NCBI RefSeq assembly: GCF_003122215.1
Contig: NZ_QEYD01000003.1
Span: forward strand, 186,001 to 250,000
Direction: 5' to 3'
DNA: 64,000 nt
Origin: Pararhodobacter marinus
Lineage (GTDB): Bacteria; Pseudomonadota; Alphaproteobacteria; Rhodobacterales; Rhodobacteraceae
Numbering within the stretch: the stretch's first letter is position 1; every line of letters begins with the position of its first letter. Shown in pieces: positions 1 through 64,000 of this stretch. The notes below the pieces were generated by a model. That model did no database searches, was not told the DNA's origin, and saw nothing but the letters and a program-made list of their open reading frames with translations. Both the position numbers and the translations under genes were made by a program.

Positions 1-450
1 CGCGCGCTGCCGCTCGAGGATTTCTTCCTGGATTACGGCAAGCAGGACCGCGCCCCCGGCGAATTCGTCGAGGCTGTGTCGATCCCGCGTCAGCCCGACC
101 GGCTGAAATGCTACAAGCTTTCCAAGCGCTTCGATCAGGACATCTCGGCGGTGCTGGGATGTTTCAACATCACCGTGACGGAGGGAACCGTGACCGCCGC
201 GCGCATCGCCTTTGGCGGCATGGCCGGCGTTCCCAAACGCGCGGTCGCCGTTGAACAAGCGCTGATCGGCCAGCCCTGGACCGAAGCCAGCGTACAGGCC
301 GCCCTGCCCGCCTTCGCCGAGGATTTTCAACCGATGAGCGATATGCGCGCCTCGGCCGAGTACCGGCTGAGCGCGGCGCAGAACCTGCTCTTGCGTTATT
401 TCCTCGACGATCAGGGTCTGGCCACCGACGTGCTGGAGGTGATGGCATGA
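1..450 (+). CDS. xdhA: Xanthine dehydrogenase small subunit XdhA, C-terminal part (partial)
   Basis: The frame is open from the first base of the window, so this is the 3' end of a longer gene. What remains is the C-terminal domain of a CO-dehydrogenase-type flavoprotein: it begins with [19 protein letters not shown] and continues with the [10 protein letters not shown] and [13 protein letters not shown] stretches typical of that domain. In the XDH family this subunit carries the [2Fe-2S] clusters and FAD (upstream, not in the window) and passes electrons from the molybdenum subunit to NAD+. The stop overlaps the xdhB start by 4 nt (ATGA), which indicates translational coupling. The identity follows mainly from this context. 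Confidence 0.9.
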
Positions 451-2813
451 GCGTTCTGCACAAACCCCTGCCCCATGATGCCGCGCCGCTGCATGTGACC
501 GGCGAGGCGCGCTATGTCGACGATATCCCGACGCCCGCGGGCACGCTGCATCTGGCCTTCGGCCTGTCCGAGATCGCGCACGGCGATATTGTCGCGATGG
601 ACCTGTCGGCGGTGAAAACCGCGCCCGGCGTTGTCGCGGTGCTGACCGGCGAGGATATCGGCCACGCGGATTGTTCACCCTCGAACAATGACGAGCCGCT
701 GCTTGCGCTCGGGACGGTTCATTACGTCGGGCATCCCGTCTTTCTGGTGATTGCCGACAGCCACCTGAACGCGCGCAAGGCGGCGCGGCTGGGCCGGATC
801 TCGTATGAAGAGAAACCGGCGGTGCTGAGTGTCGACCAGGCGCTCGCCGCAAATGAACGCTTCGAGGAAGGCCCGCGCATCTGGGAGCGCGGCGATCTGG
901 ACGCCGCTTTCGCGCAATCGGCGAAAGTGATCGAGGGCCGGATCGACATGGGCGGGCAGGAGCATTTCTATCTGGAAGGTCAGGCGGCGCTTGTCAGCCC
1001 GCAGGAAGGCGGCGACATGCATGTCGTCTCGTCGACCCAGCACCCGACCGAAATCCAGCACAAGGTCGCCCATGCCCTGCATGTGCCGATGCATGCCGTG
1101 CGGGTCGAAACCCGGCGCATGGGCGGCGGGTTCGGCGGAAAGGAAAGTCAGGGCAATCACTTGGCCGTGGCCTGCGCGCTGGCGGCAAGGCTGACGGGTA
1201 AACCCTGCAAGATGCGCTATGACCGCGACGACGACATGGTCGTGACCGGCAAGCGCCACGATTTCCGCATCGATTACAAGGTGGGGATCGATGCCGAGGG
1301 CCGGATCCTTGCCGTCGATTTCATCCATTACACCCGCGCGGGCTGGTCGATGGACCTGACCCTGCCGGTGGCCGACCGCGCGATGCTGCATGCCGACAAT
1401 GCCTATTGGCTGCCGAATGTGCGGATCGAAAGCCACCGGCTGCGCACCAATATGTGCTCGGCCACCGCCTATCGCGGCTTCGGCGGCCCGCAAGGCCTGC
1501 TGGGGATCGAGCGGGTCATGGATCATATCGCCCACGCGCTGAAATGCGACCCGCTGGAGATCCGGAAGCGGAATTACTACCGCGCGGCACAACCAGCCAA
1601 GTCCGGGCCCGGCACCGGAAAGCGGTTCAGCGCTGAACATTCTCCCCAGCAACCTGAACCTGACGCGGTACAGACCACGCCCTATGCCCAGCCGGTCGAG
1701 GATTTCATCCTGCACGAGATGACGGCGCGGCTGGAAGCGACCTCGGATTACGCGGCCCGCCGCGCGGCGATTGCCGAATGGAACGCGGCGAATCCGGTGC
1801 TGAAGAAGGGGATCGCGCTGACGCCAGTGAAGTTCGGCATCAGCTTCACCCTGACCCATCTCAATCAGGCGGGCGCGCTGGTCCATGTCTATCAGGATGG
1901 CTCGATCCACCTGAACCATGGCGGGACCGAGATGGGACAAGGCCTGTTCCAGAAGGTGGCACAGGTCGCGGCGGGGGTATTCGACGTGCCGCTCGAGGCG
2001 GTGAAGATCACCGCGACGGATACGGGGAAAGTGCCCAACACCTCGGCCACGGCGGCGTCGTCCGGCAGCGATCTCAACGGGATGGCGGTCAAGGCCGCGT
2101 GCGAGACGCTGCGCGACCGGATCGCCGACCACCTCGCCGCGCTGCATCAGACCGATGCAGGCAGCGTGTCCTTCACCGACGGCATGGTCCGCGTGGGCGG
2201 CACCGAAATGACCTTCGCCGAAGCGGCGATGTCGGCCTATCAGGCCCGCGTGAGCCTGTCGGCCACGGGCTTTTATGCGACGCCCAAGGTCGCTTGGGAC
2301 CGGATCGCCGGACAGGGGCGTCCGTTCTTCTACTTCGCCTATGGCGCGGCCTGCAGCGAGGTGGTCATCGACACGCTGACCGGCGAGAACCGGATCCTGC
2401 GTACCGATATCCTGCACGACGCGGGCGCCAGCCTGAACCCCGCACTGGACAAGGGGCAGGTGGAAGGCGGCTTCGTGCAGGGCGCCGGATGGTTGACCAC
2501 CGAAGAACTGGTCTGGGACGACAAGGGCCGCCTGCGCACCCACGCGCCCAGCACCTACAAGATCCCCGCCTGCGGCGATCGTCCGCGCGTCTTCAACGTC
2601 GAGCTGTGGACCGGCGCCAATCCCGAAGACACGATCCACAAATCCAAGGCCGTGGGCGAGCCGCCCTTCATGCACGGGATCTCGGTGCTGATGGCGCTGT
2701 CGGATGCCATCGCGGCCTGCGGCGACGGCTCGCGCTACGTGGCGCTGGACGCGCCCGCCACGGCCGAGCGCGTTCTGGCCGCCGTGAAAGCCCAGCGGGG
2801 CGGCTATGTTTGA
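447..2813 (+). CDS. xdhB: Xanthine dehydrogenase large (molybdopterin) subunit XdhB
   Basis: 788 aa, the usual length for the Rhodobacter-type XdhB. It binds molybdopterin and oxidises hypoxanthine and xanthine towards urate in the cytoplasm. Visible motifs are GGGFGGKES around residue 226, the [11 protein letters not shown] stretch with the substrate-site Arg around 343, a second cofactor segment [13 protein letters not shown], and [11 protein letters not shown] near residue 735, which holds the Glu that acts as base in characterised XDHs. The gene lies between xdhA and xdhC with 4-nt and 8-nt overlaps. A variable insert of about 35 residues ([11 protein letters not shown] onward) lies near residue 390 and is a normal variable region in this family. 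Confidence 0.97.
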
Positions 2814-3750
2814 CCGCGACGCCCTCGCGCGGAGTGTCAAGACGCAGGGCGCCGTTGTCCGCGTGGTGATCTGCGCGCATCAGGGCTCTTCCCCGCGCGA
2901 GGCGGGCGCCGCCATGCTGGTCTGGGCCGATGGACAGAGCGGCACCATCGGCGGCGGCGCGCTGGAACTCGACGCCACGCAGAAGGCGCGCGCGATGCTG
3001 CCGGGGGGCGCCGCACGGGTGGAAAAGATCGCCCTGGGGCCGTCGCTGGGCCAGTGCTGCGGCGGCGCGGTGACGCTGGGATACGAGCGCTTCGACGAAA
3101 CGAGCCTTGCCGCGATCCCCGAAACCGGGCTTTTCGTCCGCCCCGTCTCGTCCCAGGCCGGCACCGAAGCGCCGCTCGCCATCCGCCGGGCCGAGAAGGC
3201 CGCGCGCGGCGAAGGCGTCGCCGCGACCCGCTACGCGCTGGGCTGGCTGGCCGAACCGCTGTCGCCCCGCGCACGGCCGGTCTGGATCTGGGGCGCGGGC
3301 CATGTCGGGCGGGCGCTGGTTTCCGTTCTGGCCCCCCTGCCCGGCCTGTCGCTGACCTGGATCGACACCGCCGAGGCCCGGTTCCCCCAAACGGTGCCGC
3401 CGGGCGTGACCCGCCGTATCGCCGAGGCGCCGCAAACCCTTGTGTCCGAAGCGCCGAAGGATGCCGAGCATTACATCCTGACCTTCAGCCACGCGCTGGA
3501 CCTCGATCTGTGCCACCGCGCGCTCAGCCATGGCTTCGCCGCTTGTGGGCTGATCGGCTCGGCGTCGAAATGGGCGCGGTTCCGGTCGCGACTGCAGGCG
3601 CTGGGTCACGATCCGCGCGACATCGCCCGCATCGCCTGCCCGATCGGCGACCCCGGTTTCGGCAAGCATCCGCAGGCCATCGCCGTGTCGGTCGCCGCCG
3701 CCATCCTTTCCCAGCCGTTCCGCGTATCAGTGAAGGAGACCGCCCGGTGA
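2806..3750 (+). CDS. xdhC: Xanthine dehydrogenase accessory protein XdhC
   Basis: 314 aa. XdhC binds the molybdenum cofactor, helps its sulfuration, and inserts it into XdhB. The N-terminal XdhC/CoxI domain shows SSPREAGAAMLV and GTIGGGALE. The C-terminal Rossmann-like domain begins at WIWGAGHVGRAL and contains YILTFSHALDLDLCH and GLIGSASKWARF, all family hallmarks. The Cys pair in LGQCCGGAV is conserved in XdhC. The start overlaps the xdhB stop by 8 nt, and the stop overlaps the GTG start of the next gene by 3 nt, so it belongs to one transcript with the downstream ABC importer. Confidence 0.95.
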   Translation: MFDRDALARSVKTQGAVVRVVICAHQGSSPREAGAAMLVWADGQSGTIGGGALELDATQKARAMLPGGAARVEKIALGPSLGQCCGGAVTLGYERFDETSLAAIPETGLFVRPVSSQAGTEAPLAIRRAEKAARGEGVAATRYALGWLAEPLSPRARPVWIWGAGHVGRALVSVLAPLPGLSLTWIDTAEARFPQTVPPGVTRRIAEAPQTLVSEAPKDAEHYILTFSHALDLDLCHRALSHGFAACGLIGSASKWARFRSRLQALGHDPRDIARIACPIGDPGFGKHPQAIAVSVAAAILSQPFRVSVKETAR

Positions 3751-5267
3751 AACCGCCGCTTCTGTCGATCAAGGGCCTGACAAAGGTCTATCCCGGCGTC
3801 GTTGCCAATTCGGATGTCTCCTTCGATATCGGCGAGGGCGAAGTTCATGCGCTTCTTGGCGAAAACGGCGCGGGGAAATCGACGCTGGTCAAGGCGATCT
3901 ATGGTCTGATCGTGCCCAACGAAGGCGTGATGGAATGGCGCGGCGTGCCCTATGCCCCCGGCGCCCCGTCCGAAGCGCGCGCCACCGGCGTCGCGATGGT
4001 GTTCCAGCATTTCAGCCTGTTCGACGCGATGGACGTGGCCGAGAACGTGGCGCTTGGCATGGACAACCCGCCGCCCATCCGCGAGCTGGCGGCGAAGATC
4101 ACCGACGTGTCGCACAATTACGGCCTGCCGCTGGACCCGTCGCGCATGGTGGGCGACCTGTCCGCGGGCGAGCGGCAGCGCGTCGAGATCATTCGCTGCC
4201 TGCTGCAGAACCCGCAATTGCTGATCATGGACGAGCCGACCTCGGTTCTGACCCCGCAAGAGGTCGAGATCCTGTTCCGCACGCTGCGCCAGCTTCGCGG
4301 TGAGGGAAAGTCGATCCTGTATATTTCGCACAAGCTCGAAGAAATCCGGTCGCTGTGCGAGAACGCCACTGTCCTGCGGCATGGCAAGGTCGTGGGCCGC
4401 GCCGATCCCCGGCAGGAAAGCGCACGCTCGCTGGCCGAGATGATGGTGGGCCAGTCCCTGCACACCCCGTCGCGCCCCGCCGCGCAGCCCGGCAAGCTGC
4501 TGCTCGAGGTGCAGGACCTGTCCGTCACCTCGCCCTCGGCCTTCGGAACGTCGTTGCGCAAGGTGTCTCTGGCGGTGCGCGCGGGCGAGGTCCTGGGCAT
4601 CGGCGGTGTTGCGGGCAACGGTCAGGACGAGCTTCTGGGCGCGCTGTCGGGCGAATTGCGCACCACCCCCGAGTCGATCCGCGTGGCGGGCGAGCCGGTG
4701 GGCGCGCTGGGACCCAATGCGCGGCGGGCGCTGGGGCTGCTCTGCGCGCCCGAGGAACGTCTGGGTCACGCGGCGGCCCCGGACATGAGCCTGACCGAGA
4801 ACGCCCTGCTGACCGGCGCCTATCGCGAGAACCTGGTGCGCAGCGGCTTCATCGGCTGGTCCAAGGCGCGCGACTTCGCCGAGAAGATCATCCTGCGCTT
4901 CGATGTCCGCACCCCCGGCGCGCATGTGGCGGCACGGGCGCTTTCGGGCGGCAACCTGCAGAAATTCGTCATCGGTCGCGAGATCATGCAGCGGCCCTCG
5001 GTTCTGGTCGTGAACCAGCCCACCTGGGGCGTCGATGCCTCGGCGGCGGCGGCGATCCGGCAGGCCCTGCTGGATCTGGCGCAGGCGGGCGCGGCGGTCG
5101 TCGTCATCAGTCAGGATCTCGACGAGCTGATGGAGGTCGCCGACAATTTCGCCGCGCTCAATGGCGGGCAGCTGAGCGCACCGCGCCCGGTCAACGGGCT
5201 GACGATGGACCAGATCGGCCTGATGCTGGGCGGTGCCGAGGGAGGAGAAACCGATGCTGCGGCTTGA
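3747..5267 (+). CDS. ABC transporter ATP-binding protein, BMP/nucleoside type (two NBDs)
   Basis: 506 aa with two fused ATPase domains, the layout of the purine/nucleoside (BMP) and sugar importers. The first domain has GENGAGKST (Walker A), LSAGERQRVEI (signature) and LLIMDEPTS (Walker B). The second is degenerate at the P-loop (GVAGNGQDEL), keeps ALSGGNLQKFVI, and has VLVVNQPTWGVDA, as is usual for the second half in this family. A GTG start at 3747 was chosen because it overlaps the xdhC stop and gives the normal N-terminus KPPLLSIKGLTKVYPG. It energises uptake through the two permeases that follow. The link to xdh suggests a purine substrate (inference). Confidence 0.93.
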   Translation: MKPPLLSIKGLTKVYPGVVANSDVSFDIGEGEVHALLGENGAGKSTLVKAIYGLIVPNEGVMEWRGVPYAPGAPSEARATGVAMVFQHFSLFDAMDVAENVALGMDNPPPIRELAAKITDVSHNYGLPLDPSRMVGDLSAGERQRVEIIRCLLQNPQLLIMDEPTSVLTPQEVEILFRTLRQLRGEGKSILYISHKLEEIRSLCENATVLRHGKVVGRADPRQESARSLAEMMVGQSLHTPSRPAAQPGKLLLEVQDLSVTSPSAFGTSLRKVSLAVRAGEVLGIGGVAGNGQDELLGALSGELRTTPESIRVAGEPVGALGPNARRALGLLCAPEERLGHAAAPDMSLTENALLTGAYRENLVRSGFIGWSKARDFAEKIILRFDVRTPGAHVAARALSGGNLQKFVIGREIMQRPSVLVVNQPTWGVDASAAAAIRQALLDLAQAGAAVVVISQDLDELMEVADNFAALNGGQLSAPRPVNGLTMDQIGLMLGGAEGGETDAAA

Positions 5268-6363
5268 TAAACGCCCGACCCCCTCGAAATTCTGGAACTA
5301 CGCCACGCCCGTCACGGCGGTTCTGCTGACGATGATCGCGGGCGGCATCCTGTTCGCGCTCCTGGGCAAGAACCCGTTCGAGGCGATCAAGCTGATCTTC
5401 TGGGACCCGCTCTTTTCCGAGCAATTCGCCAGCTATTCGCGCCCGCAACTGCTGGTCAAGGCCGGCCCGCTCATCCTGATCGCGGTCGGGTTGTCGATCG
5501 GGTTCCGCGCCGGCATCTGGAATATCGGCGCCGAGGGTCAGTACATCATCGGCGCGCTCTGCGCGGCAGGCGTGGCGCTGGCCTTCTACCCGGTTGAAAG
5601 CTGGCTGGTCTTTCCGCTGATGATCCTCGGAGGGGCGTTCGGCGGCTGGCTCTGGGCGATGATCCCGGCCGTGCTGAAAACGCGGTTCAATACCAACGAA
5701 ATTCTCGTGTCGCTGCTCCTGGTCTACGTGGCCGAGAAACTGCTGGCGGCGGCCGCGACGGGGTTCATGCGCAATCCCGACGGCGCGGGCTTTCCCGGCT
5801 CGCGCAACCTGAGCCAGTACCCGGCGGCTGCCAATAACGAGATCTTCGTGAATACCGGGCTTCACTGGGGCGGCGTCGCGGCCTTCATCGCGGTGCTGTT
5901 CACCTATATCCTGCTGCAGCGCCATCTGCTGGGCTTCCATGTCCAGCTTGCCGGTCAGGCGCCGCGCGCGGCGCGGTTCGCCGGTGTCGCCCCCGCGCGT
6001 CTGGTGGTTCTGTGCCTTGGCCTGTCGGGCGCCTTCGCGGGGCTTGCCGGCATGTTCGAGGTGGCGGGGCCCGCCCGTCAGATCACCATCGACTTCAACG
6101 CGGGCTACGGCTTCACGGCGATCATTGTGGCCTTTCTGGGCCGGTTGCATCCGGTGGGCATCGTGCTGGCCGGTCTGCTGCTGGCGCTGACCTATATCGG
6201 CGGCGAGCTGGCGCAGTTCATGCTGAACCTGCCCGCCGCGGCGATCCAGGTCTTCCAGGGGATGCTGCTGTTTTTCCTTCTGGCGCTCGACGTGTTGTCG
6301 AATTACCGGGTGCGGCTGGCGCGGCAACCCGCCAAAACGGATGCAAAGGTGGAGCTGGCGTGA
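5254..6363 (+). CDS. ABC transporter permease (BMP/nucleoside type), first of two
   Basis: 369 aa inner-membrane permease with about eight or nine hydrophobic segments. The motif GIWNIGAEGQYIIGAL is characteristic of BPD_transp_2 permeases in purine/nucleoside importers. The ATG at 5254 was chosen because GGAGGAGAAA sits directly upstream. It overlaps the ATPase gene by 14 nt. It forms the heterodimeric channel with the next gene product. Confidence 0.93.
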   Translation: MLRLDKRPTPSKFWNYATPVTAVLLTMIAGGILFALLGKNPFEAIKLIFWDPLFSEQFASYSRPQLLVKAGPLILIAVGLSIGFRAGIWNIGAEGQYIIGALCAAGVALAFYPVESWLVFPLMILGGAFGGWLWAMIPAVLKTRFNTNEILVSLLLVYVAEKLLAAAATGFMRNPDGAGFPGSRNLSQYPAAANNEIFVNTGLHWGGVAAFIAVLFTYILLQRHLLGFHVQLAGQAPRAARFAGVAPARLVVLCLGLSGAFAGLAGMFEVAGPARQITIDFNAGYGFTAIIVAFLGRLHPVGIVLAGLLLALTYIGGELAQFMLNLPAAAIQVFQGMLLFFLLALDVLSNYRVRLARQPAKTDAKVELA

Positions 6364-7295
6364 TGGATCTGTCTTCCCTGAATATCGTCGTGCTGCTGGC
6401 CTCGCTCATGGTGGCGGCGACACCCATCCTGATGGCGGCGATCGGCGAGCTGGTCGTGGAAAAGGCGGGCGTCCTGAACCTCGGGGTCGAGGGGATGATG
6501 ATCACGGGCGCGGTGTCGGGCTTTGCCATCGCCGTGAGCACCGGCAACCCGCTGATCGGCATGGTCGCGGCCGTGATTGCCGGCGCCGCGCTGGCGCTGA
6601 TCTTTGCCATCCTTACCCAGGGGCTGATGGCCAATCAGGTCGCCTCGGGCCTCTCGCTGACGCTGTTTGGGCTGGGCCTGTCGGCGCTGGTCGGGCAAGG
6701 CTTCGTGGGCGTGGTTCCGCCCCGGACGCCGAAGCTGGATTTCGGCCCGCTCAGCGATATTCCGGTGCTGGGCCAGATCTTCTTTCGCCACGACATGCTG
6801 GTCTATGTGTCGCTTCTGATGGTGCTGGCGGTGTGGTATTTCCTGACGCGCACGCGGGCCGGACGCATCCTGCGCGCGGTGGGCGAGAACCACCATTCCG
6901 CCCATGCGCTGGGCTACCGCGTCAAGCGGGTCCGGGTGCTGGCGATCCTGTTCGGCGGCGGCTGCGCGGGGCTTGGCGGCGCCTATCTCTCGCTGGTGCG
7001 GGTGCCGCAATGGACCGAGGGCATGACCGCCGGTGCCGGCTGGATCGCGCTGGCCATCGTCGTCTTCGCCTCGTGGCGGCCGGGCCGTGCGCTGCTGGGT
7101 GCCTATCTTTTCGGCGGCATCATGGTGTTGCAGCTCAATTTGCAGGCAGCCGGTTTCAGCATTCCGGTCGAGTATCTTTCGATGTCGCCCTATCTGGTCA
7201 CCATCCTCGTTCTGGTGATCATGTCGTCGAACCGGGCGCGCATCACCCTTGCGGCCCCCGGCTCGCTGGGACAATCCTTCCACGCCGCCGGGTGA
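6363..7295 (+). CDS. ABC transporter permease (BMP/nucleoside type), second of two
   Basis: 310 aa, again of the BPD_transp_2 type: VVEKAGVLNLGVEGMMITGA near the N-terminus and several membrane segments. The ATG at 6363 shares one base with the preceding TGA (TGATG), so translation is coupled. It is the partner subunit of the previous permease. The C-terminal part has the expected GAGWIALAIVVFASWRP motif. Confidence 0.93.
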   Translation: MDLSSLNIVVLLASLMVAATPILMAAIGELVVEKAGVLNLGVEGMMITGAVSGFAIAVSTGNPLIGMVAAVIAGAALALIFAILTQGLMANQVASGLSLTLFGLGLSALVGQGFVGVVPPRTPKLDFGPLSDIPVLGQIFFRHDMLVYVSLLMVLAVWYFLTRTRAGRILRAVGENHHSAHALGYRVKRVRVLAILFGGGCAGLGGAYLSLVRVPQWTEGMTAGAGWIALAIVVFASWRPGRALLGAYLFGGIMVLQLNLQAAGFSIPVEYLSMSPYLVTILVLVIMSSNRARITLAAPGSLGQSFHAAG

Positions 7296-7344
7296 CGGGC
7301 GGCATCAACCGGGGCAAATGCCCGTTTTCAGGGAGTAATGGGAC

Positions 7345-8433
7345 ATGAAACGCAGACAGCTTCTCGCCAGTTCGGCTGCAGCGCTGGGCCTGGCCGCGAC
7401 CGCGGGCACCCGCGCCGCGCTCGCTCAGTCGCCGATGAAGGTCGGCTTCATCTATGTCGGCGCGGTGGGCGATTTCGGCTGGAACTATGCCCATGACCAG
7501 GCCCGCGCCGCGGCGCAGGAGCATTTCGGCTCGGCCATCGAGACCACCTTCGTCGAAAGCGTCCCCGAGGGCCCCGATGCCGAGCGTGTGATGACGCAGA
7601 TGGCGCTGTCGGGGGCGCAGATGATCTTCGCCACCTCGTTCGGCTATGGACCGGCGCTGAACGCCACCGCCGCGCGCTTCCCCGATGTCGCCTTCGAGCA
7701 CGCGACCGGCTATATCCAGGAGCATCCGAACGTTTCGCTCTACAATGCCCGCTTCCACGAAGGCCGGGCGGTCATCGGCACCATTGCCGGGCGCATGACG
7801 CAGACCAACAAGATCGGCTATATCGCCGCCTTCCCGATCGCCGAGGTGCTGATGGGCATCAACGCGGCCTATCTGCATGCGAAAAAGGTGAACCCCGACG
7901 CCGAAATGCGCGTGGTCTGGGCCTTTACCTGGGGCGACCCGGCGCTGGAAGCGGCCGCTGCAGAAGCGCTGATCGACCAGGGCTGCGACATCATCATGCA
8001 GCACACCGATTCCACCGCACCCTTGCTGGTGGCGCAGGACCGTGGCGCGCTGGCCTTCGGTCAGGCGTCGGACATGTCGTCCTTCGCGCCCGAGGCGCAT
8101 CTGACGGCGATCATCGACAACTGGGCGCCCTATTACATCCAGCGCATTCAGGCGAAGCTGGATGGCACCTGGACGGCGGGCAACGTCTGGCCAGGGCTGG
8201 CCGAGGGCGAAGTGTTGATCGCCCCCTATAACGACCGCGTGCCCGCCGAGGTGCAGGCCGAGGCCGATGCGATGATCGCGGCGATCAGCTCGGGCGAGTA
8301 CAACCCCTTCACCGGGCCCCTGAACAAGCAGGACGGCTCTGTCTGGCTGGAAGAGGGTCAGGTTGCCGACGACGGAATGCTCTGGGGGATGGATTTCTAC
8401 CTCGAAGGGATCGAGGGCGACATCCCCAGCTGA
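7345..8433 (+). CDS. BMP-family substrate-binding protein of the purine-type ABC importer
   Basis: 362 aa. The N-terminus MKRRQLLASSAAALGLAATA followed by an ALA-Q cleavage site looks like a Tat or Sec signal peptide (the KRRQLL twin arginine favours Tat), giving a periplasmic binder. The mature start KVGFIYVGAVGDFGWNYAHD and the FATSFGYGPALNATAARFPDV region are the usual BMP/PnrA-like features. It is the last gene of the xdh-transporter operon and is followed by a strong terminator. BMP proteins bind nucleosides or purine bases. Co-transcription with xdhABC makes hypoxanthine, xanthine or a related purine the likely ligand (inference). Confidence 0.92.
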   Translation: MKRRQLLASSAAALGLAATAGTRAALAQSPMKVGFIYVGAVGDFGWNYAHDQARAAAQEHFGSAIETTFVESVPEGPDAERVMTQMALSGAQMIFATSFGYGPALNATAARFPDVAFEHATGYIQEHPNVSLYNARFHEGRAVIGTIAGRMTQTNKIGYIAAFPIAEVLMGINAAYLHAKKVNPDAEMRVVWAFTWGDPALEAAAAEALIDQGCDIIMQHTDSTAPLLVAQDRGALAFGQASDMSSFAPEAHLTAIIDNWAPYYIQRIQAKLDGTWTAGNVWPGLAEGEVLIAPYNDRVPAEVQAEADAMIAAISSGEYNPFTGPLNKQDGSVWLEEGQVADDGMLWGMDFYLEGIEGDIPS

Positions 8434-8456
8434 TTGTCCGGCAGATCACCGATGCG

Positions 8457-8483
8457 AAGGGGGCCAAAAGGCCCCCTTCTTTT
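8457..8483 (+). terminator. Rho-independent terminator after the xdh/BMP operon
   Basis: A perfect 9-bp stem, AAGGGGGCC and GGCCCCCTT, with an AAAA loop (8466-8469) is followed by CTTTTAT. It begins 24 nt after the stop of the binding-protein gene and ends the purine operon. Confidence 0.85.
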
Positions 8484-8506
8484 ATGGCCCCTTTTTTACG
8501 GCCCCG

Positions 8507-8533
8507 TCTTTCCGGGCCCATCTTTCCGGGCCC
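8507..8533. repeat. Short direct repeat between convergent genes
   Basis: TCTTTCCGGGCCC occurs twice, at 8507-8519 and 8521-8533, separated by one base. It lies between the purine operon terminator and the end of the AhpD-like gene. No function is evident. Confidence 0.6.
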
Positions 8534-8539
8534 GGGCAT

Positions 8540-8875
8540 TCAGGCTGCCAGCTGATCCCAGACCTCGAGCGCACGGCCCGCATTCATCACGACCGGCCCG
8601 CCCCCCATCTGCAGGCACATGCCCAGTACCTCGCAGAACTCCTCGCGCGAGCAGCCGAGTTTCTGCAGCACCTCGATATGGAAATTGACGCAATCGTCGC
8701 AGCCCTGCGCGATGGCAATGCCCACGGCGATGAACTCCTTTTCCTTGGTCGACAGCGCGCCCGGCTCCTTGACCGCCGCGCTGAGCTGACCGAAGCCTTT
8801 CATCGGCGCATTCACCGCCTTGATTAGCGCGCGCGAACGATCCTTGATCGCGGCAAGATCGGCCTTGGCATCCAT
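8540..8875 (-). CDS. Carboxymuconolactone decarboxylase/AhpD-family protein
   Basis: 111 aa from the ATG at 8875, which has AAAGGAA about 8 nt upstream. Starts at 8917 or 8899 would add up to 14 unlikely residues. The signature E-(x5)-AIAQGCDDCVNFH contains the CxxC-xxxH active site of the AhpD/CMD fold, so a thiol peroxidase or disulfide-reductase activity is plausible. The single CMD domain fills the whole protein. It is a lone gene converging on the purine operon, and its physiological substrate cannot be read from the sequence. Confidence 0.85.
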   Translation of the reverse strand: MDAKADLAAIKDRSRALIKAVNAPMKGFGQLSAAVKEPGALSTKEKEFIAVGIAIAQGCDDCVNFHIEVLQKLGCSREEFCEVLGMCLQMGGGPVVMNAGRALEVWDQLAA

Positions 8876-8957
8876 GTCACATTCCTTTTCCGGCATATCT
8901 GTACACGGAAATGCCACAGCGCCTGCGCGCGCTCCTTGATGCAGGTCAAGCGCGGCG

Positions 8958-10652
8958 TCAGCGGATCAGCCGGGGCACGGGATCGGCGCAGGAGACGCTC
9001 AGAAGCTCCAGATCGGCGCGTGCGATATCCAGACCCAGAAGGTCGCTGAACAGATCGTTGGTCAGGTTGCCCTCGGCGCCAAGGCCATTGGCGATATTGG
9101 CGCTGGTCAGGAGAAGGGTTCCCGCGACCGAGGTCAGCACCTGCGCCACCGCGTTCAGCGCGCTGGTGGCGCAGCTCAGGATCGAATTGCAGCTCTGCAG
9201 GCTGAGCGCCTCTTCGATCCGCTCATGCGAGGCGTCCAGCATCTGCGCCACCGTGTTGCCCAGAAGATCCGTCACCGCCTCTTCTGCCGCAGGGCCGACC
9301 GGCCCCAGCTCGACCACCGGATCCGTGGTAAAACGCTCGCGCGTGAACTCCACCCGCCGCGTCGCCCGCTCGCGCGCGGTGTCGACCTGCATCCCGAGCG
9401 CTTCCGATCCCAGCGGCAGTCCCTGCACACGGGTCATCAGGTCGATGTCGATTAGGCTTGCATCGACCGGATCGAAAACCGCGATCACCGCCTCGGGCTC
9501 GGTGGCGCAGGTATTGCCCTGATCGCTGAGCGTCGCCATCGCATTGGCAAGGCGGATATTCAGCCGCAGCTTGAAAATGCCGAGGATGTTCAGCTCGTCC
9601 AGCTCGACCCGGATCTGCGACGTCTGCGCGAATGCCTCGGGGCTGCCGGGCACGACGTTGAGCGCCACGCGCCGGGGCTCGCCGATCCGCACCCGGGCGC
9701 CGACCGCGCCGAAAGCGCCCAGCGTTACCTCGGTCTGAAGGCTGAGCAGATGTTCGGTCAGCAATTCGGCCGTCAGGAACACCAGGTCGGCCACGTAGAA
9801 TTCGACCCCGCGCACCGGGGAGCCGACGGTCAGTCGGCGCAGATCCTCGGGCAGGATCAGCCCGTCACCCAGCCGCACATCGCCCAAGCCGGGCGGGACG
9901 TTCTGCCCGGTGACCACCGACAGGATGGACGACGCCGGCAGGCTTGCGTCCAGCAACTGGCCATAGGTCGCAGGCTCGCCCGAAGGGGTCAGAAGGCTGG
10001 CCTCGACCGCGATATCGGCCAGCGCCTCCAGCAGGTCGATCCGGGTATCCACCCCGCGCCCGCTGCACAGGACATCGACCTCGGCACCGATCAGGGGGCG
10101 CAGGAAATCCCTGAGCAGCGCAAGCTCGGCCAGGCAATTCGACAGCGCGAAGCTGACGCGCGGCGGCGTGGTCGCGGCGATGGCCTCGCGCCGGACCACC
10201 AGCCCGTCATCCTCCATGAACATGTCGAGCAGGTACAGGTTGACGGGCGTCGTCACGAAGACCTGCACCGCCGTCGTGCCGTCCGTCGTCGTCTGGTCGG
10301 GATTCGGCGTGAAGACCCCGGCCAGGGGCGCCGTACCGAAGACGATATCGGCATCGGCAAGGTCAAACGGATCATAGCGCGCATTGGCGGCGACCGTCGC
10401 ACGGGCGGCCCCGCGCGACGCCTCGGCGCTTTCCAGAAAATGCACGGCCGAAAGCGCGGCAAGATCGGCCTGCGACTGAACGTAGCGACGCTGGGCATTG
10501 ATATGCATGAAGTCGATGGCCAGCGCCCCGGCCAACAGCAGCGTCGGCAACAGCACCACGAACAGGACCGCGACGGCGCCGCTGTCGCTGTTGTACCAAG
10601 TCCGCCACCGCAGAGCGAAGGGGTGCCGGACCTCAGCCCACCGCGCGATCAT
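8958..10652 (-). CDS. TadG-like putative Flp/Tad pilus-assembly protein
   Basis: 564 aa. The N-terminus has a short cytoplasmic basic tract, SDSGAVAVLFVVLLPTLLL with one membrane anchor, then INAQRRYVQSQADLAALSA, which is the N-terminal 'putative Flp pilus-assembly TadG-like' domain. The remaining 480 residues are a large, probably periplasmic region with no recognised motif. The gene is 9 nt downstream of the TadE-like gene, so the two form a bicistron. In known tad loci such proteins are pseudopilin-like accessory factors. No tadA, B, C, rcpA or cpaB is present in the window, so this is a detached pair. Confidence 0.75.
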   Translation of the reverse strand: MIARWAEVRHPFALRWRTWYNSDSGAVAVLFVVLLPTLLLAGALAIDFMHINAQRRYVQSQADLAALSAVHFLESAEASRGAARATVAANARYDPFDLADADIVFGTAPLAGVFTPNPDQTTTDGTTAVQVFVTTPVNLYLLDMFMEDDGLVVRREAIAATTPPRVSFALSNCLAELALLRDFLRPLIGAEVDVLCSGRGVDTRIDLLEALADIAVEASLLTPSGEPATYGQLLDASLPASSILSVVTGQNVPPGLGDVRLGDGLILPEDLRRLTVGSPVRGVEFYVADLVFLTAELLTEHLLSLQTEVTLGAFGAVGARVRIGEPRRVALNVVPGSPEAFAQTSQIRVELDELNILGIFKLRLNIRLANAMATLSDQGNTCATEPEAVIAVFDPVDASLIDIDLMTRVQGLPLGSEALGMQVDTARERATRRVEFTRERFTTDPVVELGPVGPAAEEAVTDLLGNTVAQMLDASHERIEEALSLQSCNSILSCATSALNAVAQVLTSVAGTLLLTSANIANGLGAEGNLTNDLFSDLLGLDIARADLELLSVSCADPVPRLIR

Positions 10653-10661
10653 GCGAGGGCC

Positions 10662-11114
10662 TTACCATTGGACGAAGCTGGCGCGCTGAAAGGACTGGAA
10701 CTGCAACCCGATCATGGATCCCAGGATCGCGCCCAGCGTGCCGCTGGTATTGTAGACGACCGAGACCCGCAGAAGCCGCGTTTCGGGGTCGCTGTCACAA
10801 GCGACGGCATCGACGCGCTCAGGTTCCAGAAGCGGCAGGTTCGCGGCGAGAGGCGCGACCATCTCGTCCTCGACCCGCGCGCACCAATCGTCCTCGTGCG
10901 CGACAGACAGCGACGCGCGGGCAAGCTCGTGCGCCAGTTGCTGAACGTCGCTGGCGAGCGCCAGATACAGGCTGGAGGTGACGACAAGGCCGAGGATGCC
11001 GATCAGGAAGGGCAGAAGAACGACGAATTCAACGGTGGTCGAGCCCGTCTCGTCGCGGGCCGTTTTCTTGGCCTGATACAGGAGTCTCCGAATGGAATTT
11101 TTGTCGGATCGCAT
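10662..11114 (-). CDS. TadE-like pilus-assembly protein
   Basis: 150 aa from the ATG at 11114 (MRSDKNSIRR). A GTG at 11141 would add nine residues. After a basic cytoplasmic segment comes ETGSTTVEFVVLLPFLIGIL, the TadE-type anchor with a Glu early in the hydrophobic stretch, as in pseudopilins. The remaining roughly 100 residues are periplasmic with two Cys (DDWCARVED and AVACDSD) that could pair. It is the first gene of the bicistron with the TadG-like gene. It is preceded by AT-rich DNA carrying two palindromes. Confidence 0.75.
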   Translation of the reverse strand: MRSDKNSIRRLLYQAKKTARDETGSTTVEFVVLLPFLIGILGLVVTSSLYLALASDVQQLAHELARASLSVAHEDDWCARVEDEMVAPLAANLPLLEPERVDAVACDSDPETRLLRVSVVYNTSGTLGAILGSMIGLQFQSFQRASFVQW

Positions 11115-11426
11115 CACAGTCTCACCCGCAAGATCGTCCACTGGTCACGAAGTAAGCATCATAAAGGGTCCGCCAATCCGGTTGTCTTGGCAAGCTAAAC
11201 ATTTATTTTAATTAGATATTTAACGCGCGCACAACCAAGGCGTGTTGTCTTGACAACTGATCGCCTACGCCATTGAAAGATAATGAAAACCTTACCCGCA
11301 CAACCCGGAGAGGAGGCTGCCGGAGCGGCTATTGTGTTTCAAGAGAAAACGGTTTTTTGTCCGTCGTTGTATATTTACAACCGGACTTTGATCAAAATCA
11401 AAGGGATATTCCGCTGCCGGAAAGCC
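11115..11426. promoter_or_regulatory. AT-rich gap with two TTGTC-TT-GACAA-type palindromes
   Basis: This gap contains no convincing gene. 11194-11224 is markedly AT-rich against the high-GC surroundings, and it is the likely promoter region of the tadE/tadG-like pair. TTGTCTTGGCAA at 11182-11193 and the perfect palindrome TTGTCTTGACAA at 11245-11256 are near-identical copies with centres 63 bp apart, about six helical turns. They could be a paired operator. No unambiguous -35/-10 pair with 16-18 bp spacing was found on either strand. Confidence 0.4.
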
Positions 11427-12215
11427 TCAGACCGCGGCTTCGCCCGGCTCGGCGAGTCGGTCCAGCCCCGCCTGGACCACCCGGGGATGGCCCGCGGCGA
11501 AGGGCAGGTCGGCCAGCGCGCCGATCCGCGCTGCCAGATCGTCGTAGAGCGTCTCGGGCGCGGTGTCGGGGGCAAGCCGCCACGCGGCGCGGTGCGGACC
11601 GCCCGGCCAGTCGCGCGCGCGCGAGGCCGCGCGGTCTCCGAGCGTGATCACCACATCCATCGCCGGCGCGTCATCGCCCGTCCAGGTCGACAGCGGCTTG
11701 GCCCAGAGCAGACCCACCTCCTGCCCCCGCCCGGCCAGAAACTCGAGCGTGGCGGCCTCGCCCCCGGGCTGCGCCTCGAGCCCGGCGGAGAAAACCTCGA
11801 CCGCCTCGCCGGCACGCTCGCGAAGCAGCGCTTCGGCCATCAGCGTGGGCCCGGCATTGCCCGCACCGATGAACAGCACGTTGCGCACGCGCGCGCCCGG
11901 CTGACCGCGCCCCACATGGCCCCTTCCGCCGCAGATCTCGCCGATCCACCGGGCATTGAGCGCCTCGGCCCCCTCGACCGAGGCCGCGTAGAGAAGCGAG
12001 GTCGCGCGCCGCTCCTGGTTGATCAGCCCGGCCTCCATCAGCTGCGCGAGATAGCCCGACAGCGTGCTGGGCTTCAACGCCAGCACCGCGCCGATTTCGC
12101 CCGCGGCCACGCGGCGCGGGTAATGCCGCATCAGGAGCCGCACGATCGCCAGCCGCTGCGGATGGGCGAGCGCGGCAAAAGCGGCAACGGGGTCGAGGGG
12201 GGCGGCTGGTTCCAT
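11427..12215 (-). CDS. ArsR-type HTH fused to a degenerate low-molecular-weight phosphatase (ArsC-like) domain
   Basis: 262 aa from the ATG at 12215. Residues 1-90 form a winged-helix ArsR domain (AFAALAHPQRLAIVRLL, GEIGAVLALKPSTLSGYLAQL). Residues about 108-262 match the LMW-PTPase/thioredoxin-type arsenate reductase fold (VLFIGAGN, MAEALLRERAG, VFSAGLEAQP, VVITLGDRAA). The active loop should read C-x5-R. Here the Cys is Gly and the Arg is Pro (GAGNAGPT), and the second redox Cys of the ITVCD motif is also Gly. Arsenate reduction is therefore not expected, and the domain may be a ligand sensor. The gene is divergent from the MBL-fold gene at 12330. No arsenic resistance gene is adjacent. Confidence 0.8.
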   Translation of the reverse strand: MEPAAPLDPVAAFAALAHPQRLAIVRLLMRHYPRRVAAGEIGAVLALKPSTLSGYLAQLMEAGLINQERRATSLLYAASVEGAEALNARWIGEICGGRGHVGRGQPGARVRNVLFIGAGNAGPTLMAEALLRERAGEAVEVFSAGLEAQPGGEAATLEFLAGRGQEVGLLWAKPLSTWTGDDAPAMDVVITLGDRAASRARDWPGGPHRAAWRLAPDTAPETLYDDLAARIGALADLPFAAGHPRVVQAGLDRLAEPGEAAV

Positions 12216-12291
12216 GATTATCGAAGTACGGGGTCGCCCGCGCCGCAGCAAGACAGGCTGTGGACAAGTTTCGCGCCGGTTGCCGGAAAGC

Positions 12292-12308
12292 CACGCTGTG
12301 ATAGCGTG
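12292..12308. promoter_or_regulatory. Inverted repeat in the ArsR-fusion/MBL intergenic region
   Basis: Perfect 6-bp arms, CACGCT and AGCGTG, with a 5-nt spacer end 21 nt before the MBL-fold start. The intergenic region (12216-12329) is shared by divergent genes, one encoding an ArsR-type regulator. An operator role is possible but unproven. Confidence 0.35.
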
Positions 12309-12329
12309 CGGGAAAAACAGGAGGTCTCA

Positions 12330-13175
12330 ATGTCAAGCCCAGCATCCAGAACCGCCACCCGCCAGATCGGCGATGCCGAGGTCACGATCCTGACCGACGG
12401 CCGGACGGAATTCGGCCCCGAGCTGTTCCCCGGCACGCCGGAAGAGAGGATTTCGGCGGTTCTGTCGGCGCAGCAGGTCGAGGCCATCGCCACCAATTTC
12501 AACGCGGTGCTGATCCGGAACGGGGGCAAGACGATCCTGTGCGATGCCGGGCCGCGCGATCTGTTCGGGCCGACCTGCGGCTTCCTGCCTCAGGCCATGG
12601 AGGAAGCGGGCGTGAGCGCCGACCAGGTCGGGGTGCTGTTCGCGACGCACCTGCATCCCGATCATGTCGCGGGCATGATCACCCAGAGCGGCGAGGCGGT
12701 TTTCCCCGCGGCCGAGCTTGTCGTCACCCGCGAGGAGCACGCTTTCTGGTCGGATGCCGCGAAGACCGACGCGGCCCCGGCGCCCCTGCCCGACTGGGGC
12801 CGGCTCGCCCGCGCGGTGCTGGCCGCCTATGGCGACCGGCTGCGGCTGATCGAGGCGGGCGGCGAGATCGCGCCCGGCCTGACCTCGATGCCGCTGGCGG
12901 GCCACACGCCGGGCCATGGCGGCTGGCGGCTCAGCTCGGGCGCGGGGCATCTGATCCATGGCGGCGACATCATCCATGCGCCGGCGCTGCAGGCCGCCGA
13001 TCCCGATATCGGCATCGCCTTCGACATGGATATGGACACCGCCCGCGCGACCCGCAAACGGCTGCTCGACGAGTTGGCCACCGAGGGCGCGTTGTTCACC
13101 GGCGGGCACTTTCTGCACCCGGCCTTCCATGTCGCCGTGCGCGACGGGGCTGGGTATCGGCTGGAACGGCCCTGA
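12330..13175 (+). CDS. MBL-fold metallo-hydrolase
   Basis: 281 aa. It carries the metallo-beta-lactamase motif THLHPDHVAG (HxHxDH), with further metal ligands in PLAGHTPGHGG and in TGGHFLHPAF near the C-terminus. The start at 12330 is preceded by AGGAGG. An N-terminal extension of about 15 residues is rich in Ser and Ala but is not a clear signal peptide. The family contains glyoxalase II, lactonases and many uncharacterised hydrolases, and the substrate cannot be told. It is divergently transcribed from the ArsR fusion, which may regulate it. A 35-bp tandem array lies immediately downstream. Confidence 0.88.
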   Translation: MSSPASRTATRQIGDAEVTILTDGRTEFGPELFPGTPEERISAVLSAQQVEAIATNFNAVLIRNGGKTILCDAGPRDLFGPTCGFLPQAMEEAGVSADQVGVLFATHLHPDHVAGMITQSGEAVFPAAELVVTREEHAFWSDAAKTDAAPAPLPDWGRLARAVLAAYGDRLRLIEAGGEIAPGLTSMPLAGHTPGHGGWRLSSGAGHLIHGGDIIHAPALQAADPDIGIAFDMDMDTARATRKRLLDELATEGALFTGGHFLHPAFHVAVRDGAGYRLERP

Positions 13176-13224
13176 GGGGGCGAATCCGGGACGTGGCGGG
13201 GGCTGCTGCCCCGCCGCCTTCAGG

Positions 13225-13456
13225 AAGATCCGGGGGGCTGCCGCCCCGCCGCCGTCACGAAGATCCGGGGGGCTGCCGCCCCGCCGCCGTCACGAAGATC
13301 CGGGGGGCTGCCGCCCCGCCGCCGTCACGAAGATCCGGGGGGCTGCCGCCCCGCCGCCGTCACGAAGATCCGGGGGGCTGCCGCCCCGCCGCCGTCACGA
13401 AGATCCGGGGGGCTGCCGCCCCGCCGCCGTCACGAAGATCCGGGGGGCTGCCGCCC
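13225..13456. repeat. Exact 35-bp tandem repeat array, six full units plus a partial seventh
   Basis: Units start at 13225, 13260, 13295, 13330, 13365 and 13400 and are identical to one another. A truncated seventh starts at 13435. Each unit begins AAGATCCGGGGGG, continues through CTGCCGCCCC, and ends GCCGTCACG, so it contains a GGGGGGCTGCCGCCCC hairpin. 35 is not a multiple of 3 and no gene spans the array. It lies between the MBL gene and the end of hemE. Units abut directly with no unique spacers. Confidence 0.95.
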
Positions 13457-13530
13457 CCCGGGACCCCCCGCTTCAAGGAGGGTTTTCCACCCTCCTTGAA
13501 AATCCTCCCGAGAGTATTTCCGGCAAAGCG
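13437..13530 (-). repeat. Dispersed intergenic hairpin element (copy 1)
   Basis: Read on the minus strand this is CTTTGCCGGAAATACTCTC at 13530-13512, then an 11-bp hairpin with arms TTCAAGGAGGG and CCCTCCTTGAA (13472-13482 and 13490-13500), then a G-rich CCGGGGGG/CCCCCC hairpin that merges into the 35-bp array. The same core-plus-hairpin arrangement occurs at 25631, 32025 and 58391. It sits directly downstream of hemE and may end hemE transcription, although no T-run follows the stem. Confidence 0.7.
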
Positions 13531-13533
13531 AAG

Positions 13534-14589
13534 TCAGCTGCGGATGGCTTCGAGCATCCGGTGCACATTGTCGGGATCGGCCTCGGGCGTGATGCCGTGG
13601 CCGAGATTGAAGATATGCGGGCCCTTCGAGAAGGCCTGCACGATGCGCTTCGTTTCCGATACCAGGGCGGGGCCGCCCTCGACCATGTGGCGCGGCGCGA
13701 GATTGCCCTGCACGCAGCCATGGATCTGCACGTTTTCGGCCGCCCATTGCGCATCGACGCTGTCGTCGAGCGCGACGCAATCGGCGCCGGTGGCCTGGTG
13801 GAAGCGCGTATACGCCTCGCCCGCCTGACGCGGGAAGGCGATGACCGGGATACCGGGATAACGGCGTTTCAGGGTCTCGGTGATCAGGCGCGCGGGTTCG
13901 GTCGCGTAGCGGTCGAAATCATCGCCCTGAAGCGAGCCCGCCCAGCTGTCGAAGATCTTCACCACTTCGGCGCCCGCCTCGATCTGGCGGGAGAGGTATT
14001 CGATCGTGCCCTCGGTGATCTTGCCCAGAAGCTGTTCGAAAAGCGCGCGATTTTCGGTCTTGAGCGCATGGGCCGGCCCCTGATCGGGCGTGCCGCGCCC
14101 GGCGATCATGTAGGTGGCGACCGTCCAGGGGGCGCCGGCGAAGCCGATCAGCGTCGTTTCCGCCGGCAATTCGCGCCTGAGGATGCGCAAGGTCTCGTAG
14201 ACCGGCGAGAGCGTCTCGTCGATCGCGTGGACGGGCTTCAGGCGGGCGAAATCCTCTTCGGAGGTGATCGTCGACAGGCGCGGCCCCTCGCCCGTGACGA
14301 ACCACAGATCCGCGCCCAGAGCCTGCGGCAGAAGCAGGATGTCGGCGAACAGGATCGCCGCGTCGAAGCCGTAGCGGCGGATGGGTTGCAGCGTCACTTC
14401 GGCGGCAAGGTCGGGATTGTAGCACAAAGACAGGAAATCGCCCGCTTTCTCGCGCGTGGCGCGGTATTCGGGCAGGTAGCGGCCCGCCTGGCGCATCATC
14501 CAGACCGGCGGCACGGCCGGCGCCTCGCCCTGCAGCGCGCGCAGGATCGTCTTGGTCGGCGCCTCGGCCGGAGCGGGTAGCTGGGTCAC
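13534..14589 (-). CDS. hemE: Uroporphyrinogen decarboxylase
   Basis: 351 aa. It decarboxylates uroporphyrinogen III to coproporphyrinogen III in tetrapyrrole synthesis. The signature [17 protein letters not shown] (with the substrate-binding Arg) is near residue 27, and the second family block appears as [17 protein letters not shown]. The active-site region [12 protein letters not shown] is also clear. A GTG start at 14589 was chosen because AGGAGAATTGCC lies just upstream and it gives the family's normal N-terminus. The gene is monocistronic and divergent from dusA across 262 bp that show no obvious site. Confidence 0.96.
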
Positions 14590-14851
14590 GGCAATTCTCC
14601 TGTCGGTATCGGCCCGTCGATGCGGGTCTGGTTGCGCGATGTCAAGAAGCGCGCTGTCGCAGCGCCTGCATCGCGCCCGCATCGCGCTGGGTCGGAACCG
14701 GGAAAGAAGCGCGCCGCGCGCCGGTGGCAAGCCCGTTCAAGCGGCGTGGCAGCAACGGAGCGCCGGTCCGGCGCCCGGAGGGATCGCGCTTTGTGGACCT
14801 TCCGCGCGTCCCGGGCTATATCCGGGGAACACCCTTGGGACCCGACCACGC

Positions 14852-15838
14852 GTGACCGACAGAATGCCTCCGTGGCGCCTTTCCGTGGCGCCGATGCTTG
14901 ATTGGACCGACTCGAACTGCCGGCAGTTTCATCGGCTGCTGAGCCGTCATGCGCTGCTTTATACCGAGATGGTGACCTCGGCCGCGCTGGTGCGCGGGGG
15001 GGCGCGGCACCTGCTGACGTTTTCGCCCGCCGAGCATCCGGTCGCACTGCAACTGGGCGGGTCGGATCCGGCGGAACTGGCGCAGGCCGCGCGGATGGGC
15101 GCGGAGGAAGGCTACGACGAGATCAACCTCAATGTCGGCTGTCCTTCGGACCGGGTGCAATCGGGCTGTTTCGGCGCGGTGCTGATGAAAACGCCCGACC
15201 TGGTGGGCGAGTGCCTGTCGGCGATGCGCGCGGCCACGACGACCGAGATCACCGTCAAGTGCCGTATCGGTGTCGACGACCAGGACCCCGAAGAGGCCCT
15301 GCCCGCCTTTCTGGACGCCGCCCGCGCGGCCGGGATCCGGCGCGTCACGGTGCATGCGCGCAAGGCCTGGCTGCAGGGCCTGTCGCCCAAGGAAAACCGC
15401 GAGGTTCCGCCGCTCGATTACGAACTGGTCGCGCGGATGCTGGCGGCCTATCCGGATCTGTCGATCTCGGTGAATGGCGGCATCGCCACGCTGGAACAGG
15501 CGCAGGCGCTGCTGGCGCGGGGCTTCGATGGCGTGATGATCGGGCGTGCGGCCTATCATCAGCCCGCCGATATCCTCGGGGCGGCGGATGCGGCGATCTG
15601 GGGCGATGAGCGCGCGCCCGCCGATCCGGTCGAGGTGGCGCAAAAGGCCGAGGCGATCATCGCGAACCATCTGGAGCGCGGCGGGCGGCTGATCGGGGCC
15701 ACACGCCACCTGCTGGGCCTTTTCGCCGGCCAGCCAGGCGCGCGGGCCTGGCGCCGGGCCTTGTCGGAAATGCCCAATGGCACGCTGGGCGATTACCGGG
15801 CGCTGGTCGCCGGTCTGACCGAAAGGCGCGCGGCATGA
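14852..15838 (+). CDS. dusA: tRNA-dihydrouridine synthase A
   Basis: About 328 aa. This FMN enzyme reduces uridines 20/20a in the tRNA D-loop. Motifs are LSVAPMLDWTDSNCRQFHR at the FMN-binding N-terminus, the DusA-type NVGCPSDRVQSGCFGAVLM with the catalytic Cys, and VNGGIATLEQ with GVMIGRAAYHQP at the phosphate site. The start is uncertain: GTG at 14852 or ATG at 14864, neither with a strong ribosome site. The stop overlaps the next gene by 4 nt (ATGA). Confidence 0.93.
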   Translation: MTDRMPPWRLSVAPMLDWTDSNCRQFHRLLSRHALLYTEMVTSAALVRGGARHLLTFSPAEHPVALQLGGSDPAELAQAARMGAEEGYDEINLNVGCPSDRVQSGCFGAVLMKTPDLVGECLSAMRAATTTEITVKCRIGVDDQDPEEALPAFLDAARAAGIRRVTVHARKAWLQGLSPKENREVPPLDYELVARMLAAYPDLSISVNGGIATLEQAQALLARGFDGVMIGRAAYHQPADILGAADAAIWGDERAPADPVEVAQKAEAIIANHLERGGRLIGATRHLLGLFAGQPGARAWRRALSEMPNGTLGDYRALVAGLTERRAA

Positions 15839-17226
15839 GCGTTCGCAAAATGGGCCTTACGCTGGCCTGCGCGACCCTTGCGCTCAGCGCCTGCGTGCCC
15901 ACAAGCGAGGTCGCACGGCTGGAAGCGCGCACCGAAGCGGTGGCGCCGCTTGCCGTCTATCGCCCGGGCGACGTCAATCCCCTGCCCCCGAGCCGCCCCA
16001 ACAGCGAGATGGTCGAGGATTTTCTCGAACTGGGCTTCGCGATGGAAAGCGGTCGTCCGATCGAGACCTTCTCGCGCTTCGAGGGGCCGGTGACGGTGGT
16101 GACGGGTGGCGCCGCGCCGGTGACGGCGATCCCGGATCTGGACCGCCTCATCGCCCGGCTGCGCGCCGAGGCGGGCATCGATATCGACCGCGCGATCAGC
16201 GCGCCCGAGGGGGCGAACACGATCACCGTGCAATTCCTGCCCCGCCGCCAGATGCAGACGGTCGTTCCCGCAGCGGCCTGTTTCGTCGTGCCCAATGTGG
16301 GCACATGGCAGGATTTCGTCGCCAACCGCCGCAGCCCGTCGATCGACTGGACCCGCGTGACCCAGCGCCGCCAGGCGGCCGTGTTCATTCCCGACGACAC
16401 CACGCCGCAGGAAATCCGCGATTGCCTGCACGAAGAGATCGGCCAGGCGCTGGGGCCGCTCAACGATCTGTTCCGGCTGTCGGATTCGATCTTCAACGAC
16501 GATAACTTCCAGACCACGCTGACCGGCTTCGACATGCTGCTGTTGCGCGTCTGGTACGCGCCGGAACTGCAATCGGGGATGACCAGGGACGAGGTTGCGG
16601 CGCGGTTGCCGACGCTGTTCAACCGGCTGAACCCGGTCGGCCGGGGCCGCGCGGGCGTCGTCGCCGGGCCCACGCCGCGCGAATGGCAGCTTGCGGTGGA
16701 ACAGGCGCTGTCCTCGGATGGCGGGCTGTCGCAGCGCCGCGAGGGGGCCGAACGGGCGTTGGACATGGCGCGCGCGCAGGGCTGGACGGATTCGCGGCTG
16801 GCGCTGAGCCTGATGCTGGGCGCAAGGCTGGCGCCGCGCGACCGGGGCGAGACGGCGCTGGAATCGCTGTTGTCGGCGGCCGAGATCTTCCGCCGACTTC
16901 CGGGCGGCGAGATCCACGCGGCGCATATCGACATGCATCTGGCCGTTCAGGCGCTGGCCACCGGGCAGACCGACATCGCGCTGGAGCTGACGCGCGAGGC
17001 GATGCCCTTCGCGCAACGGACGGAAAACGCGGCCTTCCTGGCGTCGCTGGGTTTCATCCGCTCGCAGGCGGAGCTGCAGGCGGGCAACCTGGAGGCTGCA
17101 GAACGGCTCAGGGTCGACTCGATGCCGGCGGCGCGATATGGCTTCGGCTCACAGAGCGCCGCCGAGGCGCGGTTTGAGGAAATCGCCCGCATCGCCGGCG
17201 CGGCCCAGCGACTGGCCGGGCTGTAA
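15835..17226 (+). CDS. DUF2927-domain lipoprotein
   Basis: 463 aa. MSVRKMGLTLACATLALSAC is a lipoprotein signal with lipobox LSAC (Cys 20). The central part, from DRLIARLRAE to GFDMLLLRVWYAPELQ, matches the DUF2927 family common in Rhodobacterales. The block ECLHEEIGQALGPLNDLF is seen here as DCLHEEIGQALGPLNDLF and, with its HEE pattern, is zincin-like, although no function has been shown. The C-terminal third is helical and Ala-rich with TPR-like spacing. It overlaps dusA by 4 nt, so the two are co-transcribed. Confidence 0.85.
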   Translation: MSVRKMGLTLACATLALSACVPTSEVARLEARTEAVAPLAVYRPGDVNPLPPSRPNSEMVEDFLELGFAMESGRPIETFSRFEGPVTVVTGGAAPVTAIPDLDRLIARLRAEAGIDIDRAISAPEGANTITVQFLPRRQMQTVVPAAACFVVPNVGTWQDFVANRRSPSIDWTRVTQRRQAAVFIPDDTTPQEIRDCLHEEIGQALGPLNDLFRLSDSIFNDDNFQTTLTGFDMLLLRVWYAPELQSGMTRDEVAARLPTLFNRLNPVGRGRAGVVAGPTPREWQLAVEQALSSDGGLSQRREGAERALDMARAQGWTDSRLALSLMLGARLAPRDRGETALESLLSAAEIFRRLPGGEIHAAHIDMHLAVQALATGQTDIALELTREAMPFAQRTENAAFLASLGFIRSQAELQAGNLEAAERLRVDSMPAARYGFGSQSAAEARFEEIARIAGAAQRLAGL

Positions 17227-17258
17227 CCCGGCACGGGGCGGGCAGAACAGAGGCTTTC

Positions 17259-17423
17259 ATGGTCATTCTCGCAGGCATGGTGATCGGCGCGGTCTGGGGC
17301 TATCTCTATGCCCGCCGCAACGACGGCACCGGCAAGGACATCGCCCAATATGCCGCCGTCTGGGGCATCATCGGCGCGATCGTCAGCGCCTTCATCGCCG
17401 TCGGACTGGATCGGCTGATCTGA
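17259..17423 (+). CDS. 54-aa two-helix membrane protein, unknown
   Basis: Short ORF MVILAGMVIGAVWGYLYARR followed by a hydrophilic turn (NDGTGKDIAQ) and a second hydrophobic helix (VWGIIGAIVSAFIAVGL), ending DRLI. It is predicted to be an inner-membrane hairpin with a small loop. The stop TGA shares a base with the ATG of the VWA gene (TGATG), and AGAGG lies upstream of its start. The tight spacing on both sides argues that it is really expressed. The family was not recognised. Confidence 0.7.
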   Translation: MVILAGMVIGAVWGYLYARRNDGTGKDIAQYAAVWGIIGAIVSAFIAVGLDRLI

Positions 17424-18607
17424 TGTTCGTGCCCTTCCTCGAACAATTGCGCAACCACGCGGTTCCGGTGACCTTGAGAGAGTATCTTGGCTTTCTCGAA
17501 GCGCTGAAAGCCGGTCTGGCGCAGTTCGACGCCGAGGGCTTCTATTACCTCGCCCGCACCACGATGGTGAAGGACGAAAAGCACATCGACCGTTTCGACC
17601 GGGCGTTCGCGGCGGCCTTCAAGGGCCTTGATGAAATCTCGCCCGAAACCATCGCACAGGCGGTCGATCTGCCCGCAGACTGGCTGGAAAAGCTGGCCGA
17701 GAAGCATCTGAGCGAGGAAGAACGCGCGCAGATCGAAGCGATGGGCGGCTTCGAGAAACTGATGGAGACGCTCAAGCAGCGGCTTGAGGAACAGAAGGAA
17801 CGCCATCAGGGCGGCAGCAAATGGATCGGCACGGCGGGCACCTCGCCCTTCGGCGCCTATGGCTACAACCCCGAAGGCGTGCGCATCGGCCAGAAGGAAA
17901 GCCGCAACCAGCGCGCGGTCAAGGTCTGGGACAAGCGCGAGTTCCGCAATCTCGACGACAGCGTCGAGCTGGGCACGCGCAACATCAAGGTCGCGCTGAA
18001 ACGGCTGCGCAACTGGGCGCGCGACGGCGCCGACCATGAGCTCGACCTCGATGGCACGATCCGGGCGACGGCTGAACAGGGCTGGCTGGACGTGAAGACC
18101 CGGCCCGAACGGCGCAACGCGGTGAAGGTGCTCTTGTTCTTCGATGTGGGCGGCTCGATGGATCCCTATGTGCAGGTGGTCGAAGAGCTGTTTTCGGCCG
18201 CGCGGTCCGAGTTCAAGCATCTCGAACATTTCTACTTTCACAACTGCCTTTACGAATTCGTCTGGAAGGACAACGCCCGCCGCTGGAACGCCCGCACGCC
18301 CACATGGGAGGTGCTGCGCACCTATGGGCCGGATTACAAATGCATCTTCGTGGGCGACGCCAACATGTCGCCCTACGAGGTCGCCCATGCCGGTGGCGCG
18401 AACGAGCACTGGAACGAGGAATCCGGCGCGACCTGGCTGGCGCGCGCGCGCGAACACTGGCCCAGCAACCTGTGGATCAACCCCACGCCCGAGAAATACT
18501 GGAAGCACTCGCATTCGATCCGCATGATCGAGGAGATCTTCGAGGACAACATGGTGTCGATGTCGCTCGAAGGGCTGACAAAAGGCATGAAGAAACTGGG
18601 CAGATAA
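17423..18607 (+). CDS. VWA domain protein, CoxE-like
   Basis: 394 aa. The N-terminal half is the helical CoxE-type region (MFVPFLEQLRNHAVPVTLRE, FDRAFAAAFKGLDEI). The C-terminal half is a von Willebrand A fold with the MIDAS start DVGGSMDPY near residue 240, in which a Gly stands in the DxSxS position normally occupied by Ser. Such proteins usually work with a MoxR AAA+ ATPase in maturation of metal enzymes or envelope complexes. The nearest MoxR in the window is 12 kb away next to another CoxE, so this one lacks an adjacent partner. It follows the 54-aa membrane protein by TGATG. Confidence 0.85.
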   Translation: MFVPFLEQLRNHAVPVTLREYLGFLEALKAGLAQFDAEGFYYLARTTMVKDEKHIDRFDRAFAAAFKGLDEISPETIAQAVDLPADWLEKLAEKHLSEEERAQIEAMGGFEKLMETLKQRLEEQKERHQGGSKWIGTAGTSPFGAYGYNPEGVRIGQKESRNQRAVKVWDKREFRNLDDSVELGTRNIKVALKRLRNWARDGADHELDLDGTIRATAEQGWLDVKTRPERRNAVKVLLFFDVGGSMDPYVQVVEELFSAARSEFKHLEHFYFHNCLYEFVWKDNARRWNARTPTWEVLRTYGPDYKCIFVGDANMSPYEVAHAGGANEHWNEESGATWLARAREHWPSNLWINPTPEKYWKHSHSIRMIEEIFEDNMVSMSLEGLTKGMKKLGR

Positions 18608-18797
18608 GGACGGCGCTGCGGATTGCGGCGCCATCTTTCCGACGCCCGCGCCGCGATGCAGCGTCAAGCTGTTTTGCAGTTGCACAATAACCCGCATCGC
18701 TTTTAGACCATGGCCAAGGGCGCGACTCGCGCGCGGCACGGACCCTCCCCGTCCTGCCGCAGCCATGCGCCCGAGACAGTTTCAAGGATGACGCATC

Positions 18798-19346
<549 letters not shown>

Positions 19347-19367
19347 TAACGGGCGCCGTCCATATCC

Positions 19368-19396
19368 AGGGCCGGTCCATGCGACCGGCCCTTTTT
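19368..19396 (+). terminator. Terminator after the peroxiredoxin gene
   Basis: A 10-bp stem AGGGCCGGTC and GACCGGCCCT with loop CATGC is followed by TTTTT. Confidence 0.85.
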
Positions 19397-19508
19397 CGTG
19401 GCGCCCGGTTTGCTATGCACTCAGCGCATGAAGCTACGGCGGCGGTTTTGTTGCTTTCCCCGTCCCCGGCGACTAAATACGGGTGAGCCAAGCGCCAGGG
19501 AGGATCCG

Positions 19509-20459
19509 ATGCGCGACCTGAAGATGCCCGAGCAGCGGCACCCTGAAAAAGCCCATCGCCCCGACAATGCCCAGCCGAAAAAGCCGTCCTGGATCCGCGT
19601 GAAGGCGCCGGGCGGCGCGGGCTACAACGAAACGCGCCAGATCATCCGCGAGAACCAGCTTTCCACCGTCTGCGAAGAGGCGGGCTGCCCCAATGTCGGC
19701 GAATGCTGGAGCCAGGGTCACGCCACCATGATGATCATGGGCGAGATCTGCACGCGCGGCTGCACCTTCTGCAACGTCGCGACCGGGCGCCCCGAAGCGC
19801 TTGACGCGTTCGAGCCGGGACGCGTGGCCCATGCCGTGGCCAAGCTGGGGCTGAACCACGTGGTCATCACCTCGGTCGACCGCGACGATGTCGAGGATGG
19901 TGGGGCCGAGCATTTCGCGCAGACGATCCGCGCGATCCGGCACCGTGCGCCGGGCACCACGATCGAGATCCTGACGCCCGATTTCCTGAAATGCGGGCCC
20001 GAGGCGCTGGAAACCGTCGTCGCGGCGCGGCCCGATGTCTTCAACCACAACCTTGAAACCGTGCCGGGCCTGTACCCGTCGGTCCGCCCTGGCGCGCGGT
20101 ATTTCCATTCGCTGCGGCTGTTGCAACGGGTGAAAGAGCTGGATCCGTCCGTTTTCACCAAGTCCGGCATCATGGTCGGGCTGGGCGAGGACCGCCAGAG
20201 CGTGTTGCAGGTGATGGACGACATGCGCGCGGCGGATGTCGATTTCCTGACCATCGGGCAATACCTTCAGCCCACCCCCAAGCACCATGCGGTCGCGCGG
20301 TTCGTCACGCCCGACGAGTTTGCCAGCTACGAGAAATCGGCCTTCAACAAGGGGTTCCTCATGGTGTCGGCCACGCCGCTGACGCGGTCCTCCTATCATG
20401 CGGGCGACGATTTCGCGCGCCTGCGCACCGCGCGCAACACCAAGCTGGGGCTGGCCTGA
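19509..20459 (+). CDS. lipA: Lipoyl synthase
   Basis: 316 aa. This radical-SAM enzyme inserts two sulfurs into octanoyl groups on E2 and GcvH. Both clusters are visible: the auxiliary cluster Cys 55, 60 and 66 in [12 protein letters not shown], and the radical-SAM CxxxCxxC (CTRGCTFC) at Cys 81, 85 and 88. The C-terminal RSSYHAG supplies the conserved Ser ligand. The ATG at 19509 was chosen for AGGGAGGATCCG upstream and for its match to the family length. The gene appears to be a single transcription unit. Confidence 0.97.
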
Positions 20460-21085
20460 AACGGCGGGGGCCAGGGGCAACGAGGGCCGAGGCCCGAAAC
20501 GGCAAGGGTCCGCGCTTGTGGAAGCGTGTGGGAGCTGACCGCGTAACAGCCCGCCCCTCTGACGTTTGAAGTGAGGCTCGCATAGAAGGCTTGGACCTCC
20601 GAGGCACAGACCTTTTAGGGAACGGCCCCATAAGCGGCAAAACCCGTGAGACGGTAGGTCAGCGCGGAATGCCTCCCGCGCGACCGGGCGTGTAGCGGAT
20701 TGAACCCGCCCGATCCCCGGCCTGCGGGAACCGGCATGGCCGCGATTCGACCTGAACGCCGGATCTCCGGGTTCGCCTCAGGTCCGCAGGCCCACAAGAT
20801 CATCCTGCGCCGTGGCACACCTTACACCTGCAAGACCTTTGCCCGCCATGTCGCTTGCGCCCTCGAGATGCCGGCGCCGAAGCCAAGGCGGGCCTCTGGG
20901 CCGGTCTGTCGCCCCTTTGGCGTACCGCTCGTGGCGATGCCTCTGCCCGTTCATTTCCAGGTTCCGGTCCGGCAAGCCCGGCCCGGTGTCTCGCCCCCTC
21001 CCCCCTTCATCGGAAAAACCCAGGCAACCGCCTCAGGCACAGGCGACCGCCCCTTCTCCCCTTCTCGAACGCAACCGGTCCGGCA
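20460..21085. other. 626-bp gap with no recognised gene
   Basis: I find no ORF with plausible codon use or similarity, no terminator, and no tRNA, SRP RNA, tmRNA or RNase P signature. The stretch 20560-20700 is less GC-rich than its flanks and contains several short inverted segments (for example ATTGAACCCGCC near 20699), so a small RNA or decayed gene is possible but unsupported. It lies between lipA and the end of the convergent MarR-type gene. Confidence 0.5.
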
Positions 21086-21604
21086 TCAGTAGATATAGCG
21101 GATCTGGTCTGACCAATACCGTTCCATCCGCTTCAGGATCGCGTTGATCTGTTCCAATGCCTCGCCATCCACGACGCCTTTGGCGACCAGTCCTTCGGCA
21201 TGGCGCAGGAACAGATCGGCCACCACGCGCCGGACCTCGTGCCCGCGCCGGGTCAGCCGGACCCGCACCGAGCGGCGGTCGATTTCGCACCGCGCGTGGT
21301 GCATGTAGTCGTTTTCCACCAGCTTCTTCAGATTGTACGAGACGTTCGAGCCCTGGTAGTAGCCGCGGCTCTTCAACTCTCCCGCCGTCACCTCGTTATC
21401 GCCGATATTGAACAAGAGCAGCGCCTGCACCGCGTTGATATCGAGTATCGCAAGGCGCTCGAACTCGTCCTTGATCACGTCCAGAAGCAGCCGGTGCAAC
21501 CGTTCCACCAGCGCCAGCGATTCGAGATAGCGCGGCAGCAAAGCGGACGGGTCGAAGCTGTCTGCTGTCGCGGGCGCGTTTCTGACATGGGTATGAAAGC
21601 TCAT
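21086..21604 (-). CDS. MarR-family winged-helix regulator (LdtR-like)
   Basis: 172 aa from the ATG at 21604 (GGAGAGGCGA upstream). The winged helix spans about residues 45-120: LDINAVQALLLFNIGDNEVTAGEL, then SRGYYQGSNVSYNLKKLVE as recognition helix, and the wing RSVRVRLTRRG. The YYQGSNVSYNLKKL signature resembles the LdtR subgroup known from Rhizobiales and Rhodobacterales. It is divergent from the secreted-protein gene at 21785, so it could control that gene, but no operator was identified. Confidence 0.85.
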   Translation of the reverse strand: MSFHTHVRNAPATADSFDPSALLPRYLESLALVERLHRLLLDVIKDEFERLAILDINAVQALLLFNIGDNEVTAGELKSRGYYQGSNVSYNLKKLVENDYMHHARCEIDRRSVRVRLTRRGHEVRRVVADLFLRHAEGLVAKGVVDGEALEQINAILKRMERYWSDQIRYIY

Positions 21605-21726
21605 TCGCCTCTCCGGCCGGGGATACGCGGCGACTTTGCCAGACAAATTGCAAAGACCGGGTTAAGGCCCGGATTTTCGACGCTCGCCCGATACGCGGCT
21701 GTGACCGGGCCCCCGCGAACAGCCCG

Positions 21727-21756
21727 TTGACCGCGCGAGATTTTGCTGTGTATCAC
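21727..21756 (+). promoter_or_regulatory. Candidate sigma70-type promoter for the 21785 gene
   Basis: TTGACC (21727-21732) and TATCAC (21751-21756) are separated by 18 bp. A start near 21763 would leave a leader of about 22 nt before the ATG. The match is fair only (-10 with 4 of 6). Confidence 0.4.
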
Positions 21757-21784
21757 TCGGACGGTTTCAACAAAGGACCTCCCG

Positions 21785-22249
21785 ATGACCCCCCTGTTTC
21801 GTAACACGTTCGCCGCGGCGCTGATCGTCTCCCTGCCCGCTTTCGCCCAGGCGATGTGCCCGAGCTACCAGCAAAGCGGTGCCGCGCTCAGCTATGACGC
21901 CGAGCAGGCCTATGTGCCGCAATCGACCACCGTTATCGCCGGTGGCGACCTCGATCTTTCCTCCTGCGCCGAGATTCCGGGCACGGGCTATGTCATCGAG
22001 AATCCGGATTTCACGATGCAATACGACGCGCTCGGCATGGGGCGCGCGCTGGAAATCCGTGTGGACGGCGATTGCGACACCGTGCTTCTGGTGAACACCG
22101 CTTCGGGCGAATGGCTGTTCAACGATGACGCGATGGAGATGAACCCGGCGCTGCGCATCGAAAACGCCGCCTCGGGCCAGTACGACATCTGGGTCGGCAC
22201 CTATGGCACCGAGACCTGCGAAGCCACGATGACGGTCGAGACGTTCTGA
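21785..22249 (+). CDS. Secreted single-domain protein of the DCDT/FNDD/YDIWxGTY family
   Basis: 154 aa. The signal peptide ends AFAQA before MCPSY, giving an exported protein. The mature part is one module: CPSY near the start, AGGDLDLSSC, DFTMQYDALGMGR, DCDTVLLVN, EWLFNDD and GQYDIWVGTYG, ending with a fourth Cys and a VETF tail. Four Cys suggest two disulfides. The Asp/Asn-rich LLVN-W-FNDD core recalls bacterial pre-peptidase C-terminal (PPC) beta-sandwich domains, but no protease is attached. A two-module paralogue follows at 22437 and a one-module relative is at 40868. Function unknown. Confidence 0.8.
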   Translation: MTPLFRNTFAAALIVSLPAFAQAMCPSYQQSGAALSYDAEQAYVPQSTTVIAGGDLDLSSCAEIPGTGYVIENPDFTMQYDALGMGRALEIRVDGDCDTVLLVNTASGEWLFNDDAMEMNPALRIENAASGQYDIWVGTYGTETCEATMTVETF

Positions 22250-22277
22250 CCGGCCCGCGGACCGCAACCCACCATCG

Positions 22278-22305
22278 GGAAAGACCGCCTGCGGGCGGTC
22301 TTTCC
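22278..22305 (+). terminator. Strong hairpin after the 21785 gene
   Basis: Perfect 12-bp arms GGAAAGACCGCC and GGCGGTCTTTCC with loop TGCG. No long T-run follows, but T residues lie within the descending arm, and the hairpin starts 28 nt after the stop codon. Confidence 0.7.
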
Positions 22306-22436
22306 ATGTCCGACGGGCAGATTGTTGCAATCCTCTCACCAAGTGATGAGCCCCCCGGGCGGGTCTAATATCTTGACTGACCGCGCGGATGACTCCACCC
22401 TCGGGCGCGCATCGCAGTTCATTTCAGGAGCAAACC

Positions 22437-23396
22437 ATGTCAATTTACCACCATTGGAAAAACACTTTCAGGATCGCCGCGGCCGGAACGGCCATGAGCC
22501 TGGCTTTCGCCGGCAGCGCCATGGCCCAGCAATGCCCCGACTGGCAGCTTGGCGGGATCCCGATCACCACGGATTCCGAGACCGCCTGGGTTCCGCAACA
22601 ATACCCGCTCTTCGCCGGTGGCGGGCTTGACCTCGCGGCCTGCTCCTCGGTCGATGGCGTCGGTCGCGTGACGCCGGCACCGAACTTCACGCTGCAATAC
22701 GACGCGCTCACGCTGGGACGCGATCTGGAATTCCGCGTCGAGACCGATTGCGACACCACGCTTCTGATCAACGATTCGACCGGCGCATGGCACTTCAACG
22801 ACGATGCGAACGGCACGCTGCAACCGGCGATCCGTCTGGCCGGCGCCCCGTCCGGGCAGTATGACATCTGGGTCGGCACCTATGGCGGCTCGTCGTGCCA
22901 GGCGACGCTGGTGGCCGAGACCTTCCCGCCCAGCGGTGGCTCGTCCGGCGGCACCCCGACCCAGCCTGCCGCGCCGGTCTGCCCCGAATGGTCGCTGGGC
23001 GGCACCGAGGTCCAGCTGACCGCCGGTGGCACCGAGACGCAGCAGACCACGGCGGGCGGCACGGTCGACCTGTTCAGCGATTCCTGCGAAATGGAAGCGC
23101 ATGGTTACGTCTCGCAGGCGCCCAACTTCTCGCTCTATTACGATCCGCAGGATCAGACCGGACCGCTGAACATCAGCGTCTCGGGCGATTGCGACACCAC
23201 GCTTCTGGTCAACGATCCGACTACCGCATGGCTCTTCAACGACGATGCCACCGATCTGCAGCCGGCGCTGCAGATCGGCGGTGCCCAGGCCGGACGCTAT
23301 GACATCTGGGTGGGCACCTTCGGCGCCCCGACCTGCTCGGCCTCGATCACGATGAGCGCGGGCAGCGCCCCGGCCTCGCCGCAATCGGGCAAGTAA
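22437..23396 (+). CDS. Secreted two-domain protein of the DCDT/FNDD/YDIWxGTY family
   Basis: 319 aa from the ATG at 22437 (AGGAG upstream). The signal peptide ends GSAMA-QQ. Two tandem modules of about 125 residues are joined by a Gly/Ser/Pro/Thr linker (SGGSSGGTPTQP). Module 1 has CPDW, AGGGLDLAAC, NFTLQYDA, DCDTTLLIND, WHFNDD and GQYDIWVGTYG. Module 2 has CPEW, DSC, NFSLYYD, DCDTTLLVND, WLFNDD and GRYDIWVGTFG. Each module has four Cys. It is a paralogue of the upstream 154-aa protein and has its own terminator, so the two genes are separate transcription units. It is probably periplasmic or extracellular; function unknown. Confidence 0.82.
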   Translation: MSIYHHWKNTFRIAAAGTAMSLAFAGSAMAQQCPDWQLGGIPITTDSETAWVPQQYPLFAGGGLDLAACSSVDGVGRVTPAPNFTLQYDALTLGRDLEFRVETDCDTTLLINDSTGAWHFNDDANGTLQPAIRLAGAPSGQYDIWVGTYGGSSCQATLVAETFPPSGGSSGGTPTQPAAPVCPEWSLGGTEVQLTAGGTETQQTTAGGTVDLFSDSCEMEAHGYVSQAPNFSLYYDPQDQTGPLNISVSGDCDTTLLVNDPTTAWLFNDDATDLQPALQIGGAQAGRYDIWVGTFGAPTCSASITMSAGSAPASPQSGK

Positions 23397-23418
23397 GCCT
23401 GCCTCTGACAGACACGCG

Positions 23419-23451
23419 AAAGGCCGGGGTCTTCCCGGCCTTTTGTCTTTT
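23419..23451 (+). terminator. Terminator after the two-domain secreted protein
   Basis: A 10-bp stem AAAGGCCGGG and CCCGGCCTTT with loop GTCTT is followed by TGTCTTTTT. Confidence 0.85.
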
Positions 23452-23499
23452 TGTTCAACTTGTTACAGCCGGTCGCCGCCGCTCCGACACCCGCCCGGA

Positions 23500-25544
<2,045 letters not shown>

Positions 25545-25574
25545 CAAGGCACGACGCCACCGGGCGTTCCATCG

Positions 25575-25612
25575 AAGGGGGCGGGTCGTATCGGCGCCGC
25601 CCCCTTTGTCTT
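25575..25612 (+). terminator. Terminator after the aminotransferase gene
   Basis: A 10-bp stem AAGGGGGCGG and CCGCCCCCTT flanks a 12-nt loop and is followed by TGTCTTT. Confidence 0.75.
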
Positions 25613-25630
25613 TAGCTCCGCGCACCGCGT

Positions 25631-25679
25631 CTTTGTTCGGCAAATATCCTCAGGGGGTCCGGGGGCAGAATGCCCCCGG
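25631..25679 (+). repeat. Dispersed intergenic hairpin element (copy 2)
   Basis: CTTTGTTCGGCAAATATCCT followed by CAGGGGGT and a hairpin CCGGGGGCA-gaa-TGCCCCCGG. It matches the copy at 58391 in 18 of its first 20 bases or better, and the copy at 32025 in layout. It sits between the aminotransferase terminator and the end of the LysR gene. Confidence 0.75.
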
Positions 25680-25746
25680 CAGGTCGCGCGAGACGGCCGT
25701 GCCGAAGGCGCGGCGGGCGAGGGCGAAACCTCTCCCCCTTTGCCGA

Positions 25747-26649
25747 TCACCCCCGCTCCGGCGCGTTGCGCAATGCCCCGGCCAGATGATCCCAGACCCG
25801 CCTTATCCGCGCGCTCCTGTGCAATTCGCGGTGGCTGACCAGCCACAGATCGACCTCGCTTACCCAGAAATCCGGCAGGATCCTCTCGACCCCCGGGGTC
25901 TTGGCGGCGATGTCGTCGGCCATCAGCCCGATCCCCAGCCCGCGCCGCACCAGTTCCCAGCCGGCCACCGTGTTCTCGCTGAAGAACGGCAGCCCTGCCT
26001 CGCTTACCGGCAAGCCGCGCGCGCGCAGCATCCGCGCCATCGCCTCGGGCGCGGTCAAGCCGATCAGGGGCAGATTCCGCAGGTCCTCGATCCTTGAGGG
26101 CCGCCCATGGCGGCGCAGGAAGTCGCCGCTGGCATAGAGGCTCGCCTGCCCGCTCCGGATGCGCCGGGCGATCAGGCCTGGTTCTTCGGGGCGGACATGG
26201 CGGATGGCGATATCCGCCTCGCGTCGCATCAGGTCCGACAAAAGATTCGTCACCACGATGCCGATCTGCAGATCGGGCGTCGTCTCGGCCAGGCTGGCCA
26301 GCACATCGGGCAGCAGATAAGTCGCGACCGTGTCCGAGGCCGAGATCGTCACCCGCCCGCCGGGCCCTTTCGTCTGCCCCGCGGCCACCAGCGCCAGCTG
26401 CGCCGCCGCCGTGCCCATCGCGCGCACGTGATCCTCGACCGCCCGTCCCGCCGGTGTCAGCACCAGATCGCGTCCGGCGCGCTCGAACAGCGCCAGCCCG
26501 AGGCTCTCTTCCAGCGCAGCGATCTGGCGACCGACGGTCGGCTGCGCCACGCCCAACGCCCGCGCCGCCGCGCTGAGGGTCCCGGTTTCCATCGTAGCCA
26601 GAAAGGCGCGGACCTGGTTCCAGTCGAAGCCGATCGCTGCAGGATTCAT
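25747..26649 (-). CDS. LysR-family transcriptional regulator
   Basis: 300 aa from the ATG at 26649. An ATG four codons upstream (26661) is also possible. The HTH spans residues 10-65 (FDWNQVRAFLATMETGTLSA, RALGVAQPTVGRQIAALEES) and is followed by the LysR substrate-binding domain (GRVTISASDTVATYLLPDVL). It is divergent from the methyltransferase gene, the classical LysR arrangement, so that gene or the regulator's own gene is the probable target. The intergenic DNA contains three ATGCAT/TGCATG-like segments. Confidence 0.9.
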   Translation of the reverse strand: MNPAAIGFDWNQVRAFLATMETGTLSAAARALGVAQPTVGRQIAALEESLGLALFERAGRDLVLTPAGRAVEDHVRAMGTAAAQLALVAAGQTKGPGGRVTISASDTVATYLLPDVLASLAETTPDLQIGIVVTNLLSDLMRREADIAIRHVRPEEPGLIARRIRSGQASLYASGDFLRRHGRPSRIEDLRNLPLIGLTAPEAMARMLRARGLPVSEAGLPFFSENTVAGWELVRRGLGIGLMADDIAAKTPGVERILPDFWVSEVDLWLVSHRELHRSARIRRVWDHLAGALRNAPERG

Positions 26650-26736
26650 GCACCCATGCATAGCATGGCTGCAGATTCATGCAATTCCGCATGAAGCGCG
26701 CCAAGGCTATTGTCCGCGCAGCCAAGGAGACCCATC

Positions 26737-27390
26737 GTGACCGCCATGACCATTGCCCCGCCCCGTGACACTGCCCCGTTCTGGAACCGCATCGCCGCGC
26801 GCTATGCCGCCAGACCCGTCGCCAATCCCGAAGCCTATGCTCTGACGCTCGAGCGCACGCGCGCCTACCTGCGCAGCACCGACAGCGTGCTGGAACTGGG
26901 CGCGGGAACTTCGTCGACCGCGATCACCCTGGCGCCGCATGTCGCGCGCTACCTCTCGACCGACATCTCGTCCGGGATGGTCCGCATCGGGCGCGAGAAA
27001 GCGCAGGCCGCCGGGGTCGACAATCTGACGATCGAGGTGGGGCAGCTGGGCGATCCTGCGCTGGACGCCGGGCCGTTCGACGCGATCCTCGCCTTCAACC
27101 TGCTGCATCTGTGCCCCGACCCGGCGGGTGAGGCCGCGAAAGCCTTCGCGGCGCTGAAACCCGGCGGGTATTTCATCTCGAAATCCGCCTGCCTGGGCAG
27201 CGGCTTCTGGTTCCTGTGGCCGGTGACCGCGGTGATGCGCGCTCTGGGCAAGGCGCCGCCCGTGCGATACTTCACCCGCCGCTGGCTTCAGGAGGCGATC
27301 CGCAAGGCGGGGTTCGAGATCGTCGAGACCGGCGATTACCCGGCCCGTCCGCCCAGCCATTTCATCGTCGCCCGCAAGGTCCCGGACTGA
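26737..27390 (+). CDS. Class I SAM-dependent methyltransferase
   Basis: 217 aa from a GTG at 26737, preceded by AAGGAGACCC. Motif I is VLELGAGTSSTAI (a variant of the VLDxGxGxG loop), motif II is YLSTDIS, and the post-motif block is DAILAFNLLHLCPDP. A hydrophobic stretch, GSGFWFLWPVTAVMRAL, near residue 160 may face a lipid-like substrate. The substrate is not identifiable. It is divergent from the LysR gene. The stop codon lies in the first unit of a 12-bp tandem repeat. Confidence 0.85.
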   Translation: MTAMTIAPPRDTAPFWNRIAARYAARPVANPEAYALTLERTRAYLRSTDSVLELGAGTSSTAITLAPHVARYLSTDISSGMVRIGREKAQAAGVDNLTIEVGQLGDPALDAGPFDAILAFNLLHLCPDPAGEAAKAFAALKPGGYFISKSACLGSGFWFLWPVTAVMRALGKAPPVRYFTRRWLQEAIRKAGFEIVETGDYPARPPSHFIVARKVPD

Positions 27391-27449
27391 GGCCCGGACT
27401 GAGGCCCGGACTGGGGCCCGGACGGAGATCCGGACTGAGATCCGGACCA
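27381..27449. repeat. Degenerate 12-bp tandem repeat at the end of the methyltransferase gene
   Basis: About 5.7 units based on CCCGGACTGAGG start at 27381, 27393, 27405, 27417, 27429 and 27441. The first two are identical and later ones drift. The first unit encodes the last residues and stop (PD-stop) of the methyltransferase. Confidence 0.85.
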
Positions 27450-27549
27450 ACGCCCGGGCTCCGGACGGCCTTCTGGACAAGCCGGACGCCCGGCCCTAGC
27501 CTTCGCCCGTGGCGCTACCGGCAGGGGCGTTGCCGGGGGGAGAGGCTGC

Positions 27550-28692
27550 ATGAACCAGAGCGTGATCCGCATCGCCGAATGCGTGGCCGAAGACCCTGCG
27601 CCGGTGGCCGGGCTGACGGCCGGGCTGGGCCCCGGACCCTTCGCGCTGATCGTGGTTTTCCTGTCGCCCGACGCCGCCGATCCCGCGGCGATCCTGTCGG
27701 ACCTGTCGCAGGCCACGCACCCGGCCCCCATCATCGGTTGCACCACGGCGGGCGAGATCGGCGCGGTCGGCTATGCCGAAGGGCTGATCGTCGCGGTGGG
27801 CTTCCCCAAGACCGAGTTCGGGGCCGAGACGCTTCTGGTCCCCGACCTGTCGCGCGTCGAGGCGCAGACCGTGATCGGCGATCTGATCCGCGCGCGGGGC
27901 AGCCTGACGCGGGCGCATCCGGGCTGGGACAACGAATTCGTCTTCCTGATGATCGACGGGCTGTCGACGAAAGAGGACGAGTTCGCCTCGATGATCGCGC
28001 CCGGCCTTGGCGGAGCGCAGCTTTTCGGCGGTTCCGCGGCGGATGGCACGCGCTTTCTGGAAACCTTCGTCTTCCATGACGGCCGCGTGCTGCGCAACGC
28101 CGCCGTTCTGGCTCTGGTCCGCAGCCGCTGCGCGATCCGGGTCTTCCGCTTCGACCATTTCACGCCCACCCAGACCCGCATGGTCGTCACCGGCGCCGAT
28201 CCCGCGCGGCGCAGCGTGCAGACCATCAATGCCGAACCCGCCGCCCAGGAATATGCCCGGCTTCTGGGCAAGGACCCGCGTCAGCTCAGCCCGTTCATCT
28301 TTGCCGCCCATCCGGTGGTCGTGCGGATCGGCGGGCGCCATCATGTCCGCTCGATCCGGCAGGTCGACGACAATGGCGACCTGATCTTCTACTCGGCCAT
28401 CGACGAGGGGCTGGTGCTGACGCTGGCTGAGGCCCAGGACATGGCCGACCATCTCGACCGCGCGCTGCGCAGCCTCAGCCGCAACGGCACGCCGCCCGAC
28501 GCGATCCTCGCCTGCGATTGCGTGCTGCGCCGGATGGAAGCGCAGGAAAAGCAGCTGACGCCAAAAATCTCGTCGCTGCTGCGCGCCCACCGCGTGACCG
28601 GCTTCTCGACCTATGGCGAACAGCTCAACGCGATGCATGTGAACCAGACGCTGACCGGCGTGGCGATCTACCCGCCCGAGGTCCAGCCATGA
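27550..28692 (+). CDS. FIST-domain sensory protein (NosP-like)
   Basis: 380 aa with no membrane segment. The FIST N domain contains HPAPIIGCTTAGEIGAVGY and GGAQLFGGSAADG. The FIST C domain follows, with FAAHPVVVRIGG and the closing TGFSTYGEQLNAMHVNQTL, both family hallmarks. FIST proteins beside a hybrid histidine kinase have been described as NosP, a haem-binding nitric oxide sensor that modulates its partner kinase. That role is inferred here from the neighbourhood, and haem binding is not visible in the sequence. GGGGGGAGAGG precedes the ATG. The stop overlaps the kinase start by 4 nt. Confidence 0.88.
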   Translation: MNQSVIRIAECVAEDPAPVAGLTAGLGPGPFALIVVFLSPDAADPAAILSDLSQATHPAPIIGCTTAGEIGAVGYAEGLIVAVGFPKTEFGAETLLVPDLSRVEAQTVIGDLIRARGSLTRAHPGWDNEFVFLMIDGLSTKEDEFASMIAPGLGGAQLFGGSAADGTRFLETFVFHDGRVLRNAAVLALVRSRCAIRVFRFDHFTPTQTRMVVTGADPARRSVQTINAEPAAQEYARLLGKDPRQLSPFIFAAHPVVVRIGGRHHVRSIRQVDDNGDLIFYSAIDEGLVLTLAEAQDMADHLDRALRSLSRNGTPPDAILACDCVLRRMEAQEKQLTPKISSLLRAHRVTGFSTYGEQLNAMHVNQTLTGVAIYPPEVQP

Positions 28693-30950
28693 GCCCGCGA
28701 CCGCCCGCCGCGCGCGGCGACATGGCGCGCGCGCTTCTGGACCCGGGCGACAGCGCGGCGCGCCAGACCGACAAGCTGTTGCAGATCGTCGATGTGCTGA
28801 TGCGCCGCGTGGAACAGGGCACCGACCAGTCGGGCGCGGCCTATGCCCAGTTCGAGCGCGCGGCGATGCTGGAAGATCAGGTTCGCGCCCGCACCCGAGA
28901 GCTGGAAACGGCGCTGGATCTGCTCAACGAGTCGAATGCCCGCCTGGCCGCCGCCAACCGCGAGACCGAGGCCGCGCGCCGCAACCTGACCGATGCGATC
29001 GAAACGGTGCAGGAAGGCTTCGGCCTGTTCGGACCGGACGATGTTCTGGTCCTGTGCAATTCCCGCTTCGGCCTGCAATTGCGCGACATCCGCGACCGGC
29101 TGATCCCCGGCATGTCCTTTGCCGATTACGTCGAGGTGGTCAGCGCCTCGGGCCATCTGCGCCTGCCCGACGGGCTCAGCCCGCAGGACTGGGCCTTGCA
29201 GCGCCTGCGCCGGCACCGCGACCGCTCGACCAGCTTTACCGTCGAGCTGACCGGCGATCTGTGGCTGCAGGTCAGCGAACACCGCACCGGAGACGGCGGC
29301 ACCGTGATCCTGCAGACCGATGTCACCGACATCATCCGCGCCGAGCGCGAAACGCATGGCCGGCTGATGGACGATCAGGCCCGTATCGTGCGTGCCACGC
29401 TCGATCACATCAGCCAGGGCGTCTGCATTTTCGATGCCGAGGCCCGTCTCGTGGGCTGGAACGACCGCGCGGCCGAACTTCTGGCCGTGTCGCGCACGCG
29501 GTTCCGGCAGGGCGCGTCCTTTGCCGATCTGGTCGCGCGGATGCTGGCCAGCCAGCGGGCCGATGCGCAGGGGCTCGGCACGCTGCTGACCTGGGTCGCC
29601 ACGCCCGGACCGCGCCCGCCGCTGCGCTTCGACATGACGCGCGCGGGCGATGTCGTGCTCGATACCTTCGCGCAGGAAATGCCCGATCGCGGCTTCGTCG
29701 TCTCGGTGACCGATGTCACTGCGGAACGCCGCGCCATCGCCGCGCTGTCGCGCGCCAATGAAACGCTCGAGGCCCGCGTCGCCGACCGCACGCGAGAGCT
29801 GGGCGCGGCTCTGGCCCAGGCCGAACGCGCCAGCGCCACCCGCTCGCGCTTCGTCGCCGCCGCCTCGCACGATCTGTTGCAGCCGCTCTCCGCCGCCAAG
29901 CTCTTCCTCGCCTCGATGGAGGATGAAAACCTCAATCCCCGCGCCCTGGACGCGCTGGCCAAGACCTGCTCGGCGCTCGAATCCGTCGAGAGCATCCTCG
30001 ACGCGCTGCTCGATATCTCGCGGCTCGAAAGCGGGCGACTGAGCGTGCGTCAGGAAGCGGTGCCGCTGGGCCCGCTGCTGGACCGCCTGTACCAGGAATT
30101 CTTCCCCCTCGCGCAGGATCGCGGCCTGTCGCTGCGGCTGCGTCCGACCGAGGCGGTGGTCCTGTCCGATCCCGTCTGGCTGCGCCGGATCCTGCAAAAC
30201 CTCATCGCCAACGCGCTGCGCTACACGCCCGCAGGCGGTGTGCTGGTCGGCGTGCGAAGCGTTCAGGGCGGGCTCAGGGTCGAAGTCACCGATACCGGCC
30301 CCGGCATCCCCGCCGAAGAGCATCAGGCGATCTTCCGCGAGTTCCACCGCCTCAATGCCCGCGCCTCGGCCTCCGAGGGGATGGGTCTGGGTCTAGCCAT
30401 TGTCGAACGGGCGACCGCGCTTCTGGGCCATGACGTCACGCTCGATTCCCGGCTCGGGCACGGCACCCGCTTCATCCTGCATCTGGGCGCCCCCGCGCCC
30501 CGCGACACAAGCCCCCCGCGCGCGCCCGATCCGCGCGACCCGCGCGACCCACGTGATCCCCGGCCGGATCTGCCGCGCGGCCTGCTGGGTCTTCTGGTGG
30601 CCGAAGACGCCGAGATGCGCCGCGCCTTGGCGCATCTGCTCGAAGGCTGGGGCGTCGATATCCTCGACGTGCCCGATCCCGACGAGGCGCTGGGCCTCAC
30701 CGACGAGATCGCGCTCGCCCCGGACTTCGTCCTCGTCGATTGCCGCGCCGGGACCGAAGAGGCGGGCTTCACGCTGATGCGCGACCTCGCCGCGCGCTAC
30801 GGGCCCCTGCCCGCGCGCCTGCTGACCGCCGCGCGCGACGAGCCGCTGCGCCTGCGCGCGCGCCGCGCCGGCGCGCCGCTTCTCTACAAGCCCGTCGATC
30901 CCCACCAGCTCGAACGCTTCATCGCGCAGCTTGCCCCCCGCACCCCCTGA
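28689..30950 (+). CDS. PAS-containing hybrid histidine kinase/response regulator (NahK-like)
   Basis: 753 aa, cytoplasmic, no membrane helices. In order: an N-terminal coiled coil (RTRELETALDLLNESNARLA), two PAS domains at about 100-215 and 225-335 (TVQEGFGLFGPDDVLVLCN and HISQGVCIFDAEARLVGWN), a second coiled coil, HisKA with phospho-acceptor His 394 (AAASHDLLQPL), HATPase with LQNLIANALRY and DTGPGIP, a DPRDPRDPR linker, and a C-terminal receiver with Asp 684 (FVLVDC) and Lys 734 (LLYKPV). The layout and its position after a FIST gene match NahK of the NosP system. No Hpt or DNA-binding partner is adjacent. Confidence 0.9.
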   Translation: MSPRPPAARGDMARALLDPGDSAARQTDKLLQIVDVLMRRVEQGTDQSGAAYAQFERAAMLEDQVRARTRELETALDLLNESNARLAAANRETEAARRNLTDAIETVQEGFGLFGPDDVLVLCNSRFGLQLRDIRDRLIPGMSFADYVEVVSASGHLRLPDGLSPQDWALQRLRRHRDRSTSFTVELTGDLWLQVSEHRTGDGGTVILQTDVTDIIRAERETHGRLMDDQARIVRATLDHISQGVCIFDAEARLVGWNDRAAELLAVSRTRFRQGASFADLVARMLASQRADAQGLGTLLTWVATPGPRPPLRFDMTRAGDVVLDTFAQEMPDRGFVVSVTDVTAERRAIAALSRANETLEARVADRTRELGAALAQAERASATRSRFVAAASHDLLQPLSAAKLFLASMEDENLNPRALDALAKTCSALESVESILDALLDISRLESGRLSVRQEAVPLGPLLDRLYQEFFPLAQDRGLSLRLRPTEAVVLSDPVWLRRILQNLIANALRYTPAGGVLVGVRSVQGGLRVEVTDTGPGIPAEEHQAIFREFHRLNARASASEGMGLGLAIVERATALLGHDVTLDSRLGHGTRFILHLGAPAPRDTSPPRAPDPRDPRDPRDPRPDLPRGLLGLLVAEDAEMRRALAHLLEGWGVDILDVPDPDEALGLTDEIALAPDFVLVDCRAGTEEAGFTLMRDLAARYGPLPARLLTAARDEPLRLRARRAGAPLLYKPVDPHQLERFIAQLAPRTP

Positions 30951-31047
30951 ACCGACCTGTCCATTGGTCGCATCCCCCCGGCGCAGCGCTTGTATCGCGC
31001 CCGGCCCGGCCCCATCATGCCCCCGGATCAGCCAGGGAGGAACCGGC

Positions 31048-31962
31048 GTGAGCCAGACCGACATCGCCACCATCGACGACGTCCAGCACCTGCTGGCCGG
31101 CCAGGATTACGTCTGCGGCCGCGCGCTTGCCACGGTGAGCTTCCTCGCGCTGAAACTGGGCCGCCCGCTGTTTCTCGAAGGCGAGGCCGGCACCGGCAAG
31201 ACCGAAATCGCCAAGGCCATCGCCGCAGCGCTCGGCCGCCGCCTGATCCGTCTGCAATGCTACGAAGGCCTAGACGCGTCCTCCGCCGTCTACGAATGGA
31301 ACTTCGCCGCGCAGATGGTCGCTATCCGCGCGGCCGAGGCCACCGAGAATACCGACCGCGAAGCGTTGCGCGCCGATCTCTTCGGTCCCGATTACCTGAT
31401 CGAACGCCCGCTCCTGCAGGCGATGCGCCCGCAGGATGGCGGCGCGCCCGTGCTGCTCATCGACGAGATCGACCGCACCGACGAACCCTTCGAGGCCTTC
31501 CTGCTCGAAGCCCTCAGCGACTTTCAGGTCACGATCCCCGAACTCGGCACGATCAAGGCGCCCGAGGCGCCCATCGTCATCCTCACCTCGAACCGCACGC
31601 GCGAAGTGCATGACGCGCTCAAGCGCCGCTGCCTCTATCACTGGGTCGATTACCCGGATTTCAGACGCGAGACCGAGATCCTGCGCGCCCGCGTCCCCGA
31701 AGCCGCGGAAACGCTCTCGCGCGAAATCGTCGCCTTCGTCCAGCGCCTGCGCACCGAGGACCTGTTCAAGAAGCCCGGCGTGGCCGAGACCATCGACTGG
31801 GCCAAATGCCTGCTCGCGCTCGACGTGATCAGCCTCTCGCCCGAGGTGATCGCCGACACTTTGGGCGCGATCCTGAAATACCAGGACGACATCGCCCGCC
31901 TGCAGGGATCCGAGGCCCGGAAGATCCTCGACGAGGCCCGCAAGACCCTCGCCCCGACCTGA
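31048..31962 (+). CDS. MoxR-type AAA+ ATPase (CoxD-like)
   Basis: 304 aa from a GTG at 31048, preceded by AGGGAGGAACC. Walker A is GEAGTGKTE and Walker B is VLLIDEIDRTDEPFEAFLLE, then ILTSNRTREVHDALKRRCLY (sensor 1 and the Arg-finger region), as in the MoxR/CoxD branch. These ATPases act as chaperones with VWA proteins in metal-cofactor insertion or complex assembly. Its partner is probably the CoxE-like protein encoded 136 bp downstream. Confidence 0.92.
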   Translation: MSQTDIATIDDVQHLLAGQDYVCGRALATVSFLALKLGRPLFLEGEAGTGKTEIAKAIAAALGRRLIRLQCYEGLDASSAVYEWNFAAQMVAIRAAEATENTDREALRADLFGPDYLIERPLLQAMRPQDGGAPVLLIDEIDRTDEPFEAFLLEALSDFQVTIPELGTIKAPEAPIVILTSNRTREVHDALKRRCLYHWVDYPDFRRETEILRARVPEAAETLSREIVAFVQRLRTEDLFKKPGVAETIDWAKCLLALDVISLSPEVIADTLGAILKYQDDIARLQGSEARKILDEARKTLAPT

Positions 31963-32024
31963 CACGCGCCGCCCCAGAAATCCCGCCCCAGAAATCCCGC
32001 CCGAGAAACCCCGCCTGATCTTCA

Positions 32025-32071
32025 CTTTGCCTCAAATACTCCACGGGGGTCCGGGGGTGTGAAACCCCCGG
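32025..32071 (+). repeat. Dispersed intergenic hairpin element (copy 3)
   Basis: CTTTGCCTCAAATACTCCAC, then GGGGGT and a hairpin CCGGGGGT-gtgaa-ACCCCCGG. It lies between the MoxR gene and its presumed CoxE partner, so it would be inside their transcript if the two are co-transcribed. Confidence 0.7.
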
Positions 32072-32098
32072 CGCCCGCCGCCCCACGGGACGCCTGCC

Positions 32099-33358
32099 TT
32101 GGAATACCCCGACCTTCCCCTGCCCGAGCATCCCAGGCTCACCGAGAACCTCACGCATTTCGCGCGGGCCTTGCGCAAGGCCGGGCTGCCGGTGGGTCCG
32201 GGCCGGGTGCTCACGGCGATCGAGGCGGTCGAGGCCGCGGGCTTCAGCGAACGCGCGGATTTCTACTGGACCCTGCACGCCGTCTTCGTCTCGCGTCCCG
32301 AGGAACGGCAGGTCTTCAATCAGGTCTTCCGCCTGTTCTGGCGCGACCCGCGCTACATGGAGCACATGATGTCGCTCATGCTGCCCGCGATCCGTGGCGC
32401 GCAGGAGGAAGAGAAAGCCGCAGCCGCCGCCAAGCGCGCGGCCGAGGCGCTGCTTGACGGGGCCGAGGCGCCGCTGCCGCCCGAGCGCGACGCGCCCGAC
32501 GAGGAGGAGAAGGCAATCGAGATCGACGCGACGCAGACCGCGTCGGGCGACGAGAAACTGCGCCAGCTCGATTTCGAGCAGATGTCGGCACAGGAACTCG
32601 CGCAGGCGCGGCGGATGCTGGCGCGTCTGTCCTTGCCGGTGAAACCGCTCAAGACCCGTCGCCTGACCCCCGATCCGCTGGGCCGGCGCGCCGATTGGCG
32701 GCGCACGCTGCGCCACGCGGTGCGCACGGGCGGCGAGGTCAGCCAGCTTGCGCGGCGCAAGCCCTCGACCCGCTGGCCCGCGCTGGTGGTGCTGTGCGAC
32801 ATTTCCGGCTCGATGGCCTCCTATTCCCGCATGGTCCTGCATTTCGTCCATGCGGTGGCCAACCGGCAGGGTCAGGGCTGGGCCAGGGTTCATGCCTTCA
32901 CCTTCGGCACGCGGCTGACCAATATCACCCGCCATCTGCGCACCCGCGATGTCGATACCGCGCTCAACGCCGCCGGACGCGAGGCGCGCGACTGGCAGGG
33001 GGGCACGCGGATCGGCGAGAGCCTCCATGCCTTCAATCGCGACTGGTCGCGCCGGGTGCTGGGTCAGGGCGCCGTGGTGCTGCTCATTACCGACGGGCTC
33101 GACCGGGGCGATCCGGCCGCGCTCGGGCGCGAGATGGAACGGCTGCACCTGTCGGCGAAACGGCTGATCTGGCTCAATCCCTTGCTGCGCTGGGACGGCT
33201 TCGCGCCCCGCGCGCAGGGCGTGCGCGCGATGTTGCCGCATGTGGACGTGATCCGCGCGGGCCATTCCATCGCCTCGCTCGAAGCGCTGGCGCAGGCCCT
33301 GTCGGATCCGCGCGACCATGGCGAGAAGGAGCGGCTCGCAGCCCTGTTGTCGTCCTAG
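32099..33358 (+). CDS. VWA domain protein, CoxE family
   Basis: 419 aa. The start is a TTG at 32099. No nearby ATG fits, and the resulting N-terminus (MEYPDLPLPEHPRLTENLTH) matches the family pattern before FARALRKAGLPVGPGRV. A Glu/Ala/Lys-rich charged segment lies at about residues 100-140. The VWA domain begins LVVLCDISGSM, a perfect DxSxS MIDAS, and contains LITDGLDRGD. It is the partner of the preceding MoxR ATPase in a two-gene unit. CoxE-type proteins assist maturation of molybdenum hydroxylases in known cases, which fits the Mo-related genes at 35953-37940. Confidence 0.9.
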   Translation: MEYPDLPLPEHPRLTENLTHFARALRKAGLPVGPGRVLTAIEAVEAAGFSERADFYWTLHAVFVSRPEERQVFNQVFRLFWRDPRYMEHMMSLMLPAIRGAQEEEKAAAAAKRAAEALLDGAEAPLPPERDAPDEEEKAIEIDATQTASGDEKLRQLDFEQMSAQELAQARRMLARLSLPVKPLKTRRLTPDPLGRRADWRRTLRHAVRTGGEVSQLARRKPSTRWPALVVLCDISGSMASYSRMVLHFVHAVANRQGQGWARVHAFTFGTRLTNITRHLRTRDVDTALNAAGREARDWQGGTRIGESLHAFNRDWSRRVLGQGAVVLLITDGLDRGDPAALGREMERLHLSAKRLIWLNPLLRWDGFAPRAQGVRAMLPHVDVIRAGHSIASLEALAQALSDPRDHGEKERLAALLSS

Positions 33359-33802
33359 CCAGCCCGGCCATCCGCGCCGCGTTTCAAACCGGCACACGCC
33401 ATGACCAGATGGCACGAAACAGGGCCTTCGGTTCGGGCGGTTCGCGCCGCTCCGCCGGGTTCGGCACAGGGCGACGTTACGTCACCCGCTCCGCCCCTTG
33501 GAATGCGGCGGCGCAGAACCAATCTATCGGGCAGGCGCTCAGGTCCTCCCCCCGGGCGCGCCCGCATCCAGCGGGTCGAGTCATAGCCGCCGCGTCCCTC
33601 CTCCTCCCTCCGGACGCGGCGGCTTCGCATTTCTCCCCTCGCGTTTTCCGCTCGTTCCGGCCCGTCGCCACGGCACACGCGATGCTGTGATGCCCTGGCG
33701 CGGTTTTTTGCCGATGCCCGCAATGCCCTTGTTTTGCAGGCTTCTAAGGGGTTCTGGCGCTCCAACCTGACCGAACTCCCGCCGGATGGCCCCCCAGCGT
33801 CT
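33359..33802. other. 444-bp gap with no recognised gene
   Basis: No ORF here shows family motifs or plausible codon use, and no clear terminator follows the CoxE gene. A short palindrome GACGTTACGTC is at 33473-33483. The last part (33720-33802) leads into the promoter region of the OmpA-family gene. Confidence 0.5.
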
Positions 33803-33828
33803 GGAACTTTCCAGAACCGGCGTTCGTT
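33803..33828 (+). promoter_or_regulatory. Candidate ECF-type (EcfG-like) promoter for the OmpA-family gene
   Basis: GGAAC at 33803-33807 and CGTT at 33825-33828 with a 17-bp spacer match the GGAAC-N16/17-cGTT pattern of alphaproteobacterial EcfG promoters. A start near 33836 would leave a leader of about 25 nt before the ATG at 33860. The GGAACTTTCC arm also lies within a CTGGAA-CT-TTCCAG inverted repeat (33801-33814). A chance match cannot be excluded. Confidence 0.35.
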
Positions 33829-33859
33829 TCAAACCGCAAACGACGAGTTAGGAGCCATC

Positions 33860-35815
33860 ATGCGCCGCAGTCTCAAAACGACGACCGCCATCGCGACCAG
33901 CCTTGTGCTGGCGATCCCCCTCGCTATCCCGGTCAGCGCTCAGGTTCAGCGCCCGGCCGATATCGACGAATCCATCTGCACCGCCGAGATGAGCGACCGC
34001 GAATGCCGTCAGACCGTGCGGCAGGCACGGCAGGAACTGCGTCAGGAATTGCGCAGCCAACGGCAGCAAGGCGGTGGCGAGGCCGGCGACCGCCCGGCGG
34101 GTGAAGTGCCCGGACAGGATGTTCCGACGCAAGGTCAGGGCCAAGGTCAGGGTCAGGGCCAGAACCAAGGTCAGGGCCAAGGCCAACAGCAGGGCCAGCA
34201 ACAAGGTCAGCAGCAAGGTCAATCCGGCGGCGATGCCCTGGGTGAGGCGCTTGACGCCGAACGCGGGCAGGCTCAGGGCCAGGGTCAGGCGCAAGGTCAG
34301 GCGCAAGGTCAGGCCCAAGGCCAGGGACAAGGTCAGGCGGGCGACGCGCAGCCCCGTCAGCCGCGCCCCGAAGCCCGCCCCCAGGGCGAGGCCTCGCAAG
34401 GCGGCGCACCGCAAATGGAGACCCGGCCGCAGCCGGAATCGGTCGAAGCCCTCGAAGGCATGCTCGGTGGCGATAACGCCGGGCAAGAGCCCCCGCGCCG
34501 CGCGCCCGATCCGGGCGAGGCCCAGATGGGCACGCTGCCCGAGGCCATCCAGGGCGCCCAGCCCGCGGATCAGGCGGGCGACGGTTCGCTCCCGCAAGGC
34601 CAATCGCAGGGTCAGGCCCAAAGCCAAACCCAAGGCCAGGCACGCCCGAACAACGCAGGCGGTGATTCCGCTGCGGCGCAGGCTGCCGCCGGCGGCGAGG
34701 GCGATCAGAGCATGGCGGCCTCGGGCGGCGACAACGGCGCCGTCGAGGAAGTCACCGAAACCGTGACCGAGGATTCCGTCCGCCGCTCGGACGAAACCTT
34801 CGAAGAAGCCCGTGAACGCCGCCGCGCCCGGCGCGCCGAACGTCGTGCGCAGGAGCAGGCCGGCTCGCAGGGCGACGGCACCGCGGGCCAGCAGGTGCGC
34901 GATCGCGAAGACGACGACGACGGCATCCCAGACTTCCTGACCGGCGCCGTGGTGGGCGCGGCGGGCGCGCTGATCGTGGGCTCGCTGCTCGATGACAACC
35001 GCGAAGTGGTGTCCACCTCGGACGACCGGGTCGTCGTGCGCGACCAGTACGGCGATCTGCAGGTGCTGCGCGACGATGACGCGATCCTGCGCCAACCGGG
35101 CAGCGAAGTGACCACCCGGCGCTATCAGGATGGGTCAAGCGAAACCATCGTCCAGCAGCCCGACGGCAGCCAGGTCGTGACGGTCCGCAACCCCGAAGGT
35201 CGCGTCGTCAAGCGCGTCGTCATCGCCGCGGACGGCCGCCGAACGGTTCTGTTCGACGACACGGTCAGCGTGGCCGCCGTCGATGTCAGCACCCTGCCCG
35301 AGCCCAACCGGACCGCCGCCCCGCAGGTCGATCCCGGCAACGAAGACGCCCTGCGCGCCGCTCTGCTGAGCGAAACACGTCTGGATCGGAACTTCTCGCT
35401 CAACCAGGTGCGCCAGATCGACCGCGTACGGTATCTGGCCCCCGCGGTTCAGGTCGAGAACATCACCTTCGAAACCGGGTCGTCCGCGATCACGCCCTCG
35501 GAAGCGCGGGAATTGCTGGCTCTCGGCGAACTGATGACCGGGCTGATCGAGGACAACCCCAACGAGGTGTTCCTGATCGAAGGCCATACCGATGCCGTGG
35601 GCAGCGACGTGTCGAACCTGACGCTGAGCGACCGCCGCGCGGAATCGGTGGCGCGCGCCCTGACCGAGTATTTCGGCGTGTCGCCCGCCAACATGGTCCT
35701 GCAGGGCTACGGCGAAAGCGATCTGCGCATCCAGACGGAATCCGCCGAGCGCGAGAACCGTCGCGTGGTCGTACGCCGCATCACGCCGCTGCTGCAAAGC
35801 GCCCAGCTGCAGTAA
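33860..35815 (+). CDS. OmpA-family outer-envelope protein with a Gly/Gln-rich central region
   Basis: 651 aa from an ATG preceded by TTAGGAG. The signal peptide ends PVSAQ. A charged segment (TVRQARQELRQELRSQRQQ) is followed by a low-complexity GQ/AQ region (about residues 90-160 and 250-270) and a Pro/Glu/Gln-rich region. A glycine-rich hydrophobic stretch GAVVGAAGALIVGSLL sits near residue 362, then beta-rich sequence (VVVRDQYGDLQVL). The C-terminal OmpA peptidoglycan-binding domain spans about 530-650: FETGSSAITPSEARELL, EGHTDAVGSDVSNLTLSDRR and GYGESDLRI. It probably links the outer membrane to the cell wall. The role of the GQ region is unknown. Confidence 0.88.
   Translation: MRRSLKTTTAIATSLVLAIPLAIPVSAQVQRPADIDESICTAEMSDRECRQTVRQARQELRQELRSQRQQGGGEAGDRPAGEVPGQDVPTQGQGQGQGQGQNQGQGQGQQQGQQQGQQQGQSGGDALGEALDAERGQAQGQGQAQGQAQGQAQGQGQGQAGDAQPRQPRPEARPQGEASQGGAPQMETRPQPESVEALEGMLGGDNAGQEPPRRAPDPGEAQMGTLPEAIQGAQPADQAGDGSLPQGQSQGQAQSQTQGQARPNNAGGDSAAAQAAAGGEGDQSMAASGGDNGAVEEVTETVTEDSVRRSDETFEEARERRRARRAERRAQEQAGSQGDGTAGQQVRDREDDDDGIPDFLTGAVVGAAGALIVGSLLDDNREVVSTSDDRVVVRDQYGDLQVLRDDDAILRQPGSEVTTRRYQDGSSETIVQQPDGSQVVTVRNPEGRVVKRVVIAADGRRTVLFDDTVSVAAVDVSTLPEPNRTAAPQVDPGNEDALRAALLSETRLDRNFSLNQVRQIDRVRYLAPAVQVENITFETGSSAITPSEARELLALGELMTGLIEDNPNEVFLIEGHTDAVGSDVSNLTLSDRRAESVARALTEYFGVSPANMVLQGYGESDLRIQTESAERENRRVVVRRITPLLQSAQLQ
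34131..34345. repeat. Imperfect CAAGGT/CAGGGC hexanucleotide repeats inside the OmpA-family gene
   Basis: Two blocks of near-tandem 6-bp units (CAAGGT, CAGGGC, CAGGCG) code for Gly-Gln and Ala-Gln runs. Units stay in frame. Block one ends near 34220, and block two covers about 34268-34345. A smaller third block lies near 34603-34640. This is slippage-prone DNA that could change the length of the low-complexity region. Confidence 0.85.
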
Positions 35816-35837
35816 GCACGGACCTGCCTGACCACTG

Positions 35838-35866
35838 CCCCCGGCGCCCCGCGCGCCGGGGGTTTT
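35838..35866 (+). terminator. Terminator after the OmpA-family gene
   Basis: Ten-bp arms CCCCCGGCGC and GCGCCGGGGG with loop CCCGC are followed by TTTT. Confidence 0.85.
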
Positions 35867-35952
35867 GCATGCGCCTCGCGGCGAAGGTCGTAGTGGCAAT
35901 CCGGGCCTGTCCTGTGCATAGTTCCCGCGAAGGAGGCCGAGGAGGAGCCCCG

Positions 35953-36951
35953 ATGACCCCCGACACGAGTGCCGCAACGAGCGCCGACATGATTCATGAC
36001 CGCATCCCCGAAATCGCCCGCGACTGGCACCGCGAAGGCCGTGGCGCGGCGCTTGCCACGGTGGTCGAGACCTGGGGCTCGGCGCCCCGGCAGGCCGGCA
36101 GCCAGCTTGCCATTTCCGGCAAGGGCGAGATCATGGGCTCGGTCTCGGGCGGGTGCGTCGAAGGCGCGGTGGTGGTCGAGGCGCTGGAAGCGATGGAGGA
36201 CGGGACTCCCCGCCTCCTGACCTTCGGCGTCAGCGATGACACCGCGTTTTCGGTGGGGCTGGCGTGCGGCGGCACGATCCGGGTTCTGGTCGAACCCGTC
36301 GGCAAGGCGATGCCGCTGTCGATGCTCGACGCCATCGTCGATGCGCGCGCCGCCCGCAAGCCCATAGCCTATGGCATCACGCCCGATCGCTGGGAGCGTC
36401 GGCTTTTGTCCCCCGCCGACCTGCCCGACCGGTTCCGCTCGGACAGATCCGGGATGGAGGAAACCGGCGAGTTCGTCGCGCTCTTCAACCCGCCTTTGCG
36501 GATGCTGATCGTAGGCGCTGTCCACATAGCGCAGGCGCTGGTACCGATGGCAAGACTGGCAGGCTACGATCCCGTGCTCATCGACCCGCGCGACGCGTTT
36601 GCCAGCGAAGAACGGTTCCCCGGCACCGTGATCCGCCACGACTGGCCCGATGAAGGGCTGCTGGCCGAAGGGCTCGACGCGCGCACCGCCGTGGTGACGC
36701 TGACGCATGACACCAAGCTTGATGACCCGGCGATCCTTGAGGCGCTGAAGTCTGACATTTTCTATCTGGGCTGCCTCGGCTCGACCCGGACCCATGCCAA
36801 GCGGCTGGAGCGTCTGCGCGACGCCGGGGTGCCGGAGGATCAGATCGCCCGTATCCACGCGCCCGTGGGTCTGGATATCGGTGCAAAATCGCCGGCAGAG
36901 ATCGCCGTGTCGATCCTTGCGCAGATCACTCAGGTGCTGAGGCGCGGCTGA
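35953..36951 (+). CDS. XdhC/CoxI-family protein
   Basis: 332 aa from the ATG at 35953 (GAGGAGCCCCG upstream). It has the XdhC_CoxI N-terminal domain (VETWGSAPRQAGSQLAIS, GSVSGGCVEGAVV) and a Rossmann-like C-terminal domain (LTHDTKLDDPAILEAL, YLGCLGSTRTHAKRLERL, GLDIGAKSPAEIAVSI). It is distinct from xdhC at 2806 and closer to the CoxI branch linked to aerobic CO-dehydrogenase-type enzymes. It overlaps the next gene (ATG within TGATG). No Mo-hydroxylase gene is adjacent, so its client enzyme is not shown. Confidence 0.88.
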   Translation: MTPDTSAATSADMIHDRIPEIARDWHREGRGAALATVVETWGSAPRQAGSQLAISGKGEIMGSVSGGCVEGAVVVEALEAMEDGTPRLLTFGVSDDTAFSVGLACGGTIRVLVEPVGKAMPLSMLDAIVDARAARKPIAYGITPDRWERRLLSPADLPDRFRSDRSGMEETGEFVALFNPPLRMLIVGAVHIAQALVPMARLAGYDPVLIDPRDAFASEERFPGTVIRHDWPDEGLLAEGLDARTAVVTLTHDTKLDDPAILEALKSDIFYLGCLGSTRTHAKRLERLRDAGVPEDQIARIHAPVGLDIGAKSPAEIAVSILAQITQVLRRG

Positions 36952-37940
36952 TGCAATTCGGCCCCGTCCCGCTGGATCAGGCTCTGGGCGCGGTGCTGGC
37001 GCATTCCGTCCCGCTGGCCAAGGGGCGGTTGAAAAAGGGCAAGGTCCTGACCCGCGGCGATCTGGAGGCGCTGGCGGCTACGGGCCGGACGCAGGTCATC
37101 GTGGCCCGGCTCGCCCCCGGGGATATCGGCGAGGACGACGCCGCCCTGACACTCGCGCGGTCCCTTGTGCTGGGGGCCGAGGGGCTGGAGCTGCAGCCGG
37201 TCGGCACCGGGCGCGTGAATATCCTCGCCACCGGGCCGGGGCTTGCGCGGATCGATGTCGGCAAGGTGAACGCGGTCAATTCAGCCGACCCCGCGATCAC
37301 GCTGGCCACCGTCCCGCCATGGCACCGGATGGAGCCGGGCGGCATGGTCGCGACCGTGAAGATCATCGCCTATGGGCTTGAAAAGGCGCATGTTCAAGCC
37401 GCAGCGCAGCAGGCTGAAAGCGGCCTTTCCCTGGCGCACCCGATCCTGCGCGAGGCGGTGATGATCGAGACCGTCGTCGGCAAGGGCCTGGGCGACAAGG
37501 GGCACCGCGTCACGCAAGAGCGACTGCTAAGGCTTGGGGTAAAGCTCGGCCCGGAAACACTTGTTCCGCATGAGGAAATCGCTCTTTCGGAGGCCATCGT
37601 CAAAGCCCCGGGCGAGATGATCCTGATCCTGACGGCCTCGGCCACCTCGGATATCCGCGACGTGGCGCCCTCGGCCCTTCGGCGTGCCGGGGGGCGGGTC
37701 GAACATTTCGGGATGCCGGTCGATCCCGGCAACCTGTTGTTCATCGGCGACCTGAACGGCCGGCCCGTCGTGGGCTTGCCGGGCTGCGCGCGCTCGCCCG
37801 CTCTCAATGGCGCGGACTGGGTGCTGGAGCGGTTGATCTGCGGTGTGTCCGTCAGCGGTGCGGATATCCGCGCGATGGGCGTGGGCGGGCTGCTCAAGGA
37901 AATCCCCTCGCGCCCCCGTCCGCGCGCCCGGCGCGACTAG
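36951..37940 (+). CDS. Molybdopterin-binding (MoCF-type) protein
   Basis: 329 aa. The N-terminal part resembles a MoeA/CoxI-associated region (MQFGPVPLDQALGAVLAHSV, RLKKGKVLTRGDLEAL). The C-terminal part is a MoCF-biosynthesis-like fold with EMILILTASATSDIRDVAPS, HFGMPVDPGNLLFIG and GLPGCARSPALNGADWVLER. Such proteins accompany XdhC/CoxI proteins and often a MobA-like nucleotidyltransferase in Mo-hydroxylase maturation. That third gene is absent here. It is translationally coupled to the preceding gene. Confidence 0.85.
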   Translation: MQFGPVPLDQALGAVLAHSVPLAKGRLKKGKVLTRGDLEALAATGRTQVIVARLAPGDIGEDDAALTLARSLVLGAEGLELQPVGTGRVNILATGPGLARIDVGKVNAVNSADPAITLATVPPWHRMEPGGMVATVKIIAYGLEKAHVQAAAQQAESGLSLAHPILREAVMIETVVGKGLGDKGHRVTQERLLRLGVKLGPETLVPHEEIALSEAIVKAPGEMILILTASATSDIRDVAPSALRRAGGRVEHFGMPVDPGNLLFIGDLNGRPVVGLPGCARSPALNGADWVLERLICGVSVSGADIRAMGVGGLLKEIPSRPRPRARRD

Positions 37941-37951
37941 GCACGCCGCGA

Positions 37952-39139
37952 CTAGGCCCGGACCGCCTGCGACGCGGCGACAGCCTTGGTGAATTCGGAT
38001 TTCAGAAGCTCGATATCCTCGACCCCGACCGACACCCGGAAGAACCCCTCGGTGATGCCCACGGCCGCCCGCGCCTCGAGCGGGACATTGCGGTGCGACG
38101 ACGAGGCGGGATGCGACACCGTCGTGCCGATATCGCCCAGTGTCGGGGCGAAGGCCAGTTCGGGCGCGCCCCGTGTCAGCGCATTGGCCTGCGCCCGCCC
38201 GCCCTCGATCTCGAAGCTGACCATATGCCCGCCGCGCGCGCCCAGCAGCGACACGGCGCGGTTGTGGTCGGGATGGTCGGCGCGTGTGGGATAAAGCACC
38301 TTCCTGACCCCGGGCAAGGTGGCCAGGTGATCGGCCAGCGCCGCCGCATTCGCCTCGGCCCGGTCATAGCGCAGCTCGAACGTGTAGATCCCGCGCTCGG
38401 CCAGCCAGCAATCGAAGGGGCTGGCCGTCATGCCGGTCGTCACGGCGAAATCGTAGATCGCCTTGCGCAGGGCCGGATCCTTGGCCGCGACATAGCCCAG
38501 CGTGGCATCGGAATGCCCGGCAAGGATCTTCGTCACCGAATGTATGACAATATCCGCGCCATGGTCGAAGGGCCGGAAACCGCGCGGCGTGGTAAAGGTG
38601 TTGTCGACGGCCAGCAGGATCCCCCGCTCGCGCGCCAAGGCGGCGATGCCTTCGAAATCGGCCACGCGCAGGGTCGGGTTCGACACGACCTCCAGCAGGA
38701 TCATCTTGGTTTCCGGCCGGATCGCCGCCGCGAAGGCCCGCGCATCGGTCGAATCCGCCAGCGAAGTCGCGATGCCGAAACGGTTCAGGTCCTGGCTCAT
38801 CAGGCGCAGCGACCGGCCATAGAGCTGATCGCCGCCCAGGATGTGGTCGCCCGCGCTCAGCACGCCCATCAGCGCCGCCGTCACCGCGGCCATGCCCGAT
38901 CCGGTGACGATCCCGCCCTCGGCGCCTTCGAGCATGTCGATCTTGGCCGCCAGAACCTCGGCATTCGGGTGGCCTTCGCGGGCATAGGTGAAGCCGGGAT
39001 TGGTGCCAAGATACTGCGCGTCCAGCGTGTCCGGATCGGGCGAGGCATAGACGACCGAGGGTTGCAGCGGCGTCACGACCGGGCGCGAGGCGCCTTGCGG
39101 CCACGGCGTGCGGCGGATCAGCGACGGGGTATCGGACAT
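37952..39139 (-). CDS. Cys/Met-metabolism PLP enzyme (cystathionine gamma-synthase/beta-lyase-like)
   Basis: 395 aa from the ATG at 39139 (AAGGAG upstream). It is a fold-type I enzyme of the transsulfuration family. PLP Lys is in HSVTKILAGHSDATLGY, the GSGMAAVTAALM loop binds the phosphate, and YAREGHPNAEVLAAKI matches the Tyr-Arg cofactor motif of the partner subunit. The exact reaction (cystathionine beta-lyase, gamma-synthase, methionine gamma-lyase) cannot be assigned by eye. Convergent with the molybdopterin-binding gene, 11 bp apart. Confidence 0.88.
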   Translation of the reverse strand: MSDTPSLIRRTPWPQGASRPVVTPLQPSVVYASPDPDTLDAQYLGTNPGFTYAREGHPNAEVLAAKIDMLEGAEGGIVTGSGMAAVTAALMGVLSAGDHILGGDQLYGRSLRLMSQDLNRFGIATSLADSTDARAFAAAIRPETKMILLEVVSNPTLRVADFEGIAALARERGILLAVDNTFTTPRGFRPFDHGADIVIHSVTKILAGHSDATLGYVAAKDPALRKAIYDFAVTTGMTASPFDCWLAERGIYTFELRYDRAEANAAALADHLATLPGVRKVLYPTRADHPDHNRAVSLLGARGGHMVSFEIEGGRAQANALTRGAPELAFAPTLGDIGTTVSHPASSSHRNVPLEARAAVGITEGFFRVSVGVEDIELLKSEFTKAVAASQAVRA

Positions 39140-39201
39140 GCGCGGCTCCTTGATCTTTCGACCGTTCATGGCACGCGTCCGATCGCCCCGCAAGTCAAAG
39201 G

Positions 39202-39230
39202 AAAACCCCCGGCAAAGCGGTTGCCGGGGG
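39202..39230 (-). terminator. Terminator after bioY
   Basis: On the minus strand, arms CCCCCGGCAA and TTGCCGGGGG with loop CCGCT are followed by TTTT. It lies between the bioY stop and the start of the PLP-enzyme gene, separating the two same-strand genes. Confidence 0.85.
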
Positions 39231-39256
39231 CAATGTGGGGGGCGTTTCAGGGCCGG

Positions 39257-39826
39257 TCAGCCGCGCCGCGTGCGCAGGGCCGCCCAGGCCCCCGTTACCA
39301 CCAGAGCGGCCACCACGATCTTCACCGCATCCCCCAGCAGGAACGGCACCATGCCTGCGTTCAGCGCGCCCCAAAGGTCAAGCGGCGTCACCGCGTCGAG
39401 CCAGGCGATGCCCGGCACATACAGAACGACCGATGCCAGAAGACCCGTCGCAACGATGCCCGCAAAGCCCCGCGCGACCCCGCGTTCGGCCATCAGGCCG
39501 GCGAGGAAGGCCATGGCGACAAAACCCAGAAGGAAGCCGCCGGTCGGGCCCATCATGTAGGGAAGTCCGAACTGCCCCCCGGCGAAGACCGGCAGGCCGA
39601 GCGCGCCCTCGACCAGATAGGCCAGAACCGCCGCCGCTCCCAGCCGCGACCCGGCCGTCAGGCCGACCAGCAGGACGGCCAGCGTCTGCAACGACATGGG
39701 CACAGGCACCATAGGCACGCTGACCTGCGCGCCAAGCGCGATCACCGCCGAGCCGCCCAGCACGGCAAGCGCTCTGGTCAGAAAGGATGCGCCCGCCGAC
39801 GCATGAAGAAGGGTGTCTTGGGCCAT
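39257..39826 (-). CDS. bioY: Biotin transporter BioY
   Basis: 189 aa from the ATG at 39826 (GAGGGAGA upstream). It is the S-component of an ECF-type biotin importer. About six hydrophobic segments are present, with VPMVPVPMSLQTLAVLLVGL and the conserved GLPVFAGGQFGLPYMMGPTGG, which is the BioY signature. No bioM or bioN is adjacent. In Rhodobacterales BioY can work alone or with ATPase components encoded elsewhere. It has its own terminator at 39202 and is divergent from the SDR gene. Confidence 0.94.
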   Translation of the reverse strand: MAQDTLLHASAGASFLTRALAVLGGSAVIALGAQVSVPMVPVPMSLQTLAVLLVGLTAGSRLGAAAVLAYLVEGALGLPVFAGGQFGLPYMMGPTGGFLLGFVAMAFLAGLMAERGVARGFAGIVATGLLASVVLYVPGIAWLDAVTPLDLWGALNAGMVPFLLGDAVKIVVAALVVTGAWAALRTRRG

Positions 39827-39930
39827 GAAAGTCTCCCTCGGCTCTGGTCCATGATGGCGGTTTTTATCCGGTCCGCCCGCTGCCCGGTCAACGCCTGTCA
39901 GGGCCCCGGGCCGCTTTTCCAGCGCCCTTG

Positions 39931-39954
39931 TTTGCAAACCCACGTCTTTGCAAA
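39931..39954. promoter_or_regulatory. Paired TTTGCAAA palindromes between bioY and the SDR gene
   Basis: TTTGCAAA occurs at 39931-39938 and 39947-39954 with an 8-bp spacer (centres 16 bp apart). The octamer is self-complementary. ScfR/RamB-type regulators of Rhodobacterales (for example PccR) are reported to bind two TTTGCAAA copies 4 bp apart, so the spacing here differs. The sites are 105 bp upstream of bioY and 103 bp upstream of the SDR start. Confidence 0.45.
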
Positions 39955-40056
39955 GATCGAGAATTTACAATCCGCACCCGCCGCGAAAAGGCCGCGCCCT
40001 GCTTGCTCCGTTTTGTCGCCTTGTCAGGTGATCCGGGCAGTGGCATTGAGCGAACC

Positions 40057-40794
40057 ATGATCGACACGCCCCTTGCCCCCGAATCGCAGCCGACCGGGTC
40101 GGCCCCTTCCCCCGACAGCCAGACCCGCGTGGCGCTGGTCACCGGCGCCTCGCGCGGACTAGGCGCCGCGCTGTCCGAGGCGCTGGCCGCCGAGGGTTGG
40201 CACATCATCGCCGTCGCCCGCACCACCGGCGCGCTGGAAGAGCTTGACGACAGGATCCAGGCGCGCGGCGGCTCGGCGACGCTGGTGCCGGTCGATATCA
40301 ACAATGACGACGCGATGCGGCAGATCTGCCTGTCGATCTATCAGCGCTGGGGCAAGGTGGATCTGTGGGCGCATACCGCCGTTCATGTCCCCCCGCTGTC
40401 GCCCGCCGGCCATATCGCGACCAAGGACTGGGACAAGACGCTGGCGACCACGCTGCGCGCCACAGGCAGCCTGATCCCGATGATCGAGCCTCTGCTGCGC
40501 GGCTCGGACAACGGCAAGGCGCTGTTCTTCGACGATGCAAGCTGGCGCGACGGGGACAAAGCGGCGAAGTTCTTCGGCGCCTATGGTGCGGCCAAGGCGG
40601 GGCAGATCGCGCTGGCCTGTGCCTGGCAGGTCGAGAATGCCGGACTGAGCGCCGAGCGCGCGCCGCAGGTCGTGATCGACACGCCCGCGCCGATGCCCAC
40701 CGCCACGCGCGCGCGGTTTTTCCCCGGCGAGGACCGCGACCAGCTGACCCCGTGCGAGACCGAGGCCAAACGCCTTCTGTCGCGGCTGGTCTGA
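40057..40794 (+). CDS. Short-chain dehydrogenase/reductase
   Basis: 245 aa. The NAD(P) motif TGASRGLG is at about residue 30, after an N-terminal tail rich in Pro and Ser. The catalytic YGAAK matches YxxxK. The usual NNAG motif is replaced by AHTAVH, and the upstream Ser is in FDDASW. The atypical central motif and the lack of a cofactor-specificity signature prevent substrate assignment. It is monocistronic and is divergent from bioY. The ATG at 40057 has only a weak ribosome site. Confidence 0.85.
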   Translation: MIDTPLAPESQPTGSAPSPDSQTRVALVTGASRGLGAALSEALAAEGWHIIAVARTTGALEELDDRIQARGGSATLVPVDINNDDAMRQICLSIYQRWGKVDLWAHTAVHVPPLSPAGHIATKDWDKTLATTLRATGSLIPMIEPLLRGSDNGKALFFDDASWRDGDKAAKFFGAYGAAKAGQIALACAWQVENAGLSAERAPQVVIDTPAPMPTATRARFFPGEDRDQLTPCETEAKRLLSRLV

Positions 40795-40819
40795 CCCCAA
40801 GGCGGAGCGATCCAAAGCA

Positions 40820-40849
40820 AAAGGCCGGGCGCGATGCCCGGCCTTTCTT
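40820..40849 (+). terminator. Terminator between convergent genes
   Basis: Eleven-bp arms AAAGGCCGGGC and GCCCGGCCTTT, loop GCGAT, followed by CTTG. A-rich bases on the left side mean it could also serve the convergent gene at 40868. Confidence 0.8.
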
Positions 40850-40867
40850 GTCGCGATCCCGGCGCGA

Positions 40868-41344
40868 TCAGCGTTCCGAGATCAGGATCGTGGTGTTGTG
40901 CACGCGCGAGCGGTTATAGGTGCCCGCCCAGATGTCGTACTGGCCCGAACGCGGGTTCGAGAACCGGATCAGCGGGTCAAGCCCGTTGAAATCGTCGTTG
41001 CAATACCACTGGCCCGACGGATCGTTGACCAGCAGCATCGTGTCGCCCGGCGCGCTGATATAGATCGTCAGCGGGTAGCCCCCGGCGCGGTAATGCAGGC
41101 GCCAGTCGGGCGCATTGGCGAACCAGCCACCACCCGGGCAGCCGCCACCTCCGCCGAAATGGTGATCGCCGCCCGCGCGCACCGTGCGGGTGCGCGGATC
41201 AGGCAGGAAACCGGCGTTCAGCGTGATCGAGCCGTAGGACGGGCGAAGGCTGTAATTCTGCGCCTCGGCCGTGTCGGGGGCCATGGCGGAAATCCCGGCC
41301 AGCGCCAGCGCGGCGACGGCCGCGAGTTTCAGAGTGTTGAACAT
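40868..41344 (-). CDS. Secreted protein, divergent member of the DCDT/FNDD/YDIWxGTY family
   Basis: 158 aa from the ATG at 41344 (GGAGGACACC upstream). The signal peptide ends DTAEA-QN. One module: RAGGD, ANAPDWRLHYRAG, GDTMLLVNDPSGQWYCNDD and GQYDIWAGTY, clearly the same family as 21785 and 22437. Three of the four conserved Cys are gone (including the one of DCDT, here PGDT, and the C-terminal one). A new Cys appears in WYCNDD, leaving exactly two, which could pair. A HFGGGGGCPGGG insert is Gly-rich. Function unknown. Confidence 0.78.
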   Translation of the reverse strand: MFNTLKLAAVAALALAGISAMAPDTAEAQNYSLRPSYGSITLNAGFLPDPRTRTVRAGGDHHFGGGGGCPGGGWFANAPDWRLHYRAGGYPLTIYISAPGDTMLLVNDPSGQWYCNDDFNGLDPLIRFSNPRSGQYDIWAGTYNRSRVHNTTILISER

Positions 41345-41575
41345 GGTGTCCTCCATCGTACATCGAAATACTTGTTTCAAATTCGCCTCAACCGCCCGCT
41401 TTGCAGGCGGCACCCGGTCGGGTCTGCCCGCCGGATCGCGCTGGATGCTGCCCGGATTCCCCCAGCCTGTCCAGAAGGTTTCATCGATATCATGGCTTTG
41501 TTAGGTTGCGTGTCGGCCGCGTTGCCCGCAGAATCCGGCAACGCGCGCCGTCCTGCGCGGGTCGCCAAGAGGACA

Positions 41576-41923
41576 ATGATGCATCCCAGCTCCCGGCCCC
41601 TGCGTCTGCTGCTTCTCACCGGATTCGGGCTGGCCGTCGCGCTGAGCCTCTTCTTCGCGGTCCGGCTTGCGCTCGGGGCGTTCTACTGGTCCGATCCCGC
41701 GCATCGCGACCAGGCGGTCGAGGGCTGGATGCCGCTGGGCTATGTCGCGCGCTCGTGGGATGTGCCGCGCGCGGCGATGCAGGAGATTGCCGGCATCGAC
41801 CAGGTCCCCTCGGGCCGCCGCTCGCTCGAGATGATCGCCCGCGACGAAGGCGTGCCGCTTAAGACGCTGATCCTGCGCATTGAAACCGGCATCTCGCGCT
41901 ACCGCGAGACCGCGCATGACTGA
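41576..41923 (+). CDS. Small membrane-anchored protein, unknown
   Basis: 115 aa. MMHPSSRPLRLLLLTGFGLA continues into a hydrophobic helix (ALSLFFAVRLALGAFYW) and then a soluble, probably periplasmic tail, GWMPLGYVARSWDVPRAAM. The end, RSLEMIARDEGVPLKTLI, looks helical with an HTH-like periodicity. AAGAGGAC precedes two adjacent ATGs (41576, 41579). It overlaps dedA by 8 nt, so co-expression with the DedA protein is expected. I do not recognise the family. Confidence 0.75.
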   Translation: MMHPSSRPLRLLLLTGFGLAVALSLFFAVRLALGAFYWSDPAHRDQAVEGWMPLGYVARSWDVPRAAMQEIAGIDQVPSGRRSLEMIARDEGVPLKTLILRIETGISRYRETAHD

Positions 41924-42521
41924 ATGGCTGCAGGCCCTGGTCGCGGATTGGGGCGCGCTGGCGCTGGGGATCATCACCTTCCTGTCGTGCCTTGCCGTGC
42001 CCGTCCCCTCGTCGCTGATGATGCTGACCGCGGGCGCCTTTGCGGCCTCGGGCGATCTGGACCTGACGACGGTCGCGGCCTCGGCGTTGATCGGCGCGGT
42101 GCTGGGCGATCAGACCGGCTATCAGCTGGGCAGGCTGGGCTATCGGCGCGCCGAGGCGTGGCTTCTGCACAGCCCGGCGCGCGCGGCGCTTTTGAGACGC
42201 GCGCGCGATGCCACGCGGAAGGGCGGCGGCATCGCCGTCTTCCTGTCGCGCTGGCTGTTCAGTGTGCTGGGCCCCTACGTCAACCTTTTGGCGCCCGGCG
42301 TGGGGCTGGGCTGGCTGACCTTTACCGCGATGGGCATCGCCGGCGAAATCGTCTGGGTGATCCTCTATGTCGGGCTGGGCTATGTGGCCGGCGGCCAGCT
42401 TGAGCAAGCGGGGGACATGCTGGGCGATGCCCTGGGCCTGCTGGGATCCCTGGCGATGGCGGCCGGGCTGGGCTGGATGCTGCTCAAACGCCACCGAAAG
42501 CGGCATCCGGGCACCCCGTGA
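41916..42521 (+). CDS. DedA-family membrane protein
   Basis: 201 aa inner-membrane protein of the DedA (VTT) family, which includes undecaprenyl-phosphate and phospholipid flippases. Visible are GIITFLSCLAVPVPSSLMML near the N-terminus, DQTGYQLGRLG, and the conserved FLSRWLFSVLGPYVNLLAP block (normally FxxRFIPxxRxxxxxxAG), where some usual basic residues are replaced. The start at 41916 overlaps the preceding gene. Convergent with the Uup-like gene, 4 bp apart. Confidence 0.85.
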   Translation: MTEWLQALVADWGALALGIITFLSCLAVPVPSSLMMLTAGAFAASGDLDLTTVAASALIGAVLGDQTGYQLGRLGYRRAEAWLLHSPARAALLRRARDATRKGGGIAVFLSRWLFSVLGPYVNLLAPGVGLGWLTFTAMGIAGEIVWVILYVGLGYVAGGQLEQAGDMLGDALGLLGSLAMAAGLGWMLLKRHRKRHPGTP

Positions 42522-42525
42522 GCGG

Positions 42526-44352
42526 TCAGCCGCCCGCCTTTTCCTCCAGCGTCAGCCATTCCTCTTCCGCCGCCGCCAGAGCGCCCTGGCGCTGTTCCAG
42601 CATCGCCGTGGCTTTCGACGCTTTCACCGGCTCCCGCGTGTAAAGCTCGGCATCCGACAACAGGTCCGACAGCTTGGCGATCTCGGCCTCCAGCCGCGCG
42701 ATCTCGTCGGGCAGCGCGTCGAGCCGCTTCTTCTCGGTAAAGCTCAACCCGGCCGGTTTCGCCGGGGCCTTCGGCGCCTCGGGCTTCCCCTCTGGCTTCA
42801 CGGGCTGCGCTTTCGCCGAGGGCTTCTCGGCCGTCGGTTCGCTCAGCGCCTTCTGCGCCTGATAATCGCTCCAGCCGCCGGCATAGGGAACCACCCTGCC
42901 CCCGCCTTCGAAGGCCAGCGTCGTCGTCGCCACCCGGTCGATGAAATCCCGGTCGTGGCTGACCAACAGCACGGTTCCCGGATAATCCCCCAGCAAATCC
43001 TGCAGCAGATCCAGCGTCTCGACATCCAGATCGTTGGTCGGTTCGTCCAGCACCAGAAGGTTCGACTCGCGCGCCATGATCTTGGCCAGAAGCAGCCGCG
43101 CGCGCTCGCCGCCCGACAGACTGCGCACGGCGGCGCGGGCCTGTTGTTCGTCGAACAGGAAATCCTTGAGATAGGCGACCACGTGCTTGGGCGTGCCGCG
43201 CACCATGACCTGATCGGACGAGCCGCTGACCCGCATCAGCGGATCGCCGGTCATGTTCTCCCACAGCGTCGCGTTGCCGTCGAGCCGCGCGCGCGTCTGG
43301 TCGAAAACCGCCATGTCCAGGTTGGTTCCCAGCCGGATCGACCCGCTATCGGGCTCGATCTCGCCGGTCAGCAGCTTGAGCAGCGTGGTCTTGCCCGCAC
43401 CGTTGGGTCCGACCAGCGCCACCCGGTCGCCGCGCAGCACCCTCAGGCTCAGATCCCGCACGATGGGCGTTCCGTCGAAACTTTTCGAGATGCCTGTCGC
43501 CTCGGCCACCAGCTTGCCCGATTGCGGACCGGCCTCGAACGCCATCGCCGCCGTGCCCTGCCGCCGGATCTGCGCCGCGCGCTCGGCGCGCAGGTCCTGC
43601 AGGGCCCGTACCCGGCCCATATTGCGCTTGCGGCGCGCGCTGATCCCCTCGACCGCCCATTTCGCCTCGTGCTTGATCTTGCGATTGAGCTTGTGGCGCG
43701 CCTCGTCCTCGTCCGCCCAGATCTTGTCGCGCCATTCCTCGAAGGCGGCAAAGTTCTGGTCCAGCCTGCGCACCTGCCCGCGATCCACCCACAGCATCGC
43801 CCGGCTCAGCGCGTTCAGGAAGGCGCGGTCGTGGCTGATCATCACGAACGCCGCGCGGGTTTCCTTCAACCGCTCTTCCAGCCAGCGAATGGCGTGGATG
43901 TCCAGGTGGTTGGTCGGCTCGTCGAGCAGCATGAGCTCGGGCGCCTCGGCCAGCAGCTTGGCCAGAGCCGCGCGCCGCCGTTCCCCGCCCGACGCCGTCG
44001 CGATCGCCACCGCCGGATCGAAGCCCAGGCCCTCGGCGGCGATCTCGACCCTGTAGCTTTCGCTGGGATCAAGCTGCGAAAGCGCGTAATCGCCGAGCGT
44101 TGCGAACCCCGCGAAGTCGGGATCCTGCTCCATGTAGCCCACGCTTGTGCCGGGTGTCAGCACCCGCCCGCCGCTATCGGCATCGACCAGCCCGGCCATG
44201 ATCTTCATCAGGGTGGATTTGCCCGAGCCGTTCCGGCCGACAAGCGCCAGCCGGTCGCCCGGCTGAATGACCATGTCCAGCTCGGAAAACAGCGGATCGC
44301 CGCCGAAGGTGAGCGAGATTTGCGAGAGTTGAAGAAGGGGTGTGGGCGCCAT
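42526..44352 (-). CDS. uup: ABC-F ATPase, Uup type
   Basis: 608 aa soluble protein with two ABC domains and no membrane part. The first has GRNGSGKST, ASGGERRRAALAKLL and LMLLDEPTNHLD. The second has GPNGAGKTT, LSGGERARLLLAKI and LVLDEPTNDLD. A linker of about 80 residues separates them, and a Lys/Glu/Pro-rich segment leads to a C-terminal coiled coil (about 530-605, SFTEKKRLDALPDEIARLE), the Uup DNA-binding domain. ABC-F proteins act on ribosomes. Uup is also linked to precise transposon excision and replication intermediates. Confidence 0.92.
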   Translation of the reverse strand: MAPTPLLQLSQISLTFGGDPLFSELDMVIQPGDRLALVGRNGSGKSTLMKIMAGLVDADSGGRVLTPGTSVGYMEQDPDFAGFATLGDYALSQLDPSESYRVEIAAEGLGFDPAVAIATASGGERRRAALAKLLAEAPELMLLDEPTNHLDIHAIRWLEERLKETRAAFVMISHDRAFLNALSRAMLWVDRGQVRRLDQNFAAFEEWRDKIWADEDEARHKLNRKIKHEAKWAVEGISARRKRNMGRVRALQDLRAERAAQIRRQGTAAMAFEAGPQSGKLVAEATGISKSFDGTPIVRDLSLRVLRGDRVALVGPNGAGKTTLLKLLTGEIEPDSGSIRLGTNLDMAVFDQTRARLDGNATLWENMTGDPLMRVSGSSDQVMVRGTPKHVVAYLKDFLFDEQQARAAVRSLSGGERARLLLAKIMARESNLLVLDEPTNDLDVETLDLLQDLLGDYPGTVLLVSHDRDFIDRVATTTLAFEGGGRVVPYAGGWSDYQAQKALSEPTAEKPSAKAQPVKPEGKPEAPKAPAKPAGLSFTEKKRLDALPDEIARLEAEIAKLSDLLSDAELYTREPVKASKATAMLEQRQGALAAAEEEWLTLEEKAGG

Positions 44353-44552
44353 GACGCTGCGCTATCGCGCTGCAGGCGCGGGGTCAAGATATCGCATCCG
44401 CGGGCCGACGGCACGCCTCCCGGCGGCGCGACCGCACCCTGCGCGGGGCCTCGGCGGATCGGCGGTTCGCCCTCTTTGGCGGTCTTTTCCGCGCGGCCTT
44501 GAATCCGCGTCGCGCCACCCCATGTGAATACTCGTAACATTGGGAGATCGAC

Positions 44553-44945
44553 ATGAACCTGATCCTGAACGTATTGTGGATTGTCCTGGGCGGTGCCTGG
44601 ATGGCCGTGGGATGGCTGATCGCGGCGCTGATCATGGCGATCAGCATCGTCGGGATCCCCTGGGCGCGCTCGGCCGTGGTGATGGCGGGCTATTCGCTGC
44701 TGCCGTTCGGCATGCGCGCCGCCGACCGGACCGAGATCACCGGCCCCGATATCGGCACCGGCGCTTTCGGGACGCTGGGGAATATCCTGTGGCTCGTCCT
44801 GGCCGGCTGGTGGCTGGCTCTGGGCCATCTGGTTTCGGCGGTTCTGAACGCGGTGACGATCATCGGCCTGCCTTTCGCCTGGGCGCATCTGAAACTCGCC
44901 GGGTTCGCGCTGTGGCCTGTGGGACGCACATTGGTGCCGCGCTGA
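44553..44945 (+). CDS. YccF-domain membrane protein
   Basis: 130 aa. It has two copies of a hydrophobic YccF-type repeat: LNVLWIVLGGAWMAVGWLI, then SIVGIPWARSA, and again LGNILWLVLAGWWLALGHLV followed by TIIGLPFAWAHLKLAGFAL. About four membrane helices are predicted. The function of YccF proteins is not established. It is monocistronic with a strong terminator and stands just upstream of the IS element. Confidence 0.88.
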   Translation: MNLILNVLWIVLGGAWMAVGWLIAALIMAISIVGIPWARSAVVMAGYSLLPFGMRAADRTEITGPDIGTGAFGTLGNILWLVLAGWWLALGHLVSAVLNAVTIIGLPFAWAHLKLAGFALWPVGRTLVPR

Positions 44946-44967
44946 AAGCTGAGACACCGGAGCGACG

Positions 44968-44996
44968 ATGGGGGGCCTTGCGCCCCCCATTTTTTG
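44968..44996 (+). terminator. Terminator after the YccF gene
   Basis: Nine-bp arms ATGGGGGGC and GCCCCCCAT, loop CTTGC, followed by a T-run (TTTTT). Confidence 0.9.
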
Positions 44997-45134
44997 TGCC
45001 CGGGCAATTTCGACCCGCAAGCGCGCGCCGCGCCTCTGGTCCTATCTTTCCCGGTATCGTGATCAGCCCACCGGAAAGCAAATGAATGGATCCGATATCG
45101 ACTTTTTCCGGCGCTTCTTCTCCCCTGCTCCTAG

Positions 45135-45969
45135 GGTCAGGACCCATTGATTTGGTTGGGAGAGCGTGATTCACCGTTCGAAAACGAGCGGTGAACATGT
45201 CAGATCTCATCTGGTTGAGCGCTGCGCAGATGGCGCGTCTGGAGCCTTGCTTCCCCAAGTCGCACGGCAAGCCCCGGGTTGATGACCGGCGCGTTCTGAG
45301 CAGTACTATGTTTATCAGTCGCCATGGCTTGCGGTGGCGAGATGCGCCAAGGGAATACGGCCCGCACAAGACACTCTACAACCGCTGGAAGCGGTGGAGC
45401 GACAGAGGCGTCGTCGCCCGGATCATGGCCGGGCTGGCGGCCGAGCATGGTGAGGAGACTACCGTGATGATCGACGCAACTCATCTGAAGGCCCATCGCA
45501 CGGCGTCCAGCCTGGGCGTAAAAAAGGGGGGGCGTGGACGCCTGATTGGCCGGACGAAGGGAGGCATGAACACGAAGTTGCACGCCGTCTGCGACAGCCA
45601 TGGCCGGCCCATCGACCTGTTCCTGACTGCCGGGCCCGTCAGCGATTACATCGGGGCGCGTGCGCTGGTCAGCGGGTTGCCCGATGCTAAGGCGCTGCTC
45701 GGGGATCGTGGCTACGATGCCGACTGGTTCAGAGAAGCCTTGTAAGACAAGAAGATATGTCCCTGCATCCCGGAAGAAACGGACGACGCCCGTCCGCTAC
45801 GACAAGCGCAGGTACAAGCGGCGCAACCGGATCGAGATCATGTTCGGCGGGCTCAAAGATTGGAGACGGGTGGCGACCCGTTATGACCGATGCCCGAAGA
45901 CCTTCTTCTCAGCGATCGCACGCGCTGCGACCGTGATTTTCTGGCTTTGAGAGAGAACGAGTCCTGACA
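45135..45969 (+). mobile_element. IS5-family (IS427-like) insertion sequence, 835 bp
   Basis: The left end GGTCAGGACCC and the right end (reverse complement TGTCAGGACTC) form an imperfect inverted repeat with GTCAGGAC in common. Both ends are flanked by CTAG (45131-45134 and 45970-45973), the target-site duplication typical of the IS427 group. The interior holds a single transposase gene that is now broken. The intact ends and duplication indicate a fairly recent insertion. Confidence 0.88.
45197..45950 (+). pseudogene. IS5-family transposase, interrupted
   Basis: Part 1 (45197-45745, MSDLIWLSAAQMARLEPCFP to DWFREAL) carries the first two residues of the DDE triad (MIDATHLKAHR and GDRGYDADW). 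It ends at TAA 45743-45745, where relatives have a Lys codon. The rest, ending in YDKRRYKRRNRIEIMFGGLK and AATVIFWL (with the Glu of DDE), continues in another frame (+1 or -2). A stop and a frame change together make a functional protein unlikely unless frameshifting occurs. IS427-group elements do sometimes use programmed frameshifting, but that would normally occur upstream of any stop. Confidence 0.85.
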
Positions 45970-46290
45970 CTAGGGCCATCGGCAGACCCGCGACCGGCGG
46001 GTGTACATTTCCGCTGGTCCAGCCTTCCGGATCGGGCGCGCCCGCGCCGTTCGGCAAGAAGGGCCTGCGCATATCCCGGTTTCGCCCCGCAGACCGGGGA
46101 GGGGCCGGCCGGAACCAGCCGCACTCCGCCCAAGAATCCTCCTTGCACCGCGCCTGAACCTGCCGCCATCCTCGTGCAAGCGACCGAAGCGACAGCCCCC
46201 CTGTAGCGGGCGCTGGGCAGTTCGCCACGGCCGCAAGCGGAACAGGAATTCTGCCTCACCGGGCTCTGCTGACGCCATCCTGCAAACCGC
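45970..46290. other. 321-bp region right of the IS, no recognised gene
   Basis: Nothing recognisable is present. If the IS and one CTAG copy are removed, an open frame runs from an ATG at 45081 across the junction to a TGA near 46156 (about 78 codons, beginning MNGSDIDFFRRFFSPAP). It matches no family I know, so a disrupted gene cannot be claimed. Confidence 0.4.
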
Positions 46291-46716
46291 TCACCCATCG
46301 CAGCGCTCCCTGAGCGTGGCCAGGTACATCGCGATGTCCTCTGCCCCTGTCCGGTGGTCGACAAGGGCGTCCAGGTTCCGCTGCGCCCGGACACGGTTCT
46401 CCCCCCAGCAAAGCGAGGTGGCCAGCCGGAATGCCCGTTCGGCTTGCGACAGGCGCTGCTGAACAAGCGACAGTTCATTCTGCAGCACAGTGATTTCCTC
46501 GCAGGCCGTGGTCTGGATCGAGCGGCCTTCGAGCCGGTCCATCACCGCGCCTCGGGTCACCCAGCCCAGCCCCGCATAAAGAAAGGCCTCCGTCCGCGTG
46601 AGCCAGGCGTCCACCGGCTGTCCGGCGGTCAGCCCGGTAATGAAATGCTGCTCACAAGGATCGGCCCGCAGGGGACCAGCGGCGATCAGCGAAAAGGCAA
46701 GAAACAGGTGTCGCAT
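46291..46716 (-). CDS. Exported hypothetical protein
   Basis: 141 aa. MRHLFLAFSLIAAGPLRA-DP is a good Sec signal peptide. The mature part is mostly helical (ITVLQNELSLVQQRLSQAER) with four Cys (DPCEQ, TACEE, SLCWG, ERCDG), possibly two disulfides. It contains the short block MYLATLRERCDG at the C-terminus. No family recognised. The upstream ribosome site is weak. Confidence 0.65.
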   Translation of the reverse strand: MRHLFLAFSLIAAGPLRADPCEQHFITGLTAGQPVDAWLTRTEAFLYAGLGWVTRGAVMDRLEGRSIQTTACEEITVLQNELSLVQQRLSQAERAFRLATSLCWGENRVRAQRNLDALVDHRTGAEDIAMYLATLRERCDG

Positions 46717-47404
46717 GGGATTCGGTGGCTGCTGCCCCGACAGGATGCGGCGAGCGGGTTAACAAATCGTGCGTCGCGCCGGAAAAAGTTCTGGTGATCC
46801 AGAAACAGTCCGACTTTTGCGGATCGCGGCGAGTTTCTCGCCAGTGTTCACCTGCTCTTAACCTGTCCGCCCTATTTCTCGTTTCCGGGGGCTCGCTGCC
46901 GGCGGCATGGACGACATGGCTTAACCCACCGGCGCAACGCAGAACCCGCTCTTGTCATCGGGAAGGCGCTTTTCGGACCGGACGGGTCAGGGCCCGGAAA
47001 GCAACAAAGCTGAAAGGAAGCCGCGCATGGTTTAGAATTTGAATGTCTTCTGTTGTCCGACGTAGAAATCCCATCCGGCAGCGTGCGGCCGGGTCAGGCT
47101 TCGCTCGCGACGACGCCCGAAAACCTCGAGCCTGCCTGGCCAGAGGCCGCGTCCTACGGTCTGAAACAGACGTATCCAATTTGCAAAGCGGCGCGACAAA
47201 CGGTTGGACGGGGAACGGCACAGCAAGGCAACCCGTCGGCCAATTGCCGGGTCAGAAAGATGACGGTCAGGGAGACAATCGGCAGCGAGAAGCGGGCCGA
47301 GAGAAACAGGCGAAGAGATAACCGATAACCACGCAAACAGCCTTACAGACCATCGGTAGGTCAGCTGACGGTTCGGCGAGGGACGATCTGAGCGCGCAGG
47401 CGGC
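46717..47404. other. 688-bp gap, lower GC, no recognised gene
   Basis: This stretch is visibly less GC-rich than its neighbours, and all open frames in it lack family motifs and plausible codon use. No RNA gene, terminator or IS end was recognised. Together with the adjacent IS it may be a degraded or imported segment. Confidence 0.5.
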
Positions 47405-49357
47405 CTAGACGTCCACATCCTCGACGAAGCGGGCATTCTCGCTGATGTACTGGAAGCGCAGCTCGGGTTTCTTGCCCATCAGCCGTTCCACGAGGTCGCC
47501 GGTCTCGCCCGGAATATCCTCGTCGATCGAGACGCGGATGAGCTTGCGCTGCTCGGGATCCATGGTCGTTTCTTTCAGATCCTTGGCGTCCATCTCGCCC
47601 AGGCCCTTGAAGCGCGACACCTCGATCTTGCCCTTGCCGCCAAGGCCCTTGGCCATCCACAGATCGCGCTCGGCCTCGTCGAGGCAATAGACGCGCTTGG
47701 CCCCCTGGGTCAGCCGGAAAAGCGGCGGACAGGCAAGGTAGAGATGGCCCTGATCAATCAGCGGACGCATCTGTGTGAAGAAGAAGGTCATCAGAAGCGA
47801 GGCGATATGCGCCCCGTCGACATCGGCGTCCGTCATGATGATGATCTTGTCGTAACGCAGGTCGTCGACCCGGAACTTCGTGCCCATCTGAACGCCTAGG
47901 GCCTGACACAGATCGCTGATTTCCTGGTTCTGGTTCAGCTTGCCCGACGCCGCGCCCAGCACGTTCAGGATCTTGCCGCGCAGGGGCAGGAGCGCCTGCG
48001 TCCGCCGGTCGCGCGCCATCTTGGCCGAGCCACCGGCCGAGTCGCCCTCGACGATGAACAATTCCGTGCCCGCCCGGTTCGAGGCCGAACAATCCACGAG
48101 CTTCCCGGGAAGCCGCAGCTTCTTGGTCGCCGATTTGCGCTGCGTTTCCTTTTCCTGCCTGCGCCGCATCCGCTCTTCGGCCCGCAGGACCAGAAAGTCG
48201 AGAATCGCGCCGGCCGCCTTGGGGTCGCCCGCCAGCCAGTTGTCGAAATGGTCGCGCACGGCGTTCTCGACCAGCCGCGCGGCTTCGGTCGTGGCCAGCC
48301 GGTCCTTGGTCTGGCCCACGAATTCCGGCTCGCGGATGAAGACCGAGATCAGCGCGCAGCCGCCCGCCGCCATATCCTCGCGCGTGATGTCCTTGGCCTT
48401 GCGGTTGCCGGCAAGCTCGCCATAGGCGCGGATGCCCTTGAGCACGGCGGCCCAGAAGCCGGCCTCATGCGTGCCGCCTTCGGGTGTCGGCACGGTGTTG
48501 CAATAGCTCTGCACGAAACCGTCGCGCGCGGGCGTCCAGTTGATCGCCCATTCGACCGAGCCCGGCACGCCGAACTTTTCCTGGAAATGGACCTTTCCGG
48601 CAAAGGGCTTGTCGGAATAGGTCATGTCCTTGCCGAGCTGCTCGCCCAGATAATCGGCCAGCCCGCCGGGGAAATGGAACACCGCCTCCTGCGGAGTGTC
48701 GCCATCCTCGATCGCGGATTTCCAGCGGATTTCGACGCCCGAGAAGAGGTAGGCTTTCGAGCGCACCATCTTGAACAGCCGCGCGGGACGGAAACGGTGG
48801 CTGCCGAAAATCTCTTCATCGGCATGGAAGCTGGTCGTGGTGCCCCGCCGGTTCGGGGCCGCGCCGATCTCGGTCACCGGCCCCAGCGGCTTGCCGCGCG
48901 AGAAGCGCTGTTCCACCAGCTTGCGGTCGCGCGCAACCTGCACGACCATGCTGTCGGACAAGGCGTTGACGACCGAGGCGCCGACGCCGTGCAGCCCGCC
49001 CGAGGTCTCGTAGGCCTTGCCGGAAAACTTGCCGCCCGCATGGAGCGTGCACAGGATCACCTCGAGCGCGGATTTGCCGGGAAATTTCGGATGCGGATCG
49101 AAGGGCATGCCGCGGCCGTTATCGCGGATCGTCACGGTATGATCGGCGGCGATTTCGACCTCGATCCGGTTGGCGTGGCCGGCGACGGCCTCGTCCATCG
49201 AGTTGTCGAGGATCTCGGCCACGAGGTGGTGCAGCGCACGCTCGTCGGTCCCGCCGATATACATGCCGGGGCGTTTGCGAACGGGTTCCAGACCTTCGAG
49301 CACCTCGATCGAGGAGGCGTCATAGGTCTCGGGCTGGCCGGCGAGGAAATCGGTCAT
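47405..49357 (-). CDS. parE: DNA topoisomerase IV subunit B
   Basis: 650 aa, shorter than GyrB (about 800) and the normal length for ParE. The GHKL ATPase domain shows LEPVRKRPGMYIGG, EILDNSMDEA and DNGRGMPFDPH, with HAGGKFSGKAYETSGGLHGVG as ATP lid. The TOPRIM domain has FIVEGDSAGGSAKMARDR and IIIMTDADVDGAHI (DxD), and the C-terminus has SRFKGLGEMDAKDLKETT. With ParC it decatenates chromosomes. The ATG at 49357 gives the expected N-terminus. Confidence 0.95.
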   Translation of the reverse strand: MTDFLAGQPETYDASSIEVLEGLEPVRKRPGMYIGGTDERALHHLVAEILDNSMDEAVAGHANRIEVEIAADHTVTIRDNGRGMPFDPHPKFPGKSALEVILCTLHAGGKFSGKAYETSGGLHGVGASVVNALSDSMVVQVARDRKLVEQRFSRGKPLGPVTEIGAAPNRRGTTTSFHADEEIFGSHRFRPARLFKMVRSKAYLFSGVEIRWKSAIEDGDTPQEAVFHFPGGLADYLGEQLGKDMTYSDKPFAGKVHFQEKFGVPGSVEWAINWTPARDGFVQSYCNTVPTPEGGTHEAGFWAAVLKGIRAYGELAGNRKAKDITREDMAAGGCALISVFIREPEFVGQTKDRLATTEAARLVENAVRDHFDNWLAGDPKAAGAILDFLVLRAEERMRRRQEKETQRKSATKKLRLPGKLVDCSASNRAGTELFIVEGDSAGGSAKMARDRRTQALLPLRGKILNVLGAASGKLNQNQEISDLCQALGVQMGTKFRVDDLRYDKIIIMTDADVDGAHIASLLMTFFFTQMRPLIDQGHLYLACPPLFRLTQGAKRVYCLDEAERDLWMAKGLGGKGKIEVSRFKGLGEMDAKDLKETTMDPEQRKLIRVSIDEDIPGETGDLVERLMGKKPELRFQYISENARFVEDVDV

Positions 49358-49493
49358 TGAAGCGGCTCGACTCTGTCGTGAATTGACAAGCAATAGATCA
49401 CCGGCGCCGCCCGGACGCAAGGTTTGGGGGCAGCCGCGGCGGATATTGCGGGCGCGAACGTGGCAGGAAGGACGCTGCGCCCGACCGCCCTGC

Positions 49494-50735
49494 CTAGTTT
49501 TCGATCCGCCGCATGGCCCAGGAGACACTGAAACCGTGCAGGATCGTCGACATCAGGATCACCAGCCCGACAAGGGACCAGAGCTGCGCCTCGTTGGTGA
49601 ATTCCATGTGGTTGATCGCGTAGCACAGGTAATAGACCGAGCCGATGCCCCGCACGCCGTAGACGGCGATGGCGGCGCGGTCTTTGCGGGGCATGTCGGT
49701 GCCGATCAGGCTGACCCAGCCCGCAAGCGGCCGGACGATGACGATGACGACCAGCGCCAGCCAGACCTGGCTCCAACTCAGATCGGCAAAGACCACCGGC
49801 AGGACCGCGCCCAGCATGACCAGCAGGACCGCCGTCAGCGCGTGTTCGATGGATTCGGTGAAATCGTGCAACTGGCGGTGAAAGCGGTTGTCCTCTTCCA
49901 CCCGGCGCACGGTCAGGCCCATGACGGCGACGGCGATGAAGCCGTAGCCCTCGATCAGCTCGGTCGATCCGTAGCACAACAGCACCCCCGCCAGCGCCAC
50001 GACCCCCGACCCGGTATCGGCCAGGGGCGCGTCGCGCGGGATTGTGAACAGCACGAATGCCAGGATCCGCCCCCCGGCCCATCCCGCCAGCACGCCCAGG
50101 GCGATGCGGTACACCACATCCCAGACCAGCCAGTCGACGAACCACGCGCCCGGATTGAGCCCTTCGGCAGCAACGATCAGACCCAGATAGACAAAGGGAA
50201 AGGCCAGCCCGTCATTCAGCCCGGCCTCGGTCGTCAGGGTGAAACGCACGGGATGCTCGCGCCCTTCCTGCGGCGGGCCGACCTGTACATCCGCCGCCAG
50301 TACAGGGTCGGTGGGCGCGACCACGGCCCCCAGCAGGATCGCCCCGGCCACGGTCAGCCCGACGAACCCGACCCCCAGCAGCGCCACGGCCAGGATGGTG
50401 AGCGGCATGGCGATGCCGAGCATCCGCGCGGTCGGCCCCCATTTGCGCCAGGGCCTGACGCTGTCGATGCGCATGCCGGTCCCGAACAGCGCGAAGATCA
50501 CGGCAAGTTCGCTGATGATCTCCCAGGGCAGCGGCGTCTCGCGCGGATCGGGAACAGCCGGGATCGCCGGGATCAGGAGCGTCGCTGCCGCGCCGAATAC
50601 GATCATCAACGGGGCCGAGGCCGGTTCCTGGCGCGTGATCAGGCGGGGCAGGAAACGCGCAAGGATGACGATCACCCCGACCGCCGCCAGCGCGACGTGA
50701 TAGGGGTTGAAGCCGAAAAAGCCGTCAGGGATCAT
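49494..50735 (-). CDS. Cation:proton antiporter, CPA1/NhaP type
   Basis: 413 aa inner-membrane protein with about 12 hydrophobic segments. The ion-site motifs are present: GAVVAPTDPVLAADVQVGPP (TD helix) and LTTEAGLNDGLAFPFVYLGL (ND motif of electroneutral CPA1 exchangers). GVRGIGSVYYLCYA near the C-terminus carries the conserved Arg. It likely exports Na+ or K+ for H+. It lies upstream of parE on the same strand with a 136-bp gap, and probably is a separate unit. Confidence 0.9.
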   Translation of the reverse strand: MIPDGFFGFNPYHVALAAVGVIVILARFLPRLITRQEPASAPLMIVFGAAATLLIPAIPAVPDPRETPLPWEIISELAVIFALFGTGMRIDSVRPWRKWGPTARMLGIAMPLTILAVALLGVGFVGLTVAGAILLGAVVAPTDPVLAADVQVGPPQEGREHPVRFTLTTEAGLNDGLAFPFVYLGLIVAAEGLNPGAWFVDWLVWDVVYRIALGVLAGWAGGRILAFVLFTIPRDAPLADTGSGVVALAGVLLCYGSTELIEGYGFIAVAVMGLTVRRVEEDNRFHRQLHDFTESIEHALTAVLLVMLGAVLPVVFADLSWSQVWLALVVIVIVRPLAGWVSLIGTDMPRKDRAAIAVYGVRGIGSVYYLCYAINHMEFTNEAQLWSLVGLVILMSTILHGFSVSWAMRRIEN

Positions 50736-50781
50736 GGGCGGACCGGTTCCGTCAGAACGTCAATGAAGTCAGCGGGTTATT

Positions 50782-50823
50782 GAGACCACCCTTCCCCGTG
50801 CAAAGACGGTGGCCCGTGGTCTC
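50782..50823. repeat. Inverted repeat GAGACCAC/GTGGTCTC upstream of the antiporter gene
   Basis: Perfect 8-bp arms GAGACCAC (50782-50789) and GTGGTCTC (50816-50823) with a 26-nt loop lie 47 bp upstream of the antiporter start. It could be a leader hairpin or operator; nothing more can be said. Confidence 0.4.
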
Positions 50824-50946
50824 TATCTGGCGTGTTTCCGGGGCGCGGCAAGAGCGGCTGTCGCCGCCGCCGGGATGCCGGACCAGGGCCTGGTCTCGCG
50901 CGAAGCCCGAGGGCGCAGCGACCGGACAATTGCAGAGGCCCAGACA

Positions 50947-50976
50947 CGAAAAAGCCGAGGCGCGGGCCTCGGCTTT
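50947..50976 (-). terminator. Terminator of the tRNA-Val gene
   Basis: Read on the minus strand, AAAGCCGAGG and CCTCGGCTTT (10 bp, loop of 6) is followed by TTT, located 10 nt past the tRNA 3' end. Confidence 0.85.
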
Positions 50977-50985
50977 GAAACTGGA

Positions 50986-51060
50986 TGGTGGGCGATAACG
51001 GATTTGAACCGCTGACATCTTCGATGTGAACGAAGCGCTCTACCGCTGAGCTAATCGCCC
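50986..51060 (-). tRNA. tRNA-Val (anticodon CAC)
   Basis: 75 nt including an encoded CCA. Minus-strand sequence starts GGGCGATTAGCTCAGCGGTA. The acceptor stem GGGCGAT pairs with ATCGCCC, the D-arm is AGCTCAGCGGTAGAGC, and the anticodon stem-loop is CTTCG-TTCACAT-CGAAG, giving CAC (reads GUG). The T-arm GGTTCAAATCC is canonical, and the discriminator is A. Confidence 0.96.
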
Positions 51061-51262
51061 GCCGTGGCGGGTCTATAGCGAGTCGGGCGGGTGGGCTCAA
51101 GGGGGAAAGACGCGCCGTCGGTCAGGTTTTTCGCGCCCCTGTCTCCGGGCATCCGGCAAGCGCCCTGCCCTGTCGCGTGCGTCCTGGCCGGGGTGGCTCG
51201 CGCCCGGGAAACCGCGCGTGTCTTCCGTTGGCAGTCCCCGCTGACGCCGCCGGTCAGGCGCG

Positions 51263-51294
51263 AAAAAACCCGCCCCCGAAGTCCCGGGGGCGGG
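51263..51294 (-). terminator. Terminator after lon
   Basis: Minus-strand arms CCCGCCCCCG and CGGGGGCGGG with a 6-nt loop are followed by TTTTTT. It begins 19 nt past the lon stop codon. Confidence 0.9.
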
Positions 51295-51312
51295 CCGATC
51301 TGCAGGTTGCGC

Positions 51313-53721
51313 TTAGTGCGCGGTGGCCGGGGACGAGCCTTCTTTCCGGTTCAGCCGCGCGGCCAGCGCGGCGGCTTCCTCGGCGGCGGCGTCCCATTCC
51401 ACGGGCTCGGGCTTGCGCACCAGCGCGTGTTCCAGAACCTCCGACACGTGGCTGACGGGCACGATCTCCAGCCCCTCTTTCACGTTGTCGGGGATCTCGG
51501 GGAGATCCTTGGCGTTCTCGACCGGGATCAGCACCTTGGTGATGCCGCCCCGCAAAGCGGCGAGCAGTTTCTCTTTCAGCCCGCCGATGGCCGAGGCATT
51601 CCCGCGCAACGTCACCTCGCCCGTCATGGCGATGTCCTTGCGCACCGGGATACCGGTCAGCACCGAGACGATCGCCGTGACCATGGCCAGACCCGCCGAG
51701 GGGCCGTCCTTGGGCGTGGCGCCGTCGGGCACGTGGACGTGGATGTCCATCGTCTCGAAGACCGGGGGTTTGACGCCGATCTGCGGGCTGACCGACCGGA
51801 CATAGCTCGACGCCGCGTCGATCGATTCCTTCATCACGTCGCCGAGTTTCCCCGTCGTCTTCATCCGGCCCTTGCCCGGCAGCTTGAGCGCTTCGATCTG
51901 CAAGAGATCGCCGCCCACCTGCGTCCAGGCGAGGCCCGTGACCACGCCGACCTGGTCTTCCTTCTCGGCCAGCCCGTAACGATGGCGCTGAACGCCGAGG
52001 AAGTCGTCGAGATTCTCCGCCGTGACGGCGACATGATCGACTTCCTTGCGCACGATCTTCGTCACCGCCTTGCGGGCGATCTTCGACAGCTCACGCTCGA
52101 AGTTCCGCACCCCGGCCTCGCGGGTATAGTGCCGCAGCACCGCCGTGAGAGCGTCGTCGGACACCGACAATTCGGACTTTTTCAGGCCGTGGTTCTTGAT
52201 CGCCTTGGGCAGCAGGTGCCGGCGCGCGATCTCGGCCTTCTCGTCCTCGGTATAGCCCGAAAGCGGGATGATCTCCATCCGGTCCAGAAGCGGTCCGGGC
52301 ATGTTGTAGCTGTTGGCCGTGGTGATGAACATCACGTCCGACAGATCGTATTCCACTTCCAGATAGTGGTCGACGAAGGTCGCGTTCTGTTCGGGATCCA
52401 GAACCTCCAGCATCGCCGAGGCCGGATCGCCCCGGAAATCCTGCCCCATCTTGTCGATTTCATCGAGCAGGATCAGCGGGTTGGTGGTCTTGGCCTTCTT
52501 CAGCGCCTGGATGATCTTGCCGGGCATCGAGCCGATATAGGTCCGGCGATGGCCGCGAATCTCGGATTCGTCGCGCACGCCACCAAGGCTGATGCGGATG
52601 AATTCCCGGCCCGTGGCGCGGGCGACGGATTTGCCAAGGCTGGTCTTGCCGACGCCCGGAGGCCCGACAAGGCACAGGATCGGACCTTTCAGCTTGGCCG
52701 AACGCGATTGCACGGCGAGATACTCGACGATGCGTTCTTTAACCTTGTCCAGGCTGTAATGGTCCTCGTCCAGGATCCGCTGGGCGCGGTTCAGGTCTTT
52801 CTTGACCCGGCTTTTCGTGCCCCAGGGCAGCGCCAGCAGCCAATCCAGATAGTTGCGCACGACGGTGGCCTCGGCCGACATCGGCGACATCGACTTCAGC
52901 TTCTTCAGCTCGGCCTCGGCCTTTTCGCGGGCTTCCTTCGAGAACTTGGTCTCGGAGATCTTCTTCTCGAGCTCGGCCACCTCGTTCTGGCCGTCCTCGC
53001 CCTCGCCCAGCTCCTTCTGAATGGCCTTCATCTGCTCATTCAGGTAATATTCGCGCTGGGTCTTCTCCATCTGCGTCTTGACGCGCGACTTGATCTTGCG
53101 CTCGACCTGCAGGACGGAAATCTCGCCCTCCATCAGGCCATAGACCTTCTCCAGCCGCTCACCGACATCGAGCGTTTCCAGAAGCTCCTGCTTGCGCGGC
53201 ACCTCGATGCTCAGATGGCCGGCGGCCAGATCGGCCAGCCGCGCGGGCTCGCCCGCATCGGCGATGGCGCTGAGCGCCTCTTCGGGGACATTGCGCTTGA
53301 TCTTCGCGTAGCGCTCGAAATCGTCGCTGACGGCGCGGGTCAGCGCTTCGATCGTCTCGGCGTCGCCCTCGGTTTCTTCAAGCGTCTCGGCCAGCGCCTC
53401 GAAATGCTGGTCATTGTCGACGAACTCGGTGATCCGCACGCGGTTCTTGCCCTCGACCAGCACCTTCACGGTGCCATCGGGCAGGCGCAGAAGCTGCAGC
53501 ACATTGGCAAGAACGCCCACGCGGTACATGCCGTCGGCATCGGGATCCTCCGCCGCGTGGTCGATCTGCGCGACCAGAAGGATCTGCTTTTCGCTGGCCA
53601 TCACGGTTTCGAGCGCGCGCACGGATTTGTCGCGCCCCACGAACAGCGGCACGATCATATGCGGAAACACGACCATGTCGCGCAGCGGCAGGACGGCATG
53701 GGCGGTGGTGTTCTGTGTCAT
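51313..53721 (-). CDS. lon: ATP-dependent protease Lon
   Basis: 802 aa, standard length for bacterial Lon A. The N-terminal substrate domain begins VLPLRDMVVFPHMIVPLFVG. The AAA+ module has GPPGVGKTS (about residue 353), ILLDEIDKMGQDFRGDP, and sensor motifs. The C-terminal serine protease shows the catalytic Ser in KDGPSAGLAMV (about residue 675) and the Lys in IGGLKEKLLAALRGG. It degrades misfolded and regulatory proteins in the cytoplasm. The ATG at 53721 has GAGGTCAGGT upstream. No sigma-32-type promoter could be assigned with confidence. Confidence 0.97.
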   Translation of the reverse strand: MTQNTTAHAVLPLRDMVVFPHMIVPLFVGRDKSVRALETVMASEKQILLVAQIDHAAEDPDADGMYRVGVLANVLQLLRLPDGTVKVLVEGKNRVRITEFVDNDQHFEALAETLEETEGDAETIEALTRAVSDDFERYAKIKRNVPEEALSAIADAGEPARLADLAAGHLSIEVPRKQELLETLDVGERLEKVYGLMEGEISVLQVERKIKSRVKTQMEKTQREYYLNEQMKAIQKELGEGEDGQNEVAELEKKISETKFSKEAREKAEAELKKLKSMSPMSAEATVVRNYLDWLLALPWGTKSRVKKDLNRAQRILDEDHYSLDKVKERIVEYLAVQSRSAKLKGPILCLVGPPGVGKTSLGKSVARATGREFIRISLGGVRDESEIRGHRRTYIGSMPGKIIQALKKAKTTNPLILLDEIDKMGQDFRGDPASAMLEVLDPEQNATFVDHYLEVEYDLSDVMFITTANSYNMPGPLLDRMEIIPLSGYTEDEKAEIARRHLLPKAIKNHGLKKSELSVSDDALTAVLRHYTREAGVRNFERELSKIARKAVTKIVRKEVDHVAVTAENLDDFLGVQRHRYGLAEKEDQVGVVTGLAWTQVGGDLLQIEALKLPGKGRMKTTGKLGDVMKESIDAASSYVRSVSPQIGVKPPVFETMDIHVHVPDGATPKDGPSAGLAMVTAIVSVLTGIPVRKDIAMTGEVTLRGNASAIGGLKEKLLAALRGGITKVLIPVENAKDLPEIPDNVKEGLEIVPVSHVSEVLEHALVRKPEPVEWDAAAEEAAALAARLNRKEGSSPATAH

Positions 53722-53852
53722 ACCTGACCTCAACTCTATTCTGCGCCGCGTTACGCTAACACGAGAAAGCTCCCGTCCCGGCCCCGCGGCGTCCGGTTCA
53801 CGGCTATATCTGGGACCGCTTGCGGGGGAATTCAACTCTCACCCGTTCAGCC

Positions 53853-53886
53853 TTTCGCTGCACTGTGGCACAAGTGTGCAGCGAAA
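53853..53886. repeat. Long inverted repeat between ribD and lon
   Basis: Perfect 11-bp arms TTTCGCTGCAC (53853-53863) and GTGCAGCGAAA (53876-53886) with a 12-nt spacer. CCCG/CGGG outside the arms can extend the helix after a bulge. It lies 132 bp upstream of the lon start and 64 bp downstream of the ribD stop. There is no T-run, so it is not a typical terminator, and it could be a lon leader element or operator. Confidence 0.7.
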
Positions 53887-53949
53887 CGGGCGGATTTGCG
53901 GTGCCTCGCTAAAATCGGCGCGACCTCCCGCGCCCGCTAAGGCTGCGTG

Positions 53950-55050
53950 TCAGCCCCGCCGACGACGCCAGTGGTGGTAAAGATCGGCCCCGACGGGCGT
54001 GGCGTGTTCCAGCACCCAATCCGGGGCCCCGATCCCCGTCACGCCCATCGCGGCCAGCCCCGCCGTGCCGTCGGCGCCGAACAGATGGCCCGCGCTGAAC
54101 ACGGCCAGCTCATCGGCAAGGCCCGCGCCGATCAGCGTCGCGGCCAGCCCCCCGCCGCCCTCGCACAGGATCCGCGTGAGACCGCGCGCGCCCAGCTGGC
54201 GCAGCGCGTCGGCGATGTCGATGCGCCCCATCGGGTCGCTTTCGCAGGCGATCAGCTCGGCGCCCTGCGCGGCCCAGGCCATGCGCGCAACCTCGGTCGC
54301 CTGCGGGCCGTGCAACAGCCAGACCGGCGCCTCGCGCGCGCTGCGCCCCAGCCGGGAATCGGGCGAGAGCCCCAGCCGCGAATCCGCGACGATGCGCACC
54401 GGCTGCCGGTCAATCCCCAGATCGCGGATGCGCAGGTCGGGGTCATCGGCGCGCGCCGTTCCCGCCCCGACCAGCACCGCGTCATGGCGCGCGCGCATCA
54501 GGTGCACGCGGCGCCGCGCCTCGGCCCCGGTGATCCAGCGCGACTGGCCGGTCGCCGTGGCAATCCGCGCATCGAGCGTCAACGCCAGTTTCAGCGTGAC
54601 CGAGGGCCGCCCGTCGCTCACCCGCCGCAGGAACCCGTCATTCACGCGCCGCGCGGCGGCTTCTTCCACCCCCTCGGCAACGGTAATCCCGGCGTCGCGC
54701 AGCATAGCATGGCCCCGGCCGGACACGCGCGGATCGGGATCGGTCATCGCGCTGACCACGCGCGCCACCCCCGCCGCGACCAGCGCCTCGGCACAGGGCG
54801 GCGTGCGGCCGTGATGCGCGCAAGGCTCCAGCGTAACATAGGCGGTCGCGCCGCGCGCGCCTTCGCCCGCCTGCGCCAGCGCGTGACACTCGGCATGGGG
54901 TCGCCCGCCCGGCTGCGTCCAGCCGCGCCCGACGATGATCCCCTCGCGCACGATGACGCAGCCCACCGCCGGATTAGGCCAGACATTGCCCAACCCGCGC
55001 GACGCCAGCCCCAGCGCCAGCCGCATGAACCGACGGTCGGTCTCGCTCAC
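53950..55050 (-). CDS. ribD: Riboflavin biosynthesis deaminase/reductase RibD
   Basis: 366 aa from a GTG at 55050 preceded by AAAGGAGG. The N-terminal deaminase has the zinc motifs GRPHAECHAL and EPCAHHGRTPPCAEAL. The C-terminal reductase starts TLKLALTLDARIAT and contains DAVLVGAGTARADDPDLRIR and LCEGGGGLAATLI. It performs steps two and three of riboflavin synthesis from GTP. It follows nrdR by 93 bp, a common order. The usual ribE/ribC downstream is replaced by lon. Confidence 0.95.
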   Translation of the reverse strand: MSETDRRFMRLALGLASRGLGNVWPNPAVGCVIVREGIIVGRGWTQPGGRPHAECHALAQAGEGARGATAYVTLEPCAHHGRTPPCAEALVAAGVARVVSAMTDPDPRVSGRGHAMLRDAGITVAEGVEEAAARRVNDGFLRRVSDGRPSVTLKLALTLDARIATATGQSRWITGAEARRRVHLMRARHDAVLVGAGTARADDPDLRIRDLGIDRQPVRIVADSRLGLSPDSRLGRSAREAPVWLLHGPQATEVARMAWAAQGAELIACESDPMGRIDIADALRQLGARGLTRILCEGGGGLAATLIGAGLADELAVFSAGHLFGADGTAGLAAMGVTGIGAPDWVLEHATPVGADLYHHWRRRRG

Positions 55051-55143
55051 CGCGCCTCCTTTCACCCTGCCCAAAATACTCGCTTCTGGCGCGCCCTCGA
55101 CGCCGGAACACCGGCCGCCGCTTCCGCGCCTATCGTCGTCCGA

Positions 55144-55611
55144 TCAGTCGTCGGGCAGAACCGGCGGGCGCAATTCGCTCACGAACTTGTCGAAATCATC
55201 CGCCGCCTGGAAATTCTTGTAGACGCTGGCGAAGCGGACATAAGCGACCGTGTCGATCCGCGCCAGCGTCTCCATCACGATCTCGCCGATCACCCGGCTG
55301 GGCACGTCGGTATCGCCCATCGATTCCAGCCGCCGCACGATGCCCGAGATCATCTGCTCGATCCGCTCGGGCTCGATCGGGCGCTTCTGCATGGCGATGC
55401 GGATCGAGCGTTCCATCTTGTCGCGGTCGAAGGGTTCGCGCTTGCCCGAGGATTTCACCACCACCAGATCGCGCAGTTGCACCCGCTCATAAGTGGTGAA
55501 ACGCCCGCCGCAGGCCGGGCAGAAGCGCCGCCTGCGGATCGAGACATGGTCCTCGGCCGGGCGTGAATCCTTGACCTGGGTATCGACATTTCCGCAAAAC
55601 GGGCAGCGCAT
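55144..55611 (-). CDS. nrdR: Transcriptional repressor NrdR
   Basis: 155 aa. The zinc ribbon is [20 protein letters not shown] with the second Cys pair in [14 protein letters not shown]. The ATP-cone follows ([20 protein letters not shown]). It represses ribonucleotide reductase genes in response to dATP/ATP. No nrd genes are in the window. It is upstream of ribD on the same strand, with which it is probably co-transcribed. Confidence 0.96.
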
Positions 55612-55744
55612 GACCTCTCCATCGGGGTGGCTGACGGCAAATCCACAGCGACTATAGGGCGCCCGCCAGACCTTGGGTACCGCAAATCGTCAACCCCCAG
55701 ATCGGGGGCCTGCGCTGTTGCAGCCGGGGCGCAGGTGGTGGGCG

Positions 55745-56179
55745 TCAGTCGACCACCACGACGCGCATGTTCTCCATCCCCTGCTCCTGCACCATGGCGA
55801 AAAGCAGCGCGGCGTTATCCTCGTGCAGGCGCACGCAGCCGGCGCTGGCCGGGCGGCCCAGCCGGCTGACCGCATCGGTGGCATGGATGGCGTAATCGCC
55901 GTCGTAGAAGATCGCGAAATACATCGGCGCGTTGTTGTAAAGGCTTGAGCGGTGCCAGCGCGACAGCCATTGCGGCTGCCATTCGCCGCGCGGCGTGTAT
56001 TTCCCCGCCCGCGCGGTCGAGACCGGCCATTCATAGCGCAGCTGGCCATCCAGATAGACATGCATGGTCTGGGTTTCGACGCTGACGCGGGCGACGATCG
56101 CCTCGGCCTCGGCCCCTTTCGGCGCAACCGCCGCGCAGAGCATCGCGGCCGCAAGCGCGGCCCTTTGCAAGAACTTCAT
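55745..56179 (-). CDS. L,D-transpeptidase (YkuD-type), exported
   Basis: 144 aa from the ATG at 56179. A signal peptide (MKFLQRAALAAAMLCAAVAP) leads to a periplasmic enzyme. The catalytic block HATDAVSRLGRPASAGCVR contains the His and the nucleophilic Cys of the YkuD family (HxxxxxxxxGxxxSxGCxR). It would form 3-3 peptidoglycan cross-links or attach lipoproteins. It is short, with the catalytic domain only and no LysM. A substrate-binding tract lies around WPVSTARAGKYTPRG. Confidence 0.92.
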   Translation of the reverse strand: MKFLQRAALAAAMLCAAVAPKGAEAEAIVARVSVETQTMHVYLDGQLRYEWPVSTARAGKYTPRGEWQPQWLSRWHRSSLYNNAPMYFAIFYDGDYAIHATDAVSRLGRPASAGCVRLHEDNAALLFAMVQEQGMENMRVVVVD

Positions 56180-56300
56180 TCCAACCCCCCGGTGGAAAGT
56201 GATTGTAATCAACGGCGTGGCAGCGCCTGTGAACAGGGCCACTTGGCCGAAACCGGGGGAGAAGAGTCAATATAACGTGGGCCGGAACCGGGATTCCGCC

Positions 56301-56984
56301 TCAGGGCGTTGCAATTCTGCCCGCCTCCAGACGCAAAACGCGGTCCATCCGGGCAGCAAGCTCCAGATTATGCGTCGCGATCAGCGCCGAGAGCCCGGTA
56401 TCACGCACCAGATCCATCAGCACGCCAAACACCTGATCCGAGGTCCCGGGGTCCAGATTGCCGGTCGGCTCGTCGGCCAGCAGGATGCGCGGCGCATTGG
56501 CCATCGCCCGGCAGAAGGCGACGCGCTGCTGCTCGCCCCCCGACAGCTGCGCGGGCCGGTGATCGCCGCGATGCTCCAACCCGACGCGCGCCAGCAGATC
56601 CGCCGCGCGCGCCCTGGCCGTGGCCGTGGCGACACCATTCGCGCGCTGCGGCAGGACGATGTTCTCGGCCGCCGTGAATTCCGGCAGCAGGTGGTGGAAC
56701 TGGTAGATGAAGCCCACCTGCCGGCGCCGCGCGGCGGTGCGCGCGCGGTCGCCCAGCCCCGTCATGTCGGTGCCACCGATCACCACCCGACCGCCATCGC
56801 AGGTATCGAGCAGCCCCGCGATATGCAGGAGCGTCGATTTCCCGGCCCCCGAGGGCGCCACCAAAGCCACGACCTCGCCGCGCGCCAACTCCAGCGAGGC
56901 GCCGCGCAGCACCTCGACCGGGCCGCTCGCCTCGCCGGCATAGGTCTTGGTGATCTGCTCCAGGATCAGCGCTTTCTCACTCAT
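56301..56984 (-). CDS. lolD: Lipoprotein-releasing system ATPase LolD
   Basis: 227 aa. The ABC domain shows [26 protein letters not shown] and [32 protein letters not shown] matches the LolD/MacB subgroup. It drives extraction of lipoproteins from the inner membrane together with the permease encoded immediately upstream; the two genes overlap by 8 nt. Confidence 0.94.
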
Positions 56985-58263
56985 AGCGCAGCGCCTCCAC
57001 CGGGTTCATCCGCGCGGCCCGGCGGGCGGGAAAGATCGTCACGACAAAGGACAGGCCCAGCGACAGCCCCACCGCCTTCAGCACGTCCTCAAGCCGCAAT
57101 TCCGCCGGCAGCGCGTAGATGCCGCGCACCGACGGGTCCCAGGCGCCGCCGCCCGACAGGTAATTCACGAAGGCGAAGATCGGGTCGATATAGAGCGCGA
57201 ACAGGCAGCCCGCGATCACCCCGATCGCCGTGCCGACAACCCCGATCAGCGATCCGCACAGAAAGAAGACCCGCAGGATCGAGCCCTCGCTCAGCCCCAT
57301 CGTGCGCAGGATGCCGATATCGCGGCCCTTGTTCTTGACCAGCATGATCAGCCCCGAAATGATGTTCATCGCCGCGATCAGCACGAGGATCGACAGGATG
57401 ATGAACATCACGTTGTCCTCGATATCGAGCGCGCGCAGGAAACCGCCCGCGCTGTCGCGCCAGGTCCAGACCATCGCCCGCTCGCCGCCCGCGCTCAGAA
57501 GCGGGTGGATCATGGTCTCGACCCTCTCGGGATCCTCGACCATGACCTCGATCTCGTCGGCCACGCCGTCGCGGTTGAAAAAGCTCTGCGCCTCGGCAAA
57601 GGGCAGGTAGACCCGCGTGCGGTCGATATCGTAGCGCCCGGCGCTGAAGATATAGACCACCTCGTAGCTGTTGACGCGCGGCGAGGTGCCAAAGGCCGTC
57701 TGCACCCCCTCGGGCGAGATGATGCGGATCCGGTCGCCGACCCGCGCCTGGATCTCGCGCGCCACGCCCTCGCCGATGGCGATGCCCTCGCCGAACCGGT
57801 CGATATCGCCGCGCGCGCGCTCGGATTGCGCGATGCCGGGGATCTGCCTCAGGTCGTCCGCGCGGATGCCGAACACCTCGACGCCTGCGTTGCGGCCCTG
57901 ATTGGCCGCCATGACCTGCCCCTTGATCAGTGGCGCGGCGCTGGTGACGCCCGGCACCCCGGCCAGCCGTTCCGCAACCGCGTCGAAATCGGCAATCGTG
58001 CTGTTCCGGCGCCCGCTTTCATCGACAGCGCCCGAATAATAGATCGTCGCATGGGCATTGGCGCCCAGGATCGTGCCCACGAATTCCGTCCGGAACCCCG
58101 AGCGCACGGCCAGCGTCGCGATCAGCGCAAAGACCGCCAGCGCGACGCCCACGAGCGAGATCACCGTCATCACGCTGACCCCGCCCTCGGCGCGGCGCGC
58201 GCGCAGGTAGCGCCAGGCGATCGACCATTCGAAAGCGGCGAAAGGGGGCGTTCGGGAAGACAT
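56977..58263 (-). CDS. lolC: Lipoprotein-releasing system permease LolC/LolE (LolF-like)
   Basis: 428 aa from the ATG at 58263. A single N-terminal membrane helix (SVMTVISLVGVALAVFALIA), a periplasmic domain of about 200 residues, and three C-terminal helices form the FtsX/MacB layout. VKNKGRDIGILRTMGLSEG is the coupling motif, and the end [17 protein letters not shown] is typical. Only one permease gene is present here, as in the alphaproteobacterial LolF arrangement. It is upstream of lolD with an 8-nt overlap. Confidence 0.93.
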   Translation of the reverse strand: MSSRTPPFAAFEWSIAWRYLRARRAEGGVSVMTVISLVGVALAVFALIATLAVRSGFRTEFVGTILGANAHATIYYSGAVDESGRRNSTIADFDAVAERLAGVPGVTSAAPLIKGQVMAANQGRNAGVEVFGIRADDLRQIPGIAQSERARGDIDRFGEGIAIGEGVAREIQARVGDRIRIISPEGVQTAFGTSPRVNSYEVVYIFSAGRYDIDRTRVYLPFAEAQSFFNRDGVADEIEVMVEDPERVETMIHPLLSAGGERAMVWTWRDSAGGFLRALDIEDNVMFIILSILVLIAAMNIISGLIMLVKNKGRDIGILRTMGLSEGSILRVFFLCGSLIGVVGTAIGVIAGCLFALYIDPIFAFVNYLSGGGAWDPSVRGIYALPAELRLEDVLKAVGLSLGLSFVVTIFPARRAARMNPVEALRYE

Positions 58264-58390
58264 GCGGCGCGCGATCCATGACAGGGCGCGACCGGGCCGC
58301 GCAGGCGGGCGCAAGGTCGGGCGAAACCCCGGAAGGGTCAAGGCCTATCCTGCCGCGCCCCGGTCACGCCCGCGTGGGCGCGGCCCCCGT

Positions 58391-58456
58391 CTTTGTTCCG
58401 CAAATATCCTCGGGGGTGAATTGGCCGCAGGCCAAGAGGGGGCAGACAGCCCCCTC
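58391..58456 (+). repeat. Dispersed intergenic hairpin element (copy 4)
   Basis: CTTTGTTCCGCAAATATCCT followed by CGGGGG, then two hairpins: TTGGCC-gca-GGCCAA (58421-58435) and GAGGGGGC-agaca-GCCCCCTC (58436-58456). The first 20 bases differ from the copy at 25631 at one or two positions only. It lies between lolC and the IsdG-like gene. Confidence 0.75.
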
Positions 58457-58468
58457 CCTTTCCCTCGC

Positions 58469-58798
58469 TCAGGCAGCCTTTGTCGACGCCAGATGCTGGA
58501 TCGCCGTGAAACCCTCGAAACGCGGCGCGCCCTCGTGCAGTTTCTGGCTCCCCTGCCCGGCGCGGGCATGGGCGTCGCGGAATTGCTGCGACCGGGTCCA
58601 GGCGCGGAAATGCTCTTCGCTTTCCCAGACCGTATGCGAGGCATAGAGGATCCTGCCGTCCTCTTCCGGGCCCTTGAGCATGTGGAACTCGACGAACCCG
58701 TCGAGTTCGTTGAGGCGGCTGTCGCGCCCGAGCCACATCGCCTCGAAAGCGGCGGCGTTCTCGGCGGGGACGGTGAAGCGGTTCATGGCAAGATACAT
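58469..58798 (-). CDS. ABM-domain monooxygenase, IsdG/HmoA-like
   Basis: 109 aa, one antibiotic-biosynthesis-monooxygenase (ferredoxin-like) domain. Asn 6, Trp 67 and His 77 fall where staphylococcal IsdG has its haem-degrading triad (Asn 7, Trp 67, His 77), which suggests haem degradation. The spacing is suggestive but not proof. Flanking WESEEHFRAWTRSQQF is typical of this subgroup. AAGGATCGCTC precedes the ATG. It appears monocistronic; no haem-uptake genes are adjacent. Confidence 0.82.
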   Translation of the reverse strand: MYLAMNRFTVPAENAAAFEAMWLGRDSRLNELDGFVEFHMLKGPEEDGRILYASHTVWESEEHFRAWTRSQQFRDAHARAGQGSQKLHEGAPRFEGFTAIQHLASTKAA

Positions 58799-58956
58799 GA
58801 GCGATCCTTTCAGGAAGCGACCGGAAACCCCGGTCGGGGAACGGGCTGGCGGGATGGCTGGCGCATCACCCTAGCCGCCGCGCGCGCCCGGGTCAAAGGG
58901 GCGCCGCCCGGCGCGGCGGGGTGGGTGGGCGGGAGCCGTGCCGGGCGGTGCCCTGC

Positions 58957-59877
58957 TTACGGGTAGACCGCCGCCTCGTACAGGGCGCGTGCCCGCTCAG
59001 TCGTCGGACCGGGCTTGCCGTCTCCGATCCCCCGGCCGTCGATCCGGCAGACCGGCGTCACGCCACCCAGCGTGCCGGTGACAAAGGCCTCATCCGCCGA
59101 ATACACTTGCGCCAGCGTGAAATCACATTCCCGCACGACGATCCCTTCGGCCCGGCAGGCCGCGATCACCGCACCCTGCGTGATCCCCTTGAAGGAATAG
59201 GCCGAGGTCGAGGTCCAGATCTCGTCCTCCCGCACGATGAAGAAATTGGTCGAGTTGCACGAGGCCACGAAGCCCCGCGGGTCGAGCATCAGCGCCTCGT
59301 CCGCGCCCGCGTTGATCGCCTGGATCAGCGCCTGGATCAGGTTCAGCCGCGAATGCGAATTGAGCCGCAGGTCGAAGACATCGGGCTGCGAGGTCCGGAA
59401 GGTCGAGGTGAACAGCGTCATGCCTCTGCTCTTCGCCTCGGGGCGCGGGGTCTTGTACTCGGCGGTGATGACGACCGTCGGCCCCGCGACGATGAAGCGC
59501 GGGTCCTGGTTGGCGGTGGATTTCACGCCCCGCGTCACCATCAGCCGCAGATGCGCGCCGTCCTCCATCCCGTTGGCGGCGATCACCGCGTCGATCGCGG
59601 CGTTGATGCCGTCCCGTCCCTGCTGGATTTCCAGCGCGATCGAACAGGCGCCCTCGAACAGCCGGTCGAGATGCGCCTCGCGCTGCAGGACCGTTCCGCG
59701 CACCAGCCGCAGACCTTCCCAGACGCCGTCGCCAAAGCCGAAACCCGCATCGAAGACGCTGACCATCGCCTGCGCCTTGGGCACCAGATCGCCATTGACC
59801 CAGACCAGCACATCCTCGTTGCGGGGATCGGGCTGGTAGCCCTGTGCGGAGTTCTGGGCAGGATTCTGGGGGATCAT
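58957..59877 (-). CDS. Class IV aminotransferase (branched-chain/D-amino-acid type)
   Basis: 306 aa from the ATG at 59877. It has the fold-type IV motifs: VFDAGFGFGDGVWEGLRLVRG near residue 45, NSHSRLNLIQALIQA with the catalytic Lys region being difficult to place, and EALMLDPRGFVASCNSTNFF. The Lys normally in KxxxR is replaced by the LNSHSRLN segment, so PLP attachment should be verified. The substrate class (branched-chain, D-amino acid, or 4-amino-4-deoxychorismate) cannot be resolved by eye. It begins 52 bp after phoB on the same strand. Confidence 0.85.
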   Translation of the reverse strand: MIPQNPAQNSAQGYQPDPRNEDVLVWVNGDLVPKAQAMVSVFDAGFGFGDGVWEGLRLVRGTVLQREAHLDRLFEGACSIALEIQQGRDGINAAIDAVIAANGMEDGAHLRLMVTRGVKSTANQDPRFIVAGPTVVITAEYKTPRPEAKSRGMTLFTSTFRTSQPDVFDLRLNSHSRLNLIQALIQAINAGADEALMLDPRGFVASCNSTNFFIVREDEIWTSTSAYSFKGITQGAVIAACRAEGIVVRECDFTLAQVYSADEAFVTGTLGGVTPVCRIDGRGIGDGKPGPTTERARALYEAAVYP

Positions 59878-59929
59878 GGCGGGCCTCTCGTCGCTTATGC
59901 GGCGATCCGACAGGCCCGGGACCGGGATG

Positions 59930-60628
59930 TCAATCCAGCGAATAGCCCGCGCCGCGCACGGTGCGGATGGGATCCTCGCCACCCTTCGCCATCAGCGCCT
60001 TGCGCAGCCGGCCGATATGCACGTCGACGGTGCGGGTATCGACATAGATGTCGCGCCCCCAGACCCGGTCGAGCAGCGCCTCGCGGGTCCAGACGCGACC
60101 CGGTTTCTCCATCAGCGCCGACAGAAGGCGAAACTCTGTCGGGCCCAGATGCAGCTCCTGTCCCGCGCGGTGGACGCGGTGCGCTTCGGGGTCGAGCGTC
60201 AGGTCGCCCACTTCCAGCACCTGTCCCGCCCGTGCCGGACGCACCCGGCGCAGGTTGGCGCGCACGCGCGCCAGAAGCTCGTTCACCGAATAGGGCTTGG
60301 TGATGTAATCGTCGGCCCCGGTTTCCAGCCCCCGCACGCGGTCGGTTTCGTCCGAGCGCGCCGAGACCATGATGATCGCCGCATCCGAGCCGCCCTTCTG
60401 CGCCTTGAGCTGGCGGCAGACCTCGATCCCCGAGACGCGCGGCAGCATCCAGTCGAGCAGAATCACGTCGGGCGCTTCCTCGCTGACCAGAAGCAGCGCT
60501 TCTTCGCCGTCCGAGGCGGTGGCGACACGGAAACCGGCGGCTTCCAGATTGTAGGACAGAAGCGCGCGTTGGGCGGGCTCGTCATCGACCACGAGGACGA
60601 GGGGCGTATCGGTGCGGCCCATGAACAT
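59930..60628 (-). CDS. phoB: Phosphate regulon response regulator PhoB
   Basis: 232 aa. The receiver domain has the phospho-acceptor Asp in VILLDWML and the Lys in YITKPY. The C-terminal OmpR-type winged helix shows LGPTEFRLLSALMEKPGRVW and DVHIGRLRKAL. It activates Pho-box promoters under phosphate limitation. The ATG at 60628 shares a base with the phoU stop; an ATG at 60622 is also possible. Confidence 0.95.
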   Translation of the reverse strand: MFMGRTDTPLVLVVDDEPAQRALLSYNLEAAGFRVATASDGEEALLLVSEEAPDVILLDWMLPRVSGIEVCRQLKAQKGGSDAAIIMVSARSDETDRVRGLETGADDYITKPYSVNELLARVRANLRRVRPARAGQVLEVGDLTLDPEAHRVHRAGQELHLGPTEFRLLSALMEKPGRVWTREALLDRVWGRDIYVDTRTVDVHIGRLRKALMAKGGEDPIRTVRGAGYSLD

Positions 60629-61338
60629 CACTCGGGCTTCATGTCGATGGTAGCGGTGCTGTCGCCCTTGGGCCGGTCGCCCACGCGCTCGCCGGTGGCA
60701 AGGAAGATCACCTGCTCGGCGCCGCCGGTCACCAGATCGCCCATCCGTTCGACGTTCTTGGCGATGAAGGTGTAATGCAGGCAGGCCGAGATGTTGCGCG
60801 GGTCTTCCATCATGTGGGTGATGAATTCGCGAAACAGCGCGTTGGTCATGTGGTCGACCTCGACATCGCGGTGGATCACATCCTGCGCCAGATCGACATC
60901 GAGCCGGGCGAAGGCGTCCAGCATGTCCTTGAGCATCTGCCCCACCTGCCGCGCCTGGCGGCGGATCGAGGACCCGGCGCCCTCGATCTGCGGCCCGGCC
61001 GAGAGGACGGCCACGCGCTTGGCCATGTTCTTGGCATAGTCGCCCAGCCGTTCCAGGTCGGCGGCCATCTTCATCACCGCGATCACTGCGCGCAGGTCGC
61101 CGGCCTGCGGCTGGCGCAGGGCCAGAAGACGCACGACGTTCTGGTCGATCTCCTCTTCCAGCCGGTCGACGGCGTGATCGCCCTCGACCACGTTCTGCGC
61201 GAGATCCTCGTCGCGCTCTTCCAGCGCCTTGGCCGAGAGGGTGATTGCCTCCTCGACGCGGCCGCCCATGGCAAGCATCAGTTCGCGGATCTGTTCAAGG
61301 TCCTGGTCGAAGGTGGAATCGATGTGAACGCGGGTCAT
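60628..61338 (-). CDS. phoU: Phosphate regulator PhoU
   Basis: 236 aa, two PhoU three-helix repeats. Metal-site motifs are visible: VIAVMKMAADLERLGDYAKN in the first repeat and IAKNVERMGDLVTGGAEQV in the second. PhoU connects the Pst transporter to PhoR and represses the regulon when phosphate is plentiful. It sits between phoR and phoB, 88 bp after phoR. Confidence 0.96.
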   Translation of the reverse strand: MTRVHIDSTFDQDLEQIRELMLAMGGRVEEAITLSAKALEERDEDLAQNVVEGDHAVDRLEEEIDQNVVRLLALRQPQAGDLRAVIAVMKMAADLERLGDYAKNMAKRVAVLSAGPQIEGAGSSIRRQARQVGQMLKDMLDAFARLDVDLAQDVIHRDVEVDHMTNALFREFITHMMEDPRNISACLHYTFIAKNVERMGDLVTGGAEQVIFLATGERVGDRPKGDSTATIDMKPE

Positions 61339-61426
61339 GGCAGGTCTCGTTGTTTCTGGCGCACCTTAGCGGCGCATTGTGACACTTCGTTGACGCCCGG
61401 CCGGGCGTCGTCAGGACGGGTCGCTG

Positions 61427-62497
<1,071 letters not shown>

Positions 62498-62589
62498 GGC
62501 GGTCAAGGGCGGGGCCTCGGAGGGACGGGTCGGGACTGGGCGCGCAGCCCGGACGAACGGGGCCTGCCCGGGGCTTCTCGCAGTCCCTT

Positions 62590-62607
62590 GTAACAGATTG
62601 ATGACGG
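62590..62607 (-). promoter_or_regulatory. Pho box upstream of phoR
   Basis: The minus-strand 18-mer CCGTCATCAATCTGTTAC matches the Pho-box consensus CTGTCATAAATCTGTCAC at 15 of 18 positions. It lies 93 bp from the phoR start, on the coding strand. PhoB binding here would give autoregulation of phoR-phoU-phoB. Confidence 0.65.
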
Positions 62608-62645
62608 TCGCGTCAGGCGTGTATCTCGCTTCCCGCGCGCGCGGC

Positions 62646-63560
62646 TCACAAACCGTCGAGATCCAGAACCAGCGCCGCGTGATCGCTGGCCCGCGGCCGG
62701 AGCGCGCCCACATCTTCCAGCCGGGGCTGCCGGCCCCCCGCCTCGCGGCTCAGCCCCGCCCGGATCGCACGCGGCACTGCGCCGGGCCAGCGCGCGGCCA
62801 GAGCGGGCGAGGCGATCATCGCGTCGGGACAGCCCCGGCGGTGGTCGTCCTGCCACCAGGTCCAGCGCTCGGCCTCGGCCATCCGCTCGGTCAGATCCAC
62901 GCCGAACGGCGCCAGCAGCGGCGCCACCGCCCGCTCAGGGTCACGCCCGGGATCGTTGAGATCGCCCAGCACCAGCCACAGCGCGCCCGGATCCGGATGC
63001 CGCGTCTCGATCACCCGGCGGACCGCCAGCGCCTCGACCCGGCGCCGCTGCCACGCCGCGTCGGGGTCGGGCCACGGCGCCTTGAAATGCACGACATAAA
63101 GGCTCAGCGCGCCCAGCCCCACCTCCAGCAGGTCACGGCTGAACACCGGCAGATCGGCGCGCGCGCCCGGCATCCCCTCAAGCCCCAGCGCGCCGGGCAG
63201 AAGCCGCGCATCGCTGCGCGCGGCGAAGGGCCGGCGCGCCATCGCCGCCAGATCGCGCCCGCCACCGTCATTGCCCGACAGACAGGCGCGGTACGGCCAG
63301 GGCGCGGCCCCGGTCGCGCGCAGCAGATGGTCGTGGAAATAATCCAGCGTCTCGCGGTCGAAGACCTCCTGCAGCGCGCAGATATCGGCATCGGCCCGCG
63401 CCAATACTCCCGCCGTCAGCCGCCGATCCGCGTAATCGAGCGGATCCGCCCTGCCATCGCCTTCGCCATCGCCTTCGCCGTCGCGCGCGCCGTCGAGCCG
63501 CTCGCGCCCGCCGGGATGGCGCAGGCGCAGGTTCTGGACGTTGAAGGTCAGAACCCGCAT
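62646..63560 (-). CDS. Endonuclease/exonuclease/phosphatase (EEP) family hydrolase
   Basis: 304 aa. The fold begins MRVLTFNVQNLR with the first metal site, then DICALQEV (metal Glu), YVVHFKAPW, VLGDLNDPG and a closing SDHAALVLDL. No signal peptide, so cytoplasmic. Substrate unknown: nucleic acid, phosphoinositide or sphingomyelin members exist. An acidic Asp-Gly-Glu run (GARDGEGDGEGDGRAD), encoded by 12-bp repeats, is inserted after the first strand. Confidence 0.86.
   Translation of the reverse strand: MRVLTFNVQNLRLRHPGGRERLDGARDGEGDGEGDGRADPLDYADRRLTAGVLARADADICALQEVFDRETLDYFHDHLLRATGAAPWPYRACLSGNDGGGRDLAAMARRPFAARSDARLLPGALGLEGMPGARADLPVFSRDLLEVGLGALSLYVVHFKAPWPDPDAAWQRRRVEALAVRRVIETRHPDPGALWLVLGDLNDPGRDPERAVAPLLAPFGVDLTERMAEAERWTWWQDDHRRGCPDAMIASPALAARWPGAVPRAIRAGLSREAGGRQPRLEDVGALRPRASDHAALVLDLDGL
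63453..63488. repeat. 12-bp tandem repeat inside the EEP gene
   Basis: GCCATCGCCTTC occurs twice in a row and then degenerates (GCCGTC), coding for the Asp-Gly-Glu run of the EEP protein. It keeps the frame, so expansion or contraction by slippage would be tolerated. Confidence 0.8.
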
Positions 63561-63567
63561 CCCGGCG

Positions 63568-64000
63568 TCAGCGGAACTTGGCGGCCAGCGCGCGCAGCCC
63601 GTTGGCCAGCACCAGCACGTCGATGCCCACCGCGCAGAAGGTAACGCCCATATCGATCCATTCGCGCGCCTGCGCCTCGTTCGAGGTCAGGATGCCGGGC
63701 GCCTTGCCCGCCGCCCGAATCCGCCGGATCGCATCGGCGATGGCGCCCTGCACCTCGGGCGCGCCGGGATTGCCGCGATAGCCCATATCCGCCGACAAGT
63801 CGGCAGGCCCGATGAACACCCCGTCCACGCCCTCGACCGCAAGGATGTCGTCCAGCGCCGCCATGCCCGCGCGGTTCTCGACCTGCACCAGCAGGCAGGT
63901 TTCCGCATCGGCCTTGTTGACGTAATCCGCCACGCCCGAGAACCGCGAGGCCCGCGCCAGGGCCGCGCCCACGCCGCGCATCCCGTCGGGCGGATAGCGC
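63568..64000 (-). CDS. HpcH/HpaI-family aldolase (partial, 5' end outside window)
   Basis: The frame is open to the last base, so the N-terminal half is missing. The preserved part reads [19 protein letters not shown], then [18 protein letters not shown] and [18 protein letters not shown], which carry the metal-binding Glu and Asp and the phosphate-binding region of class II 2-keto-3-deoxy acid aldolases. It probably cleaves or forms a 2-oxo acid with pyruvate. The C-terminus ends [10 protein letters not shown]. It lies 7 bp upstream of the EEP gene on the same strand, so the two may be co-transcribed. Confidence 0.92.

Follow-up and report, generated by a model that had tools for sequence, protein, structure and literature searches.

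Exported four-cysteine modules in Pararhodobacter marinus form a protein family related to the PPC domain

The window, a stretch of 64,000 nucleotides from Pararhodobacter marinus, contains two adjacent genes for small proteins with predicted Sec-type signal peptides, gene 1 (protein P0001) and gene 2 (P0002), and a further relative, P0003 (Table 1). Signal peptides, and the membrane segments and pilin-like parts described below, were judged by eye. The original prediction, made from the sequence, assigned one module to gene 1 and two to gene 2 (m1 and m2). This arrangement is borne out by a module HMM and by the pairwise identities of the modules (P0001/m1 53%, P0001/m2 45%, m1/m2 46%). A search with P0002 matches gene 1 at E 2.7e-47, far above chance. 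The modules are 126-132 aa long in the window, so the predicted size of about 125 aa was about right, and all three carry the predicted motifs and four Cys each, with M for L in the F-L-YD motif of gene 1. In the module segment of gene 1, the cysteines are residues 3, 39, 75, and 123, and the aspartates of a conserved triad are residues 76, 92, and 93. No catalytic domain was found by Pfam in P0001-P0003.

Table 1. Features of the module locus and its surroundings (positions in the window).
Feature	Position	Strand	Basis
LdtR-type MarR regulator P0004, neighbour	21086..21604	-	NCBIfam NF047395, 228.9 bits (cut-off 250)
Gene 1, P0001, 154 aa, secreted, single module	21785..22249	+	Translation; purine-rich stretch 5' of ATG; HMM 176.8 bits
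Gene 1 Sec-type signal peptide, ending AQA	21785..21853	+	By eye
Gene 1 four-Cys PPC-like module, segment as aligned	21851..22246	+	Module alignment
GC-rich hairpin between genes 1 and 2	22278..22305	+	By eye; absent from the hairpin scan's list
Gene 2, P0002, 319 aa, secreted, two modules	22437..23396	+	Translation, module HMM
Gene 2 Sec-type signal peptide	22437..22529	+	By eye
Gene 2 module 1 (m1), four Cys	22530..22922	+	Alignment, module HMM
Gene 2 intermodule linker, Gly/Ser/Pro-rich	22923..22976	+	Sequence
Gene 2 module 2 (m2), four Cys	22977..23354	+	Alignment, module HMM
Terminator-like hairpin with T run, 3' of gene 2	23416..23446	+	Hairpin scan
SdhE-like protein (presumed), neighbour	23500..23808	-	Upstream of ldtR, same strand, in 26/29 other ldtR loci
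P0003, 158 aa, fourth copy, secreted, single module, two-Cys subfamily	40868..41344	-	Profile comparison, alignment

The GC-rich hairpin between the genes suggests that they are separate transcription units. In the stretch scanned, the hairpin scan found four terminator-like hairpins, compared to 1.6 in shuffles. A sigma-70 promoter scan of 21000-23600 found none, and in relatives a TTGACC/TTGACG box is seen by eye 5' of gene 1. Elsewhere in the window, about 600 bases (20460-21085) separate lipA from ldtR, compared to about 125 in the closest relative (L042). A part of this interval, 20460-20700, looks 6S-like but found no Rfam support, and the whole of 20460-21085 has no Rfam match at gathering score. 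Rfam places a tRNA gene at 50989-51060 on the minus strand.

P0001 and P0002 have weak database matches only, with best E values of 0.13 in Pfam and 0.025 in NCBIfam. Neither database gives a confident match of these two proteins to a characterised enzyme or to an unrelated known fold. Across 104 aligned four-Cys modules, the best Pfam match is PLipase_C_C (E 0.0027; nine members at E<=1), and Pfam PPC is found in fewer, three of the 104 at E<=1 (best 0.063). None of the four-Cys modules tested reaches the PPC (PF04151) gathering cut-off of 25.9 bits. In NCBIfam, the best match of these modules is 0.0044 in one member, and FDP_fam appears in three (best 0.014). PHROGs gave no match for five proteins, the four-Cys profile found nothing in the PDB at E<=10, and a literature search of open-licence papers returned no description of the family among the matches listed. 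The prediction of a secreted family outside the known entries thus stands, as no Pfam or NCBIfam entry was found for the single module or for the proteins.

The same prediction noted a likeness to the core of PPC (pre-peptidase C-terminal) domains, and here profile comparison is informative. A PPC alignment was made from ten segments above the Pfam cut-off, out of 17 matches, taken from 40 relatives. In hhalign, the four-Cys profile aligns with these PPC segments with a probability of 88.5 and an E value of 2.7e-6 over the LLVN...DD...G-Y core, and the profile of a sister group with two cysteines does so with a probability of 85.8 and an E value of 5.3e-6. Within this sister group, Pfam PPC matches 20 of 34 segments at E<=1 (best 5.7e-7). 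The LCCL domain served as a control: the four-Cys and LCCL profiles gave E 0.32 and the LCCL and PPC profiles 0.0081. Single-pair values of about 0.01 therefore arise by chance, yet they are still more than a thousand-fold above the E values of the PPC tests. The modules and PPC also share, in the same register, an Asp before strand D, the DD after the next strand, and a G-x-Y, and both occur in exported proteins. The four-Cys modules differ in having four conserved cysteines and a conserved N-terminal CP...AGG...C part that lies outside of the aligned core. By these profile comparisons, the family is homologous to PPC, yet by score it is not a member of Pfam PPC. It is a relative of a known PPC-type domain, with no entry found in Pfam or NCBIfam, and not a new kind of domain.

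The predicted fourth copy, P0003, is a true relative (E 8.7e-16 in the search of the own assembly with P0002), but the claim of four cysteines in each copy fails for it, because P0003 belongs to the two-Cys branch. Its two cysteines are placed elsewhere, in GGGGGC and WYCNDD, and it is without the CP and CDT motifs. Against Pfam PPC, P0003 reaches E 0.011 and 17.0 bits, under the cut-off of 25.9, and P0001 and P0002 have no PPC match. The four-Cys branch of this genome consists of P0001, P0002, P0005, and P0007, and its conserved motifs are C-P, A-G-G, C, P-D, C-D-x-x-L-L, W-x-x-x-D-D, G-x-x-D-x-W-x-G, and C. The two-Cys branch has the pattern P-x-Y-G...G-F-x-P-D-P...A-G-G...C-x-G...D-T-T-L...W-x-C-x-D-D. 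On alignment and profile evidence, P0003 fits this separate subfamily, which also includes relatives from other Alphaproteobacteria. The two profiles align over 125 columns with an E value of 1.3e-35, which places both branches in the same superfamily. The two-Cys relatives are nonetheless distinguished by one cysteine lying within W-x-C-x-DD and by the N-terminal P-x-YG...GF-PDP motif. A further relative on a Tistrella mobilis plasmid (NC_017957.2, 98706-99125), 43.6% identical to a two-Cys segment, is annotated as 'peptidase S1'. Pfam finds no trypsin family in P0001-P0003 or in the 34 two-Cys segments, and because of the latter the Tistrella label looks wrong; at least one sister protein therefore bears a misleading peptidase label.

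In the PDB, the best match of the two-Cys profile is 1wmd (E 0.044), which we take to be the KP-43 subtilase, and the best match of the PPC profile is 3jqw (E 0.00034), presumably the collagen-binding domain of ColH. For the subtilases 1wmd and 5fax, the matched region lies in the C-terminal portion of the protease chain, and the four-Cys profile has no direct match to either.

The cysteines and the Asp triad of the modules are conserved. In 73 loci, taken from the best 80 of 484 stretches that encode relatives in a scan of named genomes, exactly four Cys are found in 208 of 210 modules; the remaining pair, in L111 and L076, are truncated at contig ends and retain three. The four cysteines presumably form two disulfides. 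Scoring of the triad covered the 205 modules that span nearly the whole HMM and score above 60 bits; the five dropped are the two cut by ends and one each in L084, L070, and L083. One Asp before strand D and two on strand E, with the DD placed by way of the sister and PPC profiles, are present in 203 of the 205 (L085 and L086 contain the two exceptions), and all 34 two-Cys segments likewise have the full triad. The module of L083 10477-12207 is divergent; it keeps four Cys and, by eye, is without the DD, and it offers a natural test of calcium dependence.

A similar three-Asp arrangement is found at a calcium site of the DeCLIC ion channel. In the N-terminal lobe of DeCLIC, Site 1 is formed by the side chains of Asp76, Asp123, and Asp124, and a Tk-SP domain has a calcium site that overlaps with it, according to PMC12664993. 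The two-Cys and PPC profiles separately align residues 122-124 of the lobe (6v4b) with the DD, so that the DD of the sister and PPC profiles falls on Asp123 and Asp124; the matches are weak (E 0.41 and 0.017, respectively) and cover the DD half of the site only. The equivalent of DeCLIC Asp76 was set by its position in the PPC pattern together with the description of the strands in that paper, and not by alignment. Two residues of the modules' triad would thus correspond, via the sister and PPC profiles, to DeCLIC calcium ligands. Unlike the modules, the DeCLIC lobe (NTD1; PDB 6v4b/6v4a) belongs to an ion channel and, according to the same paper, has inserted helices that separate its strands D and E; the four-Cys profile does not match it directly.

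A search of the own assembly (4.49 Mb) with P0002 gave eight matches, which lead beyond the window to three more proteins, P0005, P0006, and P0007. P0005 combines one four-Cys module with two LCCL domains (Pfam LCCL 1e-32; Rxt3 matches the same part at 7.4e-17). P0007 is TadE-like (E 2.1e-4; 21.8 bits, just below the cut-off of 22.9) and has a C-terminal four-Cys module with a Pfam PPC score of 16.1 bits. P0006 is a two-Cys relative of 598 aa with PPC-like repeats that score 36.3 bits against Pfam PPC, above the cut-off. The gene directly 3' of it encodes P0008 (locus L010 6257-7609, contig C27), a trypsin-like protein (Trypsin 6.8e-13) that has an export-type N-terminus, Cys-rich repeats in its N-terminal part, and repeated C-R-W...D-x-E-C-D motifs. 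P0008 is possibly a protease with P0006 as a separately encoded PPC partner.

P0001 matches 53 of 295 genomes in a sample of the bacterial family at E<=1e-6. The four-Cys profile matches 67 of 292 genomes in the order sample at the same threshold, and all of the matching genomes listed are in the own family. At E<=1e-5, it matches 11 of 240 genomes in the class sample and 21 of 398 in the phylum sample, of which 11 are in the same family, nine in the same class, and one in the same phylum. At the loci of these last two samples that lie outside the family, every segment among the matches listed, from up to 20 loci per search, has two Cys in the aligned stretch. Among the best 80 of the 484 stretches from named genomes, the closest is from Rhodobacter sp. 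NTK016B (89%), followed by Pararhodobacter records. Judged by record titles, the 73 loci are mostly from Rhodobacterales (Pararhodobacter, Roseicyclus, Nioella, Paracoccus, and others), with some records titled Gammaproteobacteria, Pseudohongiella, Pseudomonadales, Rhodoferax, Sphingomonas, and Hyphomicrobiales, and many of the records are metagenome bins.

At these 73 loci, 129 ORFs hold the 210 modules: 86 ORFs have one, 19 two, 16 three, three four, four five, and one six. A Pfam scan covered 18 of the 129 ORFs. PPC domains are usually found appended to a secreted peptidase. In contrast, nothing is attached in P0001-P0003, and a single fused trypsin-like protease was found among the 18 scanned ORFs (L080; Trypsin_2, 5.9e-24). 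The description of the modules as stand-alone therefore suits genes 1 and 2 but does not extend to the two fused proteins of the own genome or to relatives, in which modules are joined to LCCL, TadE-like, kinase, pilin-like, protease, or DUF945 parts. All further counts in this paragraph refer to the same loci. An LCCL HMM, built from six LCCL segments of which four came from those same ORFs, finds this domain in 17 ORFs of ten loci, and Pfam confirms it in both of those scanned (L057 5123-7705 and L054 4749-7760). A single ORF, L057 5102-7705, brings together two modules, LCCL, a D-G-C Cys tail, and a stretch resembling C-type lectins (Pfam 0.033, below cut-off). DUF945 occurs in three module ORFs, two of them 94% identical. 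Four ORFs encode Ser/Thr kinases (Pkinase E 2.4e-29 to 4.1e-29 in four of four) with a kinase, a hydrophobic segment, a long Ala/Glu-rich stretch, and a C-terminal module, which in L076 is cut. These fusions represent one lineage, since every record involved is titled uncultured Roseicyclus and two of the ORFs share 98% identity. Eight ORFs have a pilin-like N-terminus, a low-complexity stalk, and a C-terminal module; the stalk is Asp-Pro in L075, L076, L078, L084, L086, and L094, Glu/Asp-Pro in L083, and Asn/Gly/Asp in L070. Pfam supports the pilin-like part weakly in L094 (Flp1_like 0.038) and not in the other four scanned. Calcium binding by the acidic stalk itself is conceivable. By pattern, six ORFs end in a tail with Cys, either D-W-C or D-G-C. 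At L075, a kinase fusion, a three-module gene, a one-module gene, and a stalked protein lie within about 14 kb.

The modules are under purifying selection. Compared to L042, dN/dS is 0.12 for P0001 and 0.067 for m1; compared to the more distant L043, it is 0.36 for P0001 and 0.25 for P0002, and m2 is constrained along with m1. In nine genomes including that of the window, mean identity is 65.4% between m1 modules and 60.3% between m2 modules, compared to 43.0% between m1 and m2 of the same protein. The two copies are therefore old and position-specific.

Taking together the observed family with its cysteines, Asp triad, purifying selection, and fusions, we propose that the modules are calcium-stabilised, Cys-stapled, non-catalytic PPC-type lobes for recognition or adhesion outside the cytoplasmic membrane, a reading whose chances we rate slightly better than even and in which the jelly-roll fold (from sequence profiles), calcium binding, and ligand binding are predicted. 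The modules would be a divergent branch of the PPC-type jelly-roll superfamily that is exported and acts as binding lobes beyond the membrane. The four cysteines, as two presumed disulfides, and one calcium on Asp76, Asp92, and Asp93 (segment numbering) would rigidify the lobe, and its exposed loops would then contact a ligand on the cell surface or within the matrix. This lobe may recur in several settings: free as a soluble bead (gene 1), strung in a row (gene 2, and up to six modules elsewhere), at the end of acidic-stalked pilin-like proteins, on Ser/Thr kinases, where it is presumed to form the outer part, and next to LCCL or a protease. Two reports on PPC offer analogies only. A PPC-bearing segment of a collagenase binds collagen, according to PMC6168687. 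In another protease, secretion is accompanied by removal of the PPC domains, according to PMC5821440, and because of this a binding role is not to be assumed for PPC relatives.

Other readings account for parts of the same evidence. The free modules could be periplasmic inhibitors in the manner of PliG, a small jelly-roll inhibitor of lysozyme, and block the active site of an incoming enzyme, either a lysozyme or a protease. The genes do encode small, Cys-bearing exported proteins, trypsin-like proteins are encoded next to family members or fused to them (P0008 after P0006, and the L080 fusion), and PMC12664993 places PliG among the closest structural neighbours of the DeCLIC lobe. However, no inhibitor family, PliG-type included, is among the Pfam matches, although a distant fold relation is possible, and neither the fusions to kinases and pilin-like stalks nor arrays of up to six modules are expected of an inhibitor, which makes this function improbable. 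Somewhat less so, but still unlikely, is a purely structural role, in which calcium-bridged spacers without a specific ligand reinforce the matrix of a biofilm or the surface layer. Such beads would fit the tandem arrays joined by Pro/Gly linkers and the acidic Asp-Pro stalks of relatives, and the conserved residues (Cys, Asp, Gly, Trp) are those of a scaffold. Array positions that are old and mutually different are unlike interchangeable spacers, though, and the module also occurs as a single C-terminal unit on kinases.

The genomic neighbourhood bears on another alternative, that the proteins respond to envelope stress under the adjacent LdtR and act in peptidoglycan remodelling. The divergent neighbour of gene 1 is indeed LdtR-like, and in relatives LdtR controls an L,D-transpeptidase and osmotic tolerance, according to PMC3999280. 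Furthermore, of the 73 loci chosen for their modules (best 80 of 484), 11 have ldtR next to the module gene, seven of them from records titled Pararhodobacter, and the pairing is therefore stable within the Pararhodobacter group. Seen from the side of the regulator, however, the association is lost: an LdtR orthologue is present in 55 of 61 family genomes, and a module lies within about 1.5 kb on each side of ldtR at one of 30 loci (kept from 56 matches), the own locus. At 26 of the 29 others, the presumed SdhE-like gene lies upstream of ldtR on the same strand, with hit ends 87-341 bases apart. Since sdhE and ldtR flank the module genes here and stand side by side in most relatives inspected, the most likely origin of the arrangement is an insertion of the module pair. 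A TTAAC element 5' of ldtR says nothing about the modules because it is common to 24 of the 29 module-less loci. Control by the neighbouring MarR-type gene, which the original prediction had offered as a possibility, thus finds no support, and a role in peptidoglycan remodelling under LdtR is very unlikely. No functional partner emerged when the ORFs of the 73 loci (best 80 of 484) were clustered. The conserved neighbours in L075 and L085, viewed by eye, are housekeeping genes, which we take to encode trigger factor, ribosomal proteins S6/L9, and FabD/FabG.

Recognition or adhesion by PPC-type lobes allows a bolder extension, which we consider possible but doubtful. A plug-in, calcium-set recognition head could be a shared surface code in Rhodobacterales, used by a kinase sensor, a stalked pilin-like tip, and free beads, as encoded together at L075, where soluble modules could either present to the kinase the ligand that it reads or compete with that ligand. 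Given the fusions, calcium dependence can be tested, and a ligand sought, directly with a protein of 130 residues. Among the genomes sampled from this large environmental family of bacteria, about one in five encodes the surface module, yet no entry for it was found in Pfam or NCBIfam. The fusions suggest one binding head common to signalling, adhesion, and secretion, and the surface code, if true, would serve the recognition of kin, host, or substrate.
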